This document shows positions 1-64,000 of a DNA stretch of 64,000 nucleotides, piece after piece. The notes under the pieces were generated by a model that had not been told where the DNA came from, did no database searches, and saw nothing but the letters and a program-made list of their open reading frames with translations. How positions within the stretch are numbered: position 1 is the first letter of the stretch; every line of letters starts with the position of its first letter. Position numbers and translations under genes: made by a program. Source of the stretch: an uncultured Parafilimonas sp. (lineage in GTDB: Bacteria; Bacteroidota; Bacteroidia; Chitinophagales; Chitinophagaceae); the NCBI GenBank assembly GCA_903882935.1, contig CAIRZB010000042.1:1-64000 (forward strand), written 5' to 3'.

Positions 1-2
1 AA

Positions 3-122
3 TACCACTTCAGGTTCAACAGGAGAAATGCAATGGCGGGTACTTTTAATGCACTAATTGAACGTATGATGCAAGCCCCGCCTATACGTTTAGAAAATAT
101 TCAAAAACGAAGTGCGACCTAA
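3..122 (+). pseudogene. 3' end of an IS1595/ISXO2-like transposase (cut by window edge)
   Basis: An open frame enters from the left edge and stops with TAA at 120-122, giving 39 residues. It contains YHFRFNRRN followed by FNALIERMM, which resembles the C-terminal end of IS1595/ISXO2-type DDE transposases, where an aromatic-x-FRFNRR stretch closes the catalytic domain. The rest lies outside the window, so I cannot tell whether the gene is intact. I found no convincing terminal inverted repeat in the 150 bases that follow. Its position directly upstream of a metal efflux operon fits acquisition or activation by an insertion sequence, but that is inference. Confidence 0.55.
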
Positions 123-177
123 GTGCTAATTCCTATAAAATTATAAATTTTTAACAATTAATAAAATTGCATCAATA

Positions 178-185
178 TAACTTTG
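178..185 (+). promoter_or_regulatory. Putative -7 promoter box for the efflux operon
   Basis: TAACTTTG matches the Bacteroidota -7 consensus TAnnTTTG. It lies about 90 bases upstream of the GTG start at 276. No clear -33 TTG is seen at the usual distance, so support is partial. Confidence 0.35.
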
Positions 186-275
186 CAAACTGGTTTCGCT
201 ACCATGTTTTACATCAAGCGATGCCCACTTGGGGCTAATTTAACATGTAACCCAAGCAAATAGTAACAGATTACA

Positions 276-668
276 GTGAAACAAATAAACACATACATAA
301 AAAAGTTTGTACTGCTAGTAATAGCCATGCAAATTATTAACCTAAGTGTTTATGGTGCAGATTTTGAGGGTGGCATGCCTATGCAGCAACAATTACAGAT
401 AGGCGAGGTAAACCAAATAGATTCGTTAGTAGAGTTTGTAACCGAAATAATACTAAACCATAAAAACGCGTTTCCCGAAAACGGCAGCCACAACCCCAAC
501 AGCAAATCAAGCCACCAACTTAAGCACAGCAGCATAAAAATGATTGCTATCAGCAGGCATACGGAGCAGCCTGTTTATTATACAAGTATAAAGCTGCCCA
601 ACCTTTTTAAAGAAGATTATAACAAGCTTATATTGAAAGAAATTAATCCGCCGCCGCCAAAAGCATAA
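276..668 (+). CDS. Small exported protein preceding CzcCBA efflux genes
   Basis: A 130-residue protein with a GTG start and an N-terminal signal sequence (hydrophobic core about residues 10-25, likely cleavage after VYGA). The mature part is polar, includes a His/Asn/Ser-rich stretch around residues 65-90 (HNPNSKSSHQLKHSS) and ends in a PPPP motif. No known domain is recognised. It lies 105 bases upstream of a TolC-type gene and is probably the first gene of the metal efflux operon. A periplasmic metal-binding or accessory role would suit the histidines, but that is inference. Confidence 0.55.
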   Translation: MKQINTYIKKFVLLVIAMQIINLSVYGADFEGGMPMQQQLQIGEVNQIDSLVEFVTEIILNHKNAFPENGSHNPNSKSSHQLKHSSIKMIAISRHTEQPVYYTSIKLPNLFKEDYNKLILKEINPPPPKA

Positions 669-773
669 CCAACACATTTTGTTAACTAACAAAGGCGCAA
701 TGCTTTGTTATCTTTATCGCCCAATCACTTTCTTACAATTCACCTATTGCCCTTGCCTTTAAATTGACTTAAT

Positions 774-2081
774 ATGAATGTATTTATGCGGATTAATAAG
801 ATAATTTATTGCATTTTGCCGTTGGTAATATGTATTACTGCCGGTGCGCAGCAAAATGCACAACAAACTATAACAGATTCTATTTCACTTACGCTTGACA
901 GTGCCGAACATATATTTTTACGCAACAATTTTCAACTGTTGGCCCAGCAATACAACGTGGATGCGCAAAAGGCTTTTGTAATACAGGCTAAGCTTTACCC
1001 CAACCCCAATATAAATGTAGCCACTGCCCTGTATAACCCGTCTGCAAAAAAAGTGCTGCCGCTGCCTTTTAGCAACGATGGGGAAGTGCAGGCAGGTATT
1101 TCGCAGCTAATTATACTGGCAGGCAAGCGCAACAAGCAAGTTAAACTGGCGCAGGCAAATGTTACGCTATCGGAATACCAGTTTTACGACCTTATACGCA
1201 CATTAAAATATACTTTGCGCAGCGATTTTTTTAACATTTACTATTTACAACAATCTGCCAAAGTGTACGACGCAGAAATACAGGCACTGCAGCATATTGT
1301 TGACGCTTATGCCAAACAAGACGGAACCGGCTACATTGCCAAAAAGGAAACAGTGCGTATTAAAGCCCAACTTTTTAGCTTTAAGAGCGAGTATAATGAT
1401 TTGATTAACCAAATAAACGACCTAGAAAGTGAGTTGCGTTTGGTGCTACAGGAAAAAGCAACCGTGTTTATAACACCCTTGGCAAATTTGGATAACGAAA
1501 AAGAATTAGACCCTTTAAAAATTCCATTGTCAACCCTGGTTGATTCGGCTTACAAAAGAAGAACTGACTTACTGATAGCCAGGGCAAACACAGATATAAA
1601 CAAGCTGAATTATACCTATCAAAAATCGTTGGCGGTGCCAGATATTACAGCCAACATTGGTTTTGACCAACAGGGCAGTTATGTAAAAAACTCCACCACA
1701 GGCGGCATTGGCATAGACCTTCCCCTTTTTAGCAGAAACCAAGGCAACATTAAAGCAGCAAAACAACTGATTGAATACAGCCTAGCTTCGCAAAAAGGCG
1801 TTGAGGCAATGGTTGAAGAAAACGTTACCAGGTCGCTGCAAAAAGCCATTGCTCAGGATAGGCTATACAAAAGCATAGATCCTACCTTTAATGCCGAATT
1901 TGAAACCTTAAAAAAAGAGGTGCTGGGCAACTACCAGAAAAGAAATATCAGCCTGTTGGATTTTCTCGATTTTTATGACTCATATAAACAAAATGCACTG
2001 CAACTAAACGCCATCAAGTACAATAGGGTTCAGGCATTGGAAGACATTAATTTTTTTACCGGAACAACCTTTTTCAACTAA
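774..2081 (+). CDS. czcC: TolC-family outer membrane efflux protein (CzcC-like)
   Basis: A 435-residue protein with a signal sequence ending near AGAQ (about residue 25). The body shows long amphipathic helical repeats typical of outer membrane efflux channel proteins, arranged as two OEP repeats. It would form the outer membrane exit duct of a tripartite RND pump. The adaptor gene starts 12 bases downstream, which supports one transcript. The start at 774 is the first ATG; the alternative at 786 (MRINK) is equally plausible. Specificity for metal rather than drugs comes from the adjacent CzcA-like pump. Confidence 0.85.
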   Translation: MNVFMRINKIIYCILPLVICITAGAQQNAQQTITDSISLTLDSAEHIFLRNNFQLLAQQYNVDAQKAFVIQAKLYPNPNINVATALYNPSAKKVLPLPFSNDGEVQAGISQLIILAGKRNKQVKLAQANVTLSEYQFYDLIRTLKYTLRSDFFNIYYLQQSAKVYDAEIQALQHIVDAYAKQDGTGYIAKKETVRIKAQLFSFKSEYNDLINQINDLESELRLVLQEKATVFITPLANLDNEKELDPLKIPLSTLVDSAYKRRTDLLIARANTDINKLNYTYQKSLAVPDITANIGFDQQGSYVKNSTTGGIGIDLPLFSRNQGNIKAAKQLIEYSLASQKGVEAMVEENVTRSLQKAIAQDRLYKSIDPTFNAEFETLKKEVLGNYQKRNISLLDFLDFYDSYKQNALQLNAIKYNRVQALEDINFFTGTTFFN

Positions 2082-2093
2082 AAAAACATAATC

Positions 2094-3197
2094 ATGCTAA
2101 AATTATCAAATATACTTTGCGCCAGCATCACAATATCCATGGCCGCTTTTTCTTTGGTATCCTGCAACTCAGAGGCTGAAAAAAAAGTTGCTGAGCGGGA
2201 AAAATATATCATTCCCGACTCCTTGATGCAAACGTTAAAAATTGACACAGTGCAAACATGCCAGTTGGTGGATGCCTTAACCCTAACGGGCAGCGTAGAT
2301 TTTAACCAAGACAACCAAGTGAATGTGTACCCGCTGGTTAGTGGCAATATTCAAGATATTAAGGTGGCATTGGGCGATTATGTAACCGCAGGCCAAGTAC
2401 TGGCAGTAGTAAACAGCAGTGAAATGGCCGCATACAGCAGCAACCTTTCCACTGCCCAAAGTGCCGTTGATGTGGCCAAGAAAAACCTAGATGCGCAAAA
2501 ATCGCTTTTTGCAAGCGGCCTTAACTCCCAATTGGATGTAAATTCCGCACAGGCAGCCTACGACCAAGCCAACGCCCAACTGGAGCTGGCAAAAAGAGTA
2601 TTGAAAATTAACGGCGACAATACACAGGGAAACTATGTAATAAAAGCCCCCATCAGTGGCTTTATCGTACAAAAAAATGTTACCAACAACACTGTCATCC
2701 GTACCGACAATGGCACCAACCTTTTCACCATATCCGACCTTAAGAATGTTTGGATACAAGCCAATGTGTATGAATCAAACATCGGTAAAATTCACTTGGG
2801 CGATAAAGTGAGCGTTACTACCGTGTCGTACCCCGACAGGGTTTTTACCGGCCAAATAGACAAAATAATGAACGTGCTTGACCCTGCTAACAAGGTAATG
2901 AAGGTTAAGGTTGTTTTACCAAACAACGACTATGCCTTAAAGCCGCAGATGTTTGCCAGCGTTACGGTAACCAACCCCGAAAACAAAGAAGCCATCTGCA
3001 TTTCATCTAAGGCACTCATATTCGACCATAGCCAATACTTTGTGTTAAAATACAACGGTAAAGGCGATGCTGTTATAACTCCCGTACAGGTGTTAAGCAG
3101 TTTGGGCGACAAAACATACCTCTCAGGCGGGTTAAGCATTGGCGACAAACTTATTGCATCGCAAGCCGTTCTTATTTATGATGCGTTAAACAACTAA
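2094..3197 (+). CDS. czcB: RND efflux periplasmic adaptor lipoprotein (CzcB-like)
   Basis: A 367-residue membrane fusion protein. A lipobox (LVSC, Cys24) follows a short signal sequence, so the protein is probably anchored to the inner membrane as a lipoprotein. Barrel-sandwich halves lie near residues 75-105 (GDYVTAGQVLAVV) and 180-210, separated by an alpha-helical hairpin at about 105-170, with beta-barrel and membrane-proximal domains after that. It links the RND pump to the outer membrane channel. It follows czcC by 12 bases. A 270-base gap then separates it from the pump gene, unusual inside such operons. Confidence 0.88.
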   Translation: MLKLSNILCASITISMAAFSLVSCNSEAEKKVAEREKYIIPDSLMQTLKIDTVQTCQLVDALTLTGSVDFNQDNQVNVYPLVSGNIQDIKVALGDYVTAGQVLAVVNSSEMAAYSSNLSTAQSAVDVAKKNLDAQKSLFASGLNSQLDVNSAQAAYDQANAQLELAKRVLKINGDNTQGNYVIKAPISGFIVQKNVTNNTVIRTDNGTNLFTISDLKNVWIQANVYESNIGKIHLGDKVSVTTVSYPDRVFTGQIDKIMNVLDPANKVMKVKVVLPNNDYALKPQMFASVTVTNPENKEAICISSKALIFDHSQYFVLKYNGKGDAVITPVQVLSSLGDKTYLSGGLSIGDKLIASQAVLIYDALNN

Positions 3198-3414
3198 CAT
3201 CACCTACTAACATATCCTCATTTTTTGTTGTTGTACCCTCTCCGGCACAAGGCAAGTTACTGCTGCGCTAGTGCTTGGCTAGGTAAGGCATGCAACAATA
3301 AATTCCATCCAAAAAATAACCGCCCAGCCTTAACATACCAAAAGCATTATTGGTACTGTAGGCTATACCGGGCTACGTAAGCGTGCGGTACTGCCGTGTG
3401 GCAACCAATGTGCC

Positions 3415-3432
3415 ATGCACTTGGCCGTGCAT
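3415..3432. promoter_or_regulatory. Inverted repeat in the czcB-czcA gap
   Basis: ATGCAC and GTGCAT form a perfect 6-base inverted repeat with a 6-base spacer, ending 35 bases before the czcA start. It could be an operator or an mRNA hairpin. The 3198-3467 gap holds no ORF I can support. Confidence 0.25.
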
Positions 3433-3467
3433 AAACAAGTTTACCTGTAACTAAAAAGTCAAACTAC

Positions 3468-6400
3468 ATGATAAAGCTAATAAGGGGCATAGTTGCATTT
3501 TCCCTAAAGAATAAGTATTTTATTCTATTTGCCTCACTCACCATAATTATTGTGGGCATTTTCACCTTCCGCAGTATGCCGATTGAAGCATTCCCGGATG
3601 TTACCAACACCGAAATTGACATCATTACCCAATGGCCCGGCCGGAGTGCGGAAGAGGTGGAGAAATTTGTAACCATACCGCTGGAAATTGCCATGAACCC
3701 AGTGCAGCAAAAAACCAGCCTGCGCTCCACCACTATCTTCGGGCTAAGCTATGTGAAGTTAATTTTTGATGACGGCGTTAAAGATGCCCAGGCAAGGCAG
3801 CAGGTTATGAACCTGTTAAGCAATGCTACCTTACCGGCAGGTATTATACCGGCAGTGCAGCCCCCCATAGGCCCAACGGGCGAAATTTACAGGTACACCC
3901 TGCGCAGCAAGGTTAGGGATGTTAGGGAACTAAAAACCATACAAGACTGGGTGATTGACCGACAGTTGAGGGCAGTACCGGGCGTGGGCGATATAAACAG
4001 CTTTGGCGGCAAAACAAAAACCTACGAAATAAGTGTTGACCCTGCCAAGCTAACATCGCTGGGCATAACACCGCTGGATGTTTTTACCGCCGTGCAAAAA
4101 ACCAACATCAATATTGGCGGTGACATGATTATTAAAAACAACCAAGCCTTTGTGGTAAGGGGCATCGGTTTGTTAAACGATATTAATGAGATAAAAAACA
4201 TTATCATACAAAACAACAACAGCGTGCCGGTATTTGTAAAAGATGTGGCCTCCGTTGAAATTTCAAACCTGCCCCGCCTGGGTTGGGTATCAAGGTCTGA
4301 CGGATTGTTGGGTGCAGATGGCAAACGTACTGTTACCGATGAAACCGATGCCGTTGAAGCCATTATAGTAATGCGCAAAGGGGAAAACCCATCAGAGGTA
4401 GTAAAGGCCATTGAGGAAAAAGTGGAGAAGATAAACAGTACCATGCTGCCGCCAGATACCAAAATTGTACCCTATTACGACCGTAAAGACCTGATTAACT
4501 ATGCAACCCATACGGTTTTGCACAACTTGGTGGAAGGCATACTGCTTGTTACCATCCTCGTGTCGCTTTTCATGTTCAATTGGCGCACCACACTAATAGT
4601 GTCCGTCATCATACCGATGGCATTGCTGTTTGCCTTTATTTGCTTAAGCCTTATGGGCATGTCGGCCAACCTGCTGTCATTGGGCGCGGTAGACTTTGGC
4701 ATCATCATAGACGGTGCGGTGGTAATGGTGGAAGGCATGTTTGTAATACTCGACCAGCATGCCCACCACATTGGGATGGAGCGGTTTAACAAGGTTATTA
4801 AACTGGGGCTAATAAAGAAAAATGGCGCCCAGTTGGGCAAGGCCATTTTCTTCGCCAAGGTAATCATCATTACCGGGCTGCTGCCCATATTCGCTTTCCA
4901 AAAAGTAGAGGGCAAAATGTTTTCACCGCTGGCCTTTACCCTTGGCTTTGCTTTGTTGGGCGCATTAATAACCACCCTTACCTTGGTACCGGTGCTTATC
5001 AGCATGCTGCTGCGCAAAAACGTGCATGAAAAACACAACCCGTTTGTGCACCATCTTACGGGTTTTATGCTCAACGGCTTTAAGCGGGCGTACAAGCGCA
5101 AGGAGATAGTGGTCATTTGCTCCCTTATTGTAATGGTAATTGGCTTGTATTCATTCAAGTTCCTAGGCTCTGAATTTTTGCCTGAGTTAGATGAGGGTTC
5201 CATTTGGCTGCGTGTGCAAACACCCTACAGCATCTCTTTGGAAAAATCGGTGGAAGTATCAAAACAGGTGCGAAAACTACTGATGACTTTCCCACAGGTT
5301 AAATACGCCGTATCGCAAACCGGCCGCCCCGACGACGGTACTGACGTGGCAGGCTTTTACAACAATGAATTTTCGGTGATACTTTACCCAGAAGAAGAAT
5401 GGAAACCACACATTACCAAAGAAGAGCTGGTTAACCAGATGAACACAAAGCTATCCGTAATACCCGGTGCAAACCTCAACTTCTCGCAGCCCATTATGGA
5501 TAATGTGGAGGAGGCGGTATCGGGCGTTAAAGGTTCCATTTGTGTGAAGGTGTATGGAGACTCGCTCAACTATATGGAGGAAAAAGTAAACGCAGTGTAC
5601 AATGTTTTGAAGGATGTGAAGGGTATTGAGGACCTTGGTGTGATACACAATATCGGCCAGCCTGAGCTGGACGTTAACTTAGACCAGCAAAAAATGGCCT
5701 TATACGGCGTGGCTACAGCCGATGCAAACGCAGTGGTTTCCATGGCCATTGGCGGCCTGGCTGCCTCCACCTTGTATGAGGGTATTAAAACATTTGATAT
5801 ACGGGTAAGGCTACAGGAGCAGTACCGAAAAACGACTGACGATATTGGCAATTTGCTGGTACCCACCCAACGCGGCAGCAAAGTACCCATTAAGGAAATT
5901 GCCACCATAACCGAAAAAACCGGGCCCTGCCTTATTTTTAGGGACGATAACCAGCGTTACTCGGCCCTTAAATTCTCGGTGCGCGGTAGGGATATGGGCA
6001 GCGTTATTGCCGAAGCGCAGCAAAAAGTAAACGGCAAGGTTAGTTTGAAAAGAGGCTACACCATGGCCTGGCAGGGCGATTTTGAAAACCAGCAACGCGC
6101 TACCAAACGGCTGGCCCAGGTGGTACCCATTAGCCTTTTGCTGATATTTTTATTGCTGTTTACCATGTTTGGTAATTTTAAAGACGCCGCACTGGTGTTT
6201 TTAAACGTACCGTTTGCCATAGTGGGTGGCATACTGGCCCTACACTTTACCGGTACAAACTTCAGTATTTCCGCAGGCATTGGGTTTATTGCCTTGTTTG
6301 GTATTTGCATACAGGACGGGGTGCTGCTGATTACCGTATTTAAGCAAAATCTTGAGAGGGTGAAGGGCCAGAGCAGGTCGCTTTACACGTCCATCAAGCT

Positions 6401-6638
6401 GGGGGTTAATTCAAGAATTAGGCCGGTGATGATGACGGCAATGATGGCAGCAATTGGCCTTTTGCCTGCCGCCATTTCGCACGGCATAGGCTCAGAAAGT
6501 TCCAGGCCGTTGGCCAGGGTGGTTATAGGCGGTATTTTGTGTGCGATGATTTTCTCGCTGTGGGTATTCCCACTCATATTTGCCTGGGCCTACCGCAAAT
6601 TTGATACACAAACCGGCGACCGCATGGTTGAAAAATAA
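3468..6638 (+). CDS. czcA: CzcA-family heavy metal efflux RND pump
   Basis: A 1056-residue inner membrane proton/metal antiporter with the RND pattern: TM1 at about 12-32, a large periplasmic loop, TM2-6 at about 345-540, a second periplasmic loop, then TM8-12 to residue 1045. In TM4 it carries DFG-x3-DGA-x3-VEG (Asp409, Asp415, Glu422), close to the DFG-x3-DGA-x3-VEN signature of divalent-metal pumps (Zn, Co, Cd, Ni) and unlike the monovalent Cu/Ag pumps. The final Asn of the signature is Gly here. Length is normal. No metalloregulator or sensor kinase gene is in reach, so control must come from elsewhere. Confidence 0.92.
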   Translation: MIKLIRGIVAFSLKNKYFILFASLTIIIVGIFTFRSMPIEAFPDVTNTEIDIITQWPGRSAEEVEKFVTIPLEIAMNPVQQKTSLRSTTIFGLSYVKLIFDDGVKDAQARQQVMNLLSNATLPAGIIPAVQPPIGPTGEIYRYTLRSKVRDVRELKTIQDWVIDRQLRAVPGVGDINSFGGKTKTYEISVDPAKLTSLGITPLDVFTAVQKTNINIGGDMIIKNNQAFVVRGIGLLNDINEIKNIIIQNNNSVPVFVKDVASVEISNLPRLGWVSRSDGLLGADGKRTVTDETDAVEAIIVMRKGENPSEVVKAIEEKVEKINSTMLPPDTKIVPYYDRKDLINYATHTVLHNLVEGILLVTILVSLFMFNWRTTLIVSVIIPMALLFAFICLSLMGMSANLLSLGAVDFGIIIDGAVVMVEGMFVILDQHAHHIGMERFNKVIKLGLIKKNGAQLGKAIFFAKVIIITGLLPIFAFQKVEGKMFSPLAFTLGFALLGALITTLTLVPVLISMLLRKNVHEKHNPFVHHLTGFMLNGFKRAYKRKEIVVICSLIVMVIGLYSFKFLGSEFLPELDEGSIWLRVQTPYSISLEKSVEVSKQVRKLLMTFPQVKYAVSQTGRPDDGTDVAGFYNNEFSVILYPEEEWKPHITKEELVNQMNTKLSVIPGANLNFSQPIMDNVEEAVSGVKGSICVKVYGDSLNYMEEKVNAVYNVLKDVKGIEDLGVIHNIGQPELDVNLDQQKMALYGVATADANAVVSMAIGGLAASTLYEGIKTFDIRVRLQEQYRKTTDDIGNLLVPTQRGSKVPIKEIATITEKTGPCLIFRDDNQRYSALKFSVRGRDMGSVIAEAQQKVNGKVSLKRGYTMAWQGDFENQQRATKRLAQVVPISLLLIFLLLFTMFGNFKDAALVFLNVPFAIVGGILALHFTGTNFSISAGIGFIALFGICIQDGVLLITVFKQNLERVKGQSRSLYTSIKLGVNSRIRPVMMTAMMAAIGLLPAAISHGIGSESSRPLARVVIGGILCAMIFSLWVFPLIFAWAYRKFDTQTGDRMVEK

Positions 6639-6644
6639 ATTAGA

Positions 6645-6682
6645 AACGGGGCTGGCAAAAAAAGCCAACCCCGTTCTTTTTA
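6645..6682 (+). terminator. Intrinsic terminator of the efflux operon
   Basis: A 12-base inverted repeat (AACGGGGCTGGC / GCCAACCCCGTT, one mismatch) with an A7 loop is followed by CTTTTTAT, seven bases after the czcA stop. Confidence 0.85.
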
Positions 6683-6832
6683 TATTGTTGTTAAACATTT
6701 ATGCCAAAATCCAAACTTAGCTACAGTATAGTTGTGTGGCATGTCTGCCTTTTACGTAAAACTCCCTTGTTATCTTTTGTGGATGCTAACCCCGCTTGTA
6801 ATTGCCGAATGACCTACTGACCAATGACCATT

Positions 6833-7852
6833 TTACGCCTTTCTGTCGGCACCCTGCCTTTCAATCATCCAGCCGGGGTACTCAGCGGGCAGCTTGCTGG
6901 CCTCGTTCAATTGCTGCAATTCCTCCTGGGTTAGCTTTACATCTATGGCCAGTAGGTTATCTTCCAATTGTTCCAACTTTTTGGCCCCAATAATAATACT
7001 TGTTACAACTGGTTGGTGCAACAACCAAGCAAGGGCTATTTGCGCCACCGACACGCCCTTTGACTGGGCTATGGGCAGCATAACATCAATGATATTAAAC
7101 GCCCGATCCTTGTTTACTGGCGGAAAATCAAAATTTGCACGCCTGCTGTCGCCTGGGGATTGGTTTTCGCGGGTATATTTTCCGCTTAATAACCCACCCG
7201 CCAAAGGGCTCCAAACCATGAGGCCAACTTTTTGGTCACTCAGCAGCGGAACAATTTCACGCTCCAAATCCCGCCCCGCGATGGTATAATACGCCTGCAG
7301 TGAAACAAATTTTGCCAGCCCTTTTTGCTCGCTGTGGCCCAAGGCTTTCATAAGTTGCCAGGCTGCTAAATTGCTACAGCCTATGTAACGTACTTTGCCA
7401 CTTTTTACCAGGTCGTCCAATGCACGCAAGGTTTCTTCCAAGGGTGTTAAAGGGTCGTAGCCGTGTATTTGGTATAGGTCAATATAATCAGTTTGTAACC
7501 GCTTAAGGCTTTCGTCAACTTGGTCAAATATGTGCTTGCGGGTTAGCCCGGTTTGGTTTGGCCCCTCCCCCATTTTGCCCCGTACTTTGGTGGCAATTAC
7601 CAAGCTGTCTCTTTTTAGGCCCAGGTTTTTAATGGCCTGGCCAGTTAGCTGTTCGCTAAGCCCTTCGCTATAAACATTGGCCGTGTCAATAAAATTAATG
7701 CCAGCCTCAACACTCCGCTTAACCAGCTCGTCTACGGGCTGCTGTTGTAGGGTACCAATCGCCGTCCAAAAGCCTTTGCCGCCAAATGTCATGGTGCCTA
7801 GGCATAACTCAGATACTTTTAAACCGGTGTTGCCCAAAATGTTATACTTCAT
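6833..7852 (-). CDS. Aldo/keto reductase
   Basis: A 339-residue NAD(P)H-dependent oxidoreductase of the AKR superfamily, TIM-barrel type. The catalytic tetrad is visible: Asp56 and Tyr61 in DTANVYSEG, Lys89 in VIATKVRG, His130 in YQIHGYDP. The C-terminal region holds the cofactor-binding IIIGAKKLEQLEDNL segment. It most resembles the YajO/Tas-like AKR subgroup, whose physiological substrates are mostly unknown. It is a single gene facing away from the efflux operon. Confidence 0.9.
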   Translation of the reverse strand: MKYNILGNTGLKVSELCLGTMTFGGKGFWTAIGTLQQQPVDELVKRSVEAGINFIDTANVYSEGLSEQLTGQAIKNLGLKRDSLVIATKVRGKMGEGPNQTGLTRKHIFDQVDESLKRLQTDYIDLYQIHGYDPLTPLEETLRALDDLVKSGKVRYIGCSNLAAWQLMKALGHSEQKGLAKFVSLQAYYTIAGRDLEREIVPLLSDQKVGLMVWSPLAGGLLSGKYTRENQSPGDSRRANFDFPPVNKDRAFNIIDVMLPIAQSKGVSVAQIALAWLLHQPVVTSIIIGAKKLEQLEDNLLAIDVKLTQEELQQLNEASKLPAEYPGWMIERQGADRKA

Positions 7853-8028
7853 ATTTGATATAAATTTTAGTTGAAGTTATACAACAAAGGCAGTAGGCTT
7901 AAATGATATTTGTGTTAAAATAGCCATGTGCAGCAAGGGGATTATTCGATAATGATACAGGCCTACGGTAAGCCACTAACAGTTTTAGGTAGCGGTTGGC
8001 CCTTTATGATACTGTTTCGTAACGGCAG

Positions 8029-8487
8029 TTATGTATTCCCTTGCAAAAGCAGCCATGCGGTGTATGTAGTTTCCTCCCGCACATCCGTGGGGCTTTCAAA
8101 CCCAAGGCGAAAGCCGTCAGGGTCGGTAATACTGGTTACCCAAAGGCCGTTGCCAACAAAAGGCTCACTGGGGCTTAGCCCTTTTGCAGTAAATTCTTGG
8201 TACAACGCAATGGCATCCAAACACTGGAATTCTATTGACATGCCGATACCCATTTGGCCCTCCGGCGGGTGTGTTGCAACCCATTCAGGCCTTGGCTCTT
8301 GCAACATAATGGCAACGCCGTCGCGCGCAAGCCAGCACCATTCTATGGTGCCCCTCGGCGCCCATGTATTTTTCAGTTCAAAGCCAAGACCCCCCATGTA
8401 AAACTTTAGCGAAGCTTGCATGTTCGATACCCTTAAAAAAGGCACGGCCTGTTGTAGGTTGGGCCTTGGGGTAGTGCTATCGTTCAT
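8029..8487 (-). CDS. VOC-family (glyoxalase/bleomycin resistance-like) protein
   Basis: A 152-residue protein with two paired beta-alpha-beta-beta-beta units of the vicinal oxygen chelate fold. The N-terminal half reads AVPFLRVSNMQASLKFY and GLGFELKNTW; the C-terminal half has ITDPDGFRLGFESP, the typical metal-side strand. Such small VOC proteins act as lyases, dioxygenases or drug-binding proteins, and the substrate cannot be read from the sequence. It lies 43 bases downstream of the DUF2625 gene on the same strand, so the two may be cotranscribed. Confidence 0.8.
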   Translation of the reverse strand: MNDSTTPRPNLQQAVPFLRVSNMQASLKFYMGGLGFELKNTWAPRGTIEWCWLARDGVAIMLQEPRPEWVATHPPEGQMGIGMSIEFQCLDAIALYQEFTAKGLSPSEPFVGNGLWVTSITDPDGFRLGFESPTDVREETTYTAWLLLQGNT

Positions 8488-8530
8488 GATAAAATATTTG
8501 CATCAATCTCCGGTATGCCAGCTACAGGTT

Positions 8531-9280
8531 TTACTTACCCGTATAAATTCCCATACTCCTGCGCATGTCCATATTAAAACTGTACTGCTCTTGCACCGGT
8601 ACCGGCATCCGCATATTTTTATCAATGGCTTTGCCTTGTTTTGACCATAAGGGCGGCACAAAATTGTACACCTTGTCGCCGGCAAGCGTGTCTACTTCTT
8701 TCCGCCAATCGGCCCAACGCTGGCCTGCATAAAAATCATTCAGGTTACTGCTAAAACAAAAATGTAAAAAATCAGTATATGTTAAATCAAGGGGTTCCCA
8801 AACAAGGTCGTCGGGCGCCAGGTAATATATTTTGCCGGGGCCGGGCCCCAAGCCACCACCATTCAATGCAAAAAAACCACCGACGGCATCATCGGCCACC
8901 AAATAAAAAGCAGGCTTATCACCAAATTTCACAGCAGTTTTGCCCTCATTCCAGCCCGGCAGGGTTCTTTTAAGTTTGGCACTGCCCGAGCCGAGGATGC
9001 GTATCCACCCATTGTCAACCAACAGCCCTCCAGTCATGTAAACAATTGCCCCCATCGGCGAGCTGGTAGTAACCTGGGTTTTAAATAAAGCCTCCCTTGC
9101 CTGGTCGGCATTACGGGGCAGAATTTCCACTTTGTTTTTGGCCGTGTCAACCATGGCTTTTACCAATTGCCAGCCAGGCTGCCGAATGTTAATCAGGTCA
9201 CCGACTGGTTTTAGTTTTTTCTGGGCGGTTGCCGACAAAAACAAGAACAAAAAGGCTATGGTTGTTTGGTACAGGCGCAT
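8531..9280 (-). CDS. DUF2625 family exported protein
   Basis: A 249-residue protein when started at the ATG at 9280, chosen because a signal peptide (about residues 1-18, ending TAQ) follows directly; the longer frame back to 9367 adds 29 residues in front of it. The body has DUF2625 hallmarks: QVTTSSPMGAIVYMTGGLLVDNGWIRILGSG, then a GGFFALNGG motif and DFLHFCFSSNLNDFY. Function is unknown in the family. The signal peptide is a Bacteroidota feature suggesting a periplasmic or outer membrane location. It faces the HAD phosphatase gene at 9398 divergently. Confidence 0.8.
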   Translation of the reverse strand: MRLYQTTIAFLFLFLSATAQKKLKPVGDLINIRQPGWQLVKAMVDTAKNKVEILPRNADQAREALFKTQVTTSSPMGAIVYMTGGLLVDNGWIRILGSGSAKLKRTLPGWNEGKTAVKFGDKPAFYLVADDAVGGFFALNGGGLGPGPGKIYYLAPDDLVWEPLDLTYTDFLHFCFSSNLNDFYAGQRWADWRKEVDTLAGDKVYNFVPPLWSKQGKAIDKNMRMPVPVQEQYSFNMDMRRSMGIYTGK

Positions 9281-9397
9281 GGCTAAAATTACGCATTTAA
9301 ACAAAACCGAATATGAATTTTTGTTAACCATATTTGCGCGGGGCGCAGGGCCGCCGCTGGCCGGCACACCTTATCTTTGCGGCCATAAAAAAAAGCG

Positions 9398-10057
9398 ATG
9401 CAACCGGATACCGTAATTTTTGATATGGATGGCCTACTGGTTGACAGTGAGCCTTTGTGGAATGATGTGGCAAAGGATGTGCTGGCAACTTATGGCATTG
9501 TGCTAACCGAGGAACAATACCATATTACCACCGGCTTGCGCACCCGCGAGTTTTTGCAATGGTGGTTTAGCCGCCACGGCATACAGGAAACAGAACTGGC
9601 AACCTGCGAGCAGCGCATTATACATACCGTGATGGCCCGCGTTGGGCAGGATGCGCCGGTAATGCCCGGCGTGCCGTACATTTTTAATTTTTTTAAGCAG
9701 CGGGGCTTTAAAATAGGCATCGCCAGCACCAGCCCGATGGAATTGATTGAACTGGTTACGGGCATTATTGGCGTAAAAAACCTGGTGCAGCATATAACCT
9801 CGGCACAGCACTTACAATACGCCAAACCACACCCCGAGGTGTACCTTAACTGTGCTAAACTGTTGGGCAGCGACCCGTTACAGTGTATTTGTTTTGAAGA
9901 TTCCTTCAACGGTATGATAGCCGTGAAGGCAGCCCGCATGAAGGCCGTTGTGGTGCCACACCACAGCCAGCAGAAACAAGAACGTTGGGCCGCAGCCGAC
10001 CTTCGGCTTTCGTCGTTGGTGAATTTTGGTGAGCTGCATTTGAATTTGATGGGGTAG
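9398..10057 (+). CDS. HAD-superfamily sugar phosphatase (YniC/HxpB-like)
   Basis: A 219-residue HAD hydrolase. Motif I is FDMDGLLVDSEP with nucleophile Asp9 and acid/base Asp11; a cap of about 70 residues follows. Motif II is IASTSPME, the catalytic Lys lies in YAKPHPEVY and motif IV is CFEDSFNG. The sequence is closest to the beta-phosphoglucomutase/2-deoxyglucose-6-phosphatase branch, including E. coli hexitol phosphatase HxpB (YniC). Expected role: dephosphorylation of hexose or hexitol phosphates in the cytosol. The exact substrate is not determinable. Confidence 0.85.
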   Translation: MQPDTVIFDMDGLLVDSEPLWNDVAKDVLATYGIVLTEEQYHITTGLRTREFLQWWFSRHGIQETELATCEQRIIHTVMARVGQDAPVMPGVPYIFNFFKQRGFKIGIASTSPMELIELVTGIIGVKNLVQHITSAQHLQYAKPHPEVYLNCAKLLGSDPLQCICFEDSFNGMIAVKAARMKAVVVPHHSQQKQERWAAADLRLSSLVNFGELHLNLMG

Positions 10058-10174
10058 GGATATGCAGGGAAAATAGTTGCGTTGCCCATTAGGCGGCTTA
10101 ATCACAATTAATCTGGTGGTCGCATACCATAAATGGTGACTTTTATTTACCTTACGGCCAACCAAATTATTTAT

Positions 10175-12100
10175 ATGCGGCTGCTAGTTTCCATTTTTAT
10201 AACCATCCTTGTTGCCCTATTTACCAACCCTGCTTTTACCCAGCTTAAAAAAGACAGCTTAAGCATAGAACAGGCATTGTCAACGTACTCGGTTGGCGCG
10301 CCGGTATTTTCTCCAGATGGCAGCAAGGCGGCTGTTGTAGTGTCGCAAAACGGCCTGGGCGAAAACCTGCCGGCTTCACATATTTGGGTGGTTGATGTGG
10401 CTTCTAAAACCATACGGCAGTTTACAAATTCCCAAAAATCTGATAACAGCCCAAAATGGTCGCCAGACGGCAAAAGTTTGGCATTTTTGTCGGCCCGGAA
10501 TGGAGATCCCCAAATATACCTGCTGGATATGGCAGGCGGCGAAGCTTTGCAGCTAACCAATGCCAAAACAACCATCAGCGCCTTTGAATGGAACCCAGCC
10601 GGCAAAACCATTGCCTATGTGGCCGAGGACACCGCCACTGCTGAGGAGGAGAAAAGCAAGCAGAGCAACAATGATGCGCGGGTAGTGGGCCAGGCAACTA
10701 AGGCCACCAACATTTTTACCATTGATGTTGCCACCAAACAAACCAAGCAATTGAGTGCCAGGCCATGGGAGATAAACGAATTTAAATGGGTACCCGGCGG
10801 TGATGCTATATTGTTGGCTACCCAGCTTTTGCCGGAAACTGAAATTGCCCAAAACCAACTTTACTTGCTGAAGGTAAAAGACACCACCGTCACAAACATC
10901 CCCTGCCCCAGCCACCCTTTTTGGGGTGGCATAAACATATCACCAGACGGAAAAACGGTCTCCTATGTTTCCGCCCGTGAAGACGGGCCCTCGCCCCACG
11001 ACCTTTTTATACAACCTATTTTTGGCGGGCCTGCCAGAAACATTACGGCCAAAAGCCTTGACCTACCCGTAGGCGATGCAAAATTTCTGGATGCACACAC
11101 CACACTTGCGGCTGTGGAAAAAGGTTTTTTTACCCGGTTGTATACCATTACTGATAACGGCAAGGCTGTTGAATATGGCATTAACCGTAATGTTGGCGTG
11201 TTTGACGTGTCGGCCAACGGCACCGTTATTTTTCAAAGTGGCAGCGGCAACCAACCGCAGGAGGTGTGGCTTGCTGGGCCTGATAAAGTACTGGTGCAGG
11301 TATCGCATTTTAATAAGGCATTTGACAGTATAACACTGGCCCAGCCAACATTTGTAACTTATAAAAGTTTTGACGGTTTGCAGGTAGAAGGCGCGCTGTA
11401 TAAACCGTTAACACCCAACGCAAAAAAACTGCCGCTGGTGGTTTACATACACGGTGGGCCAACAAGTGCTTTTAGGGATGGGTACAGCCCATGGGTGCAG
11501 TTGTTTGTGCAAAAAGGGTATGCCGTGTTTTGCCCAAACATTAGGGGCTCCACCGGCTATGGCTGGAATTTTTTAGCCGCCAACCGCAACGACTGGGGCG
11601 GCAACGATTTTAAGGATGTGATGGCGGGGGTGGATTACCTGATTGCCAACGAAAACATCGATTCAACCCGTATGGGCATATCTGGCTGGTCGTATGGCGG
11701 GTATATGGCCGAATGGGCCATTACACAAACCAACCGCTTTAAAGCATCTGTGTCGGGTGCGGGCATGGCTGATTTAGCCAGCGAATTTGGCACGGAGGAC
11801 AATGCTGCCTACGACCGTTGGTTTTGGGGCACCCCTTACGAACACTTGCAAAATTTTTATAACCATTCGCCAATCACCTACCTAAAGCACGCAAAAACAC
11901 CCACATTGATAATACAAGGGGAAAACGACCCCATAGACCCAATAGGCCAATCGCAGGAGTTGTACCGTGGTTTGCGGTATTACAACGTACCTACACAACT
12001 GGTGCTTTACCCGGGCGAGCCGCATGGTTTTAGAAAAATAAAACATGTTATTGATTATTACACACGCATGCTGGCTTGGTTTGATGAATATGTGCAGTAG
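10175..12100 (+). CDS. S9 family serine peptidase (prolyl oligopeptidase type)
   Basis: A 641-residue exported peptidase starting at the ATG at 10175, which places a signal peptide (MRLLVSIFITILVALF...) at the N-terminus; an upstream in-frame ATG at 10133 would bury it. Residues 40-380 form a beta-propeller with WD40/TolB-like blades (FSPDGSK, WSPDGKS, ISPDGKT). The C-terminal alpha/beta hydrolase has nucleophile Ser506 in GWSYGGYM, Asp585 in GENDPIDP and His617 in GEPHGF. It likely cleaves short peptides in the periplasm, as a dipeptidyl-peptidase or acylaminoacyl-peptidase. Confidence 0.9.
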   Translation: MRLLVSIFITILVALFTNPAFTQLKKDSLSIEQALSTYSVGAPVFSPDGSKAAVVVSQNGLGENLPASHIWVVDVASKTIRQFTNSQKSDNSPKWSPDGKSLAFLSARNGDPQIYLLDMAGGEALQLTNAKTTISAFEWNPAGKTIAYVAEDTATAEEEKSKQSNNDARVVGQATKATNIFTIDVATKQTKQLSARPWEINEFKWVPGGDAILLATQLLPETEIAQNQLYLLKVKDTTVTNIPCPSHPFWGGINISPDGKTVSYVSAREDGPSPHDLFIQPIFGGPARNITAKSLDLPVGDAKFLDAHTTLAAVEKGFFTRLYTITDNGKAVEYGINRNVGVFDVSANGTVIFQSGSGNQPQEVWLAGPDKVLVQVSHFNKAFDSITLAQPTFVTYKSFDGLQVEGALYKPLTPNAKKLPLVVYIHGGPTSAFRDGYSPWVQLFVQKGYAVFCPNIRGSTGYGWNFLAANRNDWGGNDFKDVMAGVDYLIANENIDSTRMGISGWSYGGYMAEWAITQTNRFKASVSGAGMADLASEFGTEDNAAYDRWFWGTPYEHLQNFYNHSPITYLKHAKTPTLIIQGENDPIDPIGQSQELYRGLRYYNVPTQLVLYPGEPHGFRKIKHVIDYYTRMLAWFDEYVQ

Positions 12101-12122
12101 TTAGGCCAAAGCATGGGCCTAA
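12101..12122. terminator. Hairpin between convergent genes
   Basis: TTAGGCC and GGCCTAA pair around an 8-base loop between the S9 peptidase stop and the recJ stop, overlapping the end of recJ. There is no T tract, so termination activity is uncertain. Confidence 0.3.
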
Positions 12123-13873
12123 GCAAGCCTAAAGTCAATCACTTTTAGCTGTATGTTGCGTTGGCCGTTCCATTCGTTCAAATCAAGGGTAAAAACAAGG
12201 TCAATCGGCCGTTGCGTTTGCAGCAGGTGAAATTTTTCGGCCATGCCAAATCCTATACCATTAAACGTGGTGTTGCGTTGCTTTACCACAAAGCGTATGT
12301 GCTGCTCCTTTAAAATGCGCGAAAACCCTGTTTCTGTAACGCTTTTCGCCAAAAATACAGGGCGCATATTGTCGGGGCCAAAGGGTTCCATTTGGCAAAC
12401 AATGTTGTAAAAAGCTTCGTTTATCTCTGTAAGTTCAACCACCGCGTCAATCACTATCTCCGGCACCAAAAGGTCTTCCGTTATGGTGGCCTGCACGGCC
12501 GCTTCAAACGCCTCGCTGAACCCCTGCACATTTTCAGGCAGCAACGTCATGCCCGCAGCAGCAAAATGGCCGCCATAGCCAATCAAATACTGGCGGCAAG
12601 CATGCACGGCCTCATATAAGTTAAACCCTACCACACTACGCGCGCTGCCGGCAACCACGTCGCCGCTTTTTGTAAGTACCACTGTTGGGCGGTAGTAATT
12701 TTCAATCAACCTGCTGGCTACAATACCCACCACGCCTTTATGCCAGGTTTCTTTAAAAAGTACAGTGGTTTTTCGGTTTACAAGGGCTTGGTTGCATTTT
12801 ATCATAGCCAAGGCCTCCTCGGTAATATTGCTGTCGGCCTGTTTGCGGTCGGTGTTGTCGTTGTGCAGCATTTCGGCGTAGGCCATGGCTTTTTCAAAAT
12901 CTTTTTCAATCAGCAGTTCCACCACCTTACGCGCGTCGTCCATCCGGCCGGCGGCATTAATCCTCGGCGCCACTACAAACACAAGGTTGTTAAATTGAAG
13001 GCTTTTTTGCACGGCTGCCAGTTGTATCAGTGCTTTTAAGCCAGTGCAGGGGTTTTCGTTTACTTTTTTTAAGCCAAAAAAGCCCAATATGCGGTTTTCG
13101 CCGGTAACCGGTACTATATCGGCCGCTATGGCTGTGGCCAATAGGTCAAGGTATTGCAGGTAGGTTTCGGCGGGCAGCCCCAGCTCCTCGGCAATGGCAT
13201 GCATCAGCTTAAAACCAACGCCGCAGCCGCACAGCTCCTTAAACGGGAATTCACAATCAGGCTGCTTGGGGTCGAGTATTGCCACGGCCGGCGGCAGCTC
13301 GTCATCAGGCAAGTGGTGGTCGCATATAATAAAATCTATACCCAGCGTTTTGGCATAGCCCACCAATTCAACAGATTTTATGCCACAGTCGAGCGACACA
13401 ACCAGCGTGTAGCCGTTGCCAAAAGCATAGTCAACCCCAATTTTGCTTACACCGTAACCCTCTTTGTAGCGGTGTGGTATGTAAAAGCCTGTGTTACTGT
13501 AAAAAGAGGTTAGGAAACCATAAAAACAGGCAACCGCCGTGGTGCCGTCGGCATCGTAGTCGCCAAAAACCAAAATCCTTTCCCCGTTTGCAATGGCTTG
13601 CTGTATGCGTTTTACAGCTTTCAGCATATCCTTCATCAACCAAGGGTCGTGCATACCGGCCAGTTGCGGCCTAAAATATAATTTTGCTTTATCAAATGTA
13701 TCTATCCCCCTGGTAACCAATATGCCACAAATGGTGCGGTTAATTTTCAACGCCTGGCACAGCATGTCAACCTTTTCAGCCGCCGCAGACAATACCTTCC
13801 ACCGTTTTTGCCTGCCCCCATCCACTAAAGGAGTTTTTATATGCACGTTACTATTTTGGGGCACTTCATTCAT
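12119..13873 (-). CDS. recJ: Single-stranded-DNA-specific exonuclease RecJ
   Basis: A 584-residue protein from the ATG at 13873 (an upstream ATG at 13903 adds ten basic residues). It is a 5'-3' ssDNA exonuclease of recombination and repair. The DHH phosphoesterase core shows VFGDYDADGTTAV (motif I), a Cys/Gly-flanked LDCGI, IICDHHLPDD (the DHH motif) and, in DHHA1, APRINAAGRMDDAR with a GxGGH-type element (GYGGHFAAAGM). The C-terminal OB fold follows. Length fits the family. Confidence 0.95.
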   Translation of the reverse strand: MNEVPQNSNVHIKTPLVDGGRQKRWKVLSAAAEKVDMLCQALKINRTICGILVTRGIDTFDKAKLYFRPQLAGMHDPWLMKDMLKAVKRIQQAIANGERILVFGDYDADGTTAVACFYGFLTSFYSNTGFYIPHRYKEGYGVSKIGVDYAFGNGYTLVVSLDCGIKSVELVGYAKTLGIDFIICDHHLPDDELPPAVAILDPKQPDCEFPFKELCGCGVGFKLMHAIAEELGLPAETYLQYLDLLATAIAADIVPVTGENRILGFFGLKKVNENPCTGLKALIQLAAVQKSLQFNNLVFVVAPRINAAGRMDDARKVVELLIEKDFEKAMAYAEMLHNDNTDRKQADSNITEEALAMIKCNQALVNRKTTVLFKETWHKGVVGIVASRLIENYYRPTVVLTKSGDVVAGSARSVVGFNLYEAVHACRQYLIGYGGHFAAAGMTLLPENVQGFSEAFEAAVQATITEDLLVPEIVIDAVVELTEINEAFYNIVCQMEPFGPDNMRPVFLAKSVTETGFSRILKEQHIRFVVKQRNTTFNGIGFGMAEKFHLLQTQRPIDLVFTLDLNEWNGQRNIQLKVIDFRLA

Positions 13874-14004
13874 ACTATATAAATTTCGGCGTAGTCGCGC
13901 CAAGCCAACAACGTATGGTAAGTAGTTGTGTTGTTTACAAATTGGTTAACAATAAATTTAAAGGCACCCGAAAGCCGTTTGCAACGGGTGTTTGGGCAAG
14001 TTAA

Positions 14005-14967
14005 TCAAATAGTTCTGTCGGTGGTAAACACAACTAATTCTTCCAACGCATCCCTTACGTCGCTTTGCTCAAAACCATATAAAACATCCAGTGCCTCTTG
14101 CTTAAACCCAAGCATTTTTTGTTGGGTATATTGTATGCCTCCGGCATCTTTAACGGCATCAATCACAAATTGAACCTTTTTCTTATTGGTATTCTCATTT
14201 TTAATAATATAGATCAACTGCTTTTTTAACGGCTTGGGGCAGTTGTTGAGCGTGTAGATAAGGGGGAGTGTTAATTTTTTTTCTTTTATGTCGTTACCGG
14301 TGGGCTTGCCCACGTCTTCATTGCCGTAATCAAACAAATCGTCTTTTATTTGGAAGGCCATGCCCACTTTTTGGCCAAACTGTATCAAGGCCTCTATCTT
14401 ACCCTCGTCTTTAAAGGTAGTTGAAGCACCGGCCCCGCAGGCAGAGGCTAGTAACGAGGCCGTTTTACTGCCAATAATTTCGTAATAAACGTCCTCATCC
14501 AAATTTAAGTTCCTTGATTTCTCCATTTGCAGCAACTCCCCTTCACTCATCATTTTTATAGCTTGGGTTAATATTTGCAAAGGCCGGTAGTCGTTATTGT
14601 CAAGGGAAAGCAGCAACCCCTTGCTCAGCAGGTAGTCTCCAACCAGTACGGCCACTTTGTTTTTCCAAAGTGCATTCACGGAAAAAAAGCCCCTTCGCTC
14701 CAGCGATTCGTCAACCACATCGTCATGCACCAACGTTGCCGTGTGCAATAATTCAACAAGTGACGCGGCCCGGTAAGTGGAGGGGTTTACATCCCCACCC
14801 ATACGTGCACAAAGAAACACAAACATTGGCCGCAACTGTTTGCCCTTACGCTTTACAATGTAATGCATTATGCGGTCTAACAGCGGTACTTTGCTCTTTA
14901 CAGCCTGCCTGAAATGCTCCTCAAATTCAGCCAACTCCCCCGAGATAATTTTTAGCGCTTTTTCCAT
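14005..14967 (-). CDS. Polyprenyl diphosphate synthase
   Basis: A 320-residue trans-prenyltransferase. The first aspartate-rich motif is in LVHDDVVDES and the second in FQIKDDLFDY; GKQLRPMFV supplies the conserved substrate-binding KxxRP element. It would chain isopentenyl diphosphate units to a long all-trans product used for menaquinone side chains (IspB/HepB-like). Product length is not readable. It is the gene behind recJ on the same strand, separated by 131 bases. Confidence 0.92.
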   Translation of the reverse strand: MEKALKIISGELAEFEEHFRQAVKSKVPLLDRIMHYIVKRKGKQLRPMFVFLCARMGGDVNPSTYRAASLVELLHTATLVHDDVVDESLERRGFFSVNALWKNKVAVLVGDYLLSKGLLLSLDNNDYRPLQILTQAIKMMSEGELLQMEKSRNLNLDEDVYYEIIGSKTASLLASACGAGASTTFKDEGKIEALIQFGQKVGMAFQIKDDLFDYGNEDVGKPTGNDIKEKKLTLPLIYTLNNCPKPLKKQLIYIIKNENTNKKKVQFVIDAVKDAGGIQYTQQKMLGFKQEALDVLYGFEQSDVRDALEELVVFTTDRTI

Positions 14968-15102
14968 GTGTAAACTTGCCGCAATATACCATCAAATAAA
15001 AATACGGGCATAAAATAAATTGATGCGTGCAGCTAACGAATGTGGAATATTGTCCTTAATAACAAATGAAGCTTTGAAAATTAGCAAAATAAATAGCAAA
15101 AA

Positions 15103-15133
15103 TTTGGTATTTCACCACTAATGAGTAAATTTG
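15103..15133 (+). promoter_or_regulatory. Consensus Bacteroidota promoter of the OmpA-family gene
   Basis: TTTG at 15103-15106 (-33) and TAAATTTG at 15126-15133 (-7, perfect TAnnTTTG) are 19 bases apart. Transcription would start near 15140. This rules out the frame start at 15131 and supports translation from 15185. Confidence 0.75.
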
Positions 15134-15184
15134 CAACAACTTATTTTCGGGAAACATTCAATAACAAAACTAAATTTATTACCT

Positions 15185-16741
15185 ATGGCAAGCAAAAAGT
15201 ACATTTTAGTCATGGCCTTGTTGGCCTTGATGCAGACGGCTGCTTTTGCACAATCATCGCCTGGAAGCGCCAGCGATGCGTACGTTTTCGACTCGTCGAA
15301 AGTGAAGACGAAAGATTTACCTCAGTACAACGATTTCCAAAAGAACGTGTACCCTTACCCAGTAAAACCAAAAAGCCAGTTGGAAATTGGCGGTGGTTTC
15401 GGTAACGGTTTCGTATTTGGCGACCGCCCTATTTTTTCAAACAAGTACGACGGCGGTATCACTGGCTCTATCTCTATCAGAAAAGCTATCAGCCACATTT
15501 ATTCCATCAGGGCTGGCTACTCAGGGTCAATGACCACCGTTAACCACGAAGCGTATCCTGGTTACTTCTTTACTTCGGCTAAAAACTTTGCACATTCATT
15601 GAATTTGGATTTCATCTTCTCGCTTAGCAGCTTGAGCCCATACAGGGGTAATCCTAAAACAAATGTGTATTTGTTTACCGGTTACGACCTTGTAGCCACT
15701 TATGTGCAAAAGCAAGCAGGCAACAGCCAAATAGGCTTTATGTACCATAACTATTATTACAACCGCAGCAGCTCTATCACCACTTTTGGCGGTACTGCTA
15801 ACGCAGCGGGTGTTAAAGATTGGCATTTGATACATGCTTACAGCTTGGGTGGCGGTATTACCTTTAAGCTGAATGATAAATTTAACTTAGGCTTGGAAGA
15901 AAGGTTGATTATTCCTTTTGTTTATAACGACAATTTGGATGGTAATGCAATTGCAGGCAACCCAGGCGACAAATGGAGCTACAGCACAATACGCTTAAAC
16001 ATGAACATTGGCAACCCTGCCACACATGTTGCGCCATTGTGGTGGATTAACCCCAACAACTATGTGTACAGTGAGCTTAACAAACCTAGCCACTTGAAAG
16101 TATTGCCTATACTGCCTGATGCTGACGGCGATGGCGTTACTGACCAGTTTGACCTTGAGCCAAACACACCAGCTGGCGCACCAGTTGATGCACATGGCCG
16201 CGCTAGGGATACTGACGGTGACGGTGTACCTGACTTTAGGGACAAGGAAATATTGACTCCGCAAAGCTGTTTCCCTGTAAATGCTGACGGTGTTGGCACA
16301 TGCCCAGAACCTGCTTGCTGCAAGGAAAATGCGCAGAAAATTAAGGATATTCAAGAGGAAATAGAAAACGGCCGCAATGCATGTACTCTGCAAAGCTTGC
16401 CGAGCATAGCCTTTAAACCAGGCAGCTATAAATTGAGCAAAGATGCACAGGCGATATTGAATACTGCTGCTGCACAATTGAAAGCCAATCCTAAGTGTAA
16501 TGTTAGGGCGGTTGGTTATGTAACCGACGCTACTAAAAAAGCACAACAGTTAAGCTACGATAGGGTTAACTCTATCATCAGGTACTTGGTTGAAAAACAA
16601 GGTATTTCTGAAGGCCGTATCATTTTCGACTACCAACAAACTGGTACATCTAACAGTGTTGATTTGCAACCTACTAAAGATAAAGAAGGTCTTAACGTGG
16701 TTCCCCCACCACCAGCACCTAACTTTAGGTCTAACAAATAA
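15185..16741 (+). CDS. OmpA-family outer membrane protein with calcium-binding type 3 repeats
   Basis: A 518-residue protein from the ATG at 15185: signal peptide (residues 1-23, AFAQ), then about 270 residues of beta-barrel-like sequence rich in Tyr/Gly. Next come thrombospondin type 3 repeats with DADGDGVTDQFD and DTDGDGVPDF (calcium-binding Asp ladders), a Cys-rich linker (PEPACCKEN), and an OmpA C-terminal domain (IAFKPGSYKLSKDAQ ... SYDRVNSIIRYLVE) that should contact peptidoglycan. It probably anchors the outer membrane to the cell wall. A strong consensus promoter and strong terminator frame it, which suggests high monocistronic expression. Confidence 0.9.
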   Translation: MASKKYILVMALLALMQTAAFAQSSPGSASDAYVFDSSKVKTKDLPQYNDFQKNVYPYPVKPKSQLEIGGGFGNGFVFGDRPIFSNKYDGGITGSISIRKAISHIYSIRAGYSGSMTTVNHEAYPGYFFTSAKNFAHSLNLDFIFSLSSLSPYRGNPKTNVYLFTGYDLVATYVQKQAGNSQIGFMYHNYYYNRSSSITTFGGTANAAGVKDWHLIHAYSLGGGITFKLNDKFNLGLEERLIIPFVYNDNLDGNAIAGNPGDKWSYSTIRLNMNIGNPATHVAPLWWINPNNYVYSELNKPSHLKVLPILPDADGDGVTDQFDLEPNTPAGAPVDAHGRARDTDGDGVPDFRDKEILTPQSCFPVNADGVGTCPEPACCKENAQKIKDIQEEIENGRNACTLQSLPSIAFKPGSYKLSKDAQAILNTAAAQLKANPKCNVRAVGYVTDATKKAQQLSYDRVNSIIRYLVEKQGISEGRIIFDYQQTGTSNSVDLQPTKDKEGLNVVPPPPAPNFRSNK

Positions 16742-16763
16742 GCAGTAAAACGCTTTACATAGT

Positions 16764-16797
16764 AAAGGGGCTATTCGAAAGAATAGCCCCTTTTTTT
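16764..16797 (+). terminator. Intrinsic terminator after the OmpA-family gene
   Basis: A 13-base perfect stem (AAAGGGGCTATTC / GAATAGCCCCTTT) with a GAAA tetraloop is followed by a T tract. The A-rich left arm could also serve the minus strand. Confidence 0.9.
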
Positions 16798-16933
16798 GTG
16801 CCTACCATTGGAGGCGTAGGGGTAATGATTTTAATAGGTTGCAGCATAGCAACATTGCGCAAAGGCACCAATAGCCACACTACGGTTTACGCGTAAAATA
16901 AAGTAAAGTTGTGTATCGGTAAATGTCAGCGTG

Positions 16934-17716
16934 TTAGCCGCCCAATACGTGGTGGCTTTTTAGATGCACCCCGGTAAGCTGTAGGGCAAACGCACCTTTT
17001 ACCAAATTAAAAGCCTGTAGAGCGGCTTCCTGATAAGCCAAACCGCCCAGCGGGTGTATGTTACTTATGCAGTTGCGGCTTTCATCGGTATTGCCTATGG
17101 CGGGGTTGTACGTAATATATATACCCATGCTGTGCGGGGAACTTAGGCCTGGCCGCTCCCCTATTAATATGATGCTTAGCCTGCTATTTAACAGTGCGCC
17201 AACCTCATCGCTAATGGCCACCCTTGCCTGCCGGGCAATACACAACGGTGCCACAGAAAAGCCCGCACCTGCCAACAGGGGCAAAAAGGCAGCCAACACC
17301 GCGGGTGCATGCAACTGTACCGCTTGGGCAGAAAGCCCGTCAGCCACCATAATGGCAACATCATACCTATTTGAGCCGGCAGCATCCTTGGCCAATTGTT
17401 TTGAGGCATCGCACAACTGCCGCCCCCAGTCGGGCCGCTGTAGGTATTCTTGGCGGGTCTCGGCGCGGCTTTTTAAGCGCAGCACGGGCAAAGCAGGCAA
17501 CAATACCTGCAAGGCAGCGGCCATTGGCTCTTCGTCAAGGGCGGTATAAACAGCATCGCGCGCACGGGCATGGTCGGCCCTAAACAGTAGGTTTTCTGCC
17601 AACGGAATAGCCGTGCCAGTTTTGCCAACGGCAATTCGGGCATTGGTAAACTGCCGCAGCCTTCCCCAAGCATCCTTTTGTATAAAATTTCCGTCAACCG
17701 GTTTCAATGCATCCAC
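16934..17716 (-). CDS. eutC: Ethanolamine ammonia-lyase small subunit
   Basis: A 260-residue subunit of the coenzyme B12-dependent ammonia-lyase that turns ethanolamine into acetaldehyde and ammonia. Family marks include RIAVGKTGTAIP near residue 30, VADGLSAQAV, and the C-terminal IGERPGLSSPHSMGIYITY plus GNTDESRNCISNIH. The start is GTG at 17716, one base after the eutB stop (TAA C GTG), so translational coupling is likely. The operon order on this strand is permease, eutB, eutC. No reactivase (EutA) or shell genes are present in the window. Confidence 0.93.
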   Translation of the reverse strand: MDALKPVDGNFIQKDAWGRLRQFTNARIAVGKTGTAIPLAENLLFRADHARARDAVYTALDEEPMAAALQVLLPALPVLRLKSRAETRQEYLQRPDWGRQLCDASKQLAKDAAGSNRYDVAIMVADGLSAQAVQLHAPAVLAAFLPLLAGAGFSVAPLCIARQARVAISDEVGALLNSRLSIILIGERPGLSSPHSMGIYITYNPAIGNTDESRNCISNIHPLGGLAYQEAALQAFNLVKGAFALQLTGVHLKSHHVLGG

Positions 17717-17717
17717 G

Positions 17718-19091
17718 TTACACGTTTTTTAGTAGCCTGTGGCTTGGTGCCACGGTTAATAAATTGCTTTCACCATCCATAATGCCCTGCCTTACCAGCC
17801 ATTGCTCAAACTCGGGCGCAGGGCGTAAACCCAGTATGTTGCGGGCATACAACGCATCGTGGAAGGAGGTTGATTGGTAATTGAGCATAATATCGTCAGC
17901 ACCCGGCACCCCCATTATAAACGTGCAGCCGGCCACTGCAAGCAGGGTAAGCAGGTTATCCATGTCGTCTTGGTCGGCCTCGGCATGGTTGGTGTAACAA
18001 ATATCCACCCCCATGGGCAGGCCCAACAGCTTGGCGCAAAAATGGTCTTCCAAAGCGGCCCGTATTATTTGCTTGCCGTCAAACAGGTATTCAGGCCCAA
18101 TAAAACCCACCACGGTGTTTACCAGCAGCGGGTTGAATTTTTTTGCCACCGCATACGCCCTGGCCTCACAGGTTTGCTGGTCGATACCTTCGTGGGCATT
18201 GGCCGACAGCGCGTTGCCCTGCCCTGTTTCAAAATACATAACATTGTTGCCTATGGTACCCCGGTTAAGGCTAAGCGCTGCTTGGTAAGCCTCCTGCAGC
18301 AGCGAAAGGCTGATGCCAAAACTGCTGTTTGTTTTTTGGGTGCCCCCTATGGATTGAAACACCAAATCAACCGGCACGCCTTGGTTTATCAAGCCAATGG
18401 TGGTGGTAACATGGCTTAGCACACAGGACTGGGTGGGTATTTGGTAGTTCTCCCGCAACTCATCAATCATATACAATAAAGTGGCCACGGCCTCGGGGTC
18501 GTCGGTGGCAGGGTTAATACCAATCACCGCATCGCCGCTGCCGTACAACAAGCCATCTACCATGCTGGCGGCTATGCCCTTGGGGTCATCAGTGGGGTGG
18601 TTGGGCTGCAGCCTGGTTGATAGGCGGCCCCCCAACCCTATCGTATTGCGGAATTTGGTAACCACGCTGCATTTTTTTGCCACGGCAATCAAGTCTTGGT
18701 TACGCATCAGCTTGCTTACGGCTGCGGCCATTTCCGGCGTAATGCCGGGCGAAATGGCCTGTATGGTGGTTGTGCTGGCCTCAGCACTTAACAGCCAATC
18801 GCGCAGGCCGCCCGCCGTTAAGTGGCTAACCGGCGCAAAGGCTGCGGCATCGTGGCCATCCATAATAAGCCGGGTTACCTCGTCTTTCTCATAGGGTATC
18901 ACGGCTTCGGCCAAAAACGTTTTCAATGGCACATCGGCCAGTGCCATTTGGGCCGCCACCCTTTCCATATAAGTATCAGCGGCAAGGCCAGCCAACACGT
19001 CGCCCGATCGCAGGGGCGATGCTTTTGCCAGCAAGGTGGCCAAACTGGGGAATGTATATACAATTCCTTGTATCGTGCTTCGGTAAGCCAT
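17718..19091 (-). CDS. eutB: Ethanolamine ammonia-lyase large subunit
   Basis: A 457-residue catalytic TIM-barrel subunit, started at the ATG at 19091 (MAYRST), which matches the family length; 11 more residues are possible from 19124. Conserved segments include RLQPNHPTDD, GDAVIGINPATDDPEAV, LSHVTTTIGLINQGVPVDLVFQSIGGTQ and YFETGQGNALSANAH. Together these build the ethanolamine and adenosylcobalamin sites. It lies 36 bases downstream of the permease stop and is nearly contiguous with eutC. Confidence 0.95.
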   Translation of the reverse strand: MAYRSTIQGIVYTFPSLATLLAKASPLRSGDVLAGLAADTYMERVAAQMALADVPLKTFLAEAVIPYEKDEVTRLIMDGHDAAAFAPVSHLTAGGLRDWLLSAEASTTTIQAISPGITPEMAAAVSKLMRNQDLIAVAKKCSVVTKFRNTIGLGGRLSTRLQPNHPTDDPKGIAASMVDGLLYGSGDAVIGINPATDDPEAVATLLYMIDELRENYQIPTQSCVLSHVTTTIGLINQGVPVDLVFQSIGGTQKTNSSFGISLSLLQEAYQAALSLNRGTIGNNVMYFETGQGNALSANAHEGIDQQTCEARAYAVAKKFNPLLVNTVVGFIGPEYLFDGKQIIRAALEDHFCAKLLGLPMGVDICYTNHAEADQDDMDNLLTLLAVAGCTFIMGVPGADDIMLNYQSTSFHDALYARNILGLRPAPEFEQWLVRQGIMDGESNLLTVAPSHRLLKNV

Positions 19092-19127
19092 GGGCAAAAA
19101 TACGTTTAATTCATTCAGGCACAACCA

Positions 19128-20462
19128 TTATGGCATAGGCTCTGTGGCCTGTAAAACAGCATTGTCTAATTTTTGTTTATGCTTACCCGCCAACATAAAC
19201 ATGCCAAGGCATAAAGCCAGCCCTACAAAAAACCAAATGGTTAGCAAACTGTAGTACCAAGTTATTGCGGCAAGGCCCACAGTTGACAGCAACAATGCCA
19301 CCGCAGGAAAGTATGGGTACAACGGCACGGTAAAAGGCCGTTGCATACCCGGCTGCCGCCTGCGCAACACAAAAAGGCTTACCATGCTTACGATATACAT
19401 TGCCAAGGCCCCAATTACTGACAGGGTAATAATACTATCCATATTGGCCGTATAAATGGCAATAATACCCGTTATGCCGCCCACCACAAGGGCCCAGTGC
19501 GGGGTTTGGAAGCGCAGGTTTACCGATGCCAGCCCACTGGGCAAAAACCCGCTGCGGGCTAATGCAAATATTTGCCGGGAGCAACCCGTGATTATACTGT
19601 GGAAGGAAGCAATTAGCCCAAACAAGCCGATACCTGCAAACAGCTTTGTAAAACGGCTGCCTTCGCCCAGCACCAAACTGATGGCCTTGGGCAAAGGGTA
19701 GTCAATATTGGCCAACAGGCTCCAATCGGTTATACCGCCGGTGCACAACATAACGCCAATGGCCAATAAAACCAGGGTGAGTATACCGTAAATGTACCCT
19801 TGGGGTATGTTTCGGCGTGGGTCTTTCACCTCCTCGGCTACCATGGCAACCCCCTCAATGCACACATACAGCCAAATGGCAAAGGGCATGGCATGAAAAA
19901 TACCCTCCACCCCGGTAGGCAAAGGGTTGTGGCTAAAATTTGCCCAGGCAAAATGCGGGCCTGTAATACCCATGAATATACACAGCTCCATAACCGCCAA
20001 TAGGGTAACGAACAGGTTAAACTGTGCTGACTCCTTAATGCCAAGCAGGTTAATGCCCGTAAAAACAATATAACAAGCGCAGGCCGTAAGCTTTACATCC
20101 AACACGGGGTATAAAAAATGCATGTAAGCCCCCAAAGCCATGGCTATGGCGGGTGGAGCGATTAAAAACTCCACTAACGTGGCATACCCCGCAATAAAAC
20201 CACCTATGGGGCCGAGTGCTTTGTATGAATATGCAAAGGGGCCGCCTGCATGCGGTATAGAGGTGGTAAGCTCAGTAAAGCTAAAAATAAAGGTAATGTA
20301 CAACACCGTTACAATAAGGGTGGCTATCAACATGCCCACCGCGCCCGAACTTGCCCAGCCCAGGTTCCAGCCAAAATACTCACCCGAAATAACCAGGCCC
20401 ACGGCCAGGGCCCACAAATGCAGAGGGGTTAAAACTTTTTTAAGTTGCGCAGTTTTTTGCAT
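19128..20462 (-). CDS. eat: Ethanolamine permease (APC family)
   Basis: A 444-residue membrane protein with about 12 transmembrane helices of the amino acid/polyamine/organocation family. An early helix holds GEYFGWNLGWASSG, typical of the Eat ethanolamine permeases found next to eutBC in species lacking microcompartments. FAYSYKALGPIGGFIAGY and EEVKDPRRNIPQGY are also typical. It is the first gene of the operon and would import ethanolamine for EutBC. Confidence 0.9.
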   Translation of the reverse strand: MQKTAQLKKVLTPLHLWALAVGLVISGEYFGWNLGWASSGAVGMLIATLIVTVLYITFIFSFTELTTSIPHAGGPFAYSYKALGPIGGFIAGYATLVEFLIAPPAIAMALGAYMHFLYPVLDVKLTACACYIVFTGINLLGIKESAQFNLFVTLLAVMELCIFMGITGPHFAWANFSHNPLPTGVEGIFHAMPFAIWLYVCIEGVAMVAEEVKDPRRNIPQGYIYGILTLVLLAIGVMLCTGGITDWSLLANIDYPLPKAISLVLGEGSRFTKLFAGIGLFGLIASFHSIITGCSRQIFALARSGFLPSGLASVNLRFQTPHWALVVGGITGIIAIYTANMDSIITLSVIGALAMYIVSMVSLFVLRRRQPGMQRPFTVPLYPYFPAVALLLSTVGLAAITWYYSLLTIWFFVGLALCLGMFMLAGKHKQKLDNAVLQATEPMP

Positions 20463-20981
20463 TAATAAAAAATATATGTGTATTATTTTACGCTTACGGG
20501 GTTAAATTACGCCTAAATGGGCAATTACCACAATTATACCACAGAAAATATATAACTGAAAGTGGATAGCAATAAAGCCACTTTCTACAAGTGTTAAAAC
20601 AATAGCTTAATGCAACATCGCATTAAAGCCCTGCCGCATGTATTAATATTACACAGCCAAATAAATAATGCCTACCCGCTATTTGGCTTACTCGCCTTTG
20701 CTTGTATTTTCACCAACAAAGCTTATCATCGTATTGACCGCCCTTTATGGTAGTTGTTGGTGAAAACACTCAACAACGGCGAAGAACAATCGGTTGTCAA
20801 ACCAAAAAGCGGATAGTTATTAAATAAATACCCGCCATTGTTCAATAAGTCGTATCCCTTCCCTGTTACACCCCTCAAAAAGGGCCAACGAAACACGTTG
20901 TTTGCCAACAATCAACCGTATAGCTTGATTGAGCATATAGATTTACCGATATTTGCCTATGACCTTTAAAACTCTGCAAGC
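20463..20981. other. Intergenic region between eat and the first AraC gene
   Basis: About 520 bases without a supported gene. It contains an 8-base hairpin (GAAAGTGG / CCACTTTC, 20558-20585) and a perfect 13-base inverted repeat with a 34-base spacer (20707-20719 with 20754-20766). Divergent promoters for eat and the AraC gene must lie here. The five-copy regulon element found further downstream is not present upstream of this first AraC gene. Confidence 0.6.
20707..20766. repeat. Perfect 13-base inverted repeat
   Basis: TTTTCACCAACAA at 20707-20719 is exactly complementary to TTGTTGGTGAAAA at 20754-20766. The spacer is 34 bases. It may be a DNA-binding site pair, a long stem-loop or the trace of a small inverted-repeat element. 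Confidence 0.7.
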
Positions 20982-21542
20982 TTGAAACTATTTATAAAAT
21001 ACATGGTGAGCATCCGTTGCAAAATGATTGTGAAGGCCGAGCTGGAGAAACTTGGCTTGCAATTTACCGCCGTTGATTTGGGTGAAGCAAACATTACGGG
21101 GCCATTAACCACGGAACAATGGCAGTTGCTTAAAACAAGGCTGTTACAATCGGGTTTGGAACTGATGGATGACAAAAAAGCCATGCTGATTGAAAAGATA
21201 AAAAACGTGATTGTAGAAATGGTACACTATTCGGATGAACTGCCCATCGTAAAAAATTCAGAATACATAAGCGATAAACTTGGCCATGACTACACCTACC
21301 TGGCAAACCTATTTTCAGAAGCTACCGGCACCACCATTGAACATTTTATAATAGCTAACAAAATAGAAAAAGTAAAGGAATTACTGCTGTACGACGAGCT
21401 TTCGCTTACCGAAATCTCGTACAAACTTAATTACAGTAGCGTAGCACATTTATCCACTCAATTTAAAAAGGCCACGGGCTTAACACCCACCTTTTTTAAA
21501 CAACTGAAAAACAAAAAACGTATCAACCTTGAGAATGTGTGA
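20982..21542 (+). CDS. Short AraC-family regulator with ferredoxin-fold-like N-terminus (copy 1)
   Basis: A 186-residue protein. TTG at 20982 is the first possible start after an in-frame TAA at 20967; the first ATG (21003) would remove the conserved KLFIKY strand. Residues 1-80 look like a beta-alpha-beta-beta-alpha-beta unit with one Cys in MVSIRCKM. Residues 85-180 are an AraC DNA-binding domain with two helix-turn-helix parts (GTTIEHFIIANKIEKVKELL and LTEISYKLNYSSVAHLSTQF). It aligns without gaps to the gene at 21875, so the two arose by tandem duplication. Effector and targets are unknown; the repeated promoter element nearby is the best candidate target. Confidence 0.85.
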   Translation: MKLFIKYMVSIRCKMIVKAELEKLGLQFTAVDLGEANITGPLTTEQWQLLKTRLLQSGLELMDDKKAMLIEKIKNVIVEMVHYSDELPIVKNSEYISDKLGHDYTYLANLFSEATGTTIEHFIIANKIEKVKELLLYDELSLTEISYKLNYSSVAHLSTQFKKATGLTPTFFKQLKNKKRINLENV

Positions 21543-21605
21543 ATAATGTAAACTTTGCCGGTTGTTGTGTAACAACCGAACGCTTAATCAATACCACCTT
21601 TGCAC
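21538..21605 (+). promoter_or_regulatory. Regulon promoter element, copy A
   Basis: TGTGAAT at 21538 overlaps the stop codon of AraC copy 1. TGTAA follows at +9, TGTGTAACAAC at +28 and CACCTTTGCAC with TTTG at +61. The last block fits a -7 box and the +28 block covers the -33 region, as for an activator site. It should drive AraC copy 2 with a leader of about 265 bases. Confidence 0.75.
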
Positions 21606-21874
21606 AATTGCAGTAAGCCTTAACAACACTTTAAATACAGCCTAAAAAATAAGGCAAATAACATCTGCATTATAATGGCTGCAGCCTGTTTTGTAAAAAC
21701 GGTGGCTAAAACCGCCAATGCAAAAAACACAAATCAACCGCTCTCTTGTAAGCACAACAAGGCAAGCAGCCCTATGTTACGCAGCGTAAAAAAATGCACA
21801 AAAATTGCTAGGTAAAATAGACACGAAAAAGGAAAAATTAACCAAAGCCAATTAGTGCCAAACACCAACAAAAA
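21543..21874 (+). other. Long leader of AraC copy 2
   Basis: Downstream of element A there are about 265 untranslated bases. A 46-codon ORF (21675-21815, ATG start, basic C-terminus ending KKCTKIAR) is possible but has no homologue I recognise. A small wobble hairpin (GGTGG / CCGCC) lies inside it. No terminator is seen. Confidence 0.35.
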
Positions 21875-22435
21875 TTGAAAATCTACATTAAATACATGGT
21901 AAGCTTACGGTGCAAAATGATTGTAAAATCAGCACTGGAAAACCTAGGTATTGCGTATGGCACCATTGATTTAGGTGTTGTGGAGGTGAAAAGACCGGTT
22001 ACCGAAGAAGAACGAACCAAATTGCATGATGCCCTGATAATATCGGGCTTACAGCTACTGGATAACAAAAAAGCGGTATTGGTCGAAAAAATTAAAACCA
22101 TCGTTATTGAAATGATCCATTATGACGAAGAATTGCCCAAAATAAAAAACTCTGATTACATCAGCCAAAAGCTTGAACACAACTATACCTATTTGGCCAA
22201 CCTATTTTCCGAAGCCACCGGAACTACGATTGAGCACTTTATAATAAAACATAAAATTGAAAAAGTAAAAGAACTATTGCTGTATGATGAGCTTACGTTA
22301 ACCCAAATTTCTTACAGGCTCAAGTATAGCAGTGTGGCACATTTATCAAATCAATTTAAAAAAGAAACCGGCCTAACCCCTACTTTTTTTAAAAAGCTGC
22401 AGGACAAAAGGCGCAATAACCTAGAAAATGTGTGA
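21875..22435 (+). CDS. Short AraC-family regulator (copy 2, paralogue)
   Basis: A 186-residue paralogue of the gene at 20982, same length, gapless alignment, and the same TTG start choice. The conserved N-terminal block reads YIKYMVSLRCKMIVK with a single Cys; residues 85-186 are the AraC helix-turn-helix domain (LTQISYRLKYSSVAHLSNQF). Both copies end in NLENV, and in both the stop codon is overlapped by a copy of the regulon promoter element, so the duplicated unit included that element. Copy 2 is preceded by element A and followed by element B, which suggests autoregulation or cross-regulation. Confidence 0.85.
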   Translation: MKIYIKYMVSLRCKMIVKSALENLGIAYGTIDLGVVEVKRPVTEEERTKLHDALIISGLQLLDNKKAVLVEKIKTIVIEMIHYDEELPKIKNSDYISQKLEHNYTYLANLFSEATGTTIEHFIIKHKIEKVKELLLYDELTLTQISYRLKYSSVAHLSNQFKKETGLTPTFFKKLQDKRRNNLENV

Positions 22436-22498
22436 ATGATGTAACAATAACCGAAAATTCTGTAACAACGGAAACACTTAAGTGCGTGATCTTTGTAC
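22431..22498 (+). promoter_or_regulatory. Regulon promoter element, copy B
   Basis: TGTGAATGATGTAAC at 22431, overlapping the stop of AraC copy 2; TCTGTAACAAC at +28; CTTTGTACA with TTTG at +61. Spacing equals copies A, C, D and E. GTAACAA occurs twice, 21 bases apart (two helical turns), as a direct repeat. Confidence 0.75.
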
Positions 22499-22680
22499 AG
22501 TGAGATAGTAAAAAAGGCAAGGAAAAATGATAAAGAAAGAATAACAGAAATAAGTGCTAACCTTTTTGATGGGCATAAAAATAGTATAGACACCGCGAGT
22601 TAAATATAACGGCCGTTAAAGGCTAACCTATGTTGGGAAGGGTAAAAGGCACCACGCATCTGCGGGGTGCTTTTTTTTAA
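22499..22680 (+). ncRNA. Candidate small RNA or attenuated leader
   Basis: Transcription from element B should start near 22500. The transcript meets a strong intrinsic terminator at 22649-22678, so its main product would be an RNA of about 180 nt with no supported ORF. The next gene (22699) starts only 20 bases after the T tract and has no promoter of its own in that gap, so it would depend on read-through. Either a free small RNA or a conditional attenuator fits. Confidence 0.5.
22649..22678 (+). terminator. Intrinsic terminator or attenuator upstream of the 22699 gene
   Basis: GCACC and CGCA pair with TGCG and GGTGC around a TC loop, with one A/G mismatch, and are followed by T8. AAAAG before the stem extends the pairing into the T tract. 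Confidence 0.85.
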
Positions 22681-22698
22681 CAAATAAAATAAATAATT

Positions 22699-23085
22699 AT
22701 GTTAACAAGAAGATTAGGCATTTATATGGACCACCAACATGCCAACCTGCTGGACCTTACCACAGGCACTATGGAAACAAGCCATGTGGGTTCGACATTT
22801 ACCCACGAAGAAAAAGTGGATACCTTGGAAAAAAGTGAAGCACTTAATCACCACGCCGAACAACACGAAGAAGCAACCTATTATAAGCAACTGAGCCGCG
22901 TTATTTTACAATATAACGATGTATTATTGTTTGGCCAAACCCAAGCAAAAACAGAGCTATTCAATATACTAAGGGCCAACCACCAATTTGAAAAAATAAA
23001 AATTGACGTTAAGCCTTCAGACCGGCTGACGCCAAACCAACAGGAGGCCTTTGTGCGTGAATATTTTGCGAAGGAGTTAAGCTAA
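22699..23085 (+). CDS. Conserved Bacteroidota protein, possibly eRF1 domain 3-like
   Basis: A 128-residue soluble protein. The N-terminus (RRLGIYMDHQHANLLDL) and C-terminus (ILRANHQFEKIKIDVKPSDRLTPNQQEAFVREYF) resemble small bacterial proteins that have been compared with eRF1 domain 3 ('translational machinery' or baeRF-like folds); this link is a memory-based inference. The central part is rich in His/Glu (NHHAEQHEEATYY). Its position between stress-type small genes and just downstream of an attenuator suggests induced expression. Molecular function unknown. Confidence 0.65.
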   Translation: MLTRRLGIYMDHQHANLLDLTTGTMETSHVGSTFTHEEKVDTLEKSEALNHHAEQHEEATYYKQLSRVILQYNDVLLFGQTQAKTELFNILRANHQFEKIKIDVKPSDRLTPNQQEAFVREYFAKELS

Positions 23086-23109
23086 ATATGCCCTTAAAAA
23101 AACACACAC

Positions 23110-23367
23110 ATGGTCGAAAAGTTGCTGCCTGCGAAACTATTGCCGAAGGAAACACTTGGCAGGTCGGTGTTAAAAACAGTGAGCTACAGGCTGGTGATTT
23201 TGATACTAGACTTTATTGCTATTTATCTATTTACCGGCAAAATAAAAGTGGCAGTTGGCTTTATGATTGTTAGCAATGTTTACACAACCCTATGCTATTT
23301 TCTGCATGAACGCATTTGGAACCGGATTAAATGGGGTAAGGCAGCCTATAAGAGCACAACACGGTAA
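23110..23367 (+). CDS. DUF2061 family small membrane protein
   Basis: An 85-residue protein with two hydrophobic segments (about residues 25-43 and 48-66). It shows the DUF2061 pattern RSVLKTVSYRLVILILDFIAIYLFTG ending in the signature YFLHERIWNRIKWG. The family is widespread, often near sulfate assimilation or stress genes, with unknown function. It starts 24 bases after the 22699 gene and probably shares its transcript. An overlapping frame at 23088 was rejected because the DUF2061 match is in this frame. Confidence 0.85.
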   Translation: MVEKLLPAKLLPKETLGRSVLKTVSYRLVILILDFIAIYLFTGKIKVAVGFMIVSNVYTTLCYFLHERIWNRIKWGKAAYKSTTR

Positions 23368-23876
23368 CGCTTCTGTTTTCAGCACTACCATTTTTCACAT
23401 TATTACTTACCAAAAATCAGTAAGCAAAAAACATACTAAAAAACCTATGGGCTATTTATCGCCCATAGGCCATTACCCAACCAAGCAACAATGTGTGAAT
23501 GATGCAATTATTTTAAATAATTGTATAACAGCCAAAAGCCTTTGACTACGCACCTTTACAAGATGTTTGCACAACTACCATTTAAGCTTAATACAATATT
23601 CAGCAGCCACAGCAATAACTACGAAACCGAGGAGGCAGTGCTGCAGGTTCAGTTAATTTTTGCATCAAATTCGCACGCCCAATATTCCAACGGCAATAGT
23701 GCAAAACCAGCAACGATGGATGTTATTCCTTACATGCCAGCAAGCAACGAAAGGTTCTACAGTATTATAGCAGCTTTTTAAATATAATCGTGTATTTGGT
23801 ATACAATGCGCTAAAAAGTAATGTTTTCAATAATCGCGAAACAATATACGCATAAAACAACAAAAAAAATTATTGT
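23368..23876 (+). other. Intergenic region with hairpin, element C and a possible short ORF
   Basis: A perfect 9-base hairpin (CCTATGGGC / GCCCATAGG, 23443-23468) has no T tract on this strand but has TTTTTTAG after it on the minus strand. Element C follows at 23494. A 72-codon frame begins at ATG 23563, right at the expected transcription start, so it would need leaderless translation; it has no recognisable domain. The remainder to 23876 is probably the leader of the lipoprotein gene. Confidence 0.45.
23494..23561 (+). promoter_or_regulatory. Regulon promoter element, copy C
   Basis: TGTGAATGATGCAA at 23494, TGTATAACAGC at +28, CACCTTTACA with TTTA at +61. Spacing is identical to the other copies. 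Likely target: the lipoprotein gene at 23877, with a leader of about 310 bases. Confidence 0.7.
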
Positions 23877-24341
23877 ATGTACAAAACAAAGCTTACCCTT
23901 GCCACCGCAACAGTGTTGGCCGGGTTATTTTTTACAGGCTGCCAGTCCGCAGATGACAAGGTAGCGTCTGCACAGGCAAAAGTAGAGACCGCCAATGAGA
24001 ACTTGGCCACCGCACAAAACAATGCAGATTCGGCTGCGCAGCGGGCTGCCAGTGCAGAGGAATGGGCCATTTTCAGGAACGAAGCCGAAGCGAAAATTAA
24101 AAGCAACGAGATACGTATTGCCGCCTTGAAAATGAAAATGAGGAAACCGATCAACCAATTCGACACAGCCTATGCCAACCGTGTTGATACCCTGGAAAGC
24201 CGAAATACAACTATGCAAAGCCGGATTGACACCTATGCAAAAAAGCAAGACGCATGGGCGGCATTTAAGCTGGAATTTAACACTAAGATGGGCGAGCTGG
24301 CAAATGCATTGGATGATATAGGGCACCAGCATAAAAATTAA
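23877..24341 (+). CDS. Coiled-coil lipoprotein
   Basis: A 154-residue lipoprotein: signal sequence with lipobox LFFTGC (Cys22). Residues 25-75 have an alanine-rich heptad-like pattern (VASAQAKVETANENLATAQNNADSAAQRAASAEEWA), followed by more charged helix to the C-terminus. The whole mature chain is probably an elongated coiled coil at the membrane. Bacteroidota have many such Lpp-like or stress-induced lipoproteins of unknown function. It is the first clear gene after element C. Confidence 0.75.
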   Translation: MYKTKLTLATATVLAGLFFTGCQSADDKVASAQAKVETANENLATAQNNADSAAQRAASAEEWAIFRNEAEAKIKSNEIRIAALKMKMRKPINQFDTAYANRVDTLESRNTTMQSRIDTYAKKQDAWAAFKLEFNTKMGELANALDDIGHQHKN

Positions 24342-24411
24342 GAAAACCAGATGGTTATCAGCAGCTTGTAGGTTGTGCTATTTGACGATTGCAAAAAAAC
24401 AAACAAACAAT

Positions 24412-24750
24412 ATGGATTCCGGCGAAATTGAAAAATCAAAAATTCTTATCACGGTTGAGATAATTGAATACGTACCCAACTCGGTGGTTATAAAAACCAT
24501 CTTAAAAAAATCAACCGGCAATATCAGTGTAATGTCGTTCGACAGCGGTGAGGGCCTCACTGAAAAAACAAGCCCGTTCGACACATTTGCGCAGATAATT
24601 GAGGGCGATGCCGAAATTGTCATCAACGGAACTTCCAACAAGTTAAAAACAGGCCAATCAATTGTAATACCGGCCCATGCACTCAACTATATAAAGCCTA
24701 ATGGCCGCTTTAAAATGATTTCAACCATTATTAAAAGCGGCTATGAATAG
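24412..24750 (+). CDS. Cupin-fold protein without classical metal ligands
   Basis: A 112-residue protein from the ATG at 24412 (a start at 24373 adds 13 residues with no conserved features). It has the cupin beta pattern: FAQIIEGDAEIVINGTSNKLKTGQSIVIPAHALNYIKPN. The usual HxH and Glu of cupin motif 1 are missing (TSPFDTFAQ stands there) and motif 2 keeps a single His. It is therefore more likely a ligand-binding or structural cupin than a metal enzyme. It follows the lipoprotein gene by 70 bases, probably in one transcript. Confidence 0.75.
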   Translation: MDSGEIEKSKILITVEIIEYVPNSVVIKTILKKSTGNISVMSFDSGEGLTEKTSPFDTFAQIIEGDAEIVINGTSNKLKTGQSIVIPAHALNYIKPNGRFKMISTIIKSGYE

Positions 24751-24821
24751 TTGGAAGTTATAAAATGGGTATTGGCACCAATAATGCCGTTATCATAATA
24801 ATTTTACTACAATACATCAAT

Positions 24822-24872
24822 ATGGCAATGCCCGGGGATAAATTTAACAATGTCCGCGGGCATTGCCATTTA
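24822..24872 (+). terminator. Long stem-loop after the cupin gene
   Basis: A perfect 13-base stem (ATGGCAATGCCCG / CGGGCATTGCCAT) with a 22-base loop is followed by TTTAAT. The T tract is weak, but position and strength fit a terminator that isolates element D from the genes upstream. Confidence 0.6.
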
Positions 24873-24958
24873 ATAAAACGCCACGTGCATGACCTACACC
24901 ATCGGGCCACAGGAAAACCTACTTATTGGCACTAAACCCATATAATACCGTTTAAATA

Positions 24959-25026
24959 TGTGAATAATGTAATTTGTTCATATAGTTGTGTAACAACCAT
25001 ACCACAAATGCAACGCACCTTTACAT
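24959..25026 (+). promoter_or_regulatory. Regulon promoter element, copy D
   Basis: TGTGAATAATGTAA at 24959, TGTGTAACAAC at +28, CACCTTTACA with TTTA at +61. Likely targets are the small membrane proteins at 25355 and 25544. Confidence 0.75.
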
Positions 25027-25354
25027 AGTAACACTTCAGTTACAAAAAACACAACTACCATGAAACAATCACCAACCACCGCTTCAATTTGCATCAAAGG
25101 TTCTACCAAAGGCAAAAAAATACGCATTGAGTGAACAAACCAAAACGTGCTAAAACAATTTTTTTTGCAAACCACATAGCACCAACCTATCTTATAAACA
25201 AAGTTCAGGCCAATATATATGGTGTGCAAAAAAACATCGGTTTCCTAACAATTGTGTTGTACAATTTATTGGATACTAAATGGGGCAGATTTTTTTACAA
25301 CATGCTTACTTCCTAAAAACGGGTGTTTTTCACATAACACAAAAAACAAAAACA

Positions 25355-25510
25355 ATGAGCAATCTACTCTACTTAGTAGCAGTCATCTTAATTATTTCTT
25401 GGGCGGTGGGCTATTTTGCTTACGGAACCGGCGGCCTTATACATGTGCTACTGGTAATTGCCGTAATAGCTATTTTAGTTAGGGTTATACAGGGCCGTAA
25501 CATTCTTTAA
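25355..25510 (+). CDS. lmo0937-type small membrane protein
   Basis: A 51-residue protein made almost entirely of two hydrophobic helices with the family pattern LLYLVAVILIISWAVGYFAYG ... LIHVLLVIAVIAILVRVIQG. lmo0937-type peptides are common stress-associated membrane proteins without known function. The start at 25355 was chosen because the family begins at this Met; the longer frame back to 25280 only adds leader sequence. It lies under element D. Confidence 0.85.
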   Translation: MSNLLYLVAVILIISWAVGYFAYGTGGLIHVLLVIAVIAILVRVIQGRNIL

Positions 25511-25543
25511 CCATATTATTTTTAATACAATAAAACTAACATT

Positions 25544-25627
25544 ATGAAATCTTGGAAAGTTACCATTGGCGTTTTAGTAGGCTTTACATTAGGTGCATTA
25601 ATTGGTGTTTTATTTGCACCATATTAG
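25544..25627 (+). CDS. YtxH-like membrane micropeptide
   Basis: A 27-residue ORF, MKSWKVTIGVLVGF followed by a Gly-rich helix ending GVLFAPY. This is the membrane segment of YtxH-domain proteins (GxxxGxxxGxLFAP), but the usual charged C-terminal helix is absent because of a stop right after LFAPY. It starts 33 bases after the lmo0937-type gene, in the same transcription unit. It is either a genuine micropeptide or a shortened YtxH gene. Confidence 0.5.
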   Translation: MKSWKVTIGVLVGFTLGALIGVLFAPY

Positions 25628-25889
25628 CCAAAGCATTGTATTTACCGTTAACCGCAGCGCGCCAACACCTGCTTTAAAAACAACATGGTGGCCGCTGCCC
25701 GCCCGCGATGTTATAATGCTACCCCATGGCATGTTATTGCGCAATTAAATAATGGCGGCATAAGCCATCAACCATCCAGCCAAACAATACCCGTTTCTAT
25801 TTCAACGCAGGCCTCATAGGCTTATAAACCTGCATGTGGCAGTTATTGTATATTTTTACCGCTGTAAAAGTTAACCAAGCAGGTATTGT

Positions 25890-27233
25890 ATGAGCAACTA
25901 TTCAACCGCCTACAACATACCCAAAGGGTATTCGGGCCTTCGCACCGCCGTACGGTCGTACCGGTTTTTAAAAGACCCGATTAACTTTATTTGTAACAAC
26001 ATGCAATTGTACGGCGGCTCATATTCGGCAAAGCTGCCGCAATACCCCAACTTCATCCTAACCCAAGACGCGGCGTTTATCAACTACGTGCTGCGGGATA
26101 ACCATACCAATTACCATAAATCGCCGTTAAGTTCGGGCAGGGCGGCCCAATACCTTGGCAAGGGCATGCTGTTTATCAACGGGGATGAATGGCTTAAACA
26201 GCGGCGCTTGGCCCAGCCCGGCTTTCACCGCGAAAAAATACAAGGCCTTTACCACACCGTGGTTAAGGCCATTGATGAATATTTGGCCACTATGCCTGTG
26301 GGCCTTGTTGACATGTACCCCCTGCTGTACCGCCTTGCTTTTAATGTGATTATAAAATCGCTGTTCGATATTAACCTGTCGCCAGAAACCATGCAACTGC
26401 TTTCCGGCAATTTTAGCGAAATCCAAGACTTTGTGATGAAGGATGTAAACCAGCCCTTCCGCCGGCCGTTTTACGCTATAACCGGTGCCGAGCGGAAAAC
26501 AATGAAAAAATCGGAAGAAATACGGACAATATTTAGTGGCATCATACAAAGCCGTAAAGCAGCCCTTGCAGCGGGTGAGTCGTTTAACGATTTGTTGGAC
26601 ATGCTTATGCAAGCCACCTATGAAGACACTGGGTTGCCCATGCCAGAAGAACAGTTGATTTACGAGCTGCTTGTACTAATGTTTGCCGGGCACGAAACAA
26701 CCGCCAATGTGCTGTCATGGATGTTATACCTGCTTTCGGTTAACCCGGCCGTTTTAAAAAACCTTACCAATTGTGTGCAACAAACCGATGTTTTAAGCTG
26801 CCCGCGCAACGAATACCTGAATGCTGCCATAAACGAAACGATGCGCCTTTACCCGGCGGCTTGGATAACAGACCGTGAGGCCTTAACGGACGATGGTTTT
26901 GGCGAATACCGCTACCCCAAAGGCACCATCATCATCCCATTTTTTTATGGTACCCACCGCGACAAGGCCGTTTGGCCTGATGCCGACACCTATAACCCAA
27001 GCAGATTTTTAGACGAAAACGGCAAAGCGCAGAAGTTTAAAAATTACTTTCCGTTTGGTGCCGGCCCGCGCTTATGCATTGGCAATAATTTCGCCATGGC
27101 CGAAATGGCATTTTTTCTGCATGCCTTCCTAAACCATTTTACCATACAACCAACCGGACAAGTACCAAAAATGAAGCCGCTGCTTACGCTGCGGCCTGAT
27201 AAAGTTATGTTACAGGTGGCGCGTAAGGGTTAA
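25890..27233 (+). CDS. Cytochrome P450
   Basis: A 447-residue soluble P450 monooxygenase with no N-terminal membrane anchor. The oxygen-activating I helix reads LMFAGHETTANVLSW, the K-helix ExxR is NETMR (Glu316), and the heme-binding loop is FPFGAGPRLCIG with thiolate Cys396. Electron partners are not encoded nearby, so a ferredoxin system elsewhere must serve it. The type is bacterial class I or close to fatty-acid or terpene hydroxylases; the substrate is not predictable. It stands alone between the small stress genes and a repeat region. Confidence 0.95.
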   Translation: MSNYSTAYNIPKGYSGLRTAVRSYRFLKDPINFICNNMQLYGGSYSAKLPQYPNFILTQDAAFINYVLRDNHTNYHKSPLSSGRAAQYLGKGMLFINGDEWLKQRRLAQPGFHREKIQGLYHTVVKAIDEYLATMPVGLVDMYPLLYRLAFNVIIKSLFDINLSPETMQLLSGNFSEIQDFVMKDVNQPFRRPFYAITGAERKTMKKSEEIRTIFSGIIQSRKAALAAGESFNDLLDMLMQATYEDTGLPMPEEQLIYELLVLMFAGHETTANVLSWMLYLLSVNPAVLKNLTNCVQQTDVLSCPRNEYLNAAINETMRLYPAAWITDREALTDDGFGEYRYPKGTIIIPFFYGTHRDKAVWPDADTYNPSRFLDENGKAQKFKNYFPFGAGPRLCIGNNFAMAEMAFFLHAFLNHFTIQPTGQVPKMKPLLTLRPDKVMLQVARKG

Positions 27234-27327
27234 CGGACTATAAGTATTTAAATTAATGCTACTTTGAAACATCCAATAAGCGCCTTAGCAAAATTGAATT
27301 TTTGGGGAATATTATTTAAGCACTTGG

Positions 27328-27400
27328 CGCCTTGGCGCGACATACAGCTTCGCCTCTGGCGAAGCCAGCGTTATTATATCGCGCAAAAACACCAAGGCGC
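27328..27400. repeat. Nested palindromic repeat element
   Basis: An inner perfect hairpin GCTTCGCC / GGCGAAGC (27347-27365, TCT loop) sits inside an outer imperfect inverted repeat. The outer left arm contains GCGCCTTGGCGCGA and the right arm TCGCGC plus CCAAGGCGC with a 7-base insertion. The 27234-27566 gap is otherwise empty; a 65-codon frame across the repeat (27264-27461) is not believable. It resembles a REP-like or other dispersed palindrome. Confidence 0.65.
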
Positions 27401-27566
27401 AAAAGCCCAAAATACTATTGCAAAATATCTGTCGAAGCAGCCTAAAAACCATTTCTTGTAATGGTACATTACAGTTACGTAAAATAATTTTCACTGCTTA
27501 AAAGAGTGCTTCGGGGCAATATCGCTATCCACATCAAAACCCACCGAGCCAAACCATCCTCGCGGC

Positions 27567-29237
27567 TTATTTTCTTTCAAAAACCACTTTGCCACCCACA
27601 ACGGTGGTAACCACTGTAATGTTATAAATGTCGGTCGGGTTAACAGCAGTGGGGTCCTTGTCAACCACAATCATATCAGCCAACTGGCCGGGCAGTATGC
27701 GCCCTTTGGTGTTTTCTTCAAAAGTGGTGTATGCACCCGCGTATGTATAGGCTTTAATGGCATCCTCGGGGCTAATGCATTGGCTTTTACCTATTACTTG
27801 GCCTTGTTTGGTTTGCCTGTTTACCGCACTGGCAAGGCGCAACATTGCACCATAGCCTGAAATTGGCGCATCCGAGTGCAGTGCAAACAATATACCCATG
27901 TCCAGTGCCGTTTTTGTGGGGTGTATCATCTCCATCCTTTTTTCGCCATACACGCGCAGTTTCTCACCCAACTCATACATATAACAATGAAAAACCGGTA
28001 TTACACTGTCTTTTTTAATCCGTCCGAGTATTTCCGGGTTAGTTATGCTGCAATGCTCAATGCGGTGGCGGGCATCGGCACGGTAGTCGGTTTGCTGGGC
28101 CTTTTCAATGGCATTCAACAACATGTCAATCTCCCTGTCGCCATTGCTGTGGCAGGCAATCTGTAGCCCTGCCGCGTGTATTTTACGCACCACACTGTCC
28201 AGTTGCGCTTGGCTACGCGCCGGTGGTATGCCGTAATAGTCTTTTTTTCCCGTGCGTGGGTTAATGGTGTCGTAGGGTTCGTATAGCCAGCAAGTTTTAC
28301 CGCTAAGGGAGTTGCCGTGTACCAGCTTTATGCCCTGTATGCGCAAGTAATCGTTTTGCACGCGCGGTATTTTTCCGCTTATCACTTCATCAAGGTAGTC
28401 AACGCCTATCAGCAGGTTAAACCGAATGGGAAAATGCTCTTCGGCCAATTGTTGGTATACGCCCACTTTTTCCGGGGTGGTCCAAGCGTCGCCCAGGCTG
28501 GTAACGCCGGCGGCCAGCAGGTTGTTAAAATAAAGCTTGTAGCCGGCCAGCTCTTCTTTGGCTGACGGCTTGGGCGGGTAAATTATTTTGTTTGATTTGC
28601 CTAACAGGCCCATGGCAGTTTCCTTGCATACGCCGTCTGGCCTACCGTTCTTGTCACGCTCAAAGGCACCGCCCGCAGGGTCTTTCGTATTTTCGTCAAT
28701 CCCGTTTATCTGCAATAAAAATGAATTTGCCGCGGCCAGGTGGCCACTAATATGGCCTATCAAAATGGGGTGTTCTGTGCTGGCCTTGTCAAGGCTGTCC
28801 CGCACCGGCTGCCCGCCCAATGCGGTTTCGTTATAGCCTTGCCCACGTATCAACATGCCATTGGGGGTAATGGCAGCCTTGCGCTGCAGCAAGTGTATCA
28901 GGCTGCCCATGCTGGTAACAGTATCCAGCGCCAAGGTGGCATATGGTGCCTCAAAAGGGTATACGGCCTCAGGGTGCTGGTGTACATCGTTAAAGCCGGG
29001 CATCACCGTTTTACCTGCCAGGTCCACCACCTTTGTTTGTTTGCCAATGTATTTTCTAACGGCCGCTGTAGTACCAACCGCGCGTATCTTATGGTCTTTT
29101 ATGGCAACAGCCTCTGCCCTGTCACCATATTGCCGCAGGGTAATTATGTTGCCGTTGGTAAGCACCAAATCGGCCTGCTGGCCAAAAAGCATACCGCAGG
29201 CCAAAACCAGTGCAAGTGTTATAAAAGCCTTAGCCAT
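27567..29237 (-). CDS. Exported amidohydrolase (YtcJ-like)
   Basis: A 556-residue metal-dependent hydrolase with a signal peptide (MAKAFITLALVLACGMLFGQ). ADLVLTNGNIITL starts the composite beta-sandwich. DVHQHPEAVYP supplies the first metal-binding His pair, HSNGDREI and HRIEHCSI further ligands, and HSDAPISG the late Asp. It matches amidohydrolase family 3 (YtcJ/LAF3-type), enzymes of uncertain substrate, often acting on N-acyl compounds. The signal peptide places it in the periplasm. It is a single gene convergent with the P450. Confidence 0.88.
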   Translation of the reverse strand: MAKAFITLALVLACGMLFGQQADLVLTNGNIITLRQYGDRAEAVAIKDHKIRAVGTTAAVRKYIGKQTKVVDLAGKTVMPGFNDVHQHPEAVYPFEAPYATLALDTVTSMGSLIHLLQRKAAITPNGMLIRGQGYNETALGGQPVRDSLDKASTEHPILIGHISGHLAAANSFLLQINGIDENTKDPAGGAFERDKNGRPDGVCKETAMGLLGKSNKIIYPPKPSAKEELAGYKLYFNNLLAAGVTSLGDAWTTPEKVGVYQQLAEEHFPIRFNLLIGVDYLDEVISGKIPRVQNDYLRIQGIKLVHGNSLSGKTCWLYEPYDTINPRTGKKDYYGIPPARSQAQLDSVVRKIHAAGLQIACHSNGDREIDMLLNAIEKAQQTDYRADARHRIEHCSITNPEILGRIKKDSVIPVFHCYMYELGEKLRVYGEKRMEMIHPTKTALDMGILFALHSDAPISGYGAMLRLASAVNRQTKQGQVIGKSQCISPEDAIKAYTYAGAYTTFEENTKGRILPGQLADMIVVDKDPTAVNPTDIYNITVVTTVVGGKVVFERK

Positions 29238-29446
29238 TCGTTTTTTTTACATAGATACTGGTTGTATACCAAATTGCAACCCATTACCGGTTAGCAAATC
29301 ATTAAATGTAATGGCTTGGGTAAGCCTTGGTGGCTTGGCTATGGAAAAAAAACTACGAAAATTAAAAAAAACATCTACCAACTTTGAGCAAAACAAACAA
29401 CAGCTGGGCTGGGCATAAAACAGCGGCAAAATATTTTTTTAATTAA

Positions 29447-29478
29447 TTGTCAATACAACATTTATTTATTTACATTTG
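29447..29478 (+). promoter_or_regulatory. Consensus promoter of araB
   Basis: TTG at 29447-29449 and TACATTTG (perfect TAnnTTTG) at 29471-29478 are 21 bases apart. The start codon of araB at 29503 gives a leader of about 18-20 bases. Confidence 0.7.
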
Positions 29479-29502
29479 GCCACTGCATAGGAGACTTGCT
29501 TT

Positions 29503-31161
29503 ATGAATGATCAATTTGTTATAGGGGTAGATTACGGAACCGATTCAGTTCGCTCAGTGATTATTGATGCAACCAACGGGGCAGAAATTGCCGCATCCGT
29601 TTTTGCTTATCCCCGCTGGCGCGATGGGCTGTATTGCATTCCGCACGAAAACCAGTTCAGGCAGCACCCGCTGGATTATGTGGAAGGCTTACAGGCCACT
29701 ATTAAGGATTGCCTGCACAAAGCGGGCCCCACCGTGGCAAAAAATGTAAAAGCCATATCGGTAGATACTACCGGCTCAAGCCCTGTGGCGGTGGACAAGC
29801 ATGGCACCCCGCTGGCTCTGCTGCCCGAGTTTGAGCAAAACCCCAATGCAATGTTTGTGTTGTGGAAAGACCATACTGCTACCGGCGAAGCGGCTGAAAT
29901 AAATGCCCATGCCGAAAAATTTGACATCAACTATTTACAATACGTGGGCGGCATCTACTCATCGGAGTGGTTTTGGGCCAAGCTGCTGCACATACTAAGG
30001 GCCGATGAACAAATGCGCCAGCATGCATACTCTTTTGTGGAGCATTGCGATTGGGTACCATTTTTATTGACCGGCGGCACAGACGTGCACCAAATGAAAC
30101 GCGGCGTATGTTCGGCAGGCCACAAAGCTTTATGGGCTGCTGAATACGGCGGTTTGCCACCGAATGATTTCTTTTCAACCCTAGACCCTTTACTTAATGG
30201 TTTTACCAGCCGACTGTTTATTGAAACGTTTACTGCCGATAAACCGGCCGGAATTATTAGCGCCGAATGGGCCGAAAGGCTGGGCCTACCTGCCACCGTG
30301 GTAATTGGCGTAGGCGCTTTTGATGCGCACATGGGTGCCGTAGGCGGCCAGATTGAACCTTACCACCTTAGCAAAGTAATGGGCACAAGCACCTGCGATA
30401 TGCTGGTGGCCCCGTTGAACGAGGTGGAAGGCAAGCTGATTAAAGGCATTTGCGGCCAGGTGCCAGGCTCGGTAATACCGGGTATGATGGGTATGGAAGC
30501 CGGGCAAAGTGCCTTTGGCGATACATACGCCTGGTTTAGGAACATTCTTTCATGGCCGTTAAATAATTTGCTGAAGCAGTCTGCCGTTATTGATGCTGCC
30601 ACTGCCAGCTTACTGCAAAAAGAAATAAGCGATAAAATAATAGGGGCATTAACCACAGCGGCAGCGCAACTGCCATTACAGGTAAACGATGAGCTTGCGG
30701 TTGACTGGCTTAATGGCCGCCGCACGCCCGATGCCAACCAGTTGCTGAAGGCCGTGGTTGCCGGGTTAAGCCTGGGTACCGATGCCCCGCGCATTTTTAA
30801 AACGCTGGTGGAGGCTACCTGCTTTGGTGCCAAAGCCATTGTTGACAGGTTTAACAGCGAAGGCGTACCCGTTAAGGGCCTGATAGGCCTGGGTGGTGTG
30901 GCCCGCAAATCGCCATACATTATGCAGGTAATGGCCGATGTAATGGATATGCCCATCCGTATACACCGGTCGGAGCAAACCTGCGCCGTTGGTGCCGCCA
31001 TGTTTGCCGCCACCGCCGCAGGCATTTATACCAGGGTAGAAGATGCAATGGCCGCCATAGGCCAGGGCTTTGATGCGGAATACACCCCCAACAAAGCGAA
31101 TGTGGCCCTGTATGCCGCACGCTATGCTAAGTATAAGGCGCTGGGGGAAACGGTGAGCTAG
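29503..31161 (+). CDS. araB: Ribulokinase
   Basis: A 552-residue FGGY-family sugar kinase that phosphorylates L-ribulose to L-ribulose-5-phosphate. VIGVDYGTDSVRSVIID at the N-terminus is the phosphate-binding segment, with the DYGTDSVR pattern characteristic of AraB. CDWVPFLLTG, MGTSTCDMLV and GLIGLGGVARKSPYIMQVMAD are further family motifs. Length fits. It is the first gene of the arabinose cluster and has its own consensus promoter. Confidence 0.95.
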   Translation: MNDQFVIGVDYGTDSVRSVIIDATNGAEIAASVFAYPRWRDGLYCIPHENQFRQHPLDYVEGLQATIKDCLHKAGPTVAKNVKAISVDTTGSSPVAVDKHGTPLALLPEFEQNPNAMFVLWKDHTATGEAAEINAHAEKFDINYLQYVGGIYSSEWFWAKLLHILRADEQMRQHAYSFVEHCDWVPFLLTGGTDVHQMKRGVCSAGHKALWAAEYGGLPPNDFFSTLDPLLNGFTSRLFIETFTADKPAGIISAEWAERLGLPATVVIGVGAFDAHMGAVGGQIEPYHLSKVMGTSTCDMLVAPLNEVEGKLIKGICGQVPGSVIPGMMGMEAGQSAFGDTYAWFRNILSWPLNNLLKQSAVIDAATASLLQKEISDKIIGALTTAAAQLPLQVNDELAVDWLNGRRTPDANQLLKAVVAGLSLGTDAPRIFKTLVEATCFGAKAIVDRFNSEGVPVKGLIGLGGVARKSPYIMQVMADVMDMPIRIHRSEQTCAVGAAMFAATAAGIYTRVEDAMAAIGQGFDAEYTPNKANVALYAARYAKYKALGETVS

Positions 31162-31169
31162 GGGGGTAA

Positions 31170-31526
31170 GTCCATAGTGAGGGAGCCGGTCCATAGTCGA
31201 TGGTCCATGGTCCATAGGGAGAGAGCCAGTCCATGGTCGATGGTCCATAGTCCATAGGAAAACGAGCACGAGGGGGAGGAGAGCCAGGCCAAGGGAAAAC
31301 GAGCACGAGAGAAGTGGGGAAGTGAATCGTCGGTAACTCGAAAAAATAAACTAATTGATATTGTTCTTTTCATAGGCTGTTAAATGCAAGCTATGAACTT
31401 GAAGACTTGAACTGTAAAAGAAAAAAATATCGTTCTTACTACGGGCCATGTACAATGGACTATGAACGAAGCAAAACAAAAACATATCGTTCTTTCTATG
31501 GACTATTGACCATGGACTATGGACTA
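31170..31526. repeat. CCATGGAC-type palindromic repeats between araB and araD
   Basis: Two blocks (31170-31258 and 31446-31526) consist of GTCCATAGTCCATGG-like words; the first runs mainly in one orientation and the second in the other. The words contain self-complementary CCATGG. They fill most of the 375-base gap between araB and araD and end only 11 bases before the araD start. The same family recurs at 35870-37050. Confidence 0.85.
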
Positions 31527-31536
31527 AACGAAACCC

Positions 31537-32235
31537 ATGAGCAAATACGACGCAATACAACAGGCAGCTTACGATGCAAATATGCAGTTGCCTAAATTAG
31601 GGCTGGTATTATTTACGTTTGGTAATGTTAGCGCGGTTGACCGTACCGAAGGTGTTTTTGCCATTAAGCCAAGTGGTGTGCCTTACGAGGAACTTACCCC
31701 CGGCAAAATGGTGATTGTAGATTTTGATGGCAAGGTGGTGGAAGGCGGTCTGCGGCCATCGTCCGATACAAAAACGCATGCCGTGCTGTACAAACACTGG
31801 GAGCATATCGGCGGCATTGTGCATACACACTCCACTTACGCCACCGCATGGGCACAGGCACAGCGCGATATACCCATTTTTGGCACCACCCATGCCGACC
31901 ATTTAACGGTGGATGTGCCTTGCGCGCCACCGATGGATGATATTATGATACAGGGCGATTACGAACATGAAACGGGCTTCCAGATAATGCATTGCTTTGA
32001 AGAAAGGGGCCTTAGTTACCAGGAGGTGGAAATGATACTGGTAGGCAACCATGCGCCTTTTACCTGGGGCAAAACACCTGCCAAAGCTGTGTACAACAGT
32101 GCGGTGCTGGAGGCGGTGGCCCAAATGGCGCAGCTAACGGAGAGTATTAACCCCAAAGCGCCACGCCTCCAGGATTCGCTTATCAAAAAACATTTTGAAC
32201 GTAAGCACGGCCCCAACAGTTATTACGGCCAGTAA
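31537..32235 (+). CDS. araD: L-ribulose-5-phosphate 4-epimerase
   Basis: A 232-residue class II aldolase/epimerase that converts L-ribulose-5-phosphate to D-xylulose-5-phosphate. Zn ligands appear as His96 and His98 in VHTHSTYATAWAQ and a further His near residue 170 in VGNHAPFTWG. FGNVSAVDR near the N-terminus binds the substrate, and GTTHADHL and YYGQ at the end are typical of AraD. Length is normal. Confidence 0.95.
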   Translation: MSKYDAIQQAAYDANMQLPKLGLVLFTFGNVSAVDRTEGVFAIKPSGVPYEELTPGKMVIVDFDGKVVEGGLRPSSDTKTHAVLYKHWEHIGGIVHTHSTYATAWAQAQRDIPIFGTTHADHLTVDVPCAPPMDDIMIQGDYEHETGFQIMHCFEERGLSYQEVEMILVGNHAPFTWGKTPAKAVYNSAVLEAVAQMAQLTESINPKAPRLQDSLIKKHFERKHGPNSYYGQ

Positions 32236-32295
32236 ACTATTTAACCCTGCCAAAGGGTATAACACAACACATTAGCCATAAAGCGTAACAACATT

Positions 32296-33666
32296 ATGTA
32301 CCGTAGTATTGCCTGCTTTTTTACCGCATTTTTCATGTGCGCTGCTTTTGTGCAGGCGCAGCCAAACAGCAGCATTGCCGCCACGCCCCCCATGGGCTGG
32401 AACAGCTATAACTGCTACGGCTCCGCCGTGCATGAGGATGAGGTGAAGGCCAATGCCGATTATGTGGCGCAGCACCTTATGCAGTATGGCTGGCAGTACA
32501 TTGTGGTGGACTTTTTATGGTCGTACGATAACCCGCCGGGCAGCACCATAGGCAACCCTTTTCAGCGCAACCTGGAGGATGGATCCTTTGTGCCCTGGTT
32601 AACTATGGATGCGTATGGCCGCCTGTTACCGCAGCCCAATAAATTCCCCTCGGCGTTTGGGGGCAAGGGCTTTAAACCGCTGGGCGATTATATACACAGC
32701 CTGGGCCTTAAGTTTGGCATACATGTAATGCGCGGCATACCCCGCCAGGCGGTATGGGCAAAAACACCAGTGCTTGGTACCAAAGGCATTACGGCAGATA
32801 TGATTGCCGATACCTCTTCCACCTGCGCGTGGATGAACCACATGAACGGCCTCAATATGCTAAAACCCGGTGCGCAGGAATACCTTAACTCAATACTGGC
32901 GCTGTACAGCGATTGGGGTGTTGATTTTATTAAGGTGGATGATATTTCGCGCGAGTACAGCACGCTGGAAATTGAGGGCTACAAAAAAGCCATTGACAAT
33001 ACGGGCAAAAATATTGTGCTGAGCCTTTCGCCGGGTGCAACACCCTTGGTAAAAGCACAGCACTTAACGCAATACGCCAATATGTGGCGCATGGCTGATG
33101 ATTTTTGGGATAACTGGAAAGAAATTTTGCAGATGATGAAGTTTGCAAAGCAATGGCAGGGTATTGGCGGCCCCGGCCACTGGCCTGATTGTGATATGCT
33201 CCAGGCGGGCAAGCTTAGCAAACGCGGCCCCGTGGGCCCGGAGCGGTACAGCCGTTTTACGGTGGATGAACTGTACACGCACATTACTTTTTGGAGCCTG
33301 TACCGCAGCCCGCTCATGCTGGGCGGCAACCTGCCCGAAAACAGGCCCATTGAAGAAAAACTTTTTACCAACCCCGAAGTAATAGCCGTTAACCAGCAGG
33401 GCAGCAGCCCCAGGGAACTGTATAAAAACGACAACAGTTGGGTATGGATATCCAATGCGCCTGGTGGTGGTTGGTACATTGGCCTGTTTAATATTGGTGA
33501 GCAGGCGCATAGTGTTAACATAGATGCCGCACAGCTTGGCATAAAAACAAAATTTACGGTACGCGATATTTGGAAGCAGGCCGATTTGGGCCAGTTTAAA
33601 AAAACGTTCGGGCAAAATATTCCCCCGCATGGTTGTATGCTACTGAAAGTGGCGGCGTTGCGGTAA
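32296..33666 (+). CDS. Exported GH27-type glycosidase (alpha-galactosidase or beta-L-arabinopyranosidase)
   Basis: A 456-residue glycoside hydrolase with a signal peptide (residues 1-21, ending AQA). The GH27/GH36 clan opening TPPMGWNSYNCYG is clear. The probable nucleophile Asp lies in FIKVDDISREY and the acid/base Asp in WRMADDFWDNW. The KVDD variant differs from the KYDNC of classical alpha-galactosidases, and GH27 also includes beta-L-arabinopyranosidases, which would suit a gene lying between araD and araA. The C-terminal beta domain (WVWISNAPGGGWYIGLFN) is present. Substrate is therefore inferred from context. Confidence 0.85.
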   Translation: MYRSIACFFTAFFMCAAFVQAQPNSSIAATPPMGWNSYNCYGSAVHEDEVKANADYVAQHLMQYGWQYIVVDFLWSYDNPPGSTIGNPFQRNLEDGSFVPWLTMDAYGRLLPQPNKFPSAFGGKGFKPLGDYIHSLGLKFGIHVMRGIPRQAVWAKTPVLGTKGITADMIADTSSTCAWMNHMNGLNMLKPGAQEYLNSILALYSDWGVDFIKVDDISREYSTLEIEGYKKAIDNTGKNIVLSLSPGATPLVKAQHLTQYANMWRMADDFWDNWKEILQMMKFAKQWQGIGGPGHWPDCDMLQAGKLSKRGPVGPERYSRFTVDELYTHITFWSLYRSPLMLGGNLPENRPIEEKLFTNPEVIAVNQQGSSPRELYKNDNSWVWISNAPGGGWYIGLFNIGEQAHSVNIDAAQLGIKTKFTVRDIWKQADLGQFKKTFGQNIPPHGCMLLKVAALR

Positions 33667-33670
33667 GGAG

Positions 33671-33815
33671 GATGGGGACGATGATTTGGGACGGGGATTT
33701 GGGTGGATGGATGGGATTAATAGATTGAGGGACGATGATTTGGGACGGAGATTTGGGTGGATAGTAAGGATTAGGAGGACGGAGATTTGGGTGGATAGTA
33801 AGGATTAGGAAGATG
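33671..33815 (+). repeat. Imperfect tandem repeat of GGGTGGAT-containing units
   Basis: Units of about 33 bases with the core GGACGGAGATTTGGGTGGAT followed by AGTAAGGATTAGG occur at least twice nearly identically, with two degenerate units before them. The repeat is strongly purine-skewed. Confidence 0.75.
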
Positions 33816-34197
33816 GATTGTGGGATGATAAATAATGATATTGTTGGCTGAATAATATGATTGTATTGCCTGGGCACGATGCTGAAATTGCTGCATAAAA
33901 GCCACATAGTGGCGATATGTTAGTAGGATGAGCGCGCGAAAGCAAATAACGTTGTTAGCCCCGGAGGGGCGGCATGTTGGCGGATGGCGCGGCAATTGAA
34001 AAGATGATACGGCAGCGGCCTGCAATTAAAACGGCCATTTGGTAGAAAGGGTATTTGTATTGATAGCTGAACAGCGCTTCCACCGTACAAGGGTGCGACG
34101 CAACGGCAGCTCAATGGAGAATCCTAACGCTGGCCTCACAAAAAAAACGGAAAATGTAAACAGCCCCTACAAGCGGAGCGGGGCAAAAAAATAAACT
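33816..34197 (+). other. Intergenic stretch before araA with dispersed-repeat sequence
   Basis: No gene seen. A small hairpin GCCCCGGAGGGGC (near 33958-33972) is followed by GGCATGTTGG, and CCACCGTACAAGGGTGCGAC lies near 34079-34100; both look like fragments of dispersed Bacteroidota repeats. The araA promoter is not obvious. Confidence 0.4.
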
Positions 34198-35727
34198 ATG
34201 AGCAATATACTTAACGCCCCTGTTGGGGAAGGTGGCAAAATTGGCAGCGCTGTTGTTTGGTTTGTTACGGGCAGCCAGCACCTTTATGGCGATGAAACTT
34301 TACGGCAGGTGGCGGAACACTCGCAAACAATTGCAAAGGCATTGAACGAGGCCAGCCAGATACCGGTGCAGGTGGTGTTTAAACCCACGGTAAAAAGCCC
34401 GGAAGAAATATACAATGTGTGTGCCGATGCCAACAACGATAGAAACGTAATAGGCATTATTACCTGGATGCACACTTTTTCGCCAGCAAAAATGTGGATT
34501 AACGGTCTTAAAATATTACAAAAGCCTTTGCTGCACCTGCATACCCAGTTTAACAGGGATATACCCTGGGCCGATATTGATATGGACTTTATGAACCTTA
34601 ACCAAAGCGCCCACGGCGACCGTGAGTTTGGTTTTATGGTTAGCCGCCTGCGCCGCAACCGCAAGGTGGTGGTGGGCCACTGGCAGGATGAAGCCGTATT
34701 ACAAACCATTGGCGGCTGGGCCCGTGTGGCTGCTGGCTGGCACGATTGGCAGGGTGCAAGGTTTGTGCGCTTTGGCGACAACATGCGCTTTGTAGCCGTT
34801 ACCGATGGCGATAAAGTAGAGGCGGAGTATAAATTTGGTTTCTCGGTAAACACCCACGGCATTGGCGACCTGGTAAAAGTAATTAACGCCATTAGCGATG
34901 CGGAAGTGGATGCCCTTATAAAAGTGTACGAAGAAAGCTATACCCTGGCCGCTGGCCTGGTAAAGGATGGCGCACAACGCCAAAGCCTGAAAGATGCTGC
35001 GAGGATTGAACTTGGCCTGAAAGCATTTTTGCAGGATGGTAACTACAAAGGCTTTAGCGATACGTTTGAAGACCTGCACGGCATGAAGCAACTGCCCGGT
35101 ATTGCGGCGCAGCGCTTAATGGCGGCTGGTTACGGCTTTGCCGGTGAAGGCGACTGGAAAACGGCGGCGCTGGTGCGGGCCATGAAGGTTATGGGTGCTG
35201 GCCTTACAGGCGGCAACTCGTTTATGGAAGACTATACTTATCACCTGGACCCTGCTAATCCGCTGGTGCTGGGCAGCCACATGCTGGAGATTTGCGAATC
35301 AATAGCTGCTGGTAAGCCAAGCTGCGAAATTCACCCGCTGGGCATTGGTGGTAAGGAAGACCCCGTTCGCCTGGTATTTAACGTGGCCGGTGGCCCTGCG
35401 TTGAATGCATCGCTGGTGGATATGGGCAACCGTTTTCGCCTGCTGGTGAACGAAGTGGAGGCCGTTGCCCCCGAGCACGACCTGCCCAAACTGCCCGTAG
35501 CCCGCGTACTGTGGAAGCCTTACCCCGACTTTAAAACAGGCCTTGCTGCCTGGATACTGGCCGGTGGCGCACACCATACCGGTTACAGCCAAAACCTTAC
35601 CGCTGAAAACCTGGAAGACTTTGCCGATATTGCCAATATTGAATTTGTTTTAATAGGCAAAAACACCAATCTTTATCAGCTAAAGAACGAGCTTAGGTGG
35701 AATGAGGTATATTACAGGGGGCAGTAG
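34198..35727 (+). CDS. araA: L-arabinose isomerase
   Basis: A 509-residue isomerase converting L-arabinose to L-ribulose in the cytosol. Recognisable segments are [16 protein letters not shown] at the N-terminus, [51 protein letters not shown] and [13 protein letters not shown], and HTGYSQNL near the C-terminus. These build the Mn site (two Glu and two His). Length fits the family. The usual araBAD order is altered to araB-araD-GH27-araA with repeats in between. Confidence 0.97.
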
Positions 35728-35736
35728 GGGTTTTTA

Positions 35737-35882
35737 GTCCATGGGAAGAAAAGCGGAGGTTGACATAGTGTTTTAGGCATTTTAGTTAAAAAATATGAAA
35801 GTATTTTTAGTTAAAACAAGTAGTTCTTTTTAATAAAATAGAGCCTCTTAACAAAGGTCTATAGTCCATTAATCATGGGCTA
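35737..35882 (+). repeat. Direct repeat flanking the four-helix-bundle gene, left copy
   Basis: About 145 bases beginning GTCCATGGGAAGAAAAGCGG, containing AAGTAGTTCTTTTTAATAAA and ending CCATTAATCATGGGCT. It matches the copy at 36440-36584 along its length with substitutions and short indels. It lies immediately after araA. Confidence 0.8.
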
Positions 35883-36031
35883 TCCGATGACGGGCTGTTC
35901 TTGCTATGGACTATCGACCATGGACAATGGACCTGCTCTCTCACCATGGACCATATGAAACACGGGCTGTTCCTGCTATGGACTATGGACCATGGACAAT
36001 GGACCTGCTCTCTCGCCATGGACTATGGACT
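35871..36031. repeat. CCATGGAC palindromic repeat block upstream of the four-helix-bundle gene
   Basis: Repeated words such as CTATGGACCATGGACAATGG and ACGGGCTGTTC (twice). The block belongs to the same family as the arrays at 31170 and 36854. Confidence 0.8.
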
Positions 36032-36059
36032 AACAAAGAGGCTACCAAAAATAAACCCT

Positions 36060-36413
36060 ATGCCTTTTAAATTTGAGGAGTTAAAAGTGTGGCATAAATC
36101 GTTGGAATTAACCGATGAAGTTGACTTACTGGCAAAAACGTTTCCTGTTGAGGAGCGGTATAGCCTGGCCTCTCAAATTAAAAGGGCTGCTGATTCAGTG
36201 GTGTTAAATATTGCTGAAGGCAGCACTGGGCAAACAACCACTGAGTTTAAAAGATTTTTGGATATAGCCTTGCGCTCGGCGGTGGAAGTGGTGGCTTGCC
36301 TTTTTATAGCGCGGTCAAGAAAATATGTTGAAGAAAGCATCTTTAAAAAGCTATACAACGAATACGAAGTGTTATGTAAAATGCTGACGAAGCTTCGCGA
36401 TTCGATGGGGTAA
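36060..36413 (+). CDS. Four helix bundle protein (23S rRNA intervening-sequence family)
   Basis: A 117-residue protein starting at the ATG at 36060; the frame open back to 35901 reads through the repeats and is not credible. The family signature is clear: FEELKVWHKSLELTDEV, ERYSLASQIKRAADSVVLNIAEGS and FKRFLDIALRSAVEVVACLFIARS. Homologues were first described inside rRNA intervening sequences and form pentameric four-helix bundles; many Bacteroidota have them amid repeats. Here it lies between two 145-base direct repeats and CCATGGAC arrays. A nucleic-acid-binding role in the spread or upkeep of these repeats is plausible but unproven. Confidence 0.9.
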   Translation: MPFKFEELKVWHKSLELTDEVDLLAKTFPVEERYSLASQIKRAADSVVLNIAEGSTGQTTTEFKRFLDIALRSAVEVVACLFIARSRKYVEESIFKKLYNEYEVLCKMLTKLRDSMG

Positions 36414-36417
36414 AGAA

Positions 36418-36446
36418 AGTCCATGGTCCATAGTCCATGGTCCATG
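36418..36446. repeat. Short CCATGGAC repeat block after the four-helix-bundle gene
   Basis: GTCCATGGTCCATAGTCCATGG, in the orientation opposite to the array upstream of the gene, runs into the right direct repeat. Confidence 0.75.
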
Positions 36447-36584
36447 GGGAGGAAAGCGGAGATTGACATGTTTTTTAGATAATTAAGTTGAAAAACCTAA
36501 AGGTTTTTAGTTAAAGCAAGTAGTTCTTTTTAATAAATTAAAGCCTCTTAAAAAAGGTCTAAAGCCCATTAACTATGGGCTGTT
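36440..36584 (+). repeat. Direct repeat flanking the four-helix-bundle gene, right copy
   Basis: Begins GTCCATGGGGAGGAAAGCGG and includes AAGCAAGTAGTTCTTTTTAA and CCCATTAACTATGGGCT, about 703 bases downstream of the left copy. Confidence 0.8.
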
Positions 36585-36853
36585 TTTTCCATGGACTATG
36601 GACCATGGGCTATGGACTAAAAGACGTAACGGGCTGCTCTTACTATGGGCTATCGACCATGGACCATGGACTTTTTCATAGGACTAACCATGAATTAATT
36701 GTAAAAACAACAATATATTTTTATAGCTAACGATTATTTTATTTCTTTACCGCAGGGTAAGGGAATTGTTAAAAGAGGGTAGAGTGTAAAAGCCTTATAA
36801 TAAATTTTAGCAGGTTTTTTACGATAGACTTTTCTTGTCACGGGCATTTCTTT
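36585..36853. other. Gap with further CCATGGAC words
   Basis: CCATGGAC-type blocks at about 36590-36620 and 36650-36683 are followed by AT-rich sequence with no ORF. No promoter for the downstream symporter gene is obvious here. Confidence 0.5.
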
Positions 36854-37047
36854 CCATGGACTATCGACCATGGACTATGGACTAAAAGAAACATCGGGCT
36901 GTTCTTGCCATGGACTATCGACCATGGACTATGGACTAAAAGAAACATCGGGCTGTTCTTGCCATGGACTATCGACCATGGACTATGGACCAAAAGAAAC
37001 ATCGGGCTGTTCTTGCCATGGACTATCGACCATGGACTATGGACTTC
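36854..37047 (+). repeat. Tandem array of a 54-base unit
   Basis: Units start at 36854, 36908, 36962 and 37016 (the last is partial). Each begins CCATGGACTATCGACCATGG, continues ACTATGGACTAAAAGAAACA and ends CGGGCTGTTCTTG. The three full units differ by a single T/C. As 54 is a multiple of three, false ORFs run through on both strands. There are no variable spacers. Confidence 0.95.
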
Positions 37048-37108
37048 CCTCACGGTCTAAGAAGAAACAAAAACTGAATCAATAACCATAACCAACGATT
37101 GACTATTT

Positions 37109-38800
37109 ATGAATAAACTATCTTCAACGGACTATTTTGTATTTGCCATTTATTTTGTGATTGTAGCAGGCTACGGCTACTGGATTTACAATAGAAAAAA
37201 AGCTGAAAAAACAACATCTAAAGACTATTTCCTTGCAGAAGGTTCGCTAACGTGGTGGGCTATCGGGGCCTCGCTGATAGCGTCCAATATTTCTGCTGAA
37301 CAGTTTATCGGGATGAGCGGCAGTGGCTTTAAACTAGGCTTGGCCATCTCCACCTACGAATGGATGGCGGCACTTACCTTGGTGATAGTGGCCGTATTTT
37401 TTATACCGGTGTATTTGAAAAATAAAATATACACCATGCCGCAGTTTTTAAGCGAGCGGTATAATGATAGAGTGGCTATGATTATGGCTGTGTTTTGGTT
37501 ATTGCTGTATATAGTGGTAAACCTTATGTCAATTCTCTACCTGGGTGCATTGGCCATAAGCGGTATTTCGGGCATCAACATTTTTGTATGTATCGGCTTG
37601 CTTTCGGTGTTTTCAATTTTCATCACCCTCGGCGGTATGAAGGTGATTGGTTACACCGACGTTATACAAGTATTCTTTTTAATTTTAGGCGGGCTTATAG
37701 CAACCTACATAGGCTTGAATTTGGTTGCCGAAAAATCTGGCCAAACAGGTTTGCTGAATGGCTTTAAGTTAATGACAAGCCAAGCCAGCGACCACTTTCA
37801 AATGATATTTAAGAAAGACAACAGAAACTACGTTAGCCTGCCCGGTTTAACGGTGTTGATAGGCGGCATGTGGATAACCAACCTTAACTATTGGGGTTGT
37901 AACCAATACATAACACAGCGTGCACTGGGTGCAGACCTTAAAACAGCCAGAAGCGGTATTTTATTTGCTGCGTTTTTAAAATTGCTAATGCCTGTTATAG
38001 TTGTATTGCCCGGCATTGCTGCATTTGTGTTATACCAAAAAGGCATGTTCCATACGGAGATGTTAGATTCAAAGGGTGTGGTTGACGTTAACAAGGCCTA
38101 CCCCAACCTATTGAACCTATTGCCTACCGGAATTAAAGGGCTTGCCTTTGCGGCCCTTACAGCGGCCATCGTGGCATCATTGGCAGGCAAAGCCAATAGC
38201 ATCGCCACCATTTTTACATTAGATATTTATAAGAAGGCCATTAAAAAAGATGCAAGCGAGAAAAGACTGGTTTCGTTGGGCAAAATAACCGTGGTGGTAT
38301 CCATGTTGATGGCTGTTTTACTGTCTTTGGTAATTGGCGAAAAGCTGATGGGCGAAGGCAAGCAAGGGTTTAACTACATACAGGAGTACACCGGCTTTGT
38401 GTCGCCAGGTATATTTGCCATGTTTTTGCTCGGCTTCTTTTGGAAACGAACCACTTCAAACGCAGCTTTGTTTGCCACGATAGCAGGTTTTATCATGTCT
38501 ATCATCCTAAAATTCCTGCCTTTCTGGGTAGATTTGAAATTCTTGACCCCTTATGGCTTTTTTGCGCCCAACTACGATAACCAAGGGTTGTATGAAATAC
38601 CTTTTATGGACAGGATGGGCTTTGTGTTTATATTCTGCGTACTCGGTATGTCAATCATCAACTTTGTTGAAAACAAACGTGGCGTTAAGCCCAACAGCTT
38701 AATTGTTGATACGTCTATGTTCCGCGTAAACAAAAGCTTTGCGGTTGGCGCGGTGGTTATTGGCGTGTTGCTTACATTATTGTACGCCTTCTACTGGTAA
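37109..38800 (+). CDS. Sodium:solute symporter (SSS/SGLT family), probably for arabinose or related sugar
   Basis: A 563-residue inner membrane transporter with about 14 hydrophobic helices. N-terminal TDYFVFAIYFVIVAGYGYWI and GASLIASNISAEQFIGMSGSGF contain the SGLT sodium and sugar-site segments; YGFFAPNYDNQ and the C-terminal helix are also typical. Its closest relatives by pattern are bacterial SGLT-like sugar transporters. Lying between araA and the GH51 arabinofuranosidase, it most likely imports arabinose or galactose with Na+. Confidence 0.9.
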   Translation: MNKLSSTDYFVFAIYFVIVAGYGYWIYNRKKAEKTTSKDYFLAEGSLTWWAIGASLIASNISAEQFIGMSGSGFKLGLAISTYEWMAALTLVIVAVFFIPVYLKNKIYTMPQFLSERYNDRVAMIMAVFWLLLYIVVNLMSILYLGALAISGISGINIFVCIGLLSVFSIFITLGGMKVIGYTDVIQVFFLILGGLIATYIGLNLVAEKSGQTGLLNGFKLMTSQASDHFQMIFKKDNRNYVSLPGLTVLIGGMWITNLNYWGCNQYITQRALGADLKTARSGILFAAFLKLLMPVIVVLPGIAAFVLYQKGMFHTEMLDSKGVVDVNKAYPNLLNLLPTGIKGLAFAALTAAIVASLAGKANSIATIFTLDIYKKAIKKDASEKRLVSLGKITVVVSMLMAVLLSLVIGEKLMGEGKQGFNYIQEYTGFVSPGIFAMFLLGFFWKRTTSNAALFATIAGFIMSIILKFLPFWVDLKFLTPYGFFAPNYDNQGLYEIPFMDRMGFVFIFCVLGMSIINFVENKRGVKPNSLIVDTSMFRVNKSFAVGAVVIGVLLTLLYAFYW

Positions 38801-38812
38801 TAAAATTTATGT

Positions 38813-38849
38813 AAAACATATCCCGCCCCAACAAGGCGGGATATGTTTT
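38813..38849 (+). terminator. Intrinsic terminator after the symporter gene
   Basis: A perfect 15-base stem (AAAACATATCCCGCC / GGCGGGATATGTTTT) with a 7-base loop. Confidence 0.85.
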
Positions 38850-38892
38850 AAAACAAACATTAATTGTGTACATGACATTTAAATAAAGCAAT

Positions 38893-40440
38893 ATGAAAAA
38901 AATTTCCTCATTCCTTGCGGCGGCTATGCTAATACTTACGTCAGCCCTACAGGCGCAAACAACCGTGCAATTTTCGGTTAATGCAAACGCACCGGGCAGC
39001 ATCATCAGCAAAAACATCTACGGCCATTTTTCAGAGGACCTGGGCCGTTGTATTTACGATGGTTTTTGGGTTGACCCATCCATAAACACCCCAAAAGCTG
39101 GGCGAATAAGATTGGATGTGGTGGACGCCCTTAAAAAAATTAAAGTACCCCTGTTGCGTTGGCCCGGCGGCTGCTATGCCGACCAATACCATTGGAGCGA
39201 CGGCATAGGCGAGCCAACCAAACGCCCCAAGCGCATTAACGCCAACTGGGGCATGGTGGTTGAAGACAACAGCTTTGGCACCAACGAATTTTTACAACTG
39301 TGCGACCTAGTGGGTTGCGAACCTTACATCGCCGGCAACATGGGCAGCGGCACACCCCAGGAAATGAGCAACTGGATTGAATACCTGAACGCCGACGGCA
39401 ACAGCACCCTTGCTGAATTGCGCAAGCAAAACGGCCACGAAAAGCCTTACAAGGTTTCTTTTTGGGGTGTAGGCAACGAAAGCTGGGGCTGTGGCGGCAA
39501 TATGACCCCCGATTTTTACAGCGACCAATACAAAAGGTACGCCACTTACTGCATAAACTACCCCGGTGCACCGCTTAAAAAAATAGCCAGCGGTGCCAAC
39601 GCCGATGACTATAACTGGACGGAAGTGTGCATGAAAAAAATAAACAAATGGGATATGTGGGGCATATCCATGCACTACTATACCATTGCCAACAATTGGG
39701 ACCATAAAGGGTCGGCCACGCAGTTTGACGAACATGACTATTTTGCCGCACTAAAAAGCTGTCTGCATATTGAAGACCTGGTAACCAAGCACAGTGCCAT
39801 TATGGACAAGTATGACCCCGAAAAGAAAGTAGCGCTTGCCGTGGACGAATGGGGTATTTGGACAGACGCTGAGCCTGGCACCAACCCGGGCTTTTTATAC
39901 CAACAAAACAGCATGCGCGACGCTATTATAGCCGCCAGCACGTTAAATATATTCAACAACCATAGCGATAGGGTAAAACTGGCCAGCCTAGCCCAAACCG
40001 TTAACGTGTTGCAAGCCTTGATTTTAACCAACAAGGAAAAAATGCTGCTCACCCCCACCTACCATGTGTTTGACCTGTACAAAGTTCATCAGGATGCCAC
40101 TTTGCTGCCCGTACAGTTTTTTAGCCCCGACTATGCGTATGGCAAGGACAAAATACCTGCCATCAATGCGTCGGCTTCAAAAGACAAAGACGGTGCTGTA
40201 CATATAAGCCTGGTAAATGCCGATGCGCACAGTGCCATAAAGATAAATGCCGCATTTTTGGGCTTGGGTTACAAAACCGTTACCGGGCAAATATTGACCT
40301 CAGCCGCTTTTACTGACATCAATAGTTTTGAAAACCCCAACAAGGTAAAACCCGCCACATTCAGCGATTTTAAAGCCAGTGCTGATGGATTAACAGTAAA
40401 TTTACCAGCATTGAGCGTAGTGGTGCTGGAGATTAAGTAA
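38893..40440 (+). CDS. Alpha-L-arabinofuranosidase (GH51), exported
   Basis: A 515-residue GH51 enzyme with a signal peptide (residues 1-22, ending LQAQ). It removes arabinofuranosyl side groups from arabinan or arabinoxylan. The acid/base is Glu196 in GVGNESWGCGG and the nucleophile Glu319 in AVDEWGIW; RWPGGCYADQYHW is also typical. The C-terminal beta-sandwich ends SVVVLEIK. A near copy of this last stretch with a stop occurs at 40784-40819, pointing to a lost paralogue downstream. It follows the symporter terminator, so it should have its own promoter. Confidence 0.95.
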   Translation: MKKISSFLAAAMLILTSALQAQTTVQFSVNANAPGSIISKNIYGHFSEDLGRCIYDGFWVDPSINTPKAGRIRLDVVDALKKIKVPLLRWPGGCYADQYHWSDGIGEPTKRPKRINANWGMVVEDNSFGTNEFLQLCDLVGCEPYIAGNMGSGTPQEMSNWIEYLNADGNSTLAELRKQNGHEKPYKVSFWGVGNESWGCGGNMTPDFYSDQYKRYATYCINYPGAPLKKIASGANADDYNWTEVCMKKINKWDMWGISMHYYTIANNWDHKGSATQFDEHDYFAALKSCLHIEDLVTKHSAIMDKYDPEKKVALAVDEWGIWTDAEPGTNPGFLYQQNSMRDAIIAASTLNIFNNHSDRVKLASLAQTVNVLQALILTNKEKMLLTPTYHVFDLYKVHQDATLLPVQFFSPDYAYGKDKIPAINASASKDKDGAVHISLVNADAHSAIKINAAFLGLGYKTVTGQILTSAAFTDINSFENPNKVKPATFSDFKASADGLTVNLPALSVVVLEIK

Positions 40441-40516
40441 ACCCGCGGAAATTTGAAAATTTGAGGATTTGAAAATAAAACAACCAGCACCACAATGAAC
40501 CGCAACTAACGAACTA

Positions 40517-40771
40517 AGCCAGCCCACAAGCCGACCTAAAACGCAAGTTTAGGGCCGGATAAAACGGCGTAACTATCAGCAGCCCGAATACAAGCGTGTT
40601 GCTACCAACCTATCACGCAGGTGGCTACAAAGTAAATAAGTGCGCTGTTACACATGGGGAGGGGCTGGCCTGGCAAAGCGGTGGAGCTTCGCGTTTGCCT
40701 TGAATTTTCTTTGTTACTTTCTTTGTTTCAAGACAAAGAAAGTAAATATAAGGCGAGCGCAACCGCAAGTT
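40517..40771 (+). repeat. 255-base direct repeat, copy 1
   Basis: Begins AGCCAGCCCACAAGCCGACC and includes AAACGCAAGTTTAGGGCC, GAGGGGCTGGCCTGGCAAAG and a perfect 13-base hairpin (TTACTTTCTTTGT / ACAAAGAAAGTAA, 40714-40745). Copy 2 is at 40946. The hairpin part belongs to a repeat widespread in Bacteroidota genomes. Confidence 0.9.
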
Positions 40772-40819
40772 GTAACTGTACTTGCATTGAGTGTAGTGGT
40801 GTTGGAGTTTAATTAGCAT
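40769..40819 (+). pseudogene. Remnant of a second GH51-like gene (3' tail only)
   Basis: Read in frame, the sequence gives TVLALSVVVLEFN and a stop. It matches the end of the intact GH51 gene (TVNLPALSVVVLEIK, stop), with several silent differences in the shared codons. Both are followed by ATTTGAAAATTTGA. Only the last dozen codons remain, so a paralogue or duplicate was deleted, probably between repeats. Confidence 0.6.
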
Positions 40820-40945
40820 ACGGGCAATTTGAAAATTTGAAAATGGACCCGGATTTTCCTGATTTTTTGATTGGGCTGTTATAAGAAGATATAAGTTTCA
40901 ATTTTAAAAATTAGGCCATTTAACAATGAAATGCCGCAACAACAA

Positions 40946-41201
40946 AGCCAGCCCACAAGCTGACCTAAAACGCAAGTTTAGGGCCGGATAAAACGGCGTA
41001 ACTATCGGCAGCCTGAACACAAACATGTTGATACCAACGTATCAAGCAAGCGGCTACAAAGTAAACAAGTGCGCTGTTACATGTGGGGAGGGGCTGGCCC
41101 GGCAAAGCGGCGGAGCTTCGCGTTTGCCTTGAATTTTCTTTGTTACTTTCTTTGTTTCAAGACAAAGAAAGTAAATATAAGGCGAGCGTAACCGAAAGCT
41201 G
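40946..41201 (+). repeat. 255-base direct repeat, copy 2
   Basis: Second copy of the 40517 repeat, 429 bases downstream, with scattered substitutions mostly in its central part and the same 13-base hairpin (41143-41174). Confidence 0.9.
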
Positions 41202-41353
41202 CATAGGACGAGTAGGAGAACGAATTCGAGAAGTCGAAAGGGTTTGGATAAATGTAGTTGATGTAAATGCAGATAGATGCGAAGGAGTTCCGCATACACA
41301 GCTAAAAAGTATATCTTTAAAAACCAACAGGCAAAAGCCATAAAAAAAACAAC

Positions 41354-42508
41354 ATGAAACGATTGGTTTGCTACACCGCTTTTTTATTCGCGCTGACTGT
41401 AAACATAAGCTCCTGTGGGGGCAACAGCAGCAACAATTCATCAACTAACATGGACTCAACAACAGTTAAAAAAGGCACTACAAAAATCAGCTGGGGCCAA
41501 ACCAACGGCAAGGATGTGTTTTTATACACCCTTACCAACGCCAAAGGTAACCAAGTAAAAATTAGCACCTACGGCGGTATTGTTACGCATTGGATTTCGC
41601 CCGACAAAAACGGCAACAAAAACAGCATCGTGCTAGGTTTTGACAGTCTTTCTGGCTATTTGGCCAAACCGCCCTATTTTGGGGCATTGGTAGGCCGTTA
41701 CGGCAACCGCATAGGCGACGCCCAGTTTACCCTGGATGGCAAAACCTACAAGTTAGCTGCCAACAATGGCAAGAACAGCCTGCACGGCGGTTTAAAAGGT
41801 TTTGACAAGCAAGTGTGGGACGCATCAGTCGCTAACGACTCAACACCAGCATTAACCCTTAACTATGTTAGCAAGGATGGGGAAGAAGGCTTTCCCGGCA
41901 CCCTGAAAGTGACCGTTCAATACAGCCTGAGCGACGACGATGAACTAAAAATTGAGTACAGCGCAGTAACGGACAAGGCTACCCCCATAAACCTAACCAA
42001 CCATAGCTATTTTAACCTAACCGGCGACGTAAGCAACACTATTTTAAACCATACGCTTACCATACATGCGGCCAATTACACACCGGTTGATACGAGCTTG
42101 ATAACCACCGGCGAAATTAAAGCCGTGAAAGGCACGCCGTTTGATTTTACCGTGCCGGAGAAAATAGGCGCACGCATTGGCCAGGTTACTGGCGGATACG
42201 ACCATAATTTTGTGCTGGACCGGAAAGACAGCAGCCTGCAACAAGCAGCCGTTTTAACCGACAGCATCAGCGGCCGCACGCTGGAGGTGTTTACCACCGA
42301 ACCGGGCTTACAGTTTTATACCGGCAACTTTTTAGACGGTAAGTTTACCAACCACGACGGCAAGGTAATTAACCAGCACGCCGCCCTGTGTATGGAAACA
42401 CAGCATTTTCCTGATTCGCCAAACAAGCCAAAATTCCCGTCGTGCATTTTAAAGCCGGGGGCAACGTACCATACGGTTACGGTGTATAAATTGAGTGTAG
42501 GCAAATAA
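41354..42508 (+). CDS. galM: Aldose 1-epimerase lipoprotein (galactose mutarotase type)
   Basis: A 384-residue mutarotase with lipobox SSC (Cys21), so it is exported and lipid-anchored. It interconverts alpha and beta anomers of aldoses. STYGGIVTHWISPD, GRYGNRIGDAQF and LHGGLKGFDKQVWD form the N-terminal part, LTNHSYFNLTGD holds the catalytic His, and AALCMETQHFPDSPN the catalytic Glu. Mutarotation of arabinose or galactose released by the neighbouring glycosidases is the likely job. Confidence 0.93.
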   Translation: MKRLVCYTAFLFALTVNISSCGGNSSNNSSTNMDSTTVKKGTTKISWGQTNGKDVFLYTLTNAKGNQVKISTYGGIVTHWISPDKNGNKNSIVLGFDSLSGYLAKPPYFGALVGRYGNRIGDAQFTLDGKTYKLAANNGKNSLHGGLKGFDKQVWDASVANDSTPALTLNYVSKDGEEGFPGTLKVTVQYSLSDDDELKIEYSAVTDKATPINLTNHSYFNLTGDVSNTILNHTLTIHAANYTPVDTSLITTGEIKAVKGTPFDFTVPEKIGARIGQVTGGYDHNFVLDRKDSSLQQAAVLTDSISGRTLEVFTTEPGLQFYTGNFLDGKFTNHDGKVINQHAALCMETQHFPDSPNKPKFPSCILKPGATYHTVTVYKLSVGK

Positions 42509-42530
42509 GCGATTCATTGATGGAGATATT

Positions 42531-42578
42531 TTCCGGGGGCTTACGCAGAAGAATGCGGTAGGCCTCCGGATTTTTTTT
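42531..42578 (+). terminator. Intrinsic terminator after galM
   Basis: TCCGGGGGCTTACGCA pairs with TGCGGTAGGCCTCCGGA with small bulges around a GAAGAA loop, followed by T8. Confidence 0.8.
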
Positions 42579-42592
42579 GTGTATATTAGTGG

Positions 42593-43114
42593 TTGAAAAA
42601 GCAAATAGGCTTAAGCGCTAAAAAGGGCAGCAACTTTAAACCGACAATCGATAAACGATATAATATTAAAAAAGTTACCGAACCATACAGGTTGGAAACA
42701 AGCGTTAAGTTTAGGCAATTAGCCCTGTTAACACTTACATCGTTGAATCTTGTATTCTGCTCATTTTTTCTTGTTTTCGAATTTTCTGGAAATACCCTTT
42801 TTGTCTTTTTTATGTTTTTAATCATGCTGACCGCATTCAACTACTTTGCGGGCAAACTGTTAGATACAAAACTTGAAAACAATACAATCACGATTGAAAA
42901 CATGTGGAAAAAGTTTACTATTCCATTAGATGAACTGTTAGACATAGGTTCGGAAAATACTATTATCCCTTATCCGCTCAACCCGTATATAAAATTCAGC
43001 TTTAAAGGAAGAAAACCAATTGTTATAATGATAGAAAGGCCAACAAGAATTTACTTTTCACAAGGCGGCATAAATAAATATATTGCTGATATTAAAACAC
43101 AGTTTTCCTTATAA
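42593..43114 (+). CDS. Small membrane protein of unknown function
   Basis: A 173-residue protein. TTG at 42593 is the first possible start, as an in-frame TAG lies two codons upstream and no ATG occurs before the helices. It has a basic N-terminal 40 residues, two adjacent transmembrane helices (about 44-62 and 68-86) and a C-terminal soluble beta-rich half (TITIENMWKKFTIPLDELLDIG, KPIVIMIERPTRIYF) like a bacterial PH or YcxB-type domain. AT-richer than the sugar genes. It begins 15 bases after the galM terminator T tract, so the promoter is unclear. Confidence 0.55.
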   Translation: MKKQIGLSAKKGSNFKPTIDKRYNIKKVTEPYRLETSVKFRQLALLTLTSLNLVFCSFFLVFEFSGNTLFVFFMFLIMLTAFNYFAGKLLDTKLENNTITIENMWKKFTIPLDELLDIGSENTIIPYPLNPYIKFSFKGRKPIVIMIERPTRIYFSQGGINKYIADIKTQFSL

Positions 43115-44152
43115 GCAAGAAGGCCTGCTAAGATTACCTATTTAAAAGATAAGACCACCCACACCGATGCATACCATAAAAACCGGCAACAAGGCCCTAA
43201 AACAAATGCCCATCCACGGGCTCGTTTTCCTTACACTCATTTCAGTATTAGCAGTTATTTTTCAGGCCCTATATACGGGGTTGTCACCATTTTTGCAGCC
43301 CGGCAAAAGAATTAAACGATGCATAAATTATATGGGGTTATCTTTTTTGTGTTCATTCAAGGTGCCAAATAATTGAAATATACTATAAGGTGAGGTTTTA
43401 AATAGTTATCTGTCTCCTCTTTTTGGTGGGCAGCCTACCAACCCAATAGAACAACCCCAGAGCCATTGAAACGTGGCCTATACCCCATCACCCAAACCAT
43501 CTTCCCCTCGCCTCAACTGTTAAATATGCGAAGCCTATTTAACACGCTAAGTATTTTGTTAGCTATACTAAAAATTGCTGGGTGACCCCCATGTTAAAAC
43601 CCACTAAGCAAACGAAACGGTATTTTTAATCCTGCTTAGTAAACTCACCAAAAATTGCCAAAAAACAAACCGCTAGCCTAGCCGCCACGGAAGAATAATA
43701 CAATAAAAGTTATAGCACTACCTTTCACCAAAAAACATATTAATATTTATGGTTATTCTTATATGTTTAATTTATAAATAGATTATATACAACTTTGCCA
43801 AAACCTACCCGGCTTTTACCCAAAAAACTGCCATTGGTAAGCCGGCACCAGTAACTACCCTAATATACAAAAAATGAACCTTTAAACCCCTTTAGTACTA
43901 CGCTATCCTATAAAATTATCGTTCTGCTAACACCAATAAGCCCCAAAACATTATTTAAATTAATAATACATCTGATGCAGCAATCCCCCAAATTAAAATG
44001 TCATTAAAAAATAACACAAAATTAAAAAAACATTAACTGAACAAAAATTAGCTGGTTCTGTTATCAACCATTAACTAACTGGGCGCACGCAGGCTTTGGC
44101 CCTTTGAATTTTGTGTGTCATTCTTTTTTTAAATATTAAACTTAACTGTTAC
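43115..44152 (+). other. Long AT-rich region upstream of susC
   Basis: About 1 kb. A 69-codon ORF (43167-43376, ATG, one hydrophobic stretch at residues 18-38) is possible but unsupported by homology. The remainder to 44152 has no ORF. CCCTTTGAATTT at about 44100 could contribute a -7 box for susC. No anti-sigma/sigma pair, which often controls SusCD, is present. Confidence 0.4.
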
Positions 44153-47100
44153 ATGAGAAAACTGCTAATCCTACTGCTGTTATGCTTAGGCATTAACCAA
44201 GCTTTTTCACAAAGCCGAACCGTAAAGGGTAAGGTTTTGGATGAAAAAGGTGCGCCTGTTTCTGGGGCCTCCATCCAGGCAAAAGGCACGAAAATCGGTA
44301 CTGTTTCAAGCGACGATGGTTCCTTTGCCATCTCGGTACCCTCGTCTGCAACAACACTGGTTATTACATCAGTTAATTTCACCACGCAGGAAGTTGCGGT
44401 GGGCGACAATTTGTCCATCACCCTAAAAGGCACCGCGGGCAACCTATCAGAAGTATTGGTGGTTGCTTACGGCCAAGTGAAGAAGACCAACCTAACAGGC
44501 TCGTTGGTTACCGTTAAGGCGGGTGAAGTGGAAGACAAACCGTTTACGTCGGTTGACAAGGCATTGCAGGGTGCGGTAGCAGGCCTACAATCGTCCTCCT
44601 CATCAGGCGCACCGGGTGCAGCCACAGATATCCGCATTAGGGGTATCGGCTCCATTACCGCCGATGCTAACCCACTTTGGGTTATTGACGGTGCGGTTGC
44701 CACCACGGGCGACCTTTCTACCCAAACAACCACTGCCAACGCGTTAAGTTCATTAAACCCTGATGATATTGAAAGCATTACGGTGCTAAAAGATGCAGCC
44801 ACGGCTTCTATCTATGGCTCACGCGCGGCCAATGGCGTTATATTGGTTACCACCAAAAAGGCCAAAGCGGGTAAAACCAGTATCAACTTCTCCAGCGAAA
44901 ATGGTAGCAGTTCCTTTGCTTTTAAGCCAACCAACAAACCGCTTAATTCTTTGGAATCGCAAACGCTGCTGCGCCAGTCGCTCATTAACGCCGGTTATGC
45001 CACCGACAACACCAGCGCTGATGCCATTATTACCGACCCCAACAATGGCTTGGGCATAGACCCCAACTATACCAAAACAAATACCAATTGGCTTGATGTG
45101 GTTAGCCGCACCGGCAGCCAGCACCAAGACAACCTGAGCATAAGCGGCGGAGACGGCAAAACGCAATACTATGCCTCAGGCGGATTGTTTAACCAAGTGG
45201 GTACCACCCTTGCATCTGACTTTAAGCGCTACAACGGCAACCTGAGCGTTACCCACAAAGCCAATGACAGGTTTACCTTTACCGCTGGCCTTAACGGTAG
45301 TACCAGCAGCCAAAACACGCCCAATAACAGCGGCTATTTTGCAAACCCGCAACTGGCGCAGTTTTTCTTACTGCCTTGGTACAGCCCATACAATAGCGAT
45401 GGGTCTTACAAATATAACGACCCCCAGAATCAGTTTTCGCTAGGCGGCGGTATTTACAACCCGGTTGTACAAGCAGCTTGGAATAAATACAACCTAAAAC
45501 AAACTGTAATAAGGGGCAATGTTTCTGGTGAATACAAAATACTGGACAATGTAAAATTCACCAGCCGTTACAGCGGTGAGTATTTTGACATTAGTGAAGA
45601 CCAATACCTTAACCCATTGTACGGCGACGGTTACGGCACCCAAGGCTCATCAAACAGCTCGTACAAAAGAATTTACGACTGGACTTGGAGCAACTTTGCT
45701 GATTATAAGCAAAACCTTAACAAGGCACAGGATGTGTACTTTGACCTGAAAGCAGGGTACGAAGCGTACCAGCAAAATGTATATATTTTGCAGGCCGGGG
45801 GCAATAAATTCCCCAGCACGCTGGCATTGCAGTACTTAGCTTCAGCAGCCACGCCTACTGTTGCCTTTTCTGATGTTAACAGCAATACCACCAATTCGCT
45901 TTTTTCCGTGGCCGATGTTAACTACAAAGACAGGTACGTAGTAAGCGGCAGCTACAGGCGCGATGCATCTTCCCGTTTTGGTGCCAACCACAAATGGGCT
46001 AACTTCTATTCTGTGGGCGGTGCTTGGAACATTAACGAAGAGGGTTTTTTGAAAAACAGCAAACTCATCAGCCTGCTTAAATTACGTTCTTCTTACGGCC
46101 AAAACGGTAACCAATCAATCGGCAACTATACCGCGCTGGCAACGTTTGGCTTTGGCAACAACTACACCGGCAACCCTGGCAGTGCCTTGAATAATGTGGG
46201 TAACCCCGACCTTACTTGGGAGAAGAACGCCATATTTAACGTAGGCCTCGATTTTGGCTTGTTTAAAAACCGCTTGTACGGTACAGTTGAGTACTACAGC
46301 CGCAATACCACCAATTTGTTATTGGGTGTGCCATTGTCGTTAACGGCCGGTGTACCCAACGGCACGCAAAACAGAAACGTTGGCGCCATGACCAACAAGG
46401 GTTACGAAATTACCCTAGGCGGCAAGCCTATTGTAACCAAAGATTTTTCTTGGGATGTTAGTGTAAATTTATCGCACAACACCAATAAGGTTACCGCTTT
46501 GTATTTAAACAACCCCGTGCCTTACGGCCCTTTCGGCCAGTTTAACATTACTGTTGGCCACGACATACAGGAGTATTACATGCAACAATGGGCTGGCGTA
46601 AACACCACAGACGGCACCCCGCTTTGGTATACTGACGGCACCCACACCAAAACTACCGGCAAATATGGCGAAGCGGCACCGTCGCTATCTGGTAAATCAG
46701 CCTCGCCAAAGTATTTTGGTTCATTCAACAATACGTTCTCGTATAAAGGCCTGTCATTACAAGTACAGCTCTACTACAATTTTGGCAACTACATTGATGA
46801 CATTTGGGGTAGCTACAATAGCAGCGACGGCGCGTACTTAGGCATTTTTAACCAAATGACCGATGAATTGGCAGCCTGGCAAAAACCCGGTGACAAAACA
46901 AATACGCCAAAAATTGTGTACGGCGGCAACAACAATTCGTTTTATACATCAACCAGATTTGTATACAAAGGCGATTATATAAGGTTAAGAAACGTTGACC
47001 TAAGCTACGCGATACCCAAAACGTTGTTGAAAAAGGCGCATATTTCAAGCTTATTGCTGTACGTAAGGGGTACAAACCTGCTAACACTGGGTGCAGACAA

Positions 47101-47200
47101 ACATTTGCCTTTTGACCCAGAAGCAGGTGTATCCAGCGAAGGTAACCTTAACGTGTATTTGCCTAAAACCATCACAGGCGGTATAAAAATTGGCCTGTAA
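44153..47200 (+). CDS. SusC/RagA-type TonB-dependent outer membrane transporter
   Basis: A 1015-residue beta-barrel receptor from the ATG at 44153, which follows the mature-family pattern with a signal peptide ending FSQ; an ATG at 44111 adds 14 residues. Residues 24-100 form the carboxypeptidase-D-like repeat (VKGKVLDEKGAPVSGASIQ), 110-230 the plug (ADIESITVLKDAATASIYGSRAANGVI region), and the rest the barrel ending ITGGIKIGL. There is no N-terminal anti-sigma-interacting extension. With the SusD partner it imports oligosaccharides; arabinan or galactan fragments are suggested by context only. Confidence 0.95.
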   Translation: MRKLLILLLLCLGINQAFSQSRTVKGKVLDEKGAPVSGASIQAKGTKIGTVSSDDGSFAISVPSSATTLVITSVNFTTQEVAVGDNLSITLKGTAGNLSEVLVVAYGQVKKTNLTGSLVTVKAGEVEDKPFTSVDKALQGAVAGLQSSSSSGAPGAATDIRIRGIGSITADANPLWVIDGAVATTGDLSTQTTTANALSSLNPDDIESITVLKDAATASIYGSRAANGVILVTTKKAKAGKTSINFSSENGSSSFAFKPTNKPLNSLESQTLLRQSLINAGYATDNTSADAIITDPNNGLGIDPNYTKTNTNWLDVVSRTGSQHQDNLSISGGDGKTQYYASGGLFNQVGTTLASDFKRYNGNLSVTHKANDRFTFTAGLNGSTSSQNTPNNSGYFANPQLAQFFLLPWYSPYNSDGSYKYNDPQNQFSLGGGIYNPVVQAAWNKYNLKQTVIRGNVSGEYKILDNVKFTSRYSGEYFDISEDQYLNPLYGDGYGTQGSSNSSYKRIYDWTWSNFADYKQNLNKAQDVYFDLKAGYEAYQQNVYILQAGGNKFPSTLALQYLASAATPTVAFSDVNSNTTNSLFSVADVNYKDRYVVSGSYRRDASSRFGANHKWANFYSVGGAWNINEEGFLKNSKLISLLKLRSSYGQNGNQSIGNYTALATFGFGNNYTGNPGSALNNVGNPDLTWEKNAIFNVGLDFGLFKNRLYGTVEYYSRNTTNLLLGVPLSLTAGVPNGTQNRNVGAMTNKGYEITLGGKPIVTKDFSWDVSVNLSHNTNKVTALYLNNPVPYGPFGQFNITVGHDIQEYYMQQWAGVNTTDGTPLWYTDGTHTKTTGKYGEAAPSLSGKSASPKYFGSFNNTFSYKGLSLQVQLYYNFGNYIDDIWGSYNSSDGAYLGIFNQMTDELAAWQKPGDKTNTPKIVYGGNNNSFYTSTRFVYKGDYIRLRNVDLSYAIPKTLLKKAHISSLLLYVRGTNLLTLGADKHLPFDPEAGVSSEGNLNVYLPKTITGGIKIGL

Positions 47201-47241
47201 CCAGCCGTTGTAATTATTTGCTGAACTCAAATTGAATTAAC

Positions 47242-48660
47242 ATGAAAAAAAATACAAACAGATTTTATTGGATGGCGGTTTGCGCGGCGGTAATGCTGGC
47301 CGGTTGCGCAAAGGATTTTACCGTACAAACGCCTAAAGATTCCGTGCCGCTGGACCAAGCCTTGAATACCGTTAGTGCCCTTAACAACGCACTAGATGGC
47401 ACATATGCACAACTAAGGGCTGTTGGCATATACGGCCGCGACTATTTGGTGCTTGGCGACATACAGTCCGATAATACTTACGTTGAAGTTAGAAACTCGG
47501 GCAGGTATCTTTCACAATACAACTACAGCGTAACAACCGGCGATGGCGTGGTTGGCGAAATGTGGAGTGCCGCCTACACTGGCATACAAAGGGCCAACCA
47601 AATCATCAATGCAAAGGTTACTGCCGCAGGCGCAGCTGCCGTAAAAGCACAGGCATATGCCATACGCGCACTGCTGTATTTTAAATTGGTGAATATTTTT
47701 GCCAAACCTTACACTGACGACCCTACGGCTTTGGGTGTACCCATTATTTTAACCTACGACCCGTATGTGCTGCCAAAACGCAACACCGTTAAAGAAGTGT
47801 ATACCCAAATTGTGGCAGACTTACAAGCCGCCGTTAAGGATGCACCAGACTATACCAACTCAGTACACCTAAGCAAATATGCTGCCGAGGCGTTACTGGC
47901 AAGGGTTTACCTGTACATGGGCGACAACACCAATGCAGAAACTGCCGCGGTTGACGTTATTAATAACAGTGGGTTTACGTTGGCCACCCCATCCGATTTA
48001 GGTGCTTTTTGGGCCAACCCTGCCATACAGAGCAACCAAGAGGAAGTAATGTTTGAGGTGGATGCCGATGCCATTAACAATAACGGTTATGATGACGTGG
48101 CCGGTATATATGTGGACGGCTACCAAGACCTTTACGCATCATCAAGTTTGTATAACTTATACACTTCAACCGATGTGCGCAAAAGCCTTATGACGCCAGG
48201 CGTTACCAAAAGCGGTGCCGGGGCGTACTTGGTATACAAATTTCCCAATGCGTTAAATGCAGACAGGGACAATTTGAAAGTGATACGCCTTGCAGAGGTG
48301 TACCTGATAGCCGCCGAAGCAGCTTTGCCAGCCAACGAGGGTGCAGCATTAACCTATTTAAATACCTTGGTATCGCAACGTGACCCAGGGCTGGTATATT
48401 CCTCCACTGGCAGCCAACTGCTGACAGATATTGTGAACGAAAGAAGGAAGGAGCTTGCTTTTGAAGGCGACCGCTTTTACGACCTTAACAGGCTTAAAAA
48501 AGCCATCACCCGCAAATCAAACCCAGGTGCCATACCCGCCGGGCAGGGCAATGTAAACTTAAACATTGCCTACCCCGACACTAGGCGTGTTGCCCCTATT
48601 CCGCTTTCTGAAATTCAGGCGAATGCAAACATAGCCGGCCAGCAAAACCCGGGTTATTAG
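47242..48660 (+). CDS. SusD/RagB-type nutrient-binding lipoprotein
   Basis: A 472-residue surface lipoprotein (lipobox LAGC, Cys22) that caps the SusC channel and binds glycan. TPR-like helices lie in the middle (KAQAYAIRALLYFKLVNIFAKPY), and the C-terminus has the family pattern RRKELAFEGDRFYDLNRLKK and PIPLSEIQANANIAGQQNPGY. It starts 41 bases after susC in the same operon. Confidence 0.95.
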   Translation: MKKNTNRFYWMAVCAAVMLAGCAKDFTVQTPKDSVPLDQALNTVSALNNALDGTYAQLRAVGIYGRDYLVLGDIQSDNTYVEVRNSGRYLSQYNYSVTTGDGVVGEMWSAAYTGIQRANQIINAKVTAAGAAAVKAQAYAIRALLYFKLVNIFAKPYTDDPTALGVPIILTYDPYVLPKRNTVKEVYTQIVADLQAAVKDAPDYTNSVHLSKYAAEALLARVYLYMGDNTNAETAAVDVINNSGFTLATPSDLGAFWANPAIQSNQEEVMFEVDADAINNNGYDDVAGIYVDGYQDLYASSSLYNLYTSTDVRKSLMTPGVTKSGAGAYLVYKFPNALNADRDNLKVIRLAEVYLIAAEAALPANEGAALTYLNTLVSQRDPGLVYSSTGSQLLTDIVNERRKELAFEGDRFYDLNRLKKAITRKSNPGAIPAGQGNVNLNIAYPDTRRVAPIPLSEIQANANIAGQQNPGY

Positions 48661-48689
48661 CAATAGCGCATGTTAATTGAACAATATAA

Positions 48690-48718
48690 GAGCCGTCCTT
48701 AACTAGGGCGGCTTTTTA
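48690..48718 (+). terminator. Intrinsic terminator of the susCD operon
   Basis: GCCGTCC pairs with GGGCGGC (one G-T pair) across a 7-base loop, followed by T5, about 30 bases after the susD stop. Confidence 0.85.
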
Positions 48719-49000
48719 ATTGGCGACAAAATAGGGTTGGGCGATACTAATAAAACACCGCAGACTTACAGGGATAATCTCGAAAGGGCAGGCGCATCTT
48801 CATGCACTGCCTGCGAGCCTTGGAAGCTATAGCCTTTTGCGTTTATCGCATGCTGTAATTGATTAAATTCGGACGGGTATTAGTCCGTTTACCCGCAAAA
48901 AAACACCGACACCCTATTAAACCCACAGCCAATGATGGTTACCATACAAAGCACGCCCATCTTTTATACATTGTTGCCCGCCTTGCCGTGGTTTGGCAAA
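48719..49000. other. Spacer between convergent susD and lactonase genes
   Basis: No gene found. Small inverted repeats exist (GCAGGCGCAT with ATGCACTGCCTGC near 48790-48815; CGGAC with GTCCG near 48870-48887). No tRNA-like cloverleaf could be drawn. Confidence 0.4.
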
Positions 49001-49030
49001 TAAAAAAGCCGCACAAAATTTTGTGCGGCC
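49001..49030 (-). terminator. Intrinsic terminator of the lactonase gene (minus strand)
   Basis: A perfect 22-base palindrome GCCGCACAAAATTTTGTGCGGC at 49008-49029; on the minus strand it is followed by a run of T. Confidence 0.9.
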
Positions 49031-49052
49031 TACAATATTGCCATTACAAAGG

Positions 49053-50192
49053 TTAATTTACCGGTACCATCTTCAAACAAACAGGGGAAGGCACTTCAAT
49101 TGTTACGTGGGTGTCTTCCAAAATGCCAAAGTTTTTATTGATGATGAATATCTGTATGTTATTGCCGTCGCGGTTGGCCACCAGCAAAAAACGGCCGGTG
49201 GGGTCAATCATAAAATTGCGGGGGTGTATGCCCACTGGTTGGTGCCCATTGGGTACCAATGTACCGTCGCTGCTAACCTTGTACATGGTAATGTCGTTAG
49301 CAGTTGCACGGTTAGTGGTGTACAAAAACTTGCCGTTGGGGCTAATGTCAATCTCAGCACTGCCTTTGTCGTCCTTGGTTTTGGTATTGTCCGACTCGAT
49401 GGTTTGTATCGCCGTCAACTGCCCATCGGCACTGTTGTATTGGTAGGCAATCACATTGCCAGACAGCTCGTTTAATAAGTATGCAAATTTTTTATCGGGG
49501 CTAAACACAAAATGGCGTGGGCCGCTACCGTCAGGTATTTCGTAATACGCAGGGTCCAGCGCAGTTAAAGGGGCGTTGGCATCGGTTGGCTTAAAGCTAT
49601 AGCGGTACAGGCGGTCGTTACCCAAGTCGGCCGCATACAGGTATTTTTGGTCGGGGCTAAATACGGTACTGTGCACATGCGGCATCTCTTGCCGTTTAAC
49701 GTTTACGCCGTAACCATCGTGGGCAATTACTTGCACAGCTGGTTGCAGGCCGCCATCGGCACCGGTTTTCAACACGGCCATGTTGCCGCCGCTGTAATTG
49801 GCCACCACCACATTTTTACCAGATGAATCAATGGTTATGTAGCATGGGTCGTCGCCACCTGCGGGCTGTTTGTTTATCAAGGTAAGGCTGCCTTTTTTCT
49901 TATCCAAGCTAAACGCGCTAACAGCACCGGGTGTAGCGTCGCCATGGTCCTCGTTTACAGCATATACATATTTCTGGTCCTTTGAAATGGCCAAAAAGGA
50001 AGGGTTTGATGTTTTAACGGAGCCAACCAAGTTGCTCTCGTTCCTGTTGGGGTTAAACCGGAATACATAAATACCGTCGCTTTTGCTGGGGGCATTGGTG
50101 TAGGTGCCTACCAACAAATAATAGATGGGGTTTTGTGCATGCACAAACGAAATTGACAAGAGCAACAAAACTGCAAGCAGAATTTTTTTCAT
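49053..50192 (-). CDS. Exported lactonase-family seven-bladed beta-propeller protein
   Basis: A 379-residue protein with signal peptide (MKKILLAVLLLLSISFVHAQ) and repeated propeller blades such as FSPDQKYLYAADLGNDRLYRY, FSPDKKFAYLLNEL and ISPNGKFLYTTNR. It matches the YbhE-type 6-phosphogluconolactonase family, and PHVHSTVFSPD is a known signature. A periplasmic location argues against 6-phosphogluconolactone as substrate; a sugar acid lactone, such as arabinono- or galactonolactone, is possible. Convergent with susCD. Confidence 0.88.
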   Translation of the reverse strand: MKKILLAVLLLLSISFVHAQNPIYYLLVGTYTNAPSKSDGIYVFRFNPNRNESNLVGSVKTSNPSFLAISKDQKYVYAVNEDHGDATPGAVSAFSLDKKKGSLTLINKQPAGGDDPCYITIDSSGKNVVVANYSGGNMAVLKTGADGGLQPAVQVIAHDGYGVNVKRQEMPHVHSTVFSPDQKYLYAADLGNDRLYRYSFKPTDANAPLTALDPAYYEIPDGSGPRHFVFSPDKKFAYLLNELSGNVIAYQYNSADGQLTAIQTIESDNTKTKDDKGSAEIDISPNGKFLYTTNRATANDITMYKVSSDGTLVPNGHQPVGIHPRNFMIDPTGRFLLVANRDGNNIQIFIINKNFGILEDTHVTIEVPSPVCLKMVPVN

Positions 50193-50299
50193 GAATAATT
50201 TTTTAAAAGTTCTCTAAGATAATACGAAATGGCCAACCGTTTTATTATCACCGCAATTCTTAACAAATGCTAAAAAAAAGCCGCCGCCAACCGCCGCCG

Positions 50300-50779
50300 T
50301 TATGTTACTGACTCAGGCCACAGCGGCAACGCCTCCAACGGCACCAGCGCCCCGCCCTGCCTGCTAAAAACCGCCGCATAAAGCCCGTTGGTAATGGTAA
50401 GGTACGGTACAGGCACGCTCATGTTATAGGTTAAAATTTGCCGTAGCACCAAATCATCCAGCGGTACCTCCATTTCCTTGCACTCCACAATCATCCAAGG
50501 CGCGCCTTGGCAATACACCACTATATCGCACCGTTTTTTAACATCGTGCAGCCAAATTTCTTTTTCCACCGCCATCAGAGCGGCGGGGTACCCATGCACT
50601 TGGGCCAGGTATTGTATAAAATTTTGCCGCACCCATTCCTCGGGCGTAAGCCGCACCCATTTTTTGCGGATATCATCCCATATCAATTCCTTACCCTGCG
50701 CCTCCTTCATTTTAAAAGTATATTCAGGGTATTTAATTTTTACCATGGGCAAATGTAACATTTGAAATTGCGGATTCAA
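50300..50779 (-). CDS. HsdR N-terminal-like nuclease-domain protein
   Basis: A 159-residue protein with the type I restriction enzyme R protein N-terminal fold. Residues 44-105 carry a PD-(D/E)xK-type core: Glu72, Asp85 in KRCDIVVY, and Glu99-x-Lys101 in MIVECKEME. VRQNFIQYLAQVHGYP is also typical. Stand-alone versions are common and conserved in Bacteroidota, without helicase, HsdM or HsdS genes, so a restriction role is unlikely. A start at residue 12 (MVKIKY) is also possible. Confidence 0.8.
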   Translation of the reverse strand: MNPQFQMLHLPMVKIKYPEYTFKMKEAQGKELIWDDIRKKWVRLTPEEWVRQNFIQYLAQVHGYPAALMAVEKEIWLHDVKKRCDIVVYCQGAPWMIVECKEMEVPLDDLVLRQILTYNMSVPVPYLTITNGLYAAVFSRQGGALVPLEALPLWPESVT

Positions 50780-51079
50780 TGCCTTTTAATTTAGCCTTTA
50801 TGTAGGTTGTGTGGGCATTGCAGAAGGCACTCGTACAGCTTTGTGTCTTCACAAATCACTTAGTTGAAAGACATGGATTGCTGATTTGATGATTTTAAGA
50901 TATATAGACGCACCTATAAGCCCTTATTTACTTACGCCAGCTATGAGGTTATTACCTAGACCGTTGAAACTATCGGGTATTATGGGAAGTGATAAAATAA
51001 CTCAATATCTTAACAGCAACTGCCGCCACCACCCCAAAACAGACCGCATGTTTTTAGTAATTTTGTTAAATTTCTCACG
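50780..51079 (+). other. Intergenic region upstream of AMP nucleosidase
   Basis: No supported gene. TAATTTTG at 51058-51065 matches the -7 consensus TAnnTTTG, but lies only 15 bases before the AMP nucleosidase start and has no TTG at the -33 distance. Confidence 0.35.
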
Positions 51080-51850
51080 ATGAAAACAAAAGAGGAGATT
51101 GTAAATAACTGGCTGCCGCGGTACACCGGTGAGGAATTGAAAAATTTTGGCGGGTACATATTGCTCACCAACTTCAGTAATTATGTTGAGTTGTTTGCGG
51201 CTTGGGGCAAGGTTAAGGTGGTAGGGCGAGACAGGCCTTTTCAGTGTGCCACAGCTGACGGCATAACCATTATTAATTTTGGCATGGGCAGCCCCGGCGC
51301 AGCCACGGTTATAGACCTGCTGTCGGCCATAAAACCCCAAGCGGTGTTGTTTTTGGGCAAATGCGGCGGGCTAAAAAAACGAAACAATATTGGCGACCTG
51401 ATACTGCCCATCGCGGGTATACGCGGCGAGGGCACCAGCAATGATTACTTCCCCCCTGAAGTACCGGCACTGCCCGCGTTTGCGTTGCAAAAAGCTATTT
51501 CGACCACCATACGCGATTACAAAGTAGACTATTGGACGGGTACCGTGTACACCACCAACCGCCGCGTGTGGGAGCACGACGAGGTGTTTAAAGATTACCT
51601 GAAAAAAATTCGCGCCTACGCCATTGACATGGAAACTGCCACCATTTTCTCCGTGGGCTTTTACAACAAAATACCCACGGGTGCACTTTTGCTGGTAAGC
51701 GACCAACCGATGATACCCGAGGGCGTTAAAACCAGCGAAAGCGATAAAAATGTTACCGCCCAATTTGCCGAGCAACACTTAAAAATTGGCATCGATTCGT
51801 TAAAGCAGCTCATTAACAAAGGGCTTACGGTTAGGCATTTGCAGTTTTAG
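51080..51850 (+). CDS. amn: AMP nucleosidase
   Basis: A 256-residue enzyme of the short Bacteroidota AMP nucleosidase type, cleaving AMP to adenine and ribose-5-phosphate. It has the nucleoside phosphorylase fold: INFGMGSPGAATVIDLL, VLFLGKCGGLKKRNNIGDLILP, YAIDMETATIFSVGF (base and ribose site Met/Glu) and LLVSDQPM. E. coli Amn has an added N-terminal domain that is missing here, as usual for this group. Product ribose-5-phosphate could join the pentose pool. Confidence 0.9.
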   Translation: MKTKEEIVNNWLPRYTGEELKNFGGYILLTNFSNYVELFAAWGKVKVVGRDRPFQCATADGITIINFGMGSPGAATVIDLLSAIKPQAVLFLGKCGGLKKRNNIGDLILPIAGIRGEGTSNDYFPPEVPALPAFALQKAISTTIRDYKVDYWTGTVYTTNRRVWEHDEVFKDYLKKIRAYAIDMETATIFSVGFYNKIPTGALLLVSDQPMIPEGVKTSESDKNVTAQFAEQHLKIGIDSLKQLINKGLTVRHLQF

Positions 51851-52279
51851 TAGAAACGTGGTAGTTATTCCGGGCAACGGCCCTAAAAAAACATCTATTG
51901 TAATAAACTACCCTTGTTTTACGCCCCTATTGTTTTTCTTGCGCAAACCGTATAAGCACCAGCGCCTACCCCCAACCTTGCTATTGGCCAGTCTCAGGCA
52001 TGAGGCTAACATTCGTCAGCAAAAAGTACACAAACCCCCATTAATTTTGGCACCATATGGCTATTTGCAATAGTGGCCACCATGGGTACCATCATGCATA
52101 TTAAATAACCCACAAACAACAACCTACACCTTAGCATTACACGTTTTGGGCTGCGGTGCTGTTGTTGCCAAATATGGCACAGTTAGTGTTTACATAATCT
52201 GCCCGATGAGTGCTTGGGCGACCTATTTAGCAAAAACATTGGGCAAAAACAGCTTTACACAAATATTTGACAACAACTT
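51851..52279 (+). other. Intergenic region upstream of acetate kinase
   Basis: A 71-codon frame at 51858-52073 has no signal or domain and is not credited. No terminator or strong promoter match was seen. Confidence 0.4.
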
Positions 52280-53476
52280 ATGCAACTAGAAAATTCAACG
52301 GTGTTAACCATCAACGGCGGCTCATCCAGCATAAAGTTTGCGGTATATGAAATGGCCGGCAACATGGTTTGCACCCTGTCGGGAAAAATAACCCGCATCG
52401 GCACCGGCAGCCCAGACTTTATAGTTACCTACAACAGAAGCCTTGAAACAAACAGCATTCCCTTTAAAGCCGCCAACTTTAAAGAAGCCGCCGGGTTTTT
52501 GGCCGATTGGCTGGAAAGGCAGCCCGGATTTGCGCAAATTACTTGCATAGGCCACCGCGTAGTGCACGGCCTTAAACATACCCATGCGGAAATAATCCGC
52601 GACCGCTTATTGGCGGAGTTAACCGGCATTACTGCCTACGACCCCGACCACCTGCCCGCAGAAATTGAAATGGTGCAAACATTTAAAGCCCGCCACCCCG
52701 GCTTGATGCAGGTGGCATGCTTTGACACCGCCTTCCATACCACCATGCCGCGTGTGGCTAAAATACTGCCCATACCACGCCGCTTTGATGCAGCGGGCAT
52801 ACAGCGGTACGGCTTTCACGGGCTGTCGTACACCTACCTAATGCAAAGCCTTACCGCCGCAGTGGGGGATGTGGCTGCAAACGGCAGGGTAATACTGGCG
52901 CACCTTGGCAGCGGGGCCAGCCTGGCCGCAGTAAAAAATGGCCAAAGCGTTGATACCACCATGGGTTTTACGCCCGTGGGCGGGATGGTAATGGGTACCC
53001 GCACCGGCGACATAGACCCCGGCGTTGCCTGGTACATGATGCAGAGTGAGGCGATGACACCCGAACAGTTTAACAGCATTATCAACCACGAGTCGGGGCT
53101 GCTGGGCGTATCTGGCCTTAGTGCCGACATGCAGGACTTGCTAAGTGCAGAAAAAACAGACGTTCAAGCGGCAGAAGCGGTGGAGCTTTTTTGTTATTCG
53201 GCAAAAAAATGGATTGGCGCTTTTACCGCCGTGTTGGGCGGCGTAGATATTCTGGTGTTTTCCGGAGGGGTTGGGGAAAACGCGCCCATTATACGCAAGC
53301 GGATATGCGAGGGCCTTGGATACCTTGGCATTACCATTGACGAGGGGAAGAACGACCTGAATGCCCCCATTATTTCAAGCACGGACGGTATAGTAAAGGT
53401 GATGGTTATACCCACCGACGAAGAATTGATGCTTGCAAAAAGCGCAACGGCTATTTACGCCGTGGCCAAACCATAG
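52280..53476 (+). CDS. ackA: Acetate kinase
   Basis: A 398-residue acetate/propionate kinase forming ATP and acetate from acetyl phosphate. The N-terminal phosphate-binding signature is LTINGGSSSIKFAVYE; others are FDTAFHTTMP, RYGFHGLSYTYLMQ, ILAHLGSGASLAAV and FSGGVGENAPIIRKRIC. Standard length. It is 76 bases upstream of phosphoketolase and surely works with it, converting the acetyl phosphate it makes into ATP. Confidence 0.95.
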   Translation: MQLENSTVLTINGGSSSIKFAVYEMAGNMVCTLSGKITRIGTGSPDFIVTYNRSLETNSIPFKAANFKEAAGFLADWLERQPGFAQITCIGHRVVHGLKHTHAEIIRDRLLAELTGITAYDPDHLPAEIEMVQTFKARHPGLMQVACFDTAFHTTMPRVAKILPIPRRFDAAGIQRYGFHGLSYTYLMQSLTAAVGDVAANGRVILAHLGSGASLAAVKNGQSVDTTMGFTPVGGMVMGTRTGDIDPGVAWYMMQSEAMTPEQFNSIINHESGLLGVSGLSADMQDLLSAEKTDVQAAEAVELFCYSAKKWIGAFTAVLGGVDILVFSGGVGENAPIIRKRICEGLGYLGITIDEGKNDLNAPIISSTDGIVKVMVIPTDEELMLAKSATAIYAVAKP

Positions 53477-53552
53477 GGTTAGGTAATCCGCAACGTTTCA
53501 TTAAAAACCGGCTACGTGCTGTGGAGTATAAAAAAAACAAAAATTTACATAC

Positions 53553-55937
53553 ATGCAACAACAACCTACCTACGCCGGACAAGAACAGCTACCGGAAGGG
53601 CTTTTACAAAAAATGGATGCCTATTGGCGGGCAGCCAACTACCTATCGGTGGGGCAAATTTACCTACACGACAACCCACTGCTGAAAGAGCCCCTAAAGC
53701 CTGAGCATATTAAAAACATGCTGCTGGGCCACTGGGGCACAACGCCGGGGCAAAACTTTATTTATGTGCACCTAAACCGTATTATCAAAAAGCACGACCT
53801 TAATATGCTCTATATATCCGGGCCGGGCCACGGCGGACCGGCACTGGTGGGTAACACCTATTTGGAAGGCACCTACAGTGAGGTGTACCCCAATATTACG
53901 CAAGATGAGGACGGGTTGAAAAAACTGTTCACCCAGTTTTCCTTCCCCGGGGGTATACCCAGCCACGTGTCGCCGGAATGCCCCGGCAGCATGCACGAGG
54001 GCGGGGAACTTGGCTACTCACTAAGCCATGCCTTTGGAGCGGTGTTTGACAACCCCGATTTAATTGCGGCCTGTATTGTGGGCGACGGCGAGGCTGAAAC
54101 AGGCCCGCTGGCCACAGCTTGGCACAGCAACAAATTTCTACACCCCGCCACAGACGGCGTGGTACTGCCGATACTGCACTTAAACGGCTATAAAATAGCC
54201 AACCCAACCATACTGGCGCGCATAGGGCATGAGGAACTGAAGCAACTGTTTATCGGGTATGGCTGGAAACCTTATTTTGTGGAAGGTGACGACCCTATGC
54301 GGGTGCATTACGCCATGGCCAAGGTACTGGACGAAGTGATGGCAGACATTAATGCCATAAAAAACGCCGCCGCGCAAGATGCCAACCTGCCACGCCCCAG
54401 CTGGCCCATGATTGTGTTAAAAACACCCAAAGGCTGGACGGGGCCTAAAATTGTAAACGGCCTACCTATCGAAGGCACCTTTAGGGCGCACCAAGTGCCC
54501 ATAACCGACCCGGCCACCAACCCGGCGCACCTTGCGCAGTTGGAGGAATGGATGAAAAGCTACAAGCCGGAGGAACTGTTTGACGATGCCGGGCGTTTGG
54601 TACCCGAGCTGGCCGAGCTGGCCCCCGAGGGTGAACAGCGCATGGGAGCCAACCCACACACCAACGGCGGCCTGCTACTGGAAGACCTGCGCATGCCCGA
54701 TTTTAGGGATTATGCCATACCGATACCCACCCGCAGCGTTATGGGCATTGGCGACACGCTGGTGGTAGGCAAATTTGTACGGGATGTTATCCGGCTGAAT
54801 GAAGACCAGCGGAACTTTAGGGTTTTTGGGCCTGACGAAACACTCTCCAATAAATTAAATGCGGTGTTTGAAGCCACCAACCGCCAATGGCAAGCCGAAA
54901 CCGTTGCCAACGATGAGTTTTTGGCCAAATACGGCCGGGTGATGGAGGTACTGAGCGAACACCAATGCGAAGGCTGGCTGGAAGGCTACCTGCTAACAGG
55001 CAGGCACGGACTGTTTAACAGCTACGAGGCCTTCATACATATCATTGACAGCATGTTTAACCAGCATGCCAAATGGTTAAAAATAACCGCAGGCATACCC
55101 TGGCGCAGAAAAATAGCCTCGCTCAACTACCTGCTTTCCTCGCATGTATGGCGGCAGGACCATAATGGTTTTACCCACCAAGACCCCGGTTTTATTGACC
55201 ATGTGGTGAACAAAAAAGCGGAAATAGTTCGTGTGTACCTGCCACCGGATGCCAACTGCCTGCTGAGTGTGATGGACCACTGCCTGCGCAGCCGGCATTA
55301 TGTAAATGTTATGGTAGCGGGCAAACACCCATCCCCCCAGTGGCTTACCATGGACGAGGCCGTTACCCATTGCACCAAAGGCATAGGCATTTGGGATTGG
55401 GCCAGCAACGATGAAGGCCAAGACCCAGACTTGGTGATGGCTTGTGCCGGCGATGTGCCAACCTTGGAAACCCTGGCTGCCGTTTGCATACTGCGGGCCA
55501 ACATACCCACCCTAAAAATACGCGTGGTAAACGTAGTTGACCTTATGAAGCTGCAGCCCCAAAGCGAACACCCGCATGGCTTAAGCGATGCAGATTTTGA
55601 CATGCTGTTTACCAAAAACAAACCGGTAATATTCGCCTTCCATGGTTATCCTTGGTTGATACACCGCCTAACCTACCGGCGCACCAACCACGGCAACCTG
55701 CATGTGCGGGGCTACAAGGAAGAAGGCACCATAACCACCCCGTTTGACATGACGGTACTGAACGACATGGACCGTTTTCACCTGGTACAGGATGTTATTG
55801 AACGCCTGCCTCAACTGGGCAATACTTGCAGCCATCTAAAACAGGCCATGCAGGACAAACTGATTGAACACAGCCTGTACATACGCAAAAACGGAGAAGA
55901 CATGCCGGAAATTAGGCATTGGAAATGGGAGGTGTAG
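53553..55937 (+). CDS. xfp: Xylulose-5-phosphate/fructose-6-phosphate phosphoketolase
   Basis: A 794-residue thiamine diphosphate enzyme that splits xylulose-5-phosphate with phosphate into acetyl phosphate and glyceraldehyde-3-phosphate (or fructose-6-phosphate to erythrose-4-phosphate). Characteristic stretches: [62 protein letters not shown] with the ThDP pattern through [10 protein letters not shown], and near the end [17 protein letters not shown]. Full length. With AraA/B/D upstream in the window it gives a phosphoketolase route for arabinose. Confidence 0.95.
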
Positions 55938-56366
55938 AGGGATGCGAGGAGCGACCGTTGGAAAAAGTAAACTATTAAAAGCAGCCGAATCCAATAACAC
56001 AAGGAGTGTTCAAAATGAACACCCTTCATCGCAATAATTTTTTGCAAGAAAGTCTAGCTGACCACAAGGCAAAAGCAAAGAATATTTTTGAATAAAAAAA
56101 ATAAAAACACAACAAAGCTTGTAAATATCAAAACAAAATAGTACTTTATGATTTTATAATACTGTCCGCTAAAAAATCGATATTTTGCCATTTTCAATCA
56201 CCTTGTCGCTATTGCTCTTCGTGGAAATGAGTACAGATTTACTAATTACCTGAAGTAAATTAGTATCTCCATTCGAGGAATAGAGAATTAATTCGGCGAA
56301 TTTTTTTTGGCCAGCAATATAACTAGCAGGAATATAAAAACATTATGCATCATTAAATAAAACGGT
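55938..56366 (+). other. AT-rich region at the left border of the helicase island
   Basis: Base composition becomes AT-rich soon after the phosphoketolase stop. An inverted repeat TACTAATT / AATTAGTA with a 10-base spacer (56240-56265) could be an operator for the island. No ORF, integrase or attachment-like direct repeat was seen. Confidence 0.45.
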
Positions 56367-58595
56367 ATGACAGGGATGTACGACAGGCTAATTCAAAAAC
56401 GAAATGATAGTAAAGAGTTAATTGACTGCATGCAAAAGACCATTAAACTTTTGCTCGAAAACAAAACGGACGCTGAACACCCGGGAATGTTACTTGGAGA
56501 TATCCAAAGTGGCAAAACAAGAGGATTCACAGGAATCATAGCTTTGGGTTTTGACAAGAAATACGATATCACTGTTGTCCTTACAAAAGGAACAAAGGCG
56601 CTCTTAAAGCAAACTGTTCAACGATTCAAAAGTGAATTTCAAGAGTTCGAGGAAGAAGACATATTGAGAGTCTTCGATGTTATGGAAATTCCAGAAGACC
56701 TAAACGAATATGTAATAGAAAGGCAAAAATTAATAATAGTTGTAAAAAAAGAAGATGATAACATAAACCGCCTAAAAAAACTATTTTTTGAGACCTATCC
56801 ATCGCTTAATACTAAAAGTGTTTTGATTGTAGATGATGAAGCCGATTTTGTTAGTATTGGATATCGAAGTAAAAAAATGCCAGATGGCAAAAAAGAAGTT
56901 GACTTAAATGTTATATCCAGGCAAATTAGCGATTTTAGAAAGAGCCTTATAGATGGTTCTGATTATCTTCAAGTTACTGCAACACCCTATTCGCTATATT
57001 TACAACCTGAAGACATTGTCATCAAAGAGACCGAGTTTTCCCCAATGCGTCCCAAATTTACTGTCGTTTTGCCAAGACATGATAAGTATATTGGTAGCAA
57101 TTACTATTTTGAAGAAAGTCAGAATGACAATTCACCGGCGCAATTTCTATTTCAACCAATTGATGAAAATGAACTAAAAACCCTAAGTAAAACACACGGT
57201 AGAGTACTCGAAAATGCACTTAACTCTCCGTCCGTTTACCATATCCGAACAGCAATCATTAACTATATCGTAGGAAGTTGTATAAGAATTCTTCAATCCG
57301 GGAAAAAAGGGAAATTAAATTATAAAAGTAGCTTTATCATTCATACAGAAACGGGTAAGGGAAAACACGAAAATCAATCTAATCTTGTTAATAAATTAAT
57401 TGAGGCTCTGAAAGTTGAAGGAAAAATGAAATCTTCGATACTGAAAGAAAAGATTATTGAGGCTTATGAAAACTTGAAACTATCAATAGAACTGACAGAC
57501 TTTGATCTTCCGATTTTTGAAAAAGTGTTTGAAAAGGTTGCTGAATATGTAAGATACATAACTATTAGAAAAATAAATTCCGACAATGATGTATTGAGCT
57601 TATTAAATATGTCCACTGGTGAATTAAGATTAGAAAGCCCATTAAACATATTTATAGGTGGTCAGATTTTAGATCGTGGTATAACTGTCCAAAATCTTAT
57701 TGGCTTCTTTTACGGGCGGAATCCAAAACGGATGCAACAAGATACGGTAATGCAACACGCCAGAATATTCGGAGCAAGATCTTTGGAGGACATGGCTGTT
57801 ACACGTCTTTACACGACCAATAGAATTTATGAATCCTTAAGAAGAATGCACGAGGCAGATAAGGCTTTGCGAAAAGCGTTTGAGCAAGGAAACGAAAGTA
57901 AGAAAGTGGCGTTTATTCAAAAATCATTAGATGGAAAAATCATACCATGTAGCCCTAATAAACTATTAATTTCGAATACAGTCACACTTCGACCTAGCGG
58001 CACATTACGAGTTTACGGATTCCAGACAAAAGCAAAAACCCATATTTCCAGCACCGTTAAAGATATAAGTACTACATTGGATGAAATTGGAAATAATAAA
58101 TACGAAGATCCTTTTATTATACCGCTCGGTTTTGCAAACGAATTAATCGATCAGATTTACGATACATTTGATCCAAATTTTGAAATCTATGGATGTACAA
58201 AAGAAGAGTTTAAAGCAGCAATAGAATATGCTTCAACACAAACAAATAACCAAAAATTAAAAGGACATTTATATTGCTTTTCAAATAAGAAGCCGAAAAA
58301 CAATGCTAGATACAAGGATAACCAAAGAGGCAAAATGTTTAACGATAGCTACTTTGACGGGAAATCGGATTCCATTCTGGCAAGAAAAGTAGCAATTGAC
58401 ATACCCTGTCTTTTTTTATCGTTTCAAAATGGCAATAAAGACGATGATTGGAAAGAAACCCAGTTTTATTGGCCGGTTTTATTTATACAAAAAAACTTAA
58501 TAACATCAATTTTTACAACTGATTCCGAGCCTAGTGAAATTAGCGAAGATGACGAAACAGACGACACCGATGATACGGGTCCAATGTACAAATAA
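56367..58595 (+). CDS. Z1-type superfamily 2 helicase-like protein, possible defence gene
   Basis: A 742-residue P-loop protein. Walker A is GDIQSGKT (residues 44-51), Walker B a DEAD box in VLIVDDEADF (157-160), motif III VTATP (about 203-209). A second RecA-like half carries GGQILDRGITVQNLIGFFYGR (from 430) and QDTVMQHARIFGAR (about 457-471), the pattern of the Z1 domain found in restriction/defence-type helicases. The last 230 residues lack known motifs; the tail is very acidic (SEDDETDDTDDT). Codon and base use are AT-rich relative to the neighbours, which suggests transfer. It forms an operon with the membrane protein gene six bases downstream. No methylase, MutL-like or nuclease partner is seen. 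Confidence 0.75.
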   Translation: MTGMYDRLIQKRNDSKELIDCMQKTIKLLLENKTDAEHPGMLLGDIQSGKTRGFTGIIALGFDKKYDITVVLTKGTKALLKQTVQRFKSEFQEFEEEDILRVFDVMEIPEDLNEYVIERQKLIIVVKKEDDNINRLKKLFFETYPSLNTKSVLIVDDEADFVSIGYRSKKMPDGKKEVDLNVISRQISDFRKSLIDGSDYLQVTATPYSLYLQPEDIVIKETEFSPMRPKFTVVLPRHDKYIGSNYYFEESQNDNSPAQFLFQPIDENELKTLSKTHGRVLENALNSPSVYHIRTAIINYIVGSCIRILQSGKKGKLNYKSSFIIHTETGKGKHENQSNLVNKLIEALKVEGKMKSSILKEKIIEAYENLKLSIELTDFDLPIFEKVFEKVAEYVRYITIRKINSDNDVLSLLNMSTGELRLESPLNIFIGGQILDRGITVQNLIGFFYGRNPKRMQQDTVMQHARIFGARSLEDMAVTRLYTTNRIYESLRRMHEADKALRKAFEQGNESKKVAFIQKSLDGKIIPCSPNKLLISNTVTLRPSGTLRVYGFQTKAKTHISSTVKDISTTLDEIGNNKYEDPFIIPLGFANELIDQIYDTFDPNFEIYGCTKEEFKAAIEYASTQTNNQKLKGHLYCFSNKKPKNNARYKDNQRGKMFNDSYFDGKSDSILARKVAIDIPCLFLSFQNGNKDDDWKETQFYWPVLFIQKNLITSIFTTDSEPSEISEDDETDDTDDTGPMYK

Positions 58596-58601
58596 TAAAT
58601 T

Positions 58602-58994
58602 ATGAAGCTTAGTAAGTTCCGAGAAAAATCAAATGAATATACGGCTAAAGCTAGTGAGTTAACAAGGCAATTATGCTTAGCTGGAATTGCTATTATTTGG
58701 TTGTTTAAAAAGTCTGATACTAACGAACCACTATTAGAAAAATATCTTCTGATTCCACTAATTTTTTTATCAATTGCGTTGTTGGTAGACTTGTCGCAAT
58801 ATATAATTGCCGGCAATATTTGGATTACTTTTTTCCGGAAGAAGGAAAAAGAATTTATAGACTCTGACATTGACCCAGATGTTAAAGCACCAGACAATCT
58901 AAACAAAGTGATTTACGTTTGCTACTATGTCAAAATTATACTAATGGCATTTTCTTATTTTTTTATCATCGGGTATTTAATTGAAAAAATTTGA
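58602..58994 (+). CDS. Small three-helix membrane protein linked to the Z1 helicase
   Basis: A 130-residue protein with hydrophobic segments at about 24-41, 48-80 and 104-127 and a charged cytosolic-looking loop (FFRKKEKEFIDSDIDPDVKAP). No family is recognised. It starts six bases after the helicase stop and shares its AT-rich composition, so the two are probably acquired and expressed together. A membrane-disrupting effector in an abortive-infection-like pair is one reading; a structural partner is another. Confidence 0.7.
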   Translation: MKLSKFREKSNEYTAKASELTRQLCLAGIAIIWLFKKSDTNEPLLEKYLLIPLIFLSIALLVDLSQYIIAGNIWITFFRKKEKEFIDSDIDPDVKAPDNLNKVIYVCYYVKIILMAFSYFFIIGYLIEKI

Positions 58995-59427
58995 TATAGT
59001 TTCCCTTTGTTTTCTTAAATTTATATTAGGTAAAATATCCCATCTCTTCGCAATATTTTTTTAGGACAGAACCCATCTGCCCCTTTCTTTAGTCTTTTTT
59101 TAGGATTTTCAGTAAAGCCCCCGGAGGGGCTTGACTATTTTAGCATTTTTACAGTTGAAATTTGCCTGCCCCCCAGCCCGGACAAGCAAAAGCAACTGGC
59201 CTTTCCGCCGTTAAATCGTTTTGCACACTCTTCTTTAATAAAGCAGTTTATTAGGCTTTGATATTTTTATTTTTTGGCACCTATAGGTCTTTACTTTTCC
59301 GCTACCCCACCCCAACATGTGAATATTGTAACTTATATACGCAATTGTATAACACCTGCACCTGTAAAAACAACCAGTTTTACAAGGCGTTTATTACACA
59401 ATAACCGCAACAAAAAATATATTAACA
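58995..59427 (+). other. Right border of the island and leader of the HAD gene
   Basis: Contains the hairpin AAGCCCC / GGGGCTT (59115-59133 region) with weak T tracts, then element E at 59318. Composition returns to the level of the other genes after about 59150. Confidence 0.5.
59318..59385 (+). promoter_or_regulatory. Regulon promoter element, copy E (distant)
   Basis: TGTGAATATTGTAAC at 59318, TGTATAACACC at +28 and TTTACAAG with TTTA at +61, exactly as in copies A-D more than 34 kb away. Target: the HAD gene at 59428, leader about 40 bases. Confidence 0.75.
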
Positions 59428-60051
59428 ATGGGCAAACAAATGCCAGTAACCACCCTGTTTTTAGACGTAGGCGGCGTATTGCTGAACAATGGGTGGGAAC
59501 AAAAGTTCCGAAGGTTGGCAGCCGACACGTTTAATTACGACTTTGACGAAATGGAGGCCCGGCACCACATAATTTTCGAAACCCATGAAGAAGGCAAAGT
59601 TACTGTTGAGCAATATTTTAAAAGGGTATTGTTTTATAAACAGCGCGATTTTACGTTGGCACAAGTGCGTGATTTTATGTTTGCACAGTCAGCACCTTAC
59701 CCAAAGATGATTGAGTATATAAAGGCGTTGAAAGAACAACATAACCTAAAAATAGCGGTGGTAAACAATGAGGCAAAGGCATTGAATGAATACAGGATAC
59801 AACAGTTTGGCCTGGATACATTTGTGGACTTTTATATTTCCTCCTGCTATGTGCATGTTCGCAAGCCCGACGCTGAAATTTTTACATTAGCGCTTAACCT
59901 GTCACATGCAAAGGCTGAGCAGGTAATTTTTATTGACAATACACAAATGTTTGTAGAGGTGGCCACCGAAATGGGCATAAAGAGCATACTGCATACTGAT
60001 TATTTGTCTACATCCAATGCATTGGCGGCAATAGGGCTGCACGTTGAATAA
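59428..60051 (+). CDS. HAD-family hydrolase, motif I DxG variant
   Basis: A 207-residue HAD protein. Motif I is TLFLDVGGVLLNNG (about residues 9-22): the nucleophile Asp is present but the second Asp of DxD is Gly, as in dehalogenase-like and some YihX-type members. Motif II is the VVNNEA region, the Lys is in VHVRKPDAEIF, and motif IV is VIFIDNTQMF. Phosphatase activity is possible but uncertain. It is the clearest single-gene target of the regulon promoter element, so it may belong to the stress locus functionally. Confidence 0.85.
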   Translation: MGKQMPVTTLFLDVGGVLLNNGWEQKFRRLAADTFNYDFDEMEARHHIIFETHEEGKVTVEQYFKRVLFYKQRDFTLAQVRDFMFAQSAPYPKMIEYIKALKEQHNLKIAVVNNEAKALNEYRIQQFGLDTFVDFYISSCYVHVRKPDAEIFTLALNLSHAKAEQVIFIDNTQMFVEVATEMGIKSILHTDYLSTSNALAAIGLHVE

Positions 60052-60094
60052 AGCGGATTGTGCAAAACAAAATAGGGTAAAGCTTTTTTGGCAT

Positions 60095-60135
60095 GTTGTA
60101 CAACGTTACCAAACCCGACAACAGTGTTGGTAACG
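60095..60135. promoter_or_regulatory. Palindromic operator candidate upstream of the aldolase gene
   Basis: GTTGTACAAC (perfect palindrome, 60095-60104) runs into CGTTACCAA at 60104, which is repeated inverted as TTGGTAACG at 60127-60135. The pair lies 40-80 bases before the start at 60175 and looks like a repressor or activator site. Confidence 0.5.
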
Positions 60136-60174
60136 ATTCAAACATAACACCTAGGTAAAAATTCAACAACCAAC

Positions 60175-61263
60175 ATGGATATACAACAACTTATTGCTAC
60201 TGTTAAGGCAATGGTGGCTGACAACAAAGGGCTGCTGGCCATGGATGAAAGCTTTACAACCTGCAATAAACGGTTTGCCGCAGCAGGCATACCGCAAACG
60301 GCGGAGGCCCGCCGGGCTTACCGGGAAATGATTATAACCGCACCGGGGTTAAGCGATAGTGTAAGCGGACTGATACTGTATGACGAAACCATACGCCAGC
60401 AAACAAAAAACGGCCTTTCGTTTGTGCAGGCCATCACCGATGCGGGCATGGTACCCGGCATTAAGGTTGACACAGGCGCAATAGCGCTGGCGAACCACCC
60501 TTTGGAGAAAATAACCGAGGGGTTAGACGGTTTGCGCACCCGCCTTGCCGAATACGCCCAAATGGGTGCAAGGTTTGCGAAATGGCGCGCGGTGATTACA
60601 ATCGGCAATAATATCCCCACATATAGCTGTATCGAGGCCAATGCCCAGGCATTGGCCCGTTATGGCGCCCTATGCCAAGAAGCTGGCTTGGTGCCCATTA
60701 TTGAACCGGAGGTACTGATGGACGGAGCACATACCCTGCAAAGGTGCAGCGAGGTAACAGAGCAAGTGTTGCGCGCCGTTTTTAATGCGCTGTACGCCCA
60801 ACGGGTGGTGCTGGAAGGGATGGTGCTGAAACCAAACATGGTTTTGCCGGGCTTGGGCTGCAGTGACCCAGTAACAGCGGATGAAGTGGCAGACGCAACG
60901 GTGGCCTGCCTGCGGAGGGCTGTACCTGCGGCAGTGCCTGCTATCGCCTTTTTGTCTGGCGGGCAAAGTGGCGAGCTGGCCTCGGCCCGTTTAAATGCCA
61001 TTAACCTTCGGCACAGGTTGCAAGCACCCTGGGCACTCACATTTTCATTCGCACGCGCCATACAGCAGCCAGCGTTGGAAATTTGGAAAGGGCAGGAAGC
61101 AAATGTGGCAGCAGCACAACGCGCCATGTACCACCGGGCTTGGAGTAACCGGGCTGCCAGGCTGGGCCAATACAGCCCGGCAATGGAAGTGGTTAACCGC
61201 GATAAAGATATTATTGCGGAAGAAGCAGCATTTAAAACAGCCAATGAAGTAGAAATTATTTAA
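60175..61263 (+). CDS. Class I fructose-bisphosphate aldolase
   Basis: A 362-residue Schiff-base aldolase that cleaves fructose-1,6-bisphosphate to two triose phosphates. KGLLAMDESFTTCNKRFAAAGI at the N-terminus, PGIKVDTGAIAL, IIEPEVLMDG and VLEGMVLKPNMVLPG (catalytic Lys in LKPNM) are the class I features; AIAFLSGGQSGELASARLNAIN binds phosphate. It ends ANEVEII instead of the Tyr of animal enzymes. Class I enzymes are sporadic in bacteria. It is under a palindromic site of its own. Confidence 0.95.
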   Translation: MDIQQLIATVKAMVADNKGLLAMDESFTTCNKRFAAAGIPQTAEARRAYREMIITAPGLSDSVSGLILYDETIRQQTKNGLSFVQAITDAGMVPGIKVDTGAIALANHPLEKITEGLDGLRTRLAEYAQMGARFAKWRAVITIGNNIPTYSCIEANAQALARYGALCQEAGLVPIIEPEVLMDGAHTLQRCSEVTEQVLRAVFNALYAQRVVLEGMVLKPNMVLPGLGCSDPVTADEVADATVACLRRAVPAAVPAIAFLSGGQSGELASARLNAINLRHRLQAPWALTFSFARAIQQPALEIWKGQEANVAAAQRAMYHRAWSNRAARLGQYSPAMEVVNRDKDIIAEEAAFKTANEVEII

Positions 61264-61314
61264 TAAACGAGGATAGGAGGTTAATTGATTATGGTGGGAA
61301 TGTTAGCTTAAAAA

Positions 61315-61357
61315 AGGCCTGTTAAAAGCTACCCCAGAAGGTGGCTTTTAGCAGCCT
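61315..61357 (+). terminator. Long hairpin after the aldolase gene
   Basis: AGGCCTG-TTAAAAGCTACC pairs with GGTGGCTTTTA-GCAGCCT across a CCAGAA loop with small bulges. No T tract follows, so it may be an mRNA-stabilising or weak terminator structure. Confidence 0.45.
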
Positions 61358-61609
61358 AGGATGGCGGTATTGACAATTGTTTTTGTAAGAAACTAGGAGC
61401 CACAAATGCTTTTGGCAATGTATTATTCCAAAACACAATACATTCAACCGAACCGGCCATCTTCTTTAAAGCAAACGATAAAATACCCAGGACCGCTAGA
61501 CTATCGTGCCGATTTTTCAGTACTTGCTTACTTTCAGGCTTTTACAATTAATTCTCCTAATTTTATAGTTACCTTAACGGCATATTTATGCAGAAATCAG
61601 CAAGCTACA

Positions 61610-62323
61610 ATGGCAGTAACAGATAAAATTGTTGCGAGGTTAATAAAGGCCGGTAAAGTGTACAAAACAGGCGACACTACCATTACGGCACTGGAGGCCA
61701 CCACCGTTGATTTAAAGGCCGGTGAGTTAACCTTAATTATTGGGCCGTCCGGCTCAGGCAAAACCACCTTGTTGTCGCTGTTTGGCTGCGTTATTTACCC
61801 CAGCTATGGCGAAGTGTGGATTGACGGCCTTAAAGTAAACGACCAGCAGGAAAAAAAGCTTGCCAAAATACGGCTGGAGAAAATAGGGTTCGTGTTTCAA
61901 AAATTTAACCTGATTGCCCCGCTAACAGCCTTGGAAAATGTAATGATGCCGCTGCAGCTACAAGGCATAAAGACGAAGGAAGCGGTAAAAAGGGCTACAG
62001 ATGCATTGGTGAAGGTTGGCATGGGCGACCGCCTTAAAAATTTGGCGAACGACCTTAGCGGCGGCCAGCAACAGCGCGTAGCCATTGCCAGGGCATTGGT
62101 TACAAACCCAGAAATGATACTGTGTGATGAACCAACGGCCTCCCTTGATATTAAAAGCGTGGCTGTTGTTATGAATGAACTTAGGCAGTTGGCGAAGCTT
62201 GGCAAAGCGGTTGCCGTGGTAACACACGATACCCGCCTGCGCCCTTTTGCCGACCGAACCATTTATGTTATGGATGGCAGTGTAACCGACACCCCTGTGG
62301 AGGAAGAAATACCACTGCATTAA
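61610..62323 (+). CDS. ABC transporter ATP-binding protein (DevA/LolD type)
   Basis: A 237-residue ATPase from the ATG at 61610; the frame is open back to 61406 but the extra residues match no ABC domain. Walker A GPSGSGKTT (45-53), signature LSGGQQQR and Walker B MILCDEPTASLD are intact, followed by a H-loop in VVTHDTRL. It belongs with the following adaptor and permease genes in a tripartite exporter resembling DevBCA or MacAB. Substrate unknown, perhaps a lipid or peptide. Confidence 0.9.
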   Translation: MAVTDKIVARLIKAGKVYKTGDTTITALEATTVDLKAGELTLIIGPSGSGKTTLLSLFGCVIYPSYGEVWIDGLKVNDQQEKKLAKIRLEKIGFVFQKFNLIAPLTALENVMMPLQLQGIKTKEAVKRATDALVKVGMGDRLKNLANDLSGGQQQRVAIARALVTNPEMILCDEPTASLDIKSVAVVMNELRQLAKLGKAVAVVTHDTRLRPFADRTIYVMDGSVTDTPVEEEIPLH

Positions 62324-62332
62324 ACTGTATGT

Positions 62333-63295
62333 ATGAAACATTTTTTTTATCTTTTCTCCATCCTGCTGGTCTTCTTGTCGTGTAACAACCAAGCAGATAA
62401 AGCAAAAAACGCCGGTGACAAAGCCAATGCAACCCCATTAAACACCAGGGTAACGCAAGTGGTAGGTATCGGCAAAATAACACCGGAAAGCGACATTATC
62501 CAGTTATCTTCTGCCGTTAGCGGCGTGGTGAAGAAAATTTACAAAACAGAGAATGCCTCTGTAAAAGCGGGTGAACCTGTACTGGAACTTGACCACGAGC
62601 TGGATGACGCAAAGGTGCACCAGTTGTACAGCGAAACAGCCACCCAAGCCGCACAAATAACAGCGGACAAAGCTGCCAAAGAGGAATACCAAACAAAGTA
62701 TAATAACGCCGTTGTTGAATTACAACGCCTACAACGGCTGCTGGCAAAAGGTGCAGAAACACAGCAAACAGTGGATGATGCCACCACTAACACCCGCAGC
62801 TTTCAGGCAAATATTAACAGGCTGCAAGCCAATGTGGAAGTATCAAAAAGCAAGCTTTTGGAAACCAATGCAGCCCTTGCCGTAGCCCAGGCGGAACGTG
62901 ACCAAAAAATAATAACCTCACCGGTTAATGGCAAACTGTTGGAAATAAGCACGTTAATTGGCAGTGCCGTTGACAGCAAACAACCCTTTGCCCAAATTAC
63001 CCCGGAAGGCAAAACGATTGCTATTTGCGAAATAGACGAACTTTTTGCCTACAAAATATCCGTTGGCCAAAAAGCCTGGGTGCGCAACCTTGGCCAGCAA
63101 GATACCTTGTCAACCGGCACGGTTGTTTTTACAGCATCCTTCCTAAAAAAGAAATCGTTGTTCACCGACCAGGCAGGGGAAAAAGAAGACAGGCGGGTGC
63201 GGGAAATAAAAATACTGCTGGACCGGCCCGAAAAATTACTGCTAAACGCAAGGGTTGAATGTGTGGTTGATGTTTCGGATACCCAAAAAAAATAA
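62333..63295 (+). CDS. HlyD-family periplasmic adaptor lipoprotein (DevB type)
   Basis: A 320-residue membrane fusion protein with a lipobox (LVFLSC, Cys17). Barrel-sandwich halves (VVKKIYKTENASVKAGEPVLELD and ITSPVNGKLLEISTLIGSAV) flank a long coiled-coil hairpin at about residues 90-190. It starts nine bases after the ATPase gene. It would connect the exporter to a TolC-type channel encoded elsewhere. Confidence 0.9.
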   Translation: MKHFFYLFSILLVFLSCNNQADKAKNAGDKANATPLNTRVTQVVGIGKITPESDIIQLSSAVSGVVKKIYKTENASVKAGEPVLELDHELDDAKVHQLYSETATQAAQITADKAAKEEYQTKYNNAVVELQRLQRLLAKGAETQQTVDDATTNTRSFQANINRLQANVEVSKSKLLETNAALAVAQAERDQKIITSPVNGKLLEISTLIGSAVDSKQPFAQITPEGKTIAICEIDELFAYKISVGQKAWVRNLGQQDTLSTGTVVFTASFLKKKSLFTDQAGEKEDRRVREIKILLDRPEKLLLNARVECVVDVSDTQKK

Positions 63296-63299
63296 CGCG

Positions 63300-64000
63300 A
63301 TGCTAAAAACAGCTTGGAAATTTATACGATTTGACAAAGCCAAAAGCATTGGTGTTATTGTAGGCATACTGATAAGCACATTTCTGATAGGCCAACAATT
63401 GGGCGTATTTATGTTTCTCACCAATTTAATGCAAGCATTGGCGGTTACGGTTAAGGCAGATATTTGGGTGGTTGACAGTAAAACGGAGGACGTAAACCAG
63501 TTGGGCAAACTGGATATAAGAACACTGCGGGTATTGCAGGGCATGCCGGGCGTTAAGCAAGCTTTTCCGCTGTTGGTGAGCGGGGCCGCCTGCAATTTTA
63601 ACAATGGGTCAAGCGGAGCAATAACGATTATTGGCGTAGACATTAGCCAACTGAATGCAGTGTTGGATACAAGCAAAATAATGGCAGGAAGGCCTTTAGA
63701 CTTGCAGGCAGACGGCGCCGTAAGCGGTGAGCTTTTTGATAAAAAAAACTTGGGCGACAACCTAAACATAGGCACCGACTTTGAAATAAACGGAAAGCGC
63801 GCTTTTTTTGCTTTACAAACAAAAGGGTTCCGCGGGTTTGGCAGCAGCTTTAGTGTAACCACCATTGAAAGGGCAAGATTTTATGCAAACCAACCCACTA
63901 ACAGCATTAGTGCTGTTTTAATTAAACTTGCACCCGGCGCAAACACCGATGAAGTAGTGGCAACCATCAACAAAAACCTTTTTGGCGTACGCGCATGGTC
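63300..64000 (+). CDS. ABC transporter permease (DevC/FtsX-like), cut by the window end
   Basis: An ATG at 63300 opens a frame of 233 codons to the window edge. Residues 16-50 form the first transmembrane helix (IGVIVGILISTFLIG), followed by a large periplasmic domain (MPGVKQAFPLLVSGAACNF, TTIERARFY) as in MacB/DevC permeases; the remaining three helices must lie beyond the window. It starts four bases after the adaptor stop, completing the A-B-C gene order. Confidence 0.85.
   Translation, partial: MLKTAWKFIRFDKAKSIGVIVGILISTFLIGQQLGVFMFLTNLMQALAVTVKADIWVVDSKTEDVNQLGKLDIRTLRVLQGMPGVKQAFPLLVSGAACNFNNGSSGAITIIGVDISQLNAVLDTSKIMAGRPLDLQADGAVSGELFDKKNLGDNLNIGTDFEINGKRAFFALQTKGFRGFGSSFSVTTIERARFYANQPTNSISAVLIKLAPGANTDEVVATINKNLFGVRAW

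Follow-up and report, generated by a model that had tools for sequence, protein, structure and literature searches.

The window analysed here, a stretch of 64,000 nucleotides from an uncultured Parafilimonas sp., contains five copies of a three-block element, four of which (A to D) are gathered between 21 and 25 kb; the fifth, copy E, lies 34.36 kb beyond copy D, upstream of a gene coding for a HAD hydrolase. This arrangement raises the question of whether copy E is a regulated site in its own right and, if so, which protein acts on it. An earlier note on this DNA had counted copy E as a fifth member of the family and had described it as distant from the other copies, and repeat detection in the window indeed places it in one family with copies A to D. 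Its coordinates, 59318-59384 on the forward strand, had been given correctly to within a base or two, and the three blocks (TGTGAATATTGTAA from 59318, TGTATAACA at 59346-59354 and TTT at 59379-59381) stand at +0, +28 and +61, exactly as in the other four copies. The gene that follows (59428..60051, forward strand), presumed to be the first of the transcript, encodes as proposed a HAD hydrolase, a 207-aa protein of the HAD-IA type matching PF13419 (E 3.8e-15), PF00702 and TIGR01509 above cut-off. Directly upstream of copy E are located a Z1-domain gene (PF10593, 56367-58595) and a small open frame (58602-58994).

Copies A to D lie on the same strand. Copy A (21538..21604) follows a first regulator gene (20982..21542, loop motif MVSIRC) and precedes a second one (21875..22435, MVSLRC), both on the forward strand; copy B (22431..22497) follows the latter and precedes genes coding for a 128-aa protein (22699) and a DUF2061 protein (23110). 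The stop codons of the two regulator genes coincide with bases 3-5 of copies A and B, and the encoded HMA-like/AraC proteins are the candidate binders of the element. Copy C (23494..23560) precedes genes for an sll1863-like lipoprotein (23877) and a cupin (24373), and copy D (24959..25025) a gene for a membrane protein of the lmo0937 family (25280). The designation of this region as a stress locus is borne out for the lmo0937 family, which is matched above cut-off, and less so for the sll1863-like stress protein, found only below it. Repeats of other kinds are also present in the window: a CATGGACTATGGACC-rich repeat in many copies, partly organised as 54-bp tandem units (31170-37066), G-rich short direct repeats within that stretch (33675-33807), and a 261-nt direct repeat in two copies 92% identical (40512-41201).

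For searches, the first two blocks were written as TGTGAATNNTGNAA-N14-TGTRTAACA, the third block not being part of the pattern. In the window, five matches with up to three mismatches were obtained; 100 shuffles that preserved dinucleotide composition averaged 0.02, and no single one gave five. The 5.54-Mb genome contains 14 such matches (seven exact, four with one mismatch and three with three), and the reversed control pattern gave one; base composition predicts 4e-5 exact two-block matches in a genome of that size, and chance is a negligible source of the copy E match. Since the pattern was derived from the five window copies, the fair evidence consists of the six new sites and of the unsearched third block. 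Eleven strong sites (at most one mismatch) were found on seven contigs, each of the six new ones on a separate other contig, and all eleven carry the third block at the same offset (A at +58, TTT at +61 to +63), which provides the strongest single argument that the blocks probably form one working unit. With a matrix score of 53.3, copy E ranks fourth among these eleven sites (range 38.6-60.0; matrix built from them and 86 others). The new sites precede genes coding for a third AraC paralog followed by a PAS protein (L001), a small 143-aa protein, a rubrerythrin-like lipoprotein (PF02915), a lipoprotein without Pfam match, an EB_dh-domain protein (contig C6) and a second cupin. The C6 site and copy E have 33 of 37 bases in common, including 13 of 14 spacer bases, and their flanks are dissimilar.

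The sequence surrounding copy E is unrelated to that around the other copies, as had been claimed. Over the 66 bp of the core, ungapped identity to copies A to D is 53-62%; it falls to 18-27% across the 60 bp before the core and to 28-40% across the 60 bp after it, which argues that copy E occurs independently and is no fragment that strayed from the 21-25 kb locus. A simple local duplication, which the earlier note had already argued against, is further disfavoured by the six strong sites on six other contigs and by the presence of the element in many Bacteroidota genomes. The note had gone on to conclude that copy E shows the element to be a true trans-regulated site; this is by far the best reading, but a single distant copy falls short of proving trans-regulation, and we consider it very likely that copy E is acted on in trans.

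The anatomy of the element points to the type of protein involved. Compared column by column, the two halves are most similar at a direct shift of 21 bp (0.49, against 0.39 for the next direct shift and 0.27 for the best inverted one), and the half-sites, AATnnTGTAAC and AATTGTRTAAC, are direct repeats. A period of 21 bp places them two helical turns apart, as would fit a dimer of the AraC/XylS type; XylS binds Pm as two monomers on two 15-bp direct half-sites upstream of the core promoter, according to the accessible part of PMC5481539. The third block resembles the -7 box of Bacteroidota sigma-A promoters, TAnnTTTG at -12 to -5 in the available extract of PMC9723704. If it is taken as the TTTG of this box, the distal half-site of copy E (TGTGAATATTGTAAC, 59318..59332) would occupy -69 to -55 and the proximal one (ACGCAATTGTATAACA, 59339..59354), which repeats it 21 bp further on, -48 to -33; the predicted -7 box would be CAGTTTTA (59375..59382), an imperfect version of the motif, its position being assigned after the same extract. 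All three features are on the forward strand. Transcription is predicted to start near 59387, which leaves about 41 nt to the HAD start codon at 59428. The element thus reads as an AraC/XylS-type activator site with half-sites predicted at -69 to -33, followed by a Bacteroidota -7 box. The direct half-sites abut the -35/-33 region at a fixed distance from the predicted core promoter, as in class II AraC activator promoters, and such a promoter would depend on its AraC activator. Other layouts were considered. An inverted repeat or CRP-like palindrome was rejected on the normalised score, which is at most 0.27 for inverted layouts and reaches 0.49 at the direct shift of 21; only the unnormalised score, resting on low-information columns, had favoured an inverted layout, at 22. 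Sigma-54 and ECF promoters were rejected by eye, unscored, against the motifs given in the extract of PMC9723704.

The element recurs well beyond this genome. An exact two-block scan of genome contigs returned at least 119 stretches, and 80 loci with 86 sites were examined. Among the matches listed, the record titles of these loci name Bacteroidota groups, except one labelled Chlorobiales, and A..TTT[GA] was found at +61 in 66 sites and at +60 in 12 (78/86 together) and almost nowhere else. Element-bearing genomes include those of Flavobacterium fluvii DSM 19978 (L147) and of Mucilaginibacter (L086/L100). The genomes of relatives gave 54 sites with at most two mismatches, our own 11 included, against two for the reversed control; in 28 examined rows, which count one site twice and lack two sites of the same loci, TTT stands at +61 in 20, at +60 in three and at neither position in five. 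In an even draw across the phylum, 13 of 392 genomes, our own included, have a site with at most one mismatch. What has been observed directly is the presence of the sites, the constancy of their geometry and their recurrence in Bacteroidota.

Genes located after the sites encode proteins of the families Ice_binding (9), OmpA (6), Big_5 (4), Cupin_2 (4), DUF6600 (3), MlaE (2), YceI (2), Ferritin (2), YtxH (2), AraC/HTH_18 (2), glycine zippers and others, 25 of 56 families being listed. This tally covers 76 of 79 picked genes, one having been set aside for masked letters (L101) and two for implausible short frames (L132 and L136); no gene was picked at seven of the 86 sites, and as the picks follow a length-and-distance rule, single assignments may err. 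The mix looks like envelope and stress protection. We found no published description of such a regulon, which is weak evidence of absence, as the queries needed several terms together and even broad combinations came back empty.

The likely binder of the element is an AraC protein whose N-terminal domain is HMA-like. The two window proteins, of the 186-aa type, carry a C-terminal AraC domain (PF12833, E 2.1e-15 and 1.1e-15), and they are proposed as regulators on account of the overlap of their stop codons with copies A and B and of linkage and co-occurrence elsewhere. Of 12 regulator genes examined in other genomes, five (L077, L094, L095, L108 and L139) show this stop-codon overlap as well. 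Among 50 regulator loci, one of them our own, 19 have their best element on the regulator's strand between -5 and +60 relative to its stop codon, counting only scores above the best of 50 shuffled loci (18.4), and in ten of these it sits at exactly -2, as copies A and B do. Six further loci have the element within 300 bp upstream of the regulator gene; in the remaining 25, the best match lies elsewhere or is no better than chance. Diverged forms of the element occur at some regulator loci (TGTGATATATGTAAC; TGTAAATnTTaCAA), and fit operators that changed along with their regulators.

Linkage and co-occurrence with the regulator family were likewise observed. Of 43 sites in the 58 relatives, 23 have a regulator gene within 6 kb, where chance predicts 0.21; the count takes 49 of 61 regulator rows and all 54 sites, which cluster and are not independent. 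Across the 392 genomes, a site with at most one mismatch was found in 10 of the 67 with a regulator at E 1e-25 (the 57 without one count against the link) and in 3 of the 325 without (Fisher 2e-6; 9/66 against 3/325 and 1e-5 when our own genome is removed), P values that are too small because the genomes are related to each other. Another case against the link is a relative (G025) that has two element-like sites with the third block shifted by one and lacks the regulator at E 1e-10. The three stress-type paralogs of the genome cannot be told apart as binders.

It is conceivable, though in our judgment unlikely, that the site is real and Bacteroidota-wide but bound by another factor, such as a response regulator of a PAS kinase or a CRP-like protein, the AraC genes being merely frequent targets. 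AraC genes are indeed found downstream of the element (L001, and HTH_18 in 2 of the 76 downstream genes), PAS/histidine-kinase genes follow several stress-type AraC genes, and the AraC protein is missing at E 1e-25 from 3 of the 13 site-bearing genomes. However, direct repeats of 21 bp suit AraC dimers and not a CRP palindrome, and the element, in diverged forms too, also stands at the stop codon of CxxC-type AraC genes, for which the tested downstream genes encode HMA proteins and not kinases.

Whether copy E itself is in use is a separate matter. The earlier note had suggested looking for the element at orthologous HAD genes, and this check did not bear out its reading: the element was found at none of 34 related HAD genes with sufficient upstream sequence (530 bp), a weak check in that only four of them (L050, L052, L226 and L227) are closer by bit score to the copy E HAD than to a second HAD of the same genome (contig C46), and only L226 (57% identity) clearly so, true orthologs being hardly tested. 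The check comprised 35 loci, one of which is the genome's own second copy; of 47 matching genomes, 17 gave no locus, and only G001 was checked among these (L049). The check is further weakened by the two genus-mate genomes being 63% and 69% complete. Downstream of the HAD gene, 123 bp past its stop codon, lies a gene for a class I fructose-bisphosphate aldolase (60175..61263, forward strand; PF00274, E 4.7e-129), which is possibly co-transcribed with it. A search of the 58 relatives at E 1e-60 gave no match to this aldolase, and its occurrence in the phylum is patchy, with 22 of 392 genomes carrying it, our own included. The element was found upstream of none of 22 related aldolase loci with upstream sequence, a 23rd locus being without such sequence. 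Two loci picked by the element alone contain an aldolase 68-69% identical to that of copy E, located upstream of their elements.

The absence of the element from the related HAD and aldolase genes examined suggests that copy E could be young or weak. Together with the imperfect -7 box, its absence from the 34 related HAD genes gives some room to the reading that copy E matches the element and yet is unused, a relic or chance survivor before the HAD gene. This we regard as improbable, given a full three-block match on the right strand that scores fourth of eleven, a predicted start 41 nt before the ATG and a negligible probability of a chance match. A regulated copy E would make of the HAD and aldolase genes what looks like a lineage-specific recruit of the regulon. 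Finally, a dispersed or duplicated repeat devoid of regulatory function is a most improbable account of the five copies, even though copies A to D lie within 3.5 kb and an AraC gene and the element are duplicated there in tandem, and is refuted as far as sequence allows: the flanks of copy E are unrelated to those of A to D, spacers vary and blocks and spacing are constant, and the eleven sites are spread over seven contigs and recur in other genomes at a fixed spacing to the -7 box.

The explanation that we favour, and hold with good though not full confidence, is that copy E is a regulated operator-promoter under an HMA-like/AraC regulator. It would serve as operator and core promoter of the HAD gene and perhaps of the aldolase gene as well. 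A 186-aa AraC-family protein of the kind encoded at the 21-kb locus, with its HMA-like N-terminus, would bind the two direct half-sites as a dimer and recruit RNA polymerase to the -7 box, the proximal half-site occupying the -33 region. The protein would thus act by activation rather than repression, with stress as the presumed trigger. The same protein or its paralogs may act on the other ten strong sites, and the targets would include the regulator genes themselves, cupins, rubrerythrin, lipoproteins and the lmo0937 family.

The fold of the regulator bears on its origin. AlphaFold2 predicts a beta-alpha-beta-beta-alpha-beta arrangement over residues 2-61, with a last strand of only two residues and the AraC domain after it; block pLDDT is 75-91 over residues 1-90, and the predicted fold is of the HMA type. 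Foldseek returned AraC domains first (E 8e-6) and Atx1 weakly (E 0.07-0.16, TMt 0.64-0.68), with non-HMA chains at an equal level, and the Pfam HMA family (PF00403) is not among the 19 families matching 13 regulator members at E up to 1. The CxxC metal pair is absent from the window regulators, which have SIRC and SLRC instead, and we do not class these putative domains as metal-binding HMA domains.

Nearly all regulators contain the loop motif MV(C/S)xRC. In a tree of 64 of them, rooted for drawing only, CxxC is found in 24 and SxxC in 40; the SxxC proteins form one side of a single branch (support 96/80), inside a group of 49 rows (98/99) that additionally includes nine CIRC proteins. Genes following MVCxRC regulators (x other than I) encode HMA domains in nine of ten cases tested, namely six E1-E2 ATPases and three HMA-MauE proteins, the ten having been chosen by eye from 14 loci; the unscanned L212, L220, L223 and L225, as well as L224 (MACESC), do not look copper-related. 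After SxxC and CIRC regulators, none of ten genes tested, chosen by eye from 35 loci, encodes an HMA domain; these code for PAS proteins/histidine kinases, Usp, fatty acid desaturases, a cupin just below cut-off, an ice-binding protein and one protein without match. Regulators of the MVSNRC kind and near relatives (L001, L197, L202, L264 and L266) precede genes for PAS proteins or histidine kinases; this pairing is seen repeatedly and may point to a partner in signalling. On contig C37 of our own genome, a MVYDRC HMA-AraC gene (L074, 2099-2659, reverse strand) is split across two frames, by a real break or an assembly error; it is followed by a diverged element with three mismatches and then, by eye, by a copper-type P-ATPase gene.

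Copper sensors with a CxxC pair, often located before copper-type transport genes, seem to be the ancestors of the regulator family, and we infer a direction from copper to stress. One branch would have retained its layout of DNA binding as well as the element at its gene's end, shifted to stress genes and afterwards, in a single event, exchanged CxxC for SxxC and so lost the first metal cysteine; such a branch would respond to a different signal, perhaps the oxidation of the cysteine that is left. Scattered genes would subsequently have gained the 66-bp operator-promoter (ice-binding-like, rubrerythrin, ferritin, cupin, OmpA-like and HAD genes), copy E being a recent gain. For this history as a whole, that of a widespread Bacteroidota stress regulon under HMA-fold AraC regulators derived from copper sensors, we have a slight preference only.

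To our knowledge, the coordination of stress genes in Bacteroidota is poorly described. What is new here is the proposal of a regulator whose HMA-like domain has lost a cysteine, and of a regulon extending across the phylum. With an operator-promoter and a named candidate regulator, targets can be listed from sequence alone in element-bearing genomes of the phylum, and the system offers a direct test of a metal-sensor fold turned to another signal. Copy E would bring an apparent sugar-phosphate gene pair, the HAD hydrolase and the class I aldolase, into the regulon in one lineage.

Several known systems can be compared with this one. In enterobacteria, scattered stress genes are placed under one small AraC-type activator, SoxS, MarA or Rob, which use single monomer sites of about 20 bp; in contrast, the system described here has two half-sites and other target genes. 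Copper chaperones and domains of the HMA family (Atx1; 4a47, 2xmv) resemble the regulator in its predicted fold and in the (C/S)xxC of the first loop, whereas the regulator domain is fused to an AraC domain, has a serine for the first cysteine in the stress type and is unmatched by Pfam HMA. XylS at Pm shares the layout of two direct half-sites upstream of a core promoter (accessible part of PMC5481539), here with a period of 21 bp at a predicted -69 to -33, but the half-site sequence differs, a Bacteroidota -7 box replaces the -10/-35 elements, and the N-terminus of the candidate regulator has an HMA-like fold in place of the XylS effector domain. Finally, the third block fits AnnTTTG at the -7 position of Bacteroidota sigma-A promoters, as given in the extract of PMC9723704, while the -33 region appears to be taken by the proximal half-site.
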